DNA of 27,053 nucleotides, taken from positions 1 through 27,053 of IMG/VR virus record IMGVR_UViG_3300020418_000039. One strand, 5' to 3'. Position 1 is the stretch's first letter. Each line of letters begins with the position of its first letter. Below, in pieces: positions 1-27,053 of the stretch. This stretch comes from a virus. The notes beneath the pieces are model-generated. The model was not told the DNA's origin. It saw nothing but the letters and a program-made list of their open reading frames with translations, and ran no database searches. Both the position numbers and the translations under genes were made by a program.

Positions 1-543
1 AGATTATCTTCATGGGAAGAAAAGTCTGCTATTGGTATTACTGAGGCTCCTAACCCTCCGTATTACGATCAGCGTTTTTACTGGGGTGTTGATAATCCTA
101 AGCAGCTTGAGGATATTACTGATGAAGAAGGCAATACCACCACTGGTCTAAAAACTTTGTGGATTTCTAATACCAAATATTCTGCAGGCACTCTACTTGC
201 TCCTACTGATTGGTACATCGTACGGAACAGTGAGACTGGAGTTGAAGTCCCTGCTGATGTACTTGAACGTAGAAGTGAAATCCGTAGCTACTGTAATGAG
301 TACGAACAAGCTATTGAAGCAACGACCACTACAGATGAGTTAGCTGCTTATATTACTTCCGCTGATTACGGAAGATTTGAAGCAGTCCCTGAAGTTCCTG
401 CAACTCTTCCTGCACCTGAAACTATTGATGATGGAGAAAGTCAAGATACTATAATCTTAAGTGGTGGCACTGCTTCAGCTGGTATTACCTTTGATGATGG
501 CATCATTGGATCTGCCGGTGAAGATACTTTGAGCTTTGAATAA
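1..543 (+). CDS. Phage tail protein, C-terminal part (5' end outside window)
   Basis: The frame is open from the first base, so this is the last 180 codons of a longer gene. Around residues 65-115 is a TDWYIVRNSETG segment followed by IPADV-like and RRSEIR motifs and a helix with NEYEQAIEA. This resembles the tail assembly chaperone-like domain (Phage_tail_APC type) seen at the ends of many phage tail or fibre proteins. The last ~60 residues are acidic and low in complexity (Pro/Glu/Asp, then Gly/Ser/Thr). It converges on the endolysin gene, whose stop codon follows at once. Role inferred: tail or fibre component. The family match is by eye only, and the missing N-terminus could change the reading. 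Confidence 0.6.
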   Translation, partial: RLSSWEEKSAIGITEAPNPPYYDQRFYWGVDNPKQLEDITDEEGNTTTGLKTLWISNTKYSAGTLLAPTDWYIVRNSETGVEVPADVLERRSEIRSYCNEYEQAIEATTTTDELAAYITSADYGRFEAVPEVPATLPAPETIDDGESQDTIILSGGTASAGITFDDGIIGSAGEDTLSFE

Positions 544-1293
544 TTAATTGCCTGGATAAGGAAGACCTAAGACATCAAAAGCTTTACGTGAGTAATGTCT
601 GCGGTCTTCATATCCATTAGGAAGATAACGTCCATTTACTTTAGCGCCAACGTCATCAACACCTGGACGTTTTTGACAGTGGCTAATCATGCCACGGTTC
701 ATCCACCAAAAACCTGAAATTGACCAAGGATATTTTTCGCTTGAATAGGTCTTACCTACTTCCATAACTTTAGGATCATATTGACCTTTCTTTTGCAAGT
801 AATCAGAAAAAGACTGATGATTTGCACGTCCAGTCACTTGAATCCAACCAGTACCAGCAAATTTAACACCATCACCTGGATAAATATTATTTAAGTCTTT
901 TCTAAACTCATAATTAGATCCGTCGTGAATTTCGACAGGATAACGAAGTCCTGCTGATTCATGTCCGCACTGACCTAAAAAATAAGCAATATTTATTTGA
1001 TCAAATTCAAACAATTCACAACAATGAGCAAAATCATCCATCAAAGAATCAGAAATGCTTTCAGTAGAACAATTCATAATTAAACCCATTTGCACTTTAG
1101 TGATGGGCCACTGCTTTGTCTCTTCCTTTTGTTTTAAAGCTTGATTGCGATATTGACGGATCCAATTAGTATTATCATTCAATAAATCTTGAGGCAAATT
1201 ATCGTAAAGAAGCTCAATCGCTAATTCTTGATGATCTTCTGGTTTGTAATACTTAAAAAAGTTTTTGAACTGTTCTACGGTTAGCTGTGCCAT
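544..1293 (-). CDS. Endolysin, glycoside hydrolase family 19 (chitinase-like muramidase)
   Basis: Predicted 249-aa cell-wall hydrolase that would cut peptidoglycan at lysis. The C-terminal two thirds carry the GH19 signature: GHESAG with the first catalytic Glu, a second Glu in NYEFRKDLNN, then FAGTGWIQVTGRANH, a GFWWMNRG block and a VNGRYLPNGYEDRR ending. The first ~55 residues form a separate module with NFFKYY, an internal LLYDNLP and NTNWIRQY; a standalone copy of it lies at 7737-7919. I use the ATG at 1293 (MAQLTVEQF) and not the upstream TTG. No signal peptide is seen, so export would need a holin. The gene is minus strand among plus-strand structural genes and has its own upstream TAGAATA element. 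Confidence 0.85.
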   Translation of the reverse strand: MAQLTVEQFKNFFKYYKPEDHQELAIELLYDNLPQDLLNDNTNWIRQYRNQALKQKEETKQWPITKVQMGLIMNCSTESISDSLMDDFAHCCELFEFDQINIAYFLGQCGHESAGLRYPVEIHDGSNYEFRKDLNNIYPGDGVKFAGTGWIQVTGRANHQSFSDYLQKKGQYDPKVMEVGKTYSSEKYPWSISGFWWMNRGMISHCQKRPGVDDVGAKVNGRYLPNGYEDRRHYSRKAFDVLGLPYPGN

Positions 1294-1314
1294 AATATCT
1301 GATATCTTTAGCAA

Positions 1315-1330
1315 TATTCTATCTAGAATA
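1315..1330. promoter_or_regulatory. 7-bp inverted repeat with TAGAATA, divergent control region
   Basis: TATTCTA-TC-TAGAATA is a near-perfect palindrome in the gap between the divergent endolysin (minus) and the gene at 1352 (plus). Read on the minus strand, TAGAAT resembles a sigma-70 -10 box. The same TAGAATA word lies 21 and 26 bp upstream of the other isolated minus-strand genes at 6404 and 8895. Inferred role: promoter and/or operator. No clear -35 box was found. Confidence 0.4.
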
Positions 1331-1337
1331 GAAGTAC

Positions 1338-1349
1338 TTAGTGCTTTTA
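1338..1349 (+). repeat. 12-bp repeat TTAGTGCTTTTA, copy 1
   Basis: An exact 12-mer TTAGTGCTTTTA ends three bases before the ATG at 1352. An identical copy lies at 1761-1772, just before the ATG at 1780. The position ahead of two plus-strand starts suggests a promoter or leader element, but it could be a short chance repeat in AT-rich DNA. Confidence 0.35.
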
Positions 1350-1351
1350 TT

Positions 1352-1624
1352 ATGACTACAGAAGAACGTCAACAATTTTGGAATATGGTTGAAAGTGGTG
1401 ATAATCCTCTGCTTTCTGTAATGTCTGGACTTGTTGAAAAGTGGGGCATGCCTGCCATTGTTATGGCATTAGGTGATGTTGCAGTTGTTCTTTCAGAAGA
1501 TGCTATTGATGCAGATAATTTAACTCCAAATCAACGTGGATTAATTATGAATTGCTGTGCTCAGGTAGCTAATTTAAGCGATCTTATGCATGCAGAAATG
1601 AACCATTTAGCTACGAATCAATGA
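1352..1624 (+). CDS. Hypothetical phage protein, 90 aa
   Basis: I do not recognise the family. The protein is acidic, predicted mostly helical, and begins MTTEERQQFWNMV. Its middle is hydrophobic (MPAIVMALGDVAVVL), but the run is broken by Gly and Asp and is not a clear membrane helix. ATG at 1352 is preferred to an upstream TTG because it follows the repeated element at 1338. The stop overlaps the next start (ATGA), so the two genes are probably translated together. Position suggests a structural-module accessory gene; no function is assigned. Confidence 0.6.
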   Translation: MTTEERQQFWNMVESGDNPLLSVMSGLVEKWGMPAIVMALGDVAVVLSEDAIDADNLTPNQRGLIMNCCAQVANLSDLMHAEMNHLATNQ

Positions 1625-1758
1625 CTAAAGACGAAAAAGCCAATTGGCAAAAAATCAAAGATGTCATGGAAGAAAAAGGCACTACTGACAATATGTTTTA
1701 CAAGCGTGCCTGTGCAATTGTTGATGGAAAACCAGATCCATTGGAATCGTTAGAATAA
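1621..1758 (+). CDS. Hypothetical small protein, 45 aa
   Basis: A short ORF starting with the ATG of an ATGA overlap with the preceding stop. It reads MTKDEKANWQKIKDVM and ends GKPDPLESLE. It is soluble, charged and helical in its first half. The coupling to the upstream gene and the clean end just before the repeat at 1761 support it as a real gene. Family not recognised. Confidence 0.55.
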   Translation: MTKDEKANWQKIKDVMEEKGTTDNMFYKRACAIVDGKPDPLESLE

Positions 1759-1760
1759 TA

Positions 1761-1772
1761 TTAGTGCTTTTA
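1761..1772 (+). repeat. 12-bp repeat TTAGTGCTTTTA, copy 2
   Basis: Exact second copy of the 12-mer at 1338-1349, ending seven bases before the ATG of the first basic-protein gene (1780). It is the only non-coding space before the basic-protein cluster, so it is the natural place for that cluster's promoter or leader signal. Confidence 0.35.
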
Positions 1773-1779
1773 ATAGTGT

Positions 1780-2076
1780 ATGGCGGACAGATCGAGTGCA
1801 AAATCAAAAGCACAAACTTACAAAAAAAGTAAGAAAAAAGGAGCAATGAAAGGAGTCACTGTTAAAAGTGGCGGCAAACTTTCTGTTGCTCAAGGTGGCG
1901 GCTTATCCAAAAAAGGTCGCGATAAAATTAATCGTGAGACTGGTTCTAATTTACAAGCGCCTGCTCCTAATCCAAAAACTAAAAAAGATGCAGCCCGCCG
2001 TAAGTCTTTTTGCGCTCGTTCACGCGGCTGGAAGAGTGAACGTGGACTCGCTGCCCGTAAACGTTGGAATTGCTGA
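1780..2076 (+). CDS. Small basic protein, DUF6321-like
   Basis: A 98-aa, very Lys/Arg-rich protein. The N-terminal half is low-complexity (Ser/Lys/Ala, then Gly-rich around GGKLSVAQGGGLSKKGRD). The C-terminal half has the compact motif RRKSFCARSRGW and ends ARKRWNC, the Cys/Arg pattern I associate with DUF6321-type small proteins in marine phages. The charge suggests nucleic-acid binding, possibly virion-packaged; that is inference. It heads a run of five tightly spaced genes (1780-2927) just upstream of the fibre gene. Confidence 0.65.
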   Translation: MADRSSAKSKAQTYKKSKKKGAMKGVTVKSGGKLSVAQGGGLSKKGRDKINRETGSNLQAPAPNPKTKKDAARRKSFCARSRGWKSERGLAARKRWNC

Positions 2077-2078
2077 TC

Positions 2079-2288
2079 ATGTCACAAGAATCTCGTAGTA
2101 AAGCTAAAAGTAAAGCCAAATCTCGTGTCAATGAAGCTGGTAACTATACAAAGCCAGGTTTACGTAAACGCATCTTTGAGCGTATCAAGGCTGGCAGTAA
2201 AGGTGGTAAGCCTGGTCAGTGGTCTGCGCGTAAAGCCCAGATGATGGCTAAAGAGTACAAAGCTCAAGGTGGAGGGTACAAAAACTGA
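2079..2288 (+). CDS. Small basic protein of the marine-phage GNYTKPGLRKRIF type
   Basis: A 69-aa basic protein starting at ATG 2079, two bases after the preceding stop. The conserved-looking core is GNYTKPGLRKRIFERIKAG, followed by GKPGQWSARKAQMMAKEYK and a Gly-rich end. I recall this pattern from small proteins of marine phages that occur beside DUF5872-like genes. Its last base is the first base of the next ATG. It has no enzyme motif. A nucleic-acid-binding or virion role is inferred from composition and company only. Confidence 0.6.
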   Translation: MSQESRSKAKSKAKSRVNEAGNYTKPGLRKRIFERIKAGSKGGKPGQWSARKAQMMAKEYKAQGGGYKN

Positions 2289-2542
2289 TGGCTAAAGCAA
2301 AGTCTCAAAAATCACTTGATAGCTGGACCAAAGAAGATTGGGGAACAAAATCAGGTAAAAATAGTACCCAAGGTAAAAATGCAACAGGTGAACGTTACTT
2401 GCCTCGCAAGGCACGTGAGGCTTTGACTGATGAAGAGTACGCTCGCTCTACAGCTAAAAAACGCGCCGCTGCTCGTAAAGGTCAGCAATTTAGTAAACAG
2501 CCTAAAGACGTTGCATCAAAAACAGCTCGCTATCGTAAATAA
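2288..2542 (+). CDS. DUF5872-like small basic protein
   Basis: An 84-aa basic protein. Its core matches the DUF5872 pattern: SLDSWTKEDWGTKSG, then TGERYLPRKAREAL, an EYARSTAKKRAAARKG stretch, and a terminal QQFSKQPKDVASKTARYRK. Function of the family is unknown to me. It starts on the last base of the previous gene (TGATG) and ends the same way (TAATG), so translation is very likely coupled. A fragment resembling its C-terminal 15 residues recurs in another ORF near 4510-4545. Confidence 0.7.
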   Translation: MAKAKSQKSLDSWTKEDWGTKSGKNSTQGKNATGERYLPRKAREALTDEEYARSTAKKRAAARKGQQFSKQPKDVASKTARYRK

Positions 2543-2778
2543 TGTCTAAAGCAAAACGCTCTAAAGCTAAAAGTTTAGCTAAGGCATTTCAAAAAATGTC
2601 GCACCGTAAGAAAGGTGGAACAAAAGGAACTTTTACCGCAGCAGCAACAAAAGCTGGTTATCCCGACACACCTGAAGGTCGTAAGTCATATGCGAATGCA
2701 GTTTTAAAAGATCCAGATGCATCGTCTAAAATGAAGAAGAAGGCTACCTTCTATAAAAACATTATCAATAAAGACTAA
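2542..2778 (+). CDS. Small basic protein with GGTKGTFTAAA motif
   Basis: A 78-aa Lys-rich protein. The central motif HRKKGGTKGTFTAAATKAG and the end DPDASSKMKKKATFYKN are characteristic of a small-protein group that I associate with marine phage basic-protein clusters; no named function is known to me. It is coupled on both sides by single-base stop/start overlaps. Charge and context suggest DNA binding or packaging with the genome, which remains inference. Confidence 0.6.
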   Translation: MSKAKRSKAKSLAKAFQKMSHRKKGGTKGTFTAAATKAGYPDTPEGRKSYANAVLKDPDASSKMKKKATFYKNIINKD

Positions 2779-2927
2779 TGCCTGGACATAACATGAAGCC
2801 TGACTTCCTTGATATAGATGGTGATGGCGACAAACAAGAGCCAATGAAAGAAGCTGCTCAAGAACCAGAAGCTCAAAAATTCAAAGATAAAAAAATGAGT
2901 GAGGTCATGCAGCGGAGACGTGGCTGA
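2778..2927 (+). CDS. Small protein with EF-hand-like loop
   Basis: A 49-aa ORF with TAATG coupling to the gene before and TGATG to the fibre gene after. It contains DFLDIDGDGDKQEPM, a DxDxDGD calcium-loop-like motif, followed by charged helix KEAAQEPEAQKFKDKK and a basic end QRRRG. Similar short proteins with 'D-x-D-x-D-G-x-K-x-x-P-M' occur in marine phages as I recall. Calcium binding is suggested by the loop only. Confidence 0.6.
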   Translation: MPGHNMKPDFLDIDGDGDKQEPMKEAAQEPEAQKFKDKKMSEVMQRRRG

Positions 2928-4165
2928 TGGCTGGTTCGATTACAATCACAGGACTTGAAACATTCAAAGATCAATCAGGAGATCTAACATTAGTTAGCCC
3001 TGATTCAACTGACCGGCCTGTGAACTACTGGTGGGTGCCACGTTGGTGGTGGAATGGCGATAACACAGTTTATGAAGGCTGTGTTCGCTTAAATAATAGT
3101 TCAAACAGCGAACAAATTTACATTGCTTGCAGTGAAAATAATCCCCATCTTAAAGTTGAATGGGATGGTACAAATTATACGTTTGATTCTGATCATAGCC
3201 GTAAGCATGTGACCCGTGCTTTTGTCACGAGCGATGCAGCTTTAGAAAGAGGCGTTGATTATGACATTCCAAGGGATGGTTCAGCAGTTACTCCTATTGA
3301 AAGTCTTCGCTATGAAATATCAAATTCAGGAAGTTCATTCACTTTAAAATCATCAACTACAGTTAAATACACCGTTGATTGGGGAGACGGAAGTGCAAAA
3401 CAAACAAGTACGAGTACGACATTAAGTCACACGTATTCATCCTCTGGTTCTTATATCGTTCGCATTTATTCGTCGAATTATAGACCACAATTTGACGATT
3501 CGAACAACGGAGAAGCTCAGATTGTCTTGGTTAATATTTCATCTGATCCAATTTTCCATAGTGAGTCAGGTGGCCAGAGTTTAACCGCAGCATGGTATGG
3601 CGCAACAAGCATGACCACATTTATTTCACGCCCTGAAGTATTTGATAATGTGACGTTTCTGTATCGTGCTTGGCGTGATTGTTCAAGCTTAGCAGCGATG
3701 CCAGTAATCAATACATCTGCTTGTACATCATTTTCGCAAACTTGGAGACAGTGTAGTTCATTAACTTCATTCCCCTTGATCGATACATCTAGCGGGCAAG
3801 ACTTCAGTGATGCTTGGAGAGGGTGCTCAGGTTTGACATCATTTCCAAAATTAGATTTTTCAAGTGCAACCACGTTTAAACTCTGTTGGAACTCTTGCAC
3901 GTCGTTAACTGATTTCCCTGCCAATGTTTTTGATACTCTGGGAACTCTTGCTGCGGATGCTTTTCAGTTCACCTTTGGCAACTGCGCATTAACGGCACAA
4001 TCAATTGAAAATATTCTGACGTCTTTAGATACCAGTGGAAAGACAAATATTACTTTGACGATTGCTGGTGGATCGAATGCCGGTCAATCAACCTGGAGTG
4101 CTGCGGCCAATACTGCGTTGTCTAACTTGACATCAAAAGGTTGGACGATTGGATACAACAGTTAA
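2927..4165 (+). CDS. Putative tail fibre / surface protein with PKD-like and BspA-type repeats
   Basis: A 412-aa protein with three visible parts. Residues ~1-115 are a beta-rich N-terminus containing NYWWVPRWWW. Residues ~120-190 look like a PKD/Ig-like domain, with YTVDWGDGS and a later LSHTYSSSGSY. Residues ~215-345 hold about four ~24-residue repeats built on W-x-x-C-S-S-L-x-x-x-P, as in BspA/DUF285-type leucine-rich surface proteins. The last ~60 residues are a Ser/Thr/Gly-rich cap. Such folds mediate adhesion, so a receptor-binding role is inferred. It ends just before a small hairpin at 4162-4177. Confidence 0.7.
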   Translation: MAGSITITGLETFKDQSGDLTLVSPDSTDRPVNYWWVPRWWWNGDNTVYEGCVRLNNSSNSEQIYIACSENNPHLKVEWDGTNYTFDSDHSRKHVTRAFVTSDAALERGVDYDIPRDGSAVTPIESLRYEISNSGSSFTLKSSTTVKYTVDWGDGSAKQTSTSTTLSHTYSSSGSYIVRIYSSNYRPQFDDSNNGEAQIVLVNISSDPIFHSESGGQSLTAAWYGATSMTTFISRPEVFDNVTFLYRAWRDCSSLAAMPVINTSACTSFSQTWRQCSSLTSFPLIDTSSGQDFSDAWRGCSGLTSFPKLDFSSATTFKLCWNSCTSLTDFPANVFDTLGTLAADAFQFTFGNCALTAQSIENILTSLDTSGKTNITLTIAGGSNAGQSTWSAAANTALSNLTSKGWTIGYNS

Positions 4166-4177
4166 ACCTTACGGTTT
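4162..4177 (+). terminator. Weak hairpin after the fibre gene
   Basis: TAAACC-TTAC-GGTTTA forms a 6-bp stem with a 4-nt loop overlapping the fibre gene stop and followed by TAATTG. It is AU-rich and has no T-run, so it may only attenuate transcription or protect an mRNA end. Confidence 0.3.
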
Positions 4178-4191
4178 ATAATTGCAATATT

Positions 4192-4425
4192 ATGACTAAG
4201 CCAATGTATTACGTATGCCATGGGCCGGATGTTGTTCACTTCTTTGAAGCAGACGACAGTATCAAGGTTGTCACAGGTCAACCAAACATTGAAACGTTTG
4301 ACACTGAAAATAAGGCCACATTAAGGGCTATTGAGCTTGGTTACGTTTTCTCTAAATCCGAGGATGAATTATCTCAAACGGTTGTGGCAAACCCTATCGA
4401 CATACAATCGATGGCCGATCACTGA
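4192..4425 (+). CDS. Hypothetical protein, 77 aa
   Basis: Begins MTKPMYYVCHGPDVVHFFE at ATG 4192; an in-frame ATG at 4141 would run back into the end of the fibre gene and is less likely. The protein is acidic, with an alternating hydrophobic pattern early (MYYVCHGPDVVHFF) and a helix ENKATLRAIELGY; a small alpha/beta fold is plausible. Family not recognised. The 3' end overlaps a reading frame (4382-4564) that has no clear start. Confidence 0.6.
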   Translation: MTKPMYYVCHGPDVVHFFEADDSIKVVTGQPNIETFDTENKATLRAIELGYVFSKSEDELSQTVVANPIDIQSMADH

Positions 4426-4564
4426 TCAAACCCCGGAACAAGAAAAAGAAGAGCAACGATTGAAGTTGCTGTGCTCGTTGGTGCCTGAGCATCCAGCCTG
4501 TGGAAAACAACACTGCCAACAGCCTAAATCGATTGCAAAGAAAACTGATCCACATCGCTCTTGA
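4382..4564 (+). CDS. Cys-rich small ORF, start uncertain
   Basis: This frame reads ITDQTPEQEKEEQRLKLL, then CSLVPEHPACGKQHC and a tail QQPKSIAKKTDPHRS. The composition looks coding (charged helix then a Cys/Pro/His knot), yet there is no ATG. The nearest in-frame starts are TTG at 4382 and TTG at 4331, and the protein-like part begins at an ATC codon (4418) over the stop of the previous gene. The tail resembles the end of the DUF5872-like protein at 2288-2542 (8 of 15 positions identical by eye). It could be a frameshift-expressed product, a TTG-start gene or a recombination remnant. Confidence 0.4.
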   Translation: MWQTLSTYNRWPITDQTPEQEKEEQRLKLLCSLVPEHPACGKQHCQQPKSIAKKTDPHRS

Positions 4565-4571
4565 CATGGGT

Positions 4572-4621
4572 GTGTAAGGTAAACTGGCGGAGCCCACGTC
4601 AGTGAGGTCTTACCATTACAC
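4572..4621. other. Long imperfect hairpin upstream of integrase
   Basis: GTGTAA, GGTAA and ACTG (4572-4586) pair in order with CAGT (4600-4603), TTACC (4610-4614) and TTACAC (4616-4621), leaving a 13-nt loop and a 6-nt bulge. Paired bases number about 15. The segment is non-coding and sits 90 bp before the integrase start, so a small structured RNA, a leader or attP arm sites are possible. It is not a recognisable tRNA. Confidence 0.45.
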
Positions 4622-4631
4622 AACACCCGCA

Positions 4632-4677
4632 TGGGCCATTCCGTAAGGTAGAGCCCACACGGTCCGTTTGTCAACGG
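4632..4677. other. Second structured segment with possible pseudoknot and small hairpin
   Basis: TGGGC (4632-4636) can pair with GCCCA (4653-4657), while CCGT (4641-4644) can pair with ACGG (4659-4662); these cross as an H-type pseudoknot or are alternatives. A third stem, CCGTT-TGTC-AACGG, follows at 4664-4677. The words GTAAGGTA and AGCCCAC both occur here (4643, 4652) and in the first hairpin (4574, 4591), so the two segments look like diverged copies. Candidate attP arms or non-coding RNA. Confidence 0.4.
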
Positions 4678-4710
4678 TAGATTTGCATTGGCGATGCTTA
4701 TATCAAATCA

Positions 4711-5478
4711 ATGTTGGTTTCAAAACTTTGTAAACGGACGCTGTCATTCAAGCGTTTGTCAGAGTCCACCCAATACGGATGGAGGCACTCTTCAAAGCAT
4801 TTTGAGAATGTAGACACTTCCAAAATTGATAGGGAGTTCTGCGTTGATCACAGGTGTGAACTCCTTGAGTGTGACTACACAGAAGGTTATGTTCGAACAC
4901 AGCTTGGTTACCTCGGTTCGATGTGGGAACGCGGGGTAGAAATGGGAATTCTTGAATGGAATCCCTGGCGTGGAATGCTCAAAGGATTAGGCCGTTCTAA
5001 GAAGAAGTATCCACATAAAAAGTTTGATCACTTCCACCGGTTCCATGATGATCCATTGTTCATGGCAGTGTGGTTACACGGCTTCAGGATCAGTGAAGTG
5101 GCCTGCTTGTTGCCTGAGGATTTTGTGACCGATGCTGAACAACCGTATATCAACATTGAGCACAATCATATTCGTAAATGTAAAAACGAATACACGCAGA
5201 GGAAGGTGCCAATACACCCTGAGTATTTTAAATATATTGAAAAATTCCCTTTTACAACAAACCCCAACGCAGGTGACTACTTCAGTCGCAAGCTAAAAAA
5301 ACACACAGGTATATCAGCTCATGGCATTCGGCACTCGTTTATCACTCGTATGCGGCAAGCAGGGATTGAATACAGCATTGCAATGGCTGTAGTAGGACAC
5401 AAACCATCTGGTATGACAGCAAGCTACGGCGATGTGCTACTTGAAGATATCGCAAAGCAACTACAAAAACTACGATAA
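4711..5478 (+). CDS. int: Tyrosine recombinase / phage integrase
   Basis: A 255-aa site-specific recombinase. The N-terminal half (~residues 15-100) is a helical core-binding domain. The catalytic half has the expected residues: Arg in HGFRISEVACLL, a Lys in the following beta-hairpin region, HGIRHSFITRM (H-x-x-R), VGHKPSGMTASYGD with the last His and the nucleophilic Tyr. All key positions appear intact. It is short compared with lambda Int and lacks an obvious arm-binding N-terminus, as in several cyanophage integrases. Flanked by inverted repeats on both sides (4572-4677 and 5485-5526), so attP is likely close. It suggests temperate capacity, at least ancestrally. Confidence 0.9.
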   Translation: MLVSKLCKRTLSFKRLSESTQYGWRHSSKHFENVDTSKIDREFCVDHRCELLECDYTEGYVRTQLGYLGSMWERGVEMGILEWNPWRGMLKGLGRSKKKYPHKKFDHFHRFHDDPLFMAVWLHGFRISEVACLLPEDFVTDAEQPYINIEHNHIRKCKNEYTQRKVPIHPEYFKYIEKFPFTTNPNAGDYFSRKLKKHTGISAHGIRHSFITRMRQAGIEYSIAMAVVGHKPSGMTASYGDVLLEDIAKQLQKLR

Positions 5479-5484
5479 CTACGT

Positions 5485-5526
5485 TACTGCTTATATACTG
5501 TTTTCTAAAAATGTATATAGGCAGTA
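5485..5526. repeat. 14-bp inverted repeat after integrase
   Basis: TACTGC-T-TATATAC pairs with GTATATA-G-GCAGTA across a 14-nt loop, with one T-G mismatch or wobble. It begins seven bases after the integrase stop. AACTACG next to it also recurs inverted as CGTAGTT near 5562, and TAGCTA occurs twice at 5529-5545. It may end integrase transcription, or be part of attP. There is no T-run on the plus strand. Confidence 0.5.
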
Positions 5527-5614
5527 GTAGCTAATAAATAGCTAGATATATAAAATATAGGCGTAGTTTGTGTAGCAAAGTAGTTAGAATAATGGCAAAC
5601 CTATAAATAGTAAA

Positions 5615-5758
5615 ATGGGTATTATCGAATCTCCAATTTTTTGGATTGTAGTTGCAGCAGCTTCTGAAATTATTGCTTTAACTCCTTTGAAGTCAAACAG
5701 TGTTGTTCAGTTGATTCTTTCTGCAATCAATGCAATTAAGCCTGGAAAAAAGGCTTAA
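5615..5758 (+). CDS. Small hydrophobic membrane protein (zero-frame product of a frameshift gene)
   Basis: A 47-aa ORF with one transmembrane-like segment (SPIFWIVVAAASEIIAL) and an amphipathic second half ending KPGKKA. The S-P-I-F-W...A-S-E-x-I-A-L-T-P-L-K pattern is one I associate with small cyanophage membrane proteins; a holin-like role is possible but unproven. The gene ends with GGA AAA AAG GCT TAA, placing a perfect A_AAA_AAG heptamer two codons before the stop codon. A -1 shift there continues into the frame that stops at 6009, giving a 131-aa fusion. Confidence 0.7.
   Translation: MGIIESPIFWIVVAAASEIIALTPLKSNSVVQLILSAINAIKPGKKA
5746..5752 (+). promoter_or_regulatory. Candidate -1 ribosomal frameshift site A_AAA_AAG
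   Basis: The heptamer A AAA AAG is in the correct register relative to the 5615 frame (codons AAA 5747-5749 and AAG 5750-5752). It is the slippery sequence used in E. coli dnaX. Slipping by -1 makes the next codon GGC at 5752, entering an 85-codon open frame. Downstream, CGGTAAA-TGGA-TTTATCG (about 5775-5792) can form a 7-bp stem with one G-T pair, but it is ~23 nt away, farther than usual. No strong upstream Shine-Dalgarno stimulator is visible. Confidence 0.55.
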
Positions 5759-6009
5759 GCAACATACCGCATGACGGTAAATGGATTTATCGGTTTGACA
5801 CTAGAAGTCCGACCGAGAAACTTCGTCGTGCAATAAATGAACAAAAGTTTTATGCAACCTTGCCCAGTAAACTAGACAGGGCAGAACAGGAGTGGCTTGA
5901 TGCACAATTGGTTTCTGAGGATCCTTGGGAATCGAAAGAAACAGGCACATTTGGTGAAGATGGATGGACTATCTCATACCGCCATAAATCAGTCAAAAAA
6001 GATCAGTAG
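5752..6009 (+). CDS. Downstream frame of the putative frameshift gene, no start codon of its own
   Basis: An 85-codon frame (with stop 86) that looks coding: it reads HDGKWIYRFDTRSPTEKLRRA, then a helical LDRAEQEWLDAQLV and an acidic/aromatic end GEDGWTISYRHKS. There is no ATG or GTG; the only usable start would be TTG at 5857, which would discard the well-formed first third. The open frame begins only a few codons before the slippery heptamer and is exactly the frame reached by a -1 slip. I infer it is translated as a C-terminal extension of the 5615 membrane protein. It ends seven bases inside the SET-domain gene on the other strand. Confidence 0.5.
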   Translation, partial: GLSNIPHDGKWIYRFDTRSPTEKLRRAINEQKFYATLPSKLDRAEQEWLDAQLVSEDPWESKETGTFGEDGWTISYRHKSVKKDQ

Positions 6010-6404
6010 TCACCAAAGTCTTCTTCATCTTCTTCATATCCATAATTAATAAAAATTTCAGATCCAGCAGGAATATCTTCTGTTGCATAATGACGCATGA
6101 CTTCATTGACTGTATCAAGTTCATAGGCTGCATTATAATCAACTGAGTGATTGTATAATCCAGCAAATCCGAAACCTAATACTGATTCGTCAGTCTGGTT
6201 ATTATCAGCTGAATCGTATGTATAGCGGACAAGTATATCTGATTTTTTAGAAAGCTCTTTGTACGGAAACGTACAGTAAGGAGATTCTTGTAAGACATCA
6301 TGCATTTCAATATCGTCAGATGTAAACACACCCCAACGATGTGTATCAGATCTAGCAATATAAAGACCGGGATGACAATATAGCTCGTCAAGTTCTAAGT
6401 TCAT
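6003..6404 (-). CDS. SET-domain protein (putative protein lysine methyltransferase)
   Basis: A 133-aa protein with the order of SET motifs: RWGVFTSDDIEMHDVLQE at the N-terminal strand region, then LGFGFAGLYNHSVDYNAAYE where NHS matches the SET N-H-S/N-H-x core, then MRHYATEDIPAGSEIFINYGYEE matching the A-x-x-D-I-x-x-G-E-E-x-x-x-x-Y-G signature. The catalytic-site Tyr in NYGY is present. Short length is typical of minimal bacterial or viral SET proteins. It ends in an acidic tail. It is a lone minus-strand gene with an upstream TAGAATA element at 6425. A methyl acceptor cannot be named; host or phage protein modification is inference. Confidence 0.75.
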   Translation of the reverse strand: MNLELDELYCHPGLYIARSDTHRWGVFTSDDIEMHDVLQESPYCTFPYKELSKKSDILVRYTYDSADNNQTDESVLGFGFAGLYNHSVDYNAAYELDTVNEVMRHYATEDIPAGSEIFINYGYEEDEEDFGDY

Positions 6405-6424
6405 AAATATGATTGCTTTGAAAG

Positions 6425-6431
6425 TATTCTA
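6425..6431 (-). promoter_or_regulatory. TAGAATA -10-like element for the SET gene
   Basis: On the minus strand TAGAATA lies 21 bp before the SET gene ATG, matching the elements before the endolysin (1315-1330) and kinase-fold (8921-8927) genes. TAGAAT differs from the sigma-70 -10 consensus at one base. Inference only; no -35 match. Confidence 0.35.
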
Positions 6432-6491
6432 GAAAAAAATAAGTATTTATATGAGATACAATTAAGAAAAGGCCTCATATTCATTTAAATC

Positions 6492-6728
6492 ATGATTGAG
6501 TCGATTATTAGTGCTACTATAGCTGTAGTTACTGGTGGTTTTGTGCTTACATCAAAAATAAGCTCTAAATTAGATAATTTAGACAAAAGAATTGATGGAG
6601 TTGAATTAAGTATGGCACAAAATTATGTGACAAAAAATGACTTTGAAAAAACGCTAGAGCGTGTAGAAGGTCATATGATTCGAATTGAAGAAAAATTAGA
6701 TGAACTTGTTATAAATCAGACTCGCTAA
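6492..6728 (+). CDS. Membrane-anchored coiled-coil protein (possible lysis protein)
   Basis: A 78-aa protein with an N-terminal transmembrane helix (ISATIAVVTGGFVLTS) and a long heptad-patterned coiled coil (SSKLDNLDKRIDGVEL, then KTLERVEGHMIRIEEKLD). The topology resembles XhlA/holin-type accessory proteins and small cyanophage proteins of the same layout. Its neighbours at 5615 and 7513 also have N-terminal membrane segments, and 7737 encodes an endolysin-like module, so a lysis role is a reasonable but unproven inference. Confidence 0.65.
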   Translation: MIESIISATIAVVTGGFVLTSKISSKLDNLDKRIDGVELSMAQNYVTKNDFEKTLERVEGHMIRIEEKLDELVINQTR

Positions 6729-6799
6729 AAATATTACTTAAGTACATAAAAAGAACGGACCTACGTTACATTCTTAGTAAGTTCCTTAAATAAGAACGA

Positions 6800-7252
6800 A
6801 TGGGTATCGCTGAAGACTGGGCTGACTTAATGTTCAGCCTAGATTGCCTTTCTAAAGGCTCTGCTAAGCGTAAGTTCCGCAAGTCAATTAAATACGGCTG
6901 GGGCGGCTTATGTGCATATTGTCGCTCTAATCGAGCAACAACACTGGATCACATAAAACCAAAATCAAAAGGGGGCAGCAGTCTTAGAAGCAACCTTATT
7001 CCTTGCTGTCAAGAATGCAATCACTCAAAAGGTTCAGAACCATGGTTAGTATGGTTTAAACGGCAGAAGTTTTACAACGAAACTGCCAAAGAATTAATTG
7101 AAGAATGGATTTCAAACAAAAGATTTATTGAGGAAGAACTAGATGAATGCGCAGTTAACAATCGAGCAACGTTTTGCTCTTACGAGAGCGAGATACGAAG
7201 TTACGAGAATGAGCCGACCAGCGTTAGAGAAGACAGCTTTACGGCTGCTTAA
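6800..7252 (+). CDS. HNH endonuclease
   Basis: A 150-aa nuclease with a complete HNH/McrA-type motif: CAYC (structural zinc Cys pair) near residue 40, LDHIKPKSKGG with the catalytic Asp-His, SNLIPCCQECNHSKG with Asn, the second Cys pair and the final His. The remaining C-terminal part is charged and probably less constrained, because its last 37 codons overlap the NblA-like gene in another frame. As a stand-alone gene it could be a homing-type nuclease or packaging-associated; its position away from a terminase favours a free HNH. Confidence 0.85.
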   Translation: MGIAEDWADLMFSLDCLSKGSAKRKFRKSIKYGWGGLCAYCRSNRATTLDHIKPKSKGGSSLRSNLIPCCQECNHSKGSEPWLVWFKRQKFYNETAKELIEEWISNKRFIEEELDECAVNNRATFCSYESEIRSYENEPTSVREDSFTAA

Positions 7253-7478
7253 ATCAAGAATGGAACAAAAAAATGGTGTTCAAGAAACACTAATGTCTAA
7301 TGGCATCGTCTTTAAAATTGATGAGCAACAAAGTGGGCTTCCTGAAATAATTTCCGAGGAAACATTTTGTGAATTGCTCGAACTAAATGTTGAAAACTCT
7401 GAAGAATTACCCACTGATATCATGGACGAAGGATGGGAAGATGATGATTTAGAAGACGATGGTCTCACCTTTGTTTAA
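7143..7478 (+). CDS. NblA-like protein with acidic C-terminal extension
   Basis: Residues 3-43 read LTIEQRFALTRARYEV, then RMSRPALEKTALRLLKSRM and KN. This fits the NblA pattern L-[ST]-x-E-Q-x-F-x-L...V-x-x-M-S-R...LL...M-x-x-x-N of phycobilisome degradation adaptors, two helices that bring phycobiliproteins to Clp protease. Phage NblA homologues are known in cyanophages. Here the core is followed by ~60 acidic residues (ending EDDDLEDDGL), which ordinary NblA lacks, so the function may differ. The start overlaps the HNH gene by 110 bp in another frame; ATG 7143 is needed to retain the conserved region. Confidence 0.55.
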   Translation: MNAQLTIEQRFALTRARYEVTRMSRPALEKTALRLLKSRMEQKNGVQETLMSNGIVFKIDEQQSGLPEIISEETFCELLELNVENSEELPTDIMDEGWEDDDLEDDGLTFV

Positions 7479-7512
7479 ATGCAGTTAGACTTTGTGTAAT
7501 TAAAACATACAC

Positions 7513-7737
7513 ATGGAATATATTGCAGCACCAATAATTAGTTTATTATTGGCATTAAAGTTTACAGATTGGAAAGCAAAAAAGTTAGAAGAACGTATAT
7601 CTAGTACTTATCAACAAATTGAACTTGTAAAAAAAGATATTGAATTACGAGAAGCAGAGCTGCCTAAAAAAGTAATGACTACTGTCATTCCATTAGCCAA
7701 AGCAGTAAAGACGTTGAATCAGCAGGTTGGATTGTGA
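7513..7737 (+). CDS. Small membrane coiled-coil protein
   Basis: A 74-aa protein starting at ATG 7513 with a short hydrophobic N-terminus (IAAPIISLLLALKF), then a strongly charged helix (KAKKLEERISSTYQQIELVKKDIELRE presented here only in part) and an amphipathic end. The layout is the same as that of the 6492 protein: membrane anchor plus coiled coil. Its stop overlaps the ATG of the endolysin-module gene by one base (TGATG), so the two are coupled. Possibly a holin-type or inner-membrane lysis accessory; no family name is claimed. Confidence 0.6.
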   Translation: MEYIAAPIISLLLALKFTDWKAKKLEERISSTYQQIELVKKDIELREAELPKKVMTTVIPLAKAVKTLNQQVGL

Positions 7738-7919
7738 TGGCAAAGGTGAATTTACTTAGATTTTTCAAAGCATTTTCAAATTCACCACATCATATTGCTG
7801 CAGTTAATATGCTACAAGATGCTATTGATCCAGAACTATTGCACAAAAATGCTGATTGGATAATTTGTTTTGAAGCTGAAAATGAATCTGATCCTCAAAC
7901 AGCGATCTATAATATATAA
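7737..7919 (+). CDS. Standalone copy of the endolysin N-terminal module
   Basis: A 60-aa protein beginning at ATG 7737 in a TGATG overlap. It aligns by eye along its length with residues ~5-55 of the GH19 endolysin: LLRFFKAF vs FKNFFKYY, AVNMLQDAIDPELL vs AIELLYDNLPQDLL, KNADWI vs DNTNWI. The module therefore exists both fused to the enzyme and alone. Likely roles are wall or partner binding, or regulation of the lysin; none is demonstrated. It lies downstream of two membrane coiled-coil genes, which suggests a dispersed lysis set. Confidence 0.6.
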   Translation: MAKVNLLRFFKAFSNSPHHIAAVNMLQDAIDPELLHKNADWIICFEAENESDPQTAIYNI

Positions 7920-7939
7920 GTAAAGATAAGGAATTTATA

Positions 7940-8230
7940 GTGGCTGTAGATCGACGCCGATTACGGAAAGGAGATTCATATACGCCAAACTTTCGTGGTC
8001 CTGCCTTAGCAAAACAACGGGCTGCTGCTTATAGATATAGAAAGCAAGCAGAGCCATTCAGAACTGAAAGAGCACCAGGTACAGGTGGATTTGGGTCTGG
8101 GCTTGAAACTCAAATTATGCGTAATTATCAAAAACAATATGATCGTGAACGAGCTGAATCATTGAGACCTGAAACTGAGATTCAGGCAAGTATTTTAAAC
8201 AAAATTCAAACCGCTAATCAGCAAAACTAG
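7940..8230 (+). CDS. Hypothetical basic protein, 96 aa
   Basis: Starts at GTG 7940, preceded by AAGGAA at a good Shine-Dalgarno distance. It is rich in Arg, Gln, Ala and Tyr, with segments LAKQRAAAYRYRKQAEPF, GTGGFGSGLETQIM and NYQKQYDRERAESL. No transmembrane segment or enzyme motif is present. It is the last gene of the plus-strand block and ends three bases before the stop of the converging kinase-fold gene. Possibly a structural or internal virion protein by composition; family not recognised. Confidence 0.6.
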   Translation: MAVDRRRLRKGDSYTPNFRGPALAKQRAAAYRYRKQAEPFRTERAPGTGGFGSGLETQIMRNYQKQYDRERAESLRPETEIQASILNKIQTANQQN

Positions 8231-8232
8231 AT

Positions 8233-8895
8233 CTATTTAATCTTCTGCAAACGACTGAAGCCTTGCTTAGCTACATCCATAGCTTCAGCTACATCGCCAC
8301 CCTCTAATAAGTCCATAACCGTAGCTCGATAAATACTTGCAATATCATCTAAGCCAGCAGCCTCAAAGCCTTCTGCTGTAGCCATAGCAAGAGTTGCTAC
8401 TTGTTCAGAACCTTCAACTTTATCGGCAATACCAAAGTCAAGCTGCATAGGACGACCAGTCATTTTGTTTTGAACCATATTATCTGCTTTACGATCTTCT
8501 AAACGAACGCCTTTTAATGCTAAATGTCCTAATTGCTGAGCAGTTTGAATATTAATCTTTCGGTCGGAAGGAAATAGATTTTTACTATCAGATTGAACAG
8601 GTTCGTAGTTGGTACGTACATCCCTCATTTCAAAACGATTACCTACATCACCAGGAAAAGTTTCAATAGCAGCCACTTTAGGTGCAATTCCTAAATCAGC
8701 TGCAATCGACTGAAGATTGGCCTCTTCAACAAAGTTATTTTCAAAACTATTTGGATAACTTTGCTTTATGACATTCCCAGGAATATTAGAATTATAAACT
8801 ACACCATATGCCCCACTACCAATAGGATTGGCGCGATTATTTGCAAGCGTACGTTCTTTAAGTAATTCAGCTATAAGTTCACCTGCTTTACGCAT
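8233..8895 (-). CDS. Protein-kinase-fold protein
   Basis: A 220-aa protein with the kinase landmarks in order: Gly-rich loop GSGAYGVVY (G26, G28, G31), the beta3 Lys in NVIKQS (K44), alpha-C Glu in VEEAN (E57/E58), catalytic loop EDRKADNM giving D134-x-K136-x-x-N139, and DFG at 153-155. All residues needed for ATP and magnesium binding seem present, though the HRD His is replaced and the C-lobe is small, with little room for a normal activation segment. It could be an active Ser/Thr-type or atypical kinase, or an internal virion kinase-fold protein. Lone minus-strand gene with a TAGAATA element 26 bp upstream. Confidence 0.7.
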   Translation of the reverse strand: MRKAGELIAELLKERTLANNRANPIGSGAYGVVYNSNIPGNVIKQSYPNSFENNFVEEANLQSIAADLGIAPKVAAIETFPGDVGNRFEMRDVRTNYEPVQSDSKNLFPSDRKINIQTAQQLGHLALKGVRLEDRKADNMVQNKMTGRPMQLDFGIADKVEGSEQVATLAMATAEGFEAAGLDDIASIYRATVMDLLEGGDVAEAMDVAKQGFSRLQKIK

Positions 8896-8920
8896 TTCAT
8901 ATTTACTTAGGTAATATATC

Positions 8921-8927
8921 TATTCTA
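8921..8927 (-). promoter_or_regulatory. TAGAATA -10-like element for the kinase-fold gene
   Basis: Third copy of TAGAATA, 26 bp upstream of the ATG at 8895, followed on the minus strand by GATATATTACC. Together with copies near 1324 and 6425 it marks every isolated minus-strand gene in the left block. Inferred promoter element. Confidence 0.35.
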
Positions 8928-8936
8928 CGAAAATAT

Positions 8937-8961
8937 AAAAAAAGACCCGCAGAATGCGGGC
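8937..8961 (-). terminator. Rho-independent terminator of the 8974 gene
   Basis: On the minus strand GCCCGC-ATTCT-GCGGGT forms a stem, followed by C and a run of seven T. It lies directly after the stop of the 56-aa gene and upstream of the kinase-fold gene. This is the clearest intrinsic terminator in the window and ends the minus-strand block. Confidence 0.8.
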
Positions 8962-8973
8962 CTTAAATATTAT

Positions 8974-9144
8974 TCAGTTGTAGCAGTACTGCACACCACG
9001 ATAGGTGTAGCACTTTCCAGACTTGTCTTGTTTAGTCCAAGTCATAGTTTGCAGTTCGTTGTTGATGTGATGCTGACGCTCAGCTTGATTACGCAGCTCT
9101 TTACGGCGGGCAGAAAGTAAACCCTGTACAGTCAGGTTAGACAT
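8974..9144 (-). CDS. Small protein with YRGVxY motif (DUF4278-like end)
   Basis: A 56-aa protein starting at ATG 9144 (MSNLTVQGLLSARRKELR), which has GGAG at the right spacing; the longer TTG frame is not needed. The first 40 residues form a charged helix. The C-terminus reads KCYTYRGVQYCYN, which resembles the Y-R-G-V-x-Y core of DUF4278, a small family common in cyanobacteria. The two Cys flanking the motif are unusual. It is followed by a strong terminator and preceded by an intergenic gap, so it is probably its own well-expressed transcript. Confidence 0.6.
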   Translation of the reverse strand: MSNLTVQGLLSARRKELRNQAERQHHINNELQTMTWTKQDKSGKCYTYRGVQYCYN

Positions 9145-9267
9145 AATGTACTCCAATAAGTGTGAATGAATTTCCGTTGCTTCAGCCCTCAAGGCTTACT
9201 TGCGAAGTCAAAGACTTTCAACGCACTTACTTTTAGTATAAATAAATACTGTTGTTTATGGCGAACA
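9145..9267. other. Intergenic gap between polymerase and YRGVxY gene
   Basis: 123 bp with no gene. On the minus strand it contains AT-rich TATTTATTTATACT near 9233-9246 that could serve as a -10 region for the 56-aa gene, and a GGAGTAC just before its ATG. I see no hairpin that would stop transcription from the polymerase. Confidence 0.3.
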
Positions 9268-10575
9268 TTAATGAGTATTTGCCCAATTTTCTCCATGATC
9301 TGCAGAAGCAGTGATTGGAACACGAAAGTTATAGTAACGTCCTGCTTCAGGTGCCGAATTTTCTAGCAACATTTTGACCCTATCAACTTCTTGGGGTACA
9401 ACCGACAGCTGCTGTTCATCGTGCACGTATGCACAACGGGTGTAGTCAATGTTGTAGGTAAGGCCTGCGCTATCAAGCATCTGCTGAGAGATCACCACCC
9501 AACGCTTGGATAGGATGGCTCCAGCTGATTGAAGTAGGTAGTTGAGGGCGGCGTGCTCAGCACGGCAGAATATAGGACGCCCATCAAGCCCCCTAAGACG
9601 ACCGCTTCCACGAACCTTATGTTTAACTGCATCAATAAGTGGCTCCAATCCAGGAATTGCATCAAGAAATTTGCGCCGTAGTTCGCTGCCTAGCTGCTTC
9701 TTCTGAGCATCGCTAAGCTCAGGATGCAAGCTATGGCCGAGCTTCTGGTCGCCGGCTCCATAGATGAACGCATAGCAAATTGTCTTGACTTCTTTACGAG
9801 TGCAACCAACACGGTCTGCGTTTTGCTGGTGAATGTCTCCATTGCACACAACGTCTGCAAACGCCCCCTCGTCATAGACAGATAGGTAATGCCCTAAGCA
9901 TCTGAGCTCTAAGCCTTCCAAGTCAGCCCCGACCATGACATGACCAGGATGTGGAACAAACAACTGACGTGCCCAAGGTGCGGACACCACTTGTCCAAGG
10001 TTGGGACCACGGTGCGCGTTACGCCCGGTTTGGGTCGCAAGAGTGCAGCTGTGGTGAATACACCCGTCATCTTCAATTGTGTTGAACCAGGAATTTGTCC
10101 CCTCAGACAGCTGGCCCAACCATTTCTGTAAGGTCAACAGACGGATGAACATTTCACACTCCTCATGCAGGAGCTTGTTGCCTTGAGATAAAGCAAGGTC
10201 ACGCATCTCAGAAAGGGTTGCCTCATCAACCTTGGGCTTACCTGTGTCTGTGACTTTGGTGAAGCGAGCTCCACGGAAGTTCTGCAATGCCCAGGCAATA
10301 TGTTGACGTGATGTTGGGTTGAAGTCCAACAGCTTCGTCAAAGGAGCACCGGCTATATATCCCTTAGTCTTGTTTGCCCGTTTAGGTGTATAAACTTTTC
10401 CTGGTACATAAATATAACGTGATTGAATTGATTGCTCAAGTTGGGTAACTTCTTCTTGGAGTTCACCACGCACTCTCTCTGCAGCAGCTACATCAAAACG
10501 GAAGCCACTGGCTTCTTGTTGTGACATGATTTCTGCCATCTGCATTTCAAGCAGTACACAATCATTTATAGTCAT
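9268..10575 (-). CDS. Family A DNA polymerase, polymerase domain only
   Basis: A 435-aa replicative polymerase lacking a fused exonuclease. Motif A is GADLEGLELR (~residue 217), motif B RKEVKTICYAFIYGAG (~258-273) and motif C YVHDEQQ (~382); the catalytic Asps and the motif B Arg and Lys are present. At the position equivalent to E. coli Phe762 it has Tyr, as in T7 polymerase. The start at ATG 10575 forms an ATGA overlap with the stop of the exonuclease gene, so the two halves of a T7-like polymerase are made as separate, coupled polypeptides. The longer frame to 10611 would lie inside the exonuclease. Confidence 0.9.
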   Translation of the reverse strand: MTINDCVLLEMQMAEIMSQQEASGFRFDVAAAERVRGELQEEVTQLEQSIQSRYIYVPGKVYTPKRANKTKGYIAGAPLTKLLDFNPTSRQHIAWALQNFRGARFTKVTDTGKPKVDEATLSEMRDLALSQGNKLLHEECEMFIRLLTLQKWLGQLSEGTNSWFNTIEDDGCIHHSCTLATQTGRNAHRGPNLGQVVSAPWARQLFVPHPGHVMVGADLEGLELRCLGHYLSVYDEGAFADVVCNGDIHQQNADRVGCTRKEVKTICYAFIYGAGDQKLGHSLHPELSDAQKKQLGSELRRKFLDAIPGLEPLIDAVKHKVRGSGRLRGLDGRPIFCRAEHAALNYLLQSAGAILSKRWVVISQQMLDSAGLTYNIDYTRCAYVHDEQQLSVVPQEVDRVKMLLENSAPEAGRYYNFRVPITASADHGENWANTH

Positions 10576-11096
10576 GAGTAATCTTCCATACGACGTTTCA
10601 TTAGTGCCCAAAGCTTGAGCGTTACTTCAGTGTCTTGGATGCAGTAGTCAAGCATCTCAGGCGTATAAACAGACCAGTTGCCTTCGTGCTTGCCAAAGTC
10701 ACCTTTAAAGCACTTAAGGCGATAACCCCAGGCTTCAAGGCTATGTCGTCCGTACAGCCTTTGTGGCATTCCGTGTGGACGACGTTCGTAGTCTCTATCT
10801 GCAATATGTGGATAAAAAAGACGGCTTAGAACAAGAGTATCAATGGCTTGGCCCTGAGGCTTGAATTCAGGAAACTGCTCTTTGATTAATGGGATGTCAT
10901 AGCCAATGATGTTATGGCCAATCAATAAATCCGCCTGCTCTAGTTCTTTTACTCCTTGTATGATTGATTGCTCAGGACGATGGTCAAACACAGAAGTGCC
11001 GCCATCGTTACCGTTACGCATAACAATGCAGTGAATACGGGATCCTTGTCGTAATAAACCAGTGGATTCAAGGTCAAAAATAATTTGTTCATTCAT
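10572..11096 (-). CDS. 3'-5' exonuclease (DnaQ-like), split from the polymerase
   Basis: A 174-aa proofreading exonuclease. Exo I is FDLESTG (Asp and Glu metal ligands) at the N-terminus, Exo II is GHNIIGYDIPLI, and Exo III is YCIQDTEVTLKLW (Y-x-x-x-D). The order and length match the exonuclease domain of T7-type family A polymerases. ATG 11096 (MNEQIIFD) is chosen because it overlaps the upstream stop (GATGAATGA) and starts directly at the Exo I strand. The polymerase follows with a 4-nt overlap, so the two products probably assemble into one enzyme. Confidence 0.85.
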   Translation of the reverse strand: MNEQIIFDLESTGLLRQGSRIHCIVMRNGNDGGTSVFDHRPEQSIIQGVKELEQADLLIGHNIIGYDIPLIKEQFPEFKPQGQAIDTLVLSRLFYPHIADRDYERRPHGMPQRLYGRHSLEAWGYRLKCFKGDFGKHEGNWSVYTPEMLDYCIQDTEVTLKLWALMKRRMEDYS

Positions 11097-11640
11097 CGAA
11101 GGTGTCTTTTGCATTATCTGGATCATATTCATCTGGCGTGAACGGGTTCGCTTCTGGGAAGAGAACTGAATCAATGTTTCTGTCATTTGTATTTTGTGTA
11201 AATCTTGGGTCTTCATCTAGAAATATAGGTTCAATTGCTACTTGTAATTCTCTTGCTAAACGACCGGCACGTCTAAATTCTTCTCGATAATATGGCTCCC
11301 ACTCATGAGCAAGTATTACAATTTTACGAATACCCATCATATGTGCTTGAAAAATAGATGTAGAAAATGGATATCTAGTGCTGTATATAACTGCGCCAAT
11401 AGCTGGAGTACCAGCTTTAGCAGCAGCAGCTACTGCATATGAAATGCAATCAACTTCAACTTTACTGTCAGTTAATAAACTTCTACCATTTCCAATAATT
11501 TCTCGGTCACGTACAATAATACATCCTCCAGGAGATTTTGGATGTGTTGAAGCTTGTGCAATAGTTTGTGCAACATTTATAAAATATTTCTCTTTATTTT
11601 TAATAAAAGTTGGGTCACCTTTAGGACTGGGCATATCCAC
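11089..11640 (-). CDS. dCMP deaminase-like protein with lost zinc site
   Basis: A 183-aa protein with the deaminase fold pattern: helix FINVAQTIAQAS, strand GGCIIVRDREIIGNG, helix YAVAAAAKAGTPAIG, strand AVIYSTRYPF, and GIRKIVIL. Where active enzymes have His-Ala-Glu it has Asp64-Cys65-Ile66, and where they have Pro-Cys-x-x-Cys it has Pro91-Phe92-Ser-Thr-Ser95. All three zinc ligands and the proton-shuttling Glu are missing, so ordinary deamination is not expected. The C-terminal ~50 residues are acidic and low-complexity. It is coupled to the exonuclease (8-bp overlap), so a structural or regulatory role at the replisome is conceivable. Confidence 0.65.
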   Translation of the reverse strand: MDMPSPKGDPTFIKNKEKYFINVAQTIAQASTHPKSPGGCIIVRDREIIGNGRSLLTDSKVEVDCISYAVAAAAKAGTPAIGAVIYSTRYPFSTSIFQAHMMGIRKIVILAHEWEPYYREEFRRAGRLARELQVAIEPIFLDEDPRFTQNTNDRNIDSVLFPEANPFTPDEYDPDNAKDTFDE

Positions 11641-11654
11641 ATCAATAATTTATT

Positions 11655-11668
11655 GACTCTATATTAGG
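11655..11668 (-). promoter_or_regulatory. CCTAATATAGAGTC element upstream of the deaminase-like gene
   Basis: One of several similar words before minus-strand starts: CCTAATATAGAGTC here, CCTAAATAGAGAGTC at 13416-13430, CCTTTAATATAAAGACTG at 19595-19612, and CCTTTAATAAGA at 21521-21534. They share CCT(TT)AA-TA followed by an A/G-rich half. Candidate middle-gene promoter or operator. In this gap it also supplies the AGGA ahead of the plus-strand gene at 11671. Confidence 0.35.
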
Positions 11669-11670
11669 AA

Positions 11671-11958
11671 GTGACTGATTTAGATGCGAGAATAATGAAT
11701 TCAGAAAATAAAAAGTCGTTTAAAAGTAATGAAGTTGATTACAATATGGTGCACAATCCTAAACATTACACACAAGGACGTGTAGAAGCTATAGATGTAA
11801 TTGAAGATTCAATCAATAGTGCGCCATCTCCAATGTTAGGGTTTCTTCAAGGCCAAGTTTTAAAATATATGATTAGACTTTGGCATAAAAAGAAAAGTAA
11901 AGAAGATGCTGAAAAAGCGCAATGGTATCTCAATAGATTAATTAATTCGCTAGACTAA
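11671..11958 (+). CDS. DUF3310 protein (SaV-like, nucleotide-kinase-annotated family)
   Basis: A 95-aa protein containing the DUF3310 signature: HNPKHYTQGRVEAIDVIE at residues ~28-45, then LGFLQGQVLKYMIRLWHKK and DAEKAQWYLNRLI. This family is common in phages, often near replication genes, and is sometimes annotated as a nucleotide kinase without strong proof. The start is GTG 11671, with AGGA very close upstream; ATG 11695 is an alternative that keeps the whole conserved domain. It is a lone plus-strand gene in the minus-strand module and ends at a bidirectional hairpin. Confidence 0.85.
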   Translation: MTDLDARIMNSENKKSFKSNEVDYNMVHNPKHYTQGRVEAIDVIEDSINSAPSPMLGFLQGQVLKYMIRLWHKKKSKEDAEKAQWYLNRLINSLD

Positions 11959-11962
11959 TAAA

Positions 11963-11986
11963 GCCGCAGATATGCGGCCTTGTTGT
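11963..11986. terminator. Bidirectional terminator between convergent genes
   Basis: GCCGCA-GATA-TGCGGC forms a perfect 6-bp stem. On the plus strand it is followed by CTTGTTGT, on the minus strand by TTTATT. It lies between the DUF3310 stop (11958) and the stop of the minus-strand gene at 11986, where a shared terminator is expected. Confidence 0.7.
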
Positions 11987-12399
11987 CAGCAGCGACGAAA
12001 GAATAGATATTTGTCACGTAGTTCAAAATTCTCATGATCTTGGATGTGTGGCAATAAGTTTGTATAAGTAAAAGTAAGGTCATGAGTTGTATGAGTGAAG
12101 TAAGCAGAGATACCTTCAGATAACTCAGATTCGTTAGGTTGATACCACGCTTTAATTGAAAAACATTCCCAAGGCTCAAGTCCTTGTGACACCCAACTGT
12201 TCAGCTCTTCTAAGCGCTGAGCAGTTTTTATTATGTGTTGTTCGTGAGCCTCAGAAATGGGTAAAAATAATTGAGAGTTTTGATAAAGTAAAGCGTGCTT
12301 CCACATTAAAGTTCCATCTTTTGTGATGAGACGGCAAGGATGAACTTTGCTCTCAGAAGGAAGCACATAAAAATAATCTTGAGCAATATGTTTACTCAT
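11986..12399 (-). CDS. Hypothetical protein, 137 aa
   Basis: Family not recognised. It begins MSKHIAQDYFYVLPSE and has a mixed beta pattern early (CRLITKDGTLMWKHALL), a central helix (EQHIIKTAQRLEELNSWV) and an aromatic C-terminus ending KYLFFRRC. No membrane segment or known catalytic motif is present. Its ATG overlaps the last base of the stop of the Dam-like gene (TAATG), so it is cotranslated with it. Confidence 0.6.
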   Translation of the reverse strand: MSKHIAQDYFYVLPSESKVHPCRLITKDGTLMWKHALLYQNSQLFLPISEAHEQHIIKTAQRLEELNSWVSQGLEPWECFSIKAWYQPNESELSEGISAYFTHTTHDLTFTYTNLLPHIQDHENFELRDKYLFFRRC

Positions 12400-13067
12400 T
12401 AGATATTACCTTTATTTTCTTCGTAATACTCAAGATCCTTTTGCCACCCATCACCTGCATATTCACTATAAATGACACGACCAATATCTCTAAAGTTGTT
12501 ATAAAACAAAGAAACTTTATCAATATCAGTTAATGCTTGATGAATAGGAGGACCATAGACAATTAAATTCCATGTAGATGGACATACAGATTCAAATCCT
12601 GTTGACGTTGCTCGGAGTTGTTTAACTCTTTTAAAAGGAATGCAAATGGGGTAATCCCACACAATTGGTGCAGCACGTAGCAACTCAGAAGCACTACTAA
12701 AAAAAATAAAACTATTAATATGACCATTGCGATATTCATTAATAGTTTTGTTTAACCAAATACGACAGTTTTTTACAGCACCTTTAGGTGCAATCCAAAC
12801 GTTACCATGCCAATGTTCTTGGAGCGGATTAACATCAATAGTAGGAACTGAAGTAGCTTCAACAAGTACTTGCTGCACAGGATCAGATGTTGGGTCAAAA
12901 TCAATGCTACCCATCACTTGCCTTGCTCTATCAATGAGTTGAGGCGTTGGATATAGAGGAAGCTTTAAACCCTTAGAAGCAAGTTTATCAGATAAATTCT
13001 TCTGCGAGCGCTCTAAAGCTTTCTTGGCTCCGACCTGCTTCGACTGCAAATGTTCTTGTTCCAGCAT
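12399..13067 (-). CDS. Dam-like N6-adenine methyltransferase homologue, catalytic motif altered
   Basis: A 222-aa protein resembling phage DNA N-6-adenine methyltransferases (PF05869-type): YPTPQLIDRARQVMGSIDFDP corresponds to the AdoMet-pocket region, followed by HWHGNVWIAPKG where the family has V-W-x-[DN]-P-P-Y-G. Here Asn/Asp is Ala93, the second Pro is Lys95 and Tyr is Gly96, so base flipping and catalysis are doubtful. Downstream strands such as SFIFFSSASELLRAAP and PICIPFKRVK fit the rest of the fold. I use ATG 13067 (a GTG three bases earlier is possible); it overlaps the upstream gene by 80 bp. Confidence 0.6.
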   Translation of the reverse strand: MLEQEHLQSKQVGAKKALERSQKNLSDKLASKGLKLPLYPTPQLIDRARQVMGSIDFDPTSDPVQQVLVEATSVPTIDVNPLQEHWHGNVWIAPKGAVKNCRIWLNKTINEYRNGHINSFIFFSSASELLRAAPIVWDYPICIPFKRVKQLRATSTGFESVCPSTWNLIVYGPPIHQALTDIDKVSLFYNNFRDIGRVIYSEYAGDGWQKDLEYYEENKGNI

Positions 13068-13407
13068 CACTAATTAATGTAATAAGCACGTTTTGCGACC
13101 AATCATTTTCATTAATCTCCTGTAAAAGTTTTCGTAAAAACTCGTTTACATCTGTATCGTTTTCACGTTCAGAAATTTGAAGATCAAATTCAATTGATTC
13201 TGCCCACATGAAAGTAGTTGAATCATTCAATAAGTTAATCACAAGTGAACCTGGACCATGCTTTTCTACGCCGTTAAGAGCAATATTAATAAGATCTGAA
13301 AGGATCAATTCTGCAGTAGCCATGAGAAACTTCTGCTCTTGTTCTTTTTCAGGACCAAATTTTTCTGAAGCAATTAATTGCTGGATCAGATCGTTGCGTC
13401 TAGACAT
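12988..13407 (-). CDS. Hypothetical protein, 139 aa
   Basis: No family recognised. The protein is acidic and mostly helical, with MATAELILSDLINIALNGV near residue 30-48, alternating strands around SLVINLLNDSTTFMWAES, and a C-terminal helix SQESFRALAEEF. Its 3' end overlaps the Dam-like gene by 80 bp in another frame. A CCTAAATAGAGAGTC element lies 9 bp upstream of its ATG, so it may begin a transcription unit running to 11986. Confidence 0.6.
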   Translation of the reverse strand: MSRRNDLIQQLIASEKFGPEKEQEQKFLMATAELILSDLINIALNGVEKHGPGSLVINLLNDSTTFMWAESIEFDLQISERENDTDVNEFLRKLLQEINENDWSQNVLITLISDAGTRTFAVEAGRSQESFRALAEEFI

Positions 13408-13415
13408 AAAAGAAT

Positions 13416-13430
13416 GACTCTCTATTTAGG
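13416..13430 (-). promoter_or_regulatory. CCTAAATAGAGAGTC element upstream of 13407 gene
   Basis: Minus-strand word CCTAAATAGAGAGTC, 9 bp before the ATG at 13407, close in sequence to CCTAATATAGAGTC before the deaminase-like gene. The AGAGAG part could itself be the ribosome binding site, so the similarity may reflect translation as well as transcription signals. Confidence 0.35.
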
Positions 13431-13439
13431 ATAAATTAA

Positions 13440-14234
13440 TTATTGGTTATTTGTGGTATTATTTTCTTCATCTTCAATATTTAGTTGAGATGAATTAAAT
13501 TGACTAGAGTGTCTACCATTAATAATATCTTCTACAACTGCTTCCCAACGGTCAGCAAATTCAGAATTTGGAGCAAACGTTAGATTTGCACGATCGTCAA
13601 GTTCTTGAGCATTAGTAATCATTTCTTGCTCTTTTAAAGCTTGTTCAACAGCATATTCAGCTACTTGCTGCTTAAGTGTATGTAATTCACAGGCAAGTTC
13701 AAAGCTTTCAAGATAAGAATCTTGATCAACAAAGACGCCAATTTTTTGAGGAATTAAATGAAATGGATTGCAGCAATATTTATTACCGCAAGTAGTTTTT
13801 ACGCCGGTATAACCAAGATCTCCCCACGTATACCACATAGCTACGCGCTGAGGATGATGTTGAGTACTACTGCTAATACCAGGCCGTCTCCAAGGAAACT
13901 GCGGCATTCCATTGCCAGGCGCTTTATAACCTTGCCACTCCCAGCATTCGTCAGGTTGACCAATATCGACTTTAGACCAAAACTTAAGAGCACGTTTGCG
14001 TTCTTTTTTAAGCAGTCGATTAATGTCAAAAGACATTCTACCTTCTCTTGCTGCAGCTACACATCGAACACATGCTTGATGACTATCAAAGCGCATTGAA
14101 GTAGCACTAAAACGGCCAATAGAATGGCCGCTGTAAATACATAATGTTCCTTCTTCTGCAGTATTTGAAAGGTTTAAGTTGCGTCTACCGTAAGCATGGC
14201 CACCAACTTTACGATTAGGAGTTGATTCAGGCAT
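13440..14234 (-). CDS. HNH-like protein with the catalytic His replaced
   Basis: A 264-aa protein. Residues ~30-65 hold a possible zinc knuckle (C32, H52, C55, C58). Residues 84-162 match the phage HNH/AP2-associated pattern: FWSKVDIGQPDECWEWQG, then QRVAMWYTWGD and the core VKTTCGNKYCCNPFHLIP. In active members the core begins V-x-H-x-C; here the His is Thr147, while the Cys pair and N-P-x-H-L are kept. Strand cleavage is therefore doubtful and DNA binding more likely. The last ~100 residues are charged and helical with an Asn/Glu-rich end. It starts by TGATG overlap with the gene at 14234. Confidence 0.6.
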   Translation of the reverse strand: MPESTPNRKVGGHAYGRRNLNLSNTAEEGTLCIYSGHSIGRFSATSMRFDSHQACVRCVAAAREGRMSFDINRLLKKERKRALKFWSKVDIGQPDECWEWQGYKAPGNGMPQFPWRRPGISSSTQHHPQRVAMWYTWGDLGYTGVKTTCGNKYCCNPFHLIPQKIGVFVDQDSYLESFELACELHTLKQQVAEYAVEQALKEQEMITNAQELDDRANLTFAPNSEFADRWEAVVEDIINGRHSSQFNSSQLNIEDEENNTTNNQ

Positions 14235-14470
14235 CAGAAATCACTATCAGGTTTAATATGCTGACCACCATGTGCTTCATATTGTTGTTCAATAGGAAGA
14301 AGCTCTAGCAGGTGATTCATTTTATACTCGTAACGAGTGCTATTTTCGTACTTAATTCTTACGAGTTGGGCACGTGGAGTATAAAATTCAGGTTTACCAA
14401 CAACAAGTGCAATACGTTCTCCTGGAGAAGTAATAACGCGTTGTCCAATTTTAATATCTTTGGCTTTCAT
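14234..14470 (-). CDS. Small beta-barrel-like hypothetical protein
   Basis: A 78-aa basic protein, MKAKDIKIGQRVITSPGE at the N-terminus, then alternating strands (RIALVVGKPEF, AQLVRIKYEN, TRYEYKMNHL). The 'DIKIGQRV' start and strand pattern suggest a small SH3/KOW-like barrel, which is a structural guess and not a family assignment. It lies 40 bp downstream of the primase-helicase and is coupled to the HNH-like gene. Confidence 0.55.
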   Translation of the reverse strand: MKAKDIKIGQRVITSPGERIALVVGKPEFYTPRAQLVRIKYENSTRYEYKMNHLLELLPIEQQYEAHGGQHIKPDSDF

Positions 14471-14509
14471 TGTATCTGAATAATATATGTTTTAGTAACT
14501 TTAGTGTAA

Positions 14510-16732
14510 TTAGAAGTCGTTCAATATGTGATCTTCAATAAGAGGATCATTGTTAGGACGCTGCCAAATACGAACAGATTTTGATTTGTTTGTAAGTGGA
14601 TCTTTTCGTGAAGTGACAAGACGTCTCCATCCCATTGACTGGAGAATATCTGCAACTCTTCGTCCTTCTCTTCTGCCTTGACTGCGAGGATCAAGCTCTA
14701 GTGCGTTAGTTAAAACTTCTGCAGCACTTACTTCATTACGAATAGCTACATAAGATGCCACTTTGTCGAGCCAAGGATCTGGATCACCAAACTCTTGGAT
14801 GTAATCAGCAATAGCAGCAATTTCGCCACTATTAAATTCATAACCTTCTCCATTTCTATATGCGTGAACAGCTGCTGACCAAAGATGATCTCGTTGAATA
14901 TTGAGTTCTTTCCAAGGGATTTGAAAGTTAGGACCAATTTCAAGTGGTACAAAGCGTCTATTGCCAGTACTATCAACCAAAAATTGATTTCTATTAGTTG
15001 TTCCAATCAGAACAAACCTGCGAGCCAATTTGCTTGGTAAAGATGCATAAGGAAATCTAACTTCATCTACTCTTGTAGTAACAAGATTTTTAAAGTTTTC
15101 AATGTTACGTGAATTGAAGTAATTATCAATTTCAGGAAGCTCTAAAAGCCATGCAACGTGCAATCGATATTGCTCTTTCATCAGAGTTTCTAGTGGTGTA
15201 GTAATTTCTGAAAAAAGGTTTTGGGGTACAAGGCACCGAGCAAACATAGACTTACCAGCTCCTTGAGGACCTACTAAAATTGGAAGCCAAGACATAGAAC
15301 ATCCAGGATTGAATGCGCGTGCTACAGCACCAATCATCATGCGTTGCATTGCAGTTGTAGCAATTGCATAACTGTTACCAAGAAATATTTCTCCTACACG
15401 ATTCCAATCAGTATGTGGTGTACAAGTTGCAGCACACTTTTCTAGATACTTTTTGATTGGGCAGTATAAATTTTTAGATGCTGCATATTGAATCGCGCTT
15501 TTAATACGTGCTTCTGGAATAAAAATACCATTTTCACATGCAACTTTAACAGTCATTAGATCAAGGTCGTTACCTTGCAAAGCAATAGTTTGACCTTGGT
15601 TATCAGTGTACTCAATTGCACTTGTTAGTTCATTCTTACGTAAATCGTGAAGAATATCTTTTACCTTAGTAACATCGCTTTCACGTTCTTTTGCAAGATC
15701 ATCAGATGATTTTTTTGGACGCCCTCTACGTTTTACTTGCTGTGAATCAGGAATTGGTTCGATGTCAATGTCATTTTGTTGTGCGCTTATTTCCATTGTA
15801 TTTATGTACTTATCAAAGTTATGAATAGGATCAAACTCGGTATAACCTCCAGCAGCTCCAAGAGCACCAAACCTTAGATTAACAGGGAGTTTTTTAGCCC
15901 AATCTGGATCTTGCTTTTTAGCAAGCGAATAAAGTGTAGTATGACCCGAATAATTACCGAGACCTCGCCACTTAAATCGTTGAATATTTTCTTGCTTTTC
16001 TCCGTGATGACCATTCAATACCCATGTAACCCATGAATCGAATATAGGTTCACCAATGCCTGCACAAGCAGCCATGACTGGCACATAATAGGTTTCATAC
16101 TCACCATCTTCAGAAGGGCGTAAAAAGGATTCTAGAAGCCACTGACAGCGCTTAATATCTATATCAGTAATGTCTGAACTATTAAAGTTTGAGACTTCTT
16201 CATAAGCAATATTTTCTAGCAAAAACTCAGGTACAGGTTCATATTCTTTATTTGATTGAATTTCAGTATTTGAATTTCCAAACCAAAGCCGTTCAGGTTT
16301 TTGACCGCAATTGTCAGCGAGCTCTTCAAGCTCTAACTCAGCAAGTAATCGATTAACAATAAGCCAGTAGGCACCACGATGTTCTGCAGAACTATTCAGC
16401 AATTTTGCTAGTGGAAAAAGTGCTCGAAACCGATGTTCTTGTTCACTGTGGCTTGCAGAAGTATAAGTAGCAGCACACCAATGTCGAGCAGTGTCAGTTG
16501 ACCAAAAACGTGCAAGCGAAGTATCTCCGTCAAAATCAATAACAATGACATTTGAACCTACTGAATTATCAGCTTTACGATGCCTGTTATGAAAATGAGT
16601 TGCGCACCAGCCATAACCTTGCTGAACCCAACCGAGTAACCATTCAATATCTTCGTTAATATTTTGCCAATCATGTGCAGGTTTAGTTAGTTTGTTCTTG
16701 CAATTCTTGTTGACTGCAATCCGTAGTTTCAT
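14510..16732 (-). CDS. Primase-helicase: N-terminal prim-pol (AEP-like), C-terminal VirE-type P-loop ATPase
   Basis: A 740-aa replication protein. The N-terminal domain shows archaeo-eukaryotic primase features: VIVIDFDGD (metal-binding Asps, ~residue 63-70), YTSASHSEQEHRFR (S-x-H nucleotide motif, ~90) and a later ERLWFGNS. The C-terminal half is a superfamily-3-like helicase of the VirE (PF05272) group: Walker A GPQGAGKS (~488), Walker B LLELPEID (~530), sensor GTTNRNQF (~576) and DSTGNRRFVPLEI with the Arg finger. A basic KRRGRPKKSS linker around 350 separates them and resembles an AT-hook. It likely primes and unwinds at the phage fork. The start overlaps the nuclease gene by 50 bp. Confidence 0.85.
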   Translation of the reverse strand: MKLRIAVNKNCKNKLTKPAHDWQNINEDIEWLLGWVQQGYGWCATHFHNRHRKADNSVGSNVIVIDFDGDTSLARFWSTDTARHWCAATYTSASHSEQEHRFRALFPLAKLLNSSAEHRGAYWLIVNRLLAELELEELADNCGQKPERLWFGNSNTEIQSNKEYEPVPEFLLENIAYEEVSNFNSSDITDIDIKRCQWLLESFLRPSEDGEYETYYVPVMAACAGIGEPIFDSWVTWVLNGHHGEKQENIQRFKWRGLGNYSGHTTLYSLAKKQDPDWAKKLPVNLRFGALGAAGGYTEFDPIHNFDKYINTMEISAQQNDIDIEPIPDSQQVKRRGRPKKSSDDLAKERESDVTKVKDILHDLRKNELTSAIEYTDNQGQTIALQGNDLDLMTVKVACENGIFIPEARIKSAIQYAASKNLYCPIKKYLEKCAATCTPHTDWNRVGEIFLGNSYAIATTAMQRMMIGAVARAFNPGCSMSWLPILVGPQGAGKSMFARCLVPQNLFSEITTPLETLMKEQYRLHVAWLLELPEIDNYFNSRNIENFKNLVTTRVDEVRFPYASLPSKLARRFVLIGTTNRNQFLVDSTGNRRFVPLEIGPNFQIPWKELNIQRDHLWSAAVHAYRNGEGYEFNSGEIAAIADYIQEFGDPDPWLDKVASYVAIRNEVSAAEVLTNALELDPRSQGRREGRRVADILQSMGWRRLVTSRKDPLTNKSKSVRIWQRPNNDPLIEDHILNDF

Positions 16733-17453
16733 TATCTATCTCATGAAATTGTTGACAACGTTTAAGAAAACGCGATTCGTGAAGAGCTAGTTGATCTCCA
16801 TCAATAAATATCCCCTGTGTTGTTTCCGGTGTAGAAACGATGATAAGGGCAACATCACAAAGAAACCCTGTCCGCTCATTTAAGGCATACCGATAAGCAG
16901 CCATTTGTTGAGCACACTTAGTATATTTGCGATAACCGCCAAAACCAATACGGTCACCACGTTCAGGAAAAGTTGAGCAGTAAGGACTATTGCTTGTTTT
17001 AAAATCAGCAATAACTCGTACACCGCCAATTTCACCGATTAAATCTGGACAACCAGCATATCGATGCTCTGTACTCCAAACGTAAGCAACTTCTTTGTCA
17101 TCACTTCTAAGGTGATTCCAATCAGGACGTAAAGGACGCTCTGACCAATGAATTGTATCAAACCAATCTAGGTATGTCGAAATACCATTCCAAAATTCTT
17201 GAAATTCATCAGGAATATTGGGATCCAATCCACGAATATAGTTTTCACAACCAAGATGAATAGCAGAGCCGCGAGTAGATGCCTCCTCTAGCGCACCCGG
17301 ATTATTCTTTTGCCATGTACGTAAACCTGCTTTAGATTTTTCTGATTCAGTGGCAGATAATACAGTGGTTACACTTGGCATATAAATGCCGGAGCATAGA
17401 TATTTTCTATGTCCGGCAGAAGTTTGAATTCTATAAGGTTTATCAGTAGTCAC
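16683..17453 (-). CDS. PD-(D/E)XK nuclease (Cas4/RecB-like)
   Basis: A 256-aa nuclease. Landmarks are GSAIHLGCENYI (His/Glu helix), YAGCPDLIGEI (catalytic Asp), VRVIADFKTS (D-x-K) and CAQQMAAYRYAL (Q-x-x-x-Y), the standard order of the RecB/Cas4-like PD-(D/E)XK fold. No Cys cluster for an iron-sulfur centre is evident, so it is closer to plain phage exonucleases than to Cas4 proper. It lies between a coiled-coil gene (11-bp overlap) and the primase-helicase (50-bp overlap), implying a role in replication, recombination or host DNA breakdown. Confidence 0.8.
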   Translation of the reverse strand: MTTDKPYRIQTSAGHRKYLCSGIYMPSVTTVLSATESEKSKAGLRTWQKNNPGALEEASTRGSAIHLGCENYIRGLDPNIPDEFQEFWNGISTYLDWFDTIHWSERPLRPDWNHLRSDDKEVAYVWSTEHRYAGCPDLIGEIGGVRVIADFKTSNSPYCSTFPERGDRIGFGGYRKYTKCAQQMAAYRYALNERTGFLCDVALIIVSTPETTQGIFIDGDQLALHESRFLKRCQQFHEIDNETTDCSQQELQEQTN

Positions 17454-17745
17454 TCTCTAGTTCCTGGTTCTCTTGATAAGTTGAGCTGTAATCTGTAGTT
17501 GCGGTTTGCGTCTGAAAAAGTTGGTAAAGCTCTCCAACTAATTGACCTACACCCTCCATTACTTGACCCATCGCTACTACTTGATTAGACAACTGTGCAA
17601 CTTCCTGGCGAAGTGCAATGGTATGATCCATTAGCGAAGGCGGTCGTGTAATAGGAGCAGGTGCTTGAGCAGTTTTAGCTCCTGTAATAAGTTGATTAAT
17701 GCGCTCTTGCATTTCAGGAGGCAAATTTTGAAGTGAGTTAGTCAT
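17443..17745 (-). CDS. Small helical protein, possible replication accessory
   Basis: A 100-aa protein with a Pro-rich segment (KTAQAPAPITRPP) followed by a coiled coil (TIALRQEVAQLSNQVVAM) and a Gln/Thr-rich, acidic C-terminus. No known family. Coupling on both sides (TAATG to the gene before, 11-bp overlap to the nuclease) places it inside the replication operon. Oligomerisation is predicted from the heptads. Confidence 0.6.
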   Translation of the reverse strand: MTNSLQNLPPEMQERINQLITGAKTAQAPAPITRPPSLMDHTIALRQEVAQLSNQVVAMGQVMEGVGQLVGELYQLFQTQTATTDYSSTYQENQELESDY

Positions 17746-18482
17746 TAAAATTCAGTTTCAGGTTCGTTATTTTTAGCAGCTTTTGTAGTAAGCACAGTGC
17801 TGCCTCGTTTGTCTATTCCACCAGCAGGTAAACCTTTTTGGTCAACTTGCTTTCCATCAAAAGGATCTTTCCCTTCAAAGAAGTTAGGAAGCCAGATCGA
17901 ATCTTTGTTAGATGCCCATTGATCAACAATTTTCTGTGGAACTTTTCGCACCTTCGGTAAGATGCTGTATGAAGTTTCCAAACCAGCTCCCTTACGAGAG
18001 ATCTTAATCGAAAAATTAGCAAGGCCATCTTCAGTCCATGTGTAATCTTCAACTTCTTGCAGAATTTCAGTAAGTTGATCGCGTAAAGATTTCTGTTCAA
18101 TGAACAGTACTTCAAGACGACCACGAGTAGCTGATGTACCTACCCAAGCTAAAAACCTACGTGGTTTGACGTAGGAGCCATCAATTTTTGGTCGATCTGG
18201 TTTGGACCAGTCAGTTTCCCGAGCAAGATCGCTAGGAGTACCAGGGTGAGTGCGAGTAACAACGTACCCATTGAATTTGAGTTCACCGTCTGGACCTGCT
18301 GCTTCGGAAGCGTACTGCCAACCCATGATTGCATGACCTGTTTCGTAACAGCCAAGAAGTCGAAATTCTTCGCTTTCTCCATCTTTAAGGCTGCTTGGTT
18401 TCCAATAAGGTTGAGGTTCTTTAGTTTCAATTTTTTCTTGATTTTGTTCGAGTAATTCAGGTGGTAAAACTTGCAGTGTCAT
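17745..18482 (-). CDS. Conserved-looking phage protein, possible ssDNA-binding
   Basis: A 245-aa soluble protein starting at ATG 18482 (MTLQVLPPELLEQNQ). Residues ~28-50, WKPSSLKDGESEEFRLLG, resemble the W-K-x-x-D-G-E opening of several phage ssDNA-binding or replication accessory proteins. The middle has mixed strands and a helix SLRDQLTEILQEVED. The end is Lys/Gly-rich then acidic (NNEPETEF), like the tails of SSB-type proteins. Function is a cautious inference from this pattern and from its place upstream of the nuclease and primase; I cannot name the family. Confidence 0.5.
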   Translation of the reverse strand: MTLQVLPPELLEQNQEKIETKEPQPYWKPSSLKDGESEEFRLLGCYETGHAIMGWQYASEAAGPDGELKFNGYVVTRTHPGTPSDLARETDWSKPDRPKIDGSYVKPRRFLAWVGTSATRGRLEVLFIEQKSLRDQLTEILQEVEDYTWTEDGLANFSIKISRKGAGLETSYSILPKVRKVPQKIVDQWASNKDSIWLPNFFEGKDPFDGKQVDQKGLPAGGIDKRGSTVLTTKAAKNNEPETEF

Positions 18483-18493
18483 ATCTAAATATC

Positions 18494-18520
18494 TAAGACA
18501 TAACAACTATAAGTTGTACA
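18494..18520. promoter_or_regulatory. Divergent intergenic region with ACAACT-ATA-AGTTGT palindrome
   Basis: Between the minus-strand gene at 18482 and the plus-strand gene at 18546 is a 6-bp inverted repeat ACAACT-ATA-AGTTGT (18503-18517), flanked by TACAATATTAAAAT. Symmetric operator-like sites in divergent gaps often bind a regulator, but no regulator is identified here. Confidence 0.4.
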
Positions 18521-18545
18521 ATATTAAAATGTGAGTTTATTAATT

Positions 18546-18872
18546 ATGCGTTTCGCAGATATCTTTGGTAAAGGTTTAGTCGGTGCTTTAACTGGCATTG
18601 ACCTTACTGATATGGTTATGAAAGGTGGATTAGTTGGTTCAACTACAGGAATGAAAATGCCTGGATTAAAGGATTTCTTGATTATGTCTGAGGGAAAAGA
18701 AATACCTTTCAACGAGCGGTCTTTGAAGCCCTACCATAAAGACTATAACCATGGAAGAACACATGGCATAGGTGACTTTGATGGAAACTATAATCCTACA
18801 TTTGGAGATTTTACTCCTGAAGAAATAGAACGCATGAATAAGATGTATCCTATTGGAAATATTGGTAAATAG
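18546..18872 (+). CDS. Hypothetical protein, 108 aa
   Basis: Family not recognised. ATG 18546 begins MRFADIFGKGLVGALTG; a GTG at 18531 would add five residues. The N-terminal third is Gly-rich and mildly hydrophobic (GLVGALTGIDLTDMVMKGG), the rest is charged with a His/Gly/Asp-rich HGRTHGIGDFDGNY stretch and an end FTPEEIERMNKMYP. It is one of two plus-strand genes in the replication half and faces the SSB gene across a hairpin. Confidence 0.55.
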   Translation: MRFADIFGKGLVGALTGIDLTDMVMKGGLVGSTTGMKMPGLKDFLIMSEGKEIPFNERSLKPYHKDYNHGRTHGIGDFDGNYNPTFGDFTPEEIERMNKMYPIGNIGK

Positions 18873-18881
18873 GATAATCCC

Positions 18882-18902
18882 AGCCTGAAAGATTTCGGGC
18901 TA
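18882..18902. terminator. Hairpin between convergent genes (18872 and SSB)
   Basis: AGCCTGAA-AGAT-TTCGGGCT forms an 8-bp stem with one T-G pair in the 44-bp gap between two converging genes. There is no good T-run on either side, so it is a weak or factor-assisted terminator candidate. Confidence 0.45.
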
Positions 18903-18916
18903 GGTGAATCTTACGT

Positions 18917-19576
18917 TCAATAATCCGGCGTTGGATCAACTTCTGTGTAACCCGCTGCTGAACCATTCGTTTGTGGATTCCTGCTAGATTTTTCTCGATC
19001 TTTTCGAGTCGTGAAGTCAGATGCAACAATGGCACGATAAGGGCTGTCACTGTCATCCTTGCGATATTCGCGGAGGTAGCCTTGAACGCAAATAGGTCGT
19101 CCTTTTCGGATTCGATCTGTAAGTTTCTTCTTTCTTGATTCATGAGTTTCTAGGAAAAGCCAAGTCACAATGTCGGAATTGTCAAGAGACGTACCAATTT
19201 TCACTGCTACTTGATTATTTTTACGTTCTTTAATTTCATCTGCGCCGAAGAAAGCATTGCCTAATACAACTTGATTGCAATACACAGAATCAGGAATACC
19301 CGGTTCAATTGTTGTAACAATGAGATCAAGTGGTTTACTTGTATCATCAGAAAAAACAAGATTACCAGTAATCAAGGCTCTTGTATTTGGTTTCCATTCT
19401 TTGAAAAGAGAAAGCTTCGGTCCTTCACGGTCATAACAGAGTACTCTAAGTTTAACCTCTGAAGCACCACTACCACTGGGCACAACAGCATCAGCACCAC
19501 GATAATCAAGACCATAAGCATTGATCGGATCTGAAATAAAGGATCGTAATTCAATTGTTGCAGCAATAAAATTCAT
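18917..19576 (-). CDS. Single-stranded DNA-binding protein with two OB-like halves
   Basis: A 219-aa protein. The first ~100 residues (strands such as SEVKLRVLCYDR and TRALITGNLVF) and residues ~105-195 (NQVVLGNAFFGADE, VAVKIGTSLDNSDIVTWLF, GRPICVQGYLREYR) each look like an SSB-type OB fold. The tail is polar, then acidic (ending EVDPTPDY), as in SSBs that recruit replication partners. Bacterial SSBs usually have one OB fold per chain, so the apparent tandem form is noteworthy. Preceded by CCTTTAATATAAAGACTG. Confidence 0.7.
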   Translation of the reverse strand: MNFIAATIELRSFISDPINAYGLDYRGADAVVPSGSGASEVKLRVLCYDREGPKLSLFKEWKPNTRALITGNLVFSDDTSKPLDLIVTTIEPGIPDSVYCNQVVLGNAFFGADEIKERKNNQVAVKIGTSLDNSDIVTWLFLETHESRKKKLTDRIRKGRPICVQGYLREYRKDDSDSPYRAIVASDFTTRKDREKSSRNPQTNGSAAGYTEVDPTPDY

Positions 19577-19594
19577 TATGACTGTTTAGTTTTT

Positions 19595-19612
19595 CAGTCT
19601 TTATATTAAAGG
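19595..19612 (-). promoter_or_regulatory. CCTTTAATATAAAGACTG element upstream of SSB gene
   Basis: Minus-strand element about 20 bp before the SSB ATG and immediately after the thyX stop. It shares CCTTTAATA with elements at 21521-21534 and 21561-21575 around the RNR genes. TATAAA inside it is a plausible -10 box. Confidence 0.4.
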
Positions 19613-20236
19613 TCAGTCCCACATTGCGCGAGCAATAGTAGGAACTTGATCTGCAAGTAATTCTCCAATTGATCTGGCAATTATCATGTGCTCATGTTGT
19701 GTGCCATTATCAGCTCGAAGATCAACATAATGAAGCCAACTTCTAATAGTACCGGACATATATAAACGTGTTGCTGTATTAAGAGGGAGAACAGAACGCG
19801 CACACTCTTTAGCTACACCATAGTCCAACATACTATTATAAATATCTAAAGAGCTTCGATAATGATTATCGATTTGATGTTGAAGCAATTCGACTGTTTC
19901 TTTAGGCAAATCATCAATACTATTTTGCCTATTTTTTAAATCTTGACGACGAAGATCAGGAACAACTAATTCAGTTGGGATTGCATAGCGTTGACTGAAC
20001 TCTTGAAATGAGAATGATCTGTGGCGTAATATTTGCGGAGCAATAGCGCGTGTAGTCTTAATCTCGACGCACATGGACGCCATCTCAAATGGGCTCCAGT
20101 GTTTGTGTTTGATAAGATATCGAATGAGTTTTTCGACATTAGGATTGTCTTCGTTTTGAGGATTTGAAACTCTTGCAATTTTGCCAATAAGTTTTTCTGC
20201 GTCTGGAGTTATCCAAACAAGTTTAGCATTATGCAT
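19613..20236 (-). CDS. thyX: Flavin-dependent thymidylate synthase
   Basis: A 207-aa ThyX, which makes dTMP from dUMP using FAD and methylene-tetrahydrofolate. The diagnostic motif RHRSFSFQEFSQR (R-H-R-x(7)-S-x-R-like) is intact, with HKHWSPFEMASM before it and CARSVLPLNTATRLYMSGTIR plus a C-terminal HYVDLRADNGTQHEH region that forms the nucleotide and flavin pocket. I start at ATG 20236 (MHNAKLVW); an in-frame TTG at 20245 is less likely. It overlaps a 34-aa ORF by 8 bp. With RNR and MazG it forms the phage dNTP-supply set. Confidence 0.9.
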   Translation of the reverse strand: MHNAKLVWITPDAEKLIGKIARVSNPQNEDNPNVEKLIRYLIKHKHWSPFEMASMCVEIKTTRAIAPQILRHRSFSFQEFSQRYAIPTELVVPDLRRQDLKNRQNSIDDLPKETVELLQHQIDNHYRSSLDIYNSMLDYGVAKECARSVLPLNTATRLYMSGTIRSWLHYVDLRADNGTQHEHMIIARSIGELLADQVPTIARAMWD

Positions 20237-20333
20237 GTTTAGCAATTAATTGTTTAAGTTGCTTAATAGTAAGTTGTTGGGTATACTTTTTAACAAGCAA
20301 TAAAAGCTGCTGCTGATAATCAGATTTCTTCAT
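20229..20333 (-). CDS. Hypothetical 34-aa peptide
   Basis: A short ORF that overlaps the gene before it by 14 bp and thyX by 8 bp, filling the gap exactly. It is a basic amphipathic helix rich in Gln, Leu and Lys (DYQQQLLLLVKKYTQQL, then LKQLIAKHA). The chain of overlaps supports real translation. No family is recognised. Confidence 0.5.
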   Translation of the reverse strand: MKKSDYQQQLLLLVKKYTQQLTIKQLKQLIAKHA

Positions 20334-20520
20334 CAAATAATTTTTCGATACGATCACATTCAGCAACTTGTTTTTGATAATAATTTTTCCAATCAGCTAA
20401 TGCAAGCTTAAAACCAGCAATTAGATTATCTCCATAATGTGGTTCATCAGCTTGAATATCAGCTAACCAATCAGAAAACTGCTGAGCATAGTGTTCAACA
20501 GAACCATATTGAGTATTCAT
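20320..20520 (-). CDS. Hypothetical protein, 66 aa
   Basis: Starts at ATG 20520 (MNTQYGSVEHYAQQF), with GGAGAT at Shine-Dalgarno distance just upstream; the longer frame to 20580 would overlap the previous gene. The protein is acidic and helical, with LADIQADEPHYGDNLIAGF and a C-terminal NYYQKQVAECDRIEKLF. It resembles small phage proteins of unknown function that begin around a 'QFSDWL...PEYGDNLI.GF' motif. No function assigned. Confidence 0.6.
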   Translation of the reverse strand: MNTQYGSVEHYAQQFSDWLADIQADEPHYGDNLIAGFKLALADWKNYYQKQVAECDRIEKLFDEEI

Positions 20521-20521
20521 A

Positions 20522-20779
20522 TCAATCTCCAGAAATTTTACCGTATATTCGAGGTTTGATTCGTCCATATCCAGATTCAATAGAATGAATTGGATTATCT
20601 TTGCCTAATTTGTCATAATATTCATTAAAAATATCGACCTTAGAATAAGCTCGAACAGCATCAAACTGACGTTCACCATCTTGTGTAAAAGTAATTACAT
20701 GAACATCAGTTGGTAGTAAATGATCATCAAATGTATCTAGACAAATTTTTTCAGCAACAACTTCAATTTTAGAAGGCAT
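20522..20779 (-). CDS. Hypothetical protein, 85 aa
   Basis: A small alpha/beta-looking protein: MPSKIEVVAEKICLDTF, strand VHVITFTQDGE, helix QFDAVRAYSKVDIFNEYYDKLG, and a basic end RIKPRIYGKISG. No family recognised. It lies directly downstream of RNR beta and one base upstream of the next start, within the nucleotide-metabolism run. Confidence 0.6.
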   Translation of the reverse strand: MPSKIEVVAEKICLDTFDDHLLPTDVHVITFTQDGERQFDAVRAYSKVDIFNEYYDKLGKDNPIHSIESGYGRIKPRIYGKISGD

Positions 20780-20788
20780 ATAAATTAA

Positions 20789-21520
20789 TTAAGCATATTG
20801 AGGGAGATTAACACTGCTAGTTTCAAAGAAAGCTGGCATACGTGAAGCTCTTGTTTCCATCAACCCTTCCGCTTTGCCTCTTGAATACAAAGAATCTGAA
20901 CTTGTAAGCCAGAAGTTTGCCGAGAGATGTTTGTGATCAGATTTGCCTTGGAGGGATTGAAGGCACCATGCGATCGTAGCGCGGCGGAGATTGTTGAGGG
21001 TTTTGTCAGAGGTAAGTCCAAGCGCCTCACAGACAAGCGTGTTGGCAGCAACATGGGTCTGTTCATCTCGTGAGATGTCGGCACTTGTCGTGCGCAATCC
21101 TGTGTCTCCAAGGAATCGAAAGATTGGTAAGAGAACAAAGAAGACGGATCTTTCCAATACAACGGCTTTAAGGACTGGATGTCGATCAAGTTCAAGCCAT
21201 GTTTTGCAAATATGCGCAGCTTCTTTTTCAAATTGTGTAGGAATTTTATGGACTTTAGCTGCATAGTTAAGTGCAATATCGTGTTTAATTTCGTCTTGCA
21301 CATTACTTTCAAGAAGTTCTTTGCAGCCTTTGACATCAGGCAAGTCACCCTTCATAGCATCTTTAATAAAATCACCAACTGGAATTTCTAAGCAACGCAA
21401 AGAAAGAGCACGTTGAATGACTTCTTCGCCTCCTTCGAGAAGTTGGCCAGACGATACTTGAACAGGTGTCCATGTACGTTTACGCTGATGAAGCTGGATG
21501 TAGGGAGTTTCTGTTTTCAT
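20789..21520 (-). CDS. nrdB: Ribonucleotide reductase class I, beta (radical) subunit
   Basis: A 243-aa ferritin-like RNR beta, shorter than E. coli NrdB. Metal-ligand motifs are DEIKHDIALNY (E77, H80), ERSVFFVLLPIF (E123) and SRDEQTHVAAN (E153, H156), with an acidic residue of IPVGDF (E45 or D50) as the likely first ligand. In E. coli the radical Tyr122 is four residues after the His; here that position is Leu84, and the nearest Tyr is two residues later. The cofactor may therefore differ from the classical di-iron tyrosyl radical. It pairs with the alpha subunit just upstream and uses a separate CCTTTAATA element. Confidence 0.85.
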   Translation of the reverse strand: MKTETPYIQLHQRKRTWTPVQVSSGQLLEGGEEVIQRALSLRCLEIPVGDFIKDAMKGDLPDVKGCKELLESNVQDEIKHDIALNYAAKVHKIPTQFEKEAAHICKTWLELDRHPVLKAVVLERSVFFVLLPIFRFLGDTGLRTTSADISRDEQTHVAANTLVCEALGLTSDKTLNNLRRATIAWCLQSLQGKSDHKHLSANFWLTSSDSLYSRGKAEGLMETRASRMPAFFETSSVNLPQYA

Positions 21521-21575
21521 TATCTTATTAAAGGTTTAGTGGGTTTCTTTTAATAAGAAATTTTCTTATTAAAGG
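21521..21575 (-). promoter_or_regulatory. RNR intergenic control region: direct and inverted CTTATTAAAGG repeats
   Basis: Plus-strand copies of TCTTATTAAAGG occur at about 21523-21534 and 21564-21575. Between them TTTAATAAGAAA (21549-21560) pairs with TTTCTTATTAAA (21562-21573), a 12-bp palindrome with one central base. The arrangement sits between the alpha-subunit stop and beta-subunit start, so it may separate expression of the two subunits. It does not resemble the NrdR box. Confidence 0.5.
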
Positions 21576-21581
21576 CTTGGT

Positions 21582-23021
21582 TTATTCTGCGCAACCTACA
21601 CAGGCTGCAGGATCATTGAATATTGTCAATAACACATCGTTGTCATCAGCATCTAATTCATCAAATCCAAAGATAGATTCGAAATTGCCGCCTAATGCAG
21701 CCATTGCGTCAGTTTTATCTTGGGTATTCTGCATGACTTGCAATGAATAATACAAACTTGTTTGTGAAGATGCAAGCCATGAATCAATAAACTGATCGTC
21801 GTAAATTACGACATCACTCCAAGAATTAAAACTATAACCGTGTGCAAGGCCAGTGCGGTTAAGAAGTTCCATAATTCCATCGACAGTACGTTTGTAGTCA
21901 TTCCAGCCGACTTCTTCAGCCGTTTCAACTAGACCGTAGTCAAAGGATTGAACCCCAAATGTAGAGCTGTCCCTATCAACTGTGCGCCCGATTGGCGGAG
22001 CCAATTCAGGGGCCGTTGTATAGCCTGCTCGATCAGTGTAGCGATAGCTGCATGATGCAGTTGGAGCAATTGCAAACGCACGATCCATGTTGGACATGCG
22101 TGCTACAGCTGCTGCAGCATCAATGCCTCGCTTAAGTGCTTTTACAATTTTACGGGCAGGAGGAGTCACGATATAGCTTCTTTCAGGCCAAAGACATTCT
22201 TCTAAAGCTTCAGCAAATTGTGCATAAGTAACTTTTTCAAGTGCCAACAAATTAGCTAATCCAAGCATTCCAAGACCAACTTGCCGATCTTCATCTTGGC
22301 TTAAATACTCACCAGTATTTTCTACACCAGTTTTGGAGTGCAATTCAATAAGCTCTTCCATGCCATCTACAAAAGCTTGAGGAATTTCTTCAGGTGTGCA
22401 TGCACCCAAGTTAATGTGTTCCAACAAACAAGTGCCACGTGAGCGTAAAAAGACTTCTAGACAAACGTTTGCATAGATACGCCGACCGTATTGATCAGTG
22501 CGCATTTTTGCAAGCCAGATGTCTCCACGTTTGATGCCAGCAATGATTGCATCCTTAACTTCACGTGTAGCTTCATTCCAAAATGTAGTTGTGACATTAA
22601 CGCAGCGTTTAGCCCAAGGAATTTCATTACGCTGCATTTGAACAAACTCTAAGATATCAGGATGATTGATATCTAGATGAAGAACTACTGCTCCGTTTTT
22701 ATAGATACCGCCTCGTCTGAGGGTTTGGTTGAGCATTGAATATATTTGTCCAAACGAGCAAGGACCAGATGCAACAAGTCCCTTGCCATTATCGCTTCCT
22801 CTAGCGCGTAGTTTTGAAAGGTGGACCGCGACTCCAGCGCCATTACGGAGTGCATGAGAGACAAAACGCCAGCTTGCTTCGATACCATTAGGACCTTCCA
22901 TCGAGTCATCAACAACAAAGACTGTGCACGACACAGGCAACCGACTGGTTTGATCATCCATCCAGGATTGAACTCGACCAGTACGAGCAATCATTTGATT
23001 ATTTTCCATGGGATTCGTCAT
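21582..23021 (-). CDS. nrdA: Ribonucleotide reductase class I, alpha (catalytic) subunit
   Basis: A 479-aa alpha subunit, shorter than cellular NrdA and without an N-terminal ATP cone. Active-site motifs are SCTVFVV (first redox Cys), NVCLEVFL (Asn, radical Cys and Glu), GTCLLEHINLG (second redox Cys), APTASCSY (the P-T-A-S nucleotide loop) and a terminal CVGCAE Cys pair that would be reduced by thioredoxin. A loop SRGTC...LG and RHINL-like region are as in class I enzymes. No ATP cone suggests loss of dATP feedback, useful for phage dNTP demand. Its 5' end overlaps the MazG-like gene by 23 bp. Confidence 0.9.
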   Translation of the reverse strand: MTNPMENNQMIARTGRVQSWMDDQTSRLPVSCTVFVVDDSMEGPNGIEASWRFVSHALRNGAGVAVHLSKLRARGSDNGKGLVASGPCSFGQIYSMLNQTLRRGGIYKNGAVVLHLDINHPDILEFVQMQRNEIPWAKRCVNVTTTFWNEATREVKDAIIAGIKRGDIWLAKMRTDQYGRRIYANVCLEVFLRSRGTCLLEHINLGACTPEEIPQAFVDGMEELIELHSKTGVENTGEYLSQDEDRQVGLGMLGLANLLALEKVTYAQFAEALEECLWPERSYIVTPPARKIVKALKRGIDAAAAVARMSNMDRAFAIAPTASCSYRYTDRAGYTTAPELAPPIGRTVDRDSSTFGVQSFDYGLVETAEEVGWNDYKRTVDGIMELLNRTGLAHGYSFNSWSDVVIYDDQFIDSWLASSQTSLYYSLQVMQNTQDKTDAMAALGGNFESIFGFDELDADDNDVLLTIFNDPAACVGCAE

Positions 23022-23484
23022 AAGAAAGTAGGGGCAATGGCAAACACGAAGAAAGATCTGGAGCTTTATAGTTAGGACCCTTTAAAACCTTGCCATCTTC
23101 TCGATAGATTGGCATGCCTTGTTCATCTAGTTTACTCATATTAGATTCAAAAACAAGGGTCATTGCCTTGTCCAAATCAATATTAAAAGCAGCTGCAAAT
23201 TGATAGCAGACAAAGACTAGATCACTTAACTCTTTCACAAGTGATTGACGAAGGTCTTGATCTTCAGGATCTGCATATAGTTCCTCAGCAGCTCCAAGAA
23301 ACTCACAAGATTCTTCGTTAATAAGTCCCACTTGCATGTCCCACAGTTGTTTCTTAACGAAACCGTAGCGGGAAATATTATCAAGAATTTCTTGATTAAA
23401 AGTTTCACGGAATACCCGTGCTTGATCTCCTAATGACATTTGTTTTTTAATTGCGTTATACCAGTTTATAGTTGTTTTGTTCAT
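22999..23484 (-). CDS. MazG-like / PRA-PH-type nucleoside triphosphate pyrophosphohydrolase
   Basis: A 161-aa all-alpha pyrophosphohydrolase. The E-x-x-E...D helices are visible as GLINEESCEFLGAAEE and KELSDLVFVCYQFAAAF, followed by NMSKLDEQGMPIYREDG and the typical KVLKGPNYKAPDL end. Such enzymes hydrolyse NTPs or dNTPs to monophosphates; in phages roles in nucleotide clean-up or host alarmone control have been proposed. It overlaps infA-like and RNR alpha genes, so it is part of the same coupled set. Confidence 0.85.
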   Translation of the reverse strand: MNKTTINWYNAIKKQMSLGDQARVFRETFNQEILDNISRYGFVKKQLWDMQVGLINEESCEFLGAAEELYADPEDQDLRQSLVKELSDLVFVCYQFAAAFNIDLDKAMTLVFESNMSKLDEQGMPIYREDGKVLKGPNYKAPDLSSCLPLPLLSYDESHGK

Positions 23485-23708
23485 TTTTCGCGGAGTGTTA
23501 TACGTCCACGATCAAGATCATACGGTGACAATTCAACAGTAACTCGATCGCCCACAAGCAATTGAATTTTGCGAGTGATCAAGCGACCTGAGGCACGGCA
23601 CAGACAATTATGACCTTTGGGTTCTTCAAGTTCTACATTGAAATATCCGTTGCCACTTTCTTTAAAAATAATGCCTTTCGCTTCAATTATGTTACTTTTC
23701 TTCGACAT
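23481..23708 (-). CDS. infA: Translation initiation factor IF-1 homologue
   Basis: A 75-aa OB-fold protein with clear IF-1 similarity along its length: KSNIIEAKGIIFKES matches the N-terminal strand, GYFNVELEEPKGH the F-R-V-x-L-E segment, ASGRLITRKIQLLVGD the S-G-K-x-R-x-x-x-I-x-x-L-x-G-D block, and VTVELSPYDLDRGRITLR the signature ending. Cellular IF-1 is 71-77 aa. The protein would bind the 30S A site with IF-2 and IF-3. It has an added Cys-x-Cys (HNCLC) not usual in the family. It lies between the thioredoxin-like and MazG-like genes. Phage-borne IF-1 is rare. Confidence 0.88.
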   Translation of the reverse strand: MSKKSNIIEAKGIIFKESGNGYFNVELEEPKGHNCLCRASGRLITRKIQLLVGDRVTVELSPYDLDRGRITLREK

Positions 23709-23713
23709 TTAAA

Positions 23714-24061
23714 TCATTCAGGATGTGCGTATGTATATGCGTCAAGTACACTGTCGAGGTTTTCAATAATTGCAGCAGCACCAACAAAGCGCTCTACAGA
23801 TTCTTCTTCCAACTCGCAGTATTCTTCGTCGTCGCTGTCAATCTCACAAGAGATGGTCTCGTGGCAGACAACGAGTGTTGGTGTAAGTTCCACCGCAAGC
23901 TCCTCTGCAAGCGCCGTACGCTGACCAGAGGCCGTCTTAAGTGGGACAAAATCAAGCTCAGCCCTTTCATCTTCTGAGAGAGTTTTGACATAGTTCTTGA
24001 GCCGTGCGCAAGGAGGACAAGCGTCTTGGGTAAAAACATAGAGTTTGTAATGTTTCATCAT
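23714..24061 (-). CDS. Thioredoxin/glutaredoxin-like protein
   Basis: A 115-aa redox protein with the active site CPPC in YVFTQDACPPCARLKNYV and a cis-Pro strand LTPTLVV. Length and the Tyr-x-Phe-Thr start resemble glutaredoxin/NrdH-type thioredoxins. A central acidic insertion (IDSDDEEYCELEEE) is unusual. Its position near RNR suggests it supplies electrons to the RNR CVGC tail. It starts at ATG 24061, where the stop of a preceding frame (24061-24135) forms TAATG. Confidence 0.8.
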   Translation of the reverse strand: MMKHYKLYVFTQDACPPCARLKNYVKTLSEDERAELDFVPLKTASGQRTALAEELAVELTPTLVVCHETISCEIDSDDEEYCELEEESVERFVGAAAIIENLDSVLDAYTYAHPE

Positions 24062-24135
24062 TAAATTACGTCAATGGGTTCGTAGTCCATATGCTCTTTA
24101 TCTTCAATGATTTGCTGTTTTGTAAAGTGTTCAAT
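24061..24135 (-). CDS. Short frame without ATG, coupled to thioredoxin-like gene
   Basis: A 24-codon frame, IEHFTKQQIIEDKEHMDYEP and IDVI, opens after a stop at about 24150. It ends in TAATG with the thioredoxin-like ATG, the same coupling used by neighbours, so it seems to be translated. It has no ATG, GTG or TTG; ATT at 24135 is the best placed codon. Alternatives are a +1 shift from the 24131 gene, whose stop it overlaps, or a decayed gene. Confidence 0.35.
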   Translation of the reverse strand: MEHFTKQQIIEDKEHMDYEPIDVI

Positions 24136-24316
24136 CTTCTGTGCTGTGTTGCACTAAATAATTTTCGAGAAGATTATCTATTTGATTGTAGATATCTTGA
24201 TAATTAAAATTTTCAATAATATATGTTCTTGCTTCCCAGACGTTGTCGTCAACTAAGCCGTCAACAGTTTTATTGTTTGCAAGATCACATAAATAATCAA
24301 AAACAAGTTGATTCAT
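24131..24316 (-). CDS. Hypothetical protein, 61 aa, related to the 25206 repeat module
   Basis: An acidic helical protein starting MNQLVFDYLCDLANN. Its C-terminal half, NFNYQDIYNQIDNLLENYL, resembles EFDYTSVHDQIDDHVYKLA of the acidic protein at 25206-25739, and an EYL/DYL plus VWE/VWT pair fits the same spacing earlier. It therefore looks like a single-copy version of that module. ATGA overlap with the 24313 gene indicates coupling. Function unknown. Confidence 0.55.
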   Translation of the reverse strand: MNQLVFDYLCDLANNKTVDGLVDDNVWEARTYIIENFNYQDIYNQIDNLLENYLVQHSTED

Positions 24317-24621
24317 GCTTTTTTACCGTCAGTAAAGTAGAAACCGCCAATGCAATTCTCTTCATTAGATGTTACAACATGGCGGCTATGTTGATAGCAT
24401 CTCATTCCTGAATGATATGAAATCATGACAGGAGCGCCTACTTGTACTGAATCAAGTGAGCTACACATAATGAGCCGCACTTGGTTCTCTTTACGTTTGT
24501 ATTGAATTTCTGCGTCGTAACACAGATGTGGATCAAGTTCGTGCGTGACTGGGTTCATGACAGCACGCATGGTTGGTTCGGAAACTGCAATAGCTTCCAT
24601 TTCCGTTTGTGTTTTGAACAT
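24313..24621 (-). CDS. Hypothetical protein, 102 aa
   Basis: Family not recognised. Starts MFKTQTEMEAIAVSEPTMR and continues with a beta-rich region (LCYDAEIQYKR, QVRLIMCSSLDSV, VGAPVMISYHSGM) and an end with GGFYFTDGKKA. It contains five Cys and several His but no clear metal motif. It is coupled to the downstream 24131 gene by ATGA. Confidence 0.6.
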   Translation of the reverse strand: MFKTQTEMEAIAVSEPTMRAVMNPVTHELDPHLCYDAEIQYKRKENQVRLIMCSSLDSVQVGAPVMISYHSGMRCYQHSRHVVTSNEENCIGGFYFTDGKKA

Positions 24622-24668
24622 TACTCTGAAGTAAAAATTTTTTTAAATAATTCAGTAAGAAAGCAATG

Positions 24669-24830
24669 TTAATCATCAAACATTGGTTTAGGTATGCAGC
24701 GAACAATTCGCTTAGCATCTGGGCACAGCTCAAATACATTGTTCATTGCTGTGCGCACATCTGTAGAAGTGACTTGATAGTCTTGTTTGTCACCTTCTTT
24801 GTCGATATATAAGACTTCGTAATCAATCAT
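24669..24830 (-). CDS. Hypothetical 53-aa protein
   Basis: Starts at ATG 24830 within the ATGA of the preceding gene. It reads MIDYEVLYIDKEGDKQDYQV, then a helix SDVRTAMNNVFELCPDAKRI-like segment, ending RCIPKPMF. The strand-helix-strand pattern resembles small cyanophage proteins with 'A-x-N-N-x-x-E-L-x-P-D-A-K-R-I'. Function unknown. Confidence 0.6.
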   Translation of the reverse strand: MIDYEVLYIDKEGDKQDYQVTSTDVRTAMNNVFELCPDAKRIVRCIPKPMFDD

Positions 24831-25048
24831 TTACTGATTTCAATTTTTACTTCAGGAAGATATTTCTTCTCAGCAAGGTACTCTTCGACTTCCTTTCGTT
24901 GGTAACTATTGAGATAACCAAACATAAGATTGAGTATTTGGTTGAAATAGAACGTAGGAGTTTCTGGTGAGTCTTGGGCCAGTGCTGCGTGACACAGCAA
25001 TACGACATCGAGTGCATCGTAGTCATTGATAATTACTGTTCTTGACAT
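24827..25048 (-). CDS. Hypothetical protein, 73 aa
   Basis: Begins MSRTVIINDYDALDVVLLC and is mainly helical (QILNLMFGYLNSYQRKEVEEYL), ending with a Lys-rich strand. Family not recognised. It overlaps the upstream 58-aa gene by 16 bp and the downstream 53-aa gene by 4 bp, so it belongs to the coupled chain of small genes. Confidence 0.6.
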   Translation of the reverse strand: MSRTVIINDYDALDVVLLCHAALAQDSPETPTFYFNQILNLMFGYLNSYQRKEVEEYLAEKKYLPEVKIEISK

Positions 25049-25209
25049 TCGATAAGTTCAAGATAATCTTTTGGATTGGCTACAAAATGATCAAGCATGA
25101 CAAGAAGACTTGCCACACTTGTATCATTTGTTTGTATTGGTAGATTTAACAAAATAGAAGTTAAATACCTACGTGTAGTTTGAAGTTCAGCAATTGAGTC
25201 AATACTCAT
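25033..25209 (-). CDS. Hypothetical 58-aa protein
   Basis: Starts at ATG 25209, overlapping the stop of the acidic protein gene by 4 bp, and reads MSIDSIAELQTTRRYLTSIL, then LLVMLDHFVANPKDYLEL. Helical with a Leu/Val-rich middle; no membrane segment. Family not recognised. The overlaps at both ends argue for translation. Confidence 0.55.
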   Translation of the reverse strand: MSIDSIAELQTTRRYLTSILLNLPIQTNDTSVASLLVMLDHFVANPKDYLELIECQEQ

Positions 25210-25739
25210 TCAGCTTCATCTGAAGATTCTTCTAAATTAATAGTATTATCTACTTCGCATGCATATTGTTTGACGTAAAAATCCATATAGGTGTAAAGAG
25301 CATCCCAGCTAAATGCTTCGTCGCTATTCATATGATCTGAAATTTCAAAAAGCTGTTCTTCAGTAATATTTGGATATTTATCTGACAAATAAGTGACAAC
25401 ATCGACAATTAGATAACCATCAAGACTTTCGTCTTCATCATCAGTGTCATCGTCATTTTCATCGTCATCATATTCTTCATAATCAGAAGAATCATCACCC
25501 AAATTTACCTCAGAATCACTTTCAGCAAGCTTATATACATGATCATCAATCTGATCGTGAACACTCGTGTAATCAAATTCTTCATCATTTTGACAAAGAG
25601 TCCAAACAGAAGTACGTTGTTTTAATGTTAAAGTAGGCCAACATTCAATAAGATATTCGTTGACATCTACTGAAATCAAAGGATCATATTGATCATTTTC
25701 TTCGTAATAGAGATTACGGCGTTCGGACTGTGAACCCAT
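25206..25739 (-). CDS. Acidic protein with duplicated ~60-residue module
   Basis: A 177-aa protein with two copies of one module: residues ~23-82 (VDVNEYLIECWPTLTLKQR...VHDQIDDHVYKL...VNL) and ~112-170 (VDVVTYLSDKYPNITEEQL...LYTYMDFYVKQY...INL). They are joined by a nearly pure Asp/Glu linker (~85-107). The module is helical and seems also present singly at 24131-24316. The highly negative linker could mimic DNA, or it may simply be flexible. Function not known. Coupled to neighbours by short overlaps. Confidence 0.6.
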   Translation of the reverse strand: MGSQSERRNLYYEENDQYDPLISVDVNEYLIECWPTLTLKQRTSVWTLCQNDEEFDYTSVHDQIDDHVYKLAESDSEVNLGDDSSDYEEYDDDENDDDTDDEDESLDGYLIVDVVTYLSDKYPNITEEQLFEISDHMNSDEAFSWDALYTYMDFYVKQYACEVDNTINLEESSDEAE

Positions 25740-26389
25740 CAGAAAAGCTCCTCGTTATTGTTGTCGTTATGGTGAATATTCACATTCAATACTTTAAGAT
25801 CTTTTTCGTCTGAAAGTGAGATTGAATGACTGAGAATTGAAACACAATCACGCAAAATAGTTTCTACTTTTTTATTATCACGATCAGATCGGGCTTCTTT
25901 AAGTTGCTCATACAAATCAGTATCAGTCATTTTAAGATCACCAGAACGGATAGCGGCAAAGCATGGCTTCATTTTGGAATTACCTTTCCAGGTATCCAAA
26001 GTCAAAGCAAACTCAAGATTGCCAGTATTGAATGCTCCCATCAAACCAGTCAGGACACATTGGGACCAGAGCGTTGTCAATCCAGAGGTAACAAGAATAA
26101 CTGTACCTGTGTTAGTAGTCAGAAAAAGATTGAGCTTGGTGGACTTAAATGAGCCAACATCTTCAGCAATATTGATACCAGTCACTTTGACATTGCCAAG
26201 GCGAGTCAAAGGTTTACCCGAAGTTGGAATAGTAAGTGCAACTGGCTCTTGATCATCACCGCGATACATGAAAAATACTGCATCGCTATCTTTATTGACA
26301 CCGACACCAATCATCATGCTGACATCAGATTGCTGACCACCAGCAATCAAATCTGAAACAATAGCTGTGTTGTCTTGGAGAATAGTCAT
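25739..26389 (-). CDS. Hypothetical protein, 216 aa
   Basis: ATG 26389 (MTILQDNTAIVSDLIAGG) is preferred to upstream TTG/CTG options because it follows the palindrome at 26411. The protein is beta-rich in its first 150 residues (DVSMMIGVGVNKDSDAVFF, LTRLGNVKVTGINI, KLNLFLTTNTGTVILVTSG), then helical (DLYEQLKEARSDRDNK) with a polar Asn/His-rich end. It contains no transmembrane segment. I think similar proteins exist in other cyanophages but cannot name a function; it heads the operon-like run down to 24669. Confidence 0.6.
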   Translation of the reverse strand: MTILQDNTAIVSDLIAGGQQSDVSMMIGVGVNKDSDAVFFMYRGDDQEPVALTIPTSGKPLTRLGNVKVTGINIAEDVGSFKSTKLNLFLTTNTGTVILVTSGLTTLWSQCVLTGLMGAFNTGNLEFALTLDTWKGNSKMKPCFAAIRSGDLKMTDTDLYEQLKEARSDRDNKKVETILRDCVSILSHSISLSDEKDLKVLNVNIHHNDNNNEELF

Positions 26390-26410
26390 GGAAATGTATT
26401 TGTTTGACAG

Positions 26411-26425
26411 ATGCCTTAAAGGCAT
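26411..26425. promoter_or_regulatory. Perfect palindrome ATGCCTT-A-AAGGCAT
   Basis: A 7-bp perfect inverted repeat with a single central base, 22 bp upstream of the ATG at 26389. It may be an operator, or the second hairpin of a tandem terminator with 26437-26452. Confidence 0.4.
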
Positions 26426-26432
26426 TAAGAAC

Positions 26433-26452
26433 TAAAGCCGCTGTTAAGCGGC
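26433..26452 (-). terminator. Hairpin terminator after the 54-aa gene
   Basis: GCCGCT-GTTA-AGCGGC forms a perfect 6-bp stem just downstream of the stop at 26460, followed on the minus strand by TTTAGTTCTT. A moderate intrinsic terminator that separates the two small genes at 26460-26794 from the 216-aa gene. Confidence 0.6.
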
Positions 26453-26459
26453 ATTTATT

Positions 26460-26624
26460 TTATCGATTTCTAACAGGATCTATGCTTTTGAGATGTGAAA
26501 TCTCTTTAGCAATTAAAACTGCCATAGTTTCAAGAACTTCAAGTCGATTTGTATGATGGGTATTGCACATGGGAACAACATAGTCTACACATGCTTGTGC
26601 AATTTTTTTGGCTGTATATACCAT
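26460..26624 (-). CDS. Hypothetical 54-aa protein
   Basis: ATG 26624 in a TAATG overlap with the preceding stop. It reads MVYTAKKIAQACVDYVVPMC, then HHTNRLEVLETMAVLIAKEI and ends DPVRNR. It is helical, with a C-x(7)-C-N-x-H-H arrangement that could bind metal. Family not recognised. A terminator follows. Confidence 0.55.
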   Translation of the reverse strand: MVYTAKKIAQACVDYVVPMCNTHHTNRLEVLETMAVLIAKEISHLKSIDPVRNR

Positions 26625-26794
26625 TACACAGAAGCTGTAAGTTCACCATTTAATTCAGCAAGCTTTGCAGTTGCTAAACATTCGATACAGGTCCAAGCTA
26701 GTTGCCCAGACACTTTTTCTTTATCGCAAAAATATTCAATTGTATCTTCAATAATTTCAATGAGTTCTTTGGACTGTTGATTTGATATATGCAT
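26624..26794 (-). CDS. Hypothetical 56-aa protein
   Basis: Starts at ATG 26794, reads MHISNQQSKELIEIIEDTI, then EYFCDKEKVSGQLAWTCIEC and ends in an Ala/Leu helix. It has three Cys in C-x(12)-C-x-x-C spacing. Family not recognised. The one-base overlap with the following gene and the upstream hairpins support a small two-gene unit. Confidence 0.55.
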   Translation of the reverse strand: MHISNQQSKELIEIIEDTIEYFCDKEKVSGQLAWTCIECLATAKLAELNGELTASV

Positions 26795-26811
26795 TCGTTG
26801 CAAATTTAAAA

Positions 26812-26830
26812 CATGGGCGATTAACCCATG
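26812..26830. repeat. Inverted repeat CATGGG-CGATTAA-CCCATG
   Basis: A 6-bp perfect inverted repeat 18 bp upstream of the ATG at 26794 and just after a terminator hairpin on the minus strand. Possible operator or promoter-proximal structure. Confidence 0.4.
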
Positions 26831-26838
26831 ACATAAAT

Positions 26839-26860
26839 ATAGCCGCCTTTTGGCGGCTAT
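26839..26860 (-). terminator. Terminator after the Arg/Pro-repeat gene
   Basis: ATAGCCGCC-TTTT-GGCGGCTAT is a perfect 9-bp stem, the longest GC-rich hairpin in the window, 30 bp downstream of the stop at 26891. On the minus strand it is followed by TTTATG, only a short T-run. Confidence 0.65.
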
Positions 26861-26890
26861 GGTTAGTTTATTAGTGACACTTAAGGAAGT

Positions 26891-27053
26891 TTACCTTCTT
26901 CTCATACGGTTAACTCTACGTCTAGATCTCATAGGACGTGGTCTAGGTCTAGGTCTAGGACGTGGTCTAGATCTCATCGGACGTACAGCTCTCATAGGCC
27001 GAGGTCTAGATCTCATAGGCTTAGGTCTAGATCTCTTAGGCTGAGGTCTAGAT
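26891..27053 (-). CDS. Arg/Pro-repeat, protamine-like protein (5' end outside window)
   Basis: The visible 53 C-terminal codons are almost entirely Arg, Pro, Met, Ser and Lys. The unit PMRSRPRP or RSRPKPMRSR recurs about five times, ending RRRVNRMRRR. The DNA repeats AGATCTAGACC at each unit, and Arg is mostly AGA. The extreme positive charge suggests binding to nucleic acid or a negatively charged surface, such as DNA condensation or a virion-internal protein; this is inference. It is on the minus strand and followed by a strong hairpin. The plus-strand frame across it is an antisense shadow. Confidence 0.65.
   Translation of the reverse strand, partial: SRPQPKRSRPKPMRSRPRPMRAVRPMRSRPRPRPRPRPRPMRSRRRVNRMRRR

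Follow-up and report, generated by a model that had tools for sequence, protein, structure and literature searches.

A probable programmed -1 ribosomal frameshift extends a small membrane peptide in a family of cyanophage genes

The window, i.e. the whole stretch of 27,053 nucleotides analysed here (positions 1 to 27,053 of IMG/VR virus record IMGVR_UViG_3300020418_000039), contains on its plus strand a short open reading frame at positions 5615-5758. It encodes a 47-aa hydrophobic peptide, MGIIESPIFWIVVAAASEIIALTPLKSNSVVQLILSAINAIKPGKKA, which belongs to the PHROG 22542 / 15106 families; the entries of these families record neither a function nor a frameshift. The hydropathy of the peptide reaches a maximum of 1.84 over 19 residues, and its structural model, built on an alignment from which all rows from phage records were left out, consists of two helices (residues 7-22 and 28-41) with a loop between them (pLDDT 78). 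The residues W10, A15, S17, E18, N28 and S29 are invariant, Glu18 being located within a helix.

The 3' end of this frame reads GGA AAA AAG GCT TAA. The slippery heptamer A_AAA_AAG occupies positions 5746-5752 of the same strand, in the 0 frame and one codon 5' of the stop TAA (5756-5758). A stop of the -1 frame sits 5 codons 5' of the 0-frame stop, and from the GGC codon at 5752 the -1 frame remains open for 85 codons up to the TAG at 6007-6009. From the base composition, the probability of 84 open codons arising by chance is about 0.003. The first-pass annotation of this DNA had proposed that a heptamer in the correct register joins the peptide to a downstream frame devoid of ATG or GTG, yielding a 131-aa product. 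The heptamer is present as described, the fused translation comprises 131 aa, and the first ATG, GTG or TTG of the downstream frame is a TTG 35 codons in.

The extension encoded at 5752-6009, hereafter the tail, is modelled with helices at residues 6-13 and 19-52 and disorder beyond them (pLDDT 70), and it terminates in the conserved motif FGEDGWTIS. The model has no fold match in the PDB, and neither the tail nor the peptide matches Pfam. Among the relatives, the C-terminal motif is either FGEDGWSIS or LGGxMxIxAPW, and hhalign (98.7%) shows tails of both types to be homologous. On the minus strand, a convergent gene at 6003-6404 overlaps the end of the tail and encodes a SET-domain protein of 133 aa (Pfam SET, E 1.9e-10); a gene equal in size and place is found in L024 and L033. 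An imperfect 20-nt inverted repeat at 5485-5526 lies in the gap that separates the integrase and peptide genes; it may represent a terminator or belong to an attachment site. Further along the window, the family A DNA polymerase (9268-11216, minus strand) is encoded in two pieces, one ORF resembling an exonuclease and another for the polymerase. An ATGA overlap near 10574 offers a start to the latter, which looks like ordinary start-stop coupling.

The peptide is 50-63% identical to proteins of the cyanophages S-CBS1, S-CBS3, KBS-S-2A, 7B11-B, WH11-B, S-B28 and S-EIV1. All seven have a slippery heptamer, G_GGA_AAG in the case of S-EIV1, from which the stop is 0-1 codon away, and a -1 frame that is open for 52-89 codons. 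The uncultured phage S37-C6 has neither the heptamer nor a long -1 frame, and a DNA-level search of phage records with the window region gave no match. A profile search of viral contigs matched more than 500 relatives, 80 of which were kept together with 10 from genome contigs; one unrelated match (L112) was left out. When these were grouped into 41 clusters at 70% identity, with a long frame defined as at least 40 codons, the heptamer and the long -1 frame occurred together in 35 clusters, neither occurred in 4, the heptamer only in one (L102) and the frame only in one (L111). The expectation that relatives would share the heptamer is thus borne out. The corresponding numbers among 24 clusters obtained at a looser threshold are 20, 3, 0 and 1. 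Joint absence of heptamer and open frame is seen in L011, L072, L105 and L106. As for codon usage, of the Lys-Lys pairs that long frames contain elsewhere in these loci, only 3.2% are A_AAA_AAG, whereas 32 of 35 clusters with a terminal Lys-Lys have it at the gene end.

To avoid choosing relatives on the peptide, the tail was also used as a query. Two such searches gave 132 loci, some of whose contigs are common to the peptide-side set. An upstream peptide is present at 125 of them: 121 combine the -1 relation with the heptamer and a frame that stays open past the stop, three show the -1 relation but lack an exact heptamer, and the remaining one (L119) carries a one-base indel in the peptide relative to its near twin L120. 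Fused homologues, which the first-pass annotation had suggested looking for, were not found, i.e. none of these 125 loci has the peptide and tail in one frame. This absence implies that selection maintains not only the tail but also the 0-frame stop, an argument for the use of both a short and a long product.

Codon-level comparison across 19 disjoint pairs gives a pN/pS of 0.23 and zero stops in the -1 frame, whereas reading this DNA in the 0 and +1 frames yields 1.17 and 1.76, respectively, and many stops. The downstream frame, for which a check of selection had been proposed, is therefore under purifying selection. These data bear on another explanation, an error of sequencing or assembly or the decay of a fusion gene, to which the fact that a single base would fuse both frames might seem to lend itself. 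The arrangement is, however, common to isolates and more than 100 independent contigs, no in-frame fusion exists among the loci described above, and the tail is constrained. The site is also identical in the near-identical contigs L001 and L002, which come from other metagenomes, so it is not a sequencing error in the window. The probability of such an artefact is close to nil, and at the level of sequence comparison we regard it as refuted.

When both searches were pooled and duplicates removed, 145 unique sites were obtained, and 140 of them carry a heptamer: AAAAAAG at 135, GGGAAAG at 4 and AAAAAAC at 1. The stop follows the heptamer directly at 30 of these 140 sites and after one codon at 110, never further away, and all three stop codons occur. 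The five remaining sites keep the frame without a counted heptamer, L132 having A_AAA_AAA and L231, L245, L159 and L161 having near-matches. The four near-matches are degraded heptamers with an intact frame, a combination of the kind that had been named as evidence against frameshifting. In the tail-first loci L159 and L161, the peptide ends CCA AAG AAA TAA and the tail is still open in the -1 frame.

The heptamer also contains a run of A residues, on which RNA polymerase could slip and add a base to give two mRNAs and hence two products. Runs of seven to nine A do occur in a few relatives, in keeping with such slippage. Against it, 125 of the 135 AAAAAAG sites have exactly six A, which is short for efficient slippage, the final G is maintained in the phase of the heptamer, and one clade uses GGGAAAG with three A only. 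Both the six-A runs and the GGGAAAG clade argue against this explanation, and we consider transcriptional slippage highly unlikely.

The tail could alternatively be a separate gene, translated by termination and re-initiation at the 0-frame stop from a weak or unusual start codon. There are indeed tail homologues that form an ORF of their own: gp48 of S-CBS2, starting at the GTG in TAGTGA, the Cyanobium locus L111, starting at the GTG in AAGTGA, and those of S-CRES1/3. Besides, an ATG lies no more than one or two codons away from the stop in L048, L053 and L056. In most loci, however, the conservation of the tail (NIPxDGxW) begins directly 3' of the slip site, ahead of any usable start, and 61 of 91 loci have no ATG, GTG or TTG between the -1 stop and codon +10, nor is any other codon conserved at one place. 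The missing start codons argue against re-initiation in those 61 loci. Re-initiation moreover needs no exact heptamer, and yet nearly all unique sites possess one. We therefore judge it very unlikely as a general explanation. In L048, L053 and L056, where the heptamer and the ATG coexist, the tail could be produced in fused as well as in separate form.

Relatives whose tail has its own start had likewise been anticipated as evidence against frameshifting. They do exist, but the heptamer is absent from S-CBS2, S-CRES1/3 and L111, where the tail is a separate gene. That the tail beside a heptamer-less peptide has its own start suggests that the heptamer and an independent start are interchangeable ways to express peptide and tail. 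Possible tail relatives with their own start (hhalign 62.6%) are found in S-CBS2, S-CRES1/3, S-CBP2, P-HM2 and S-CREM1, the last of which has its own hydrophobic N-terminus in one frame.

The kept heptamer, the purifying selection and the missing starts, taken together, make error, chance, transcriptional slippage and re-initiation poor explanations. It is very probable, judging from these sequence patterns, that programmed -1 ribosomal frameshifting joins the peptide and tail frames. Most ribosomes would then terminate at 5756-5758 and release the 47-aa helical-hairpin membrane peptide, while a fraction would slip one base back on A_AAA_AAG, with the two lysyl-tRNAs re-pairing on AAA AAA. The shifted ribosomes would read 85 more codons to produce a 131-aa protein that combines the membrane part with a soluble helical domain and the conserved C-terminal motif. 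From the hydrophobicity and the two-helix model, the gene is predicted to yield two membrane products. The details of the slippage and the relative amounts of the products are presumed here from the analogous cases of E. coli dnaX and other frameshifts in phages.

A_AAA_AAG is among the most shift-prone sequences in E. coli, whose single tRNA-Lys serves for both lysine codons (PMC5009743). In the draft Cyanobium genome that holds L111, taken as a host-like example, the sole tRNA-Lys among the 36 tRNAs found has the anticodon UUU, the very condition that makes A_AAA_AAG highly shift-prone in E. coli (PMC5009743).

The first-pass annotation regarded a weak or distant stimulatory structure as its main doubt, and justifiably so: RNAalifold detected no conserved, covarying downstream structure in the window's subfamily. 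No Shine-Dalgarno-like stimulator was found at the unique sites either. On average, the downstream RNA is more stable than shuffled sequence and control regions (mean z of -2.05 over 37 relatives versus -1.03 and -0.47 for the controls), although not uniformly. The S-CBS3 group has a stable hairpin with little covariation and a single compensatory pair. The most constant feature is the stop directly 3' of the slip site, and we infer that it may act by pausing.

In S-CBS1 and S-CBS3, the gene order is a fibre gene, a coiled-coil membrane protein, the peptide with its tail, and a lysozyme. Longer homologues adjoin lysozyme or glycoside hydrolase genes in P60, S-SRP01, DSL-LC07, S-CBP1 and S-CBP3. 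According to Pfam, the 87 neighbour proteins of representative loci include 5 C39-like peptidases, 4 phage lysozymes, 3 M15 peptidases and 2 glucosaminidases, and 11 of the 87 belong to the coiled-coil family PHROG 12220. HNH endonucleases are also frequent (12 among the 87), so that the neighbourhood is not one of lysis alone. In the window, the neighbours of the peptide gene are the integrase and SET-domain genes and not a lysozyme; a 78-aa PHROG 12220 protein with an N-terminal hydrophobic helix and a coiled coil is encoded at 6492-6728 on the plus strand. Proteins of similar layout lie directly 5' of the peptide gene in S-CBS1, S-CBS3, KBS-S-2A and S-B28-like contigs.

The gene order also bears on whether this is a tail-assembly chaperone frameshift of the lambda G/GT type. 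A tailed phage in which a -1 frameshift yields one short and one extended protein fits that description, and one homologue weakly matches a tape-measure PHROG (E 0.016). On the other hand, the short product of 47 aa is a hydrophobic hairpin, and its gene in isolates follows fibre genes and adjoins lysozyme rather than preceding an annotated tape-measure gene. A position just upstream of a tape-measure gene, by which G/GT genes would be recognised, is seen neither in the isolates, with their fibre, coiled-coil and lysozyme genes, nor in the window, with its integrase. We consider the G/GT assignment extremely unlikely.

The lysis cassettes of the cultured relatives make a holin-like role, with a frameshift-extended partner, the best functional guess. 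Judged from gene position only, a lysis role is conceivable, at somewhat less than even chances. The peptide would then be holin-like, with the long form tuning it or recruiting another component, e.g. as an antiholin or as a link to another lysis protein; in the antiholin version we place less confidence than in the lysis role itself.

The predicted frameshift resembles that of E. coli dnaX in the heptamer A_AAA_AAG, its register and the single tRNA-Lys(UUU) of the host-like genome. The dnaX shift shortens its product and makes use of both a hairpin and a Shine-Dalgarno-like element, whereas the shift in the window gene would extend the product, has an immediate stop and has no conserved stimulator that we could find. 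In lambda G/GT and T7/T3 10A/10B, too, translation from a single start yields a short phage protein and a form extended at its C-terminus. The proteins concerned are tail chaperones or capsid proteins, however, while the present gene encodes a tiny membrane peptide with no detected homology to them and, unlike them, lies in or near lysis genes. The lambda holin gene gives two membrane forms, S105 and S107, from one small gene by means of two start codons, so that their N-termini differ. The present gene would also give two membrane forms that could oppose each other, but the predicted frameshift adds a C-terminal domain and the holin activity is putative. The MS2 lysis gene offers another parallel, as its out-of-frame decoding is linked to lysis function.

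To our knowledge, tailed phages have few known conserved frameshifts other than those that make tail chaperones or extend capsid or tail proteins. The elements seen here, i.e. programmed -1 frameshifting, the heptamer and phage proteins with an extended form, are all known already. In the portion of the open-access literature available to us, no description of a frameshift in a holin or cyanophage lysis gene was found, and as far as can be told from it, the use for a small membrane peptide of this cyanophage family is new. In every record inspected, the frameshift is unannotated, and the tail is either missed or given an internal start.

This widespread gene family includes phages of abundant cyanobacteria. 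We speculate, with more doubt than confidence, that in many cyanophages, and in aquatic phages related to them, one gene supplies both a holin and a frameshift-extended antiholin or holin-linked effector, and that the two proteins, in a ratio set by A_AAA_AAG, time lysis. Lysis control of this kind would be without an earlier description. If the lysis role is true, the gene would represent a new means of fixing how much of one lysis protein is made relative to another, and it would provide a compact system for studying frameshifting in cyanobacteria.
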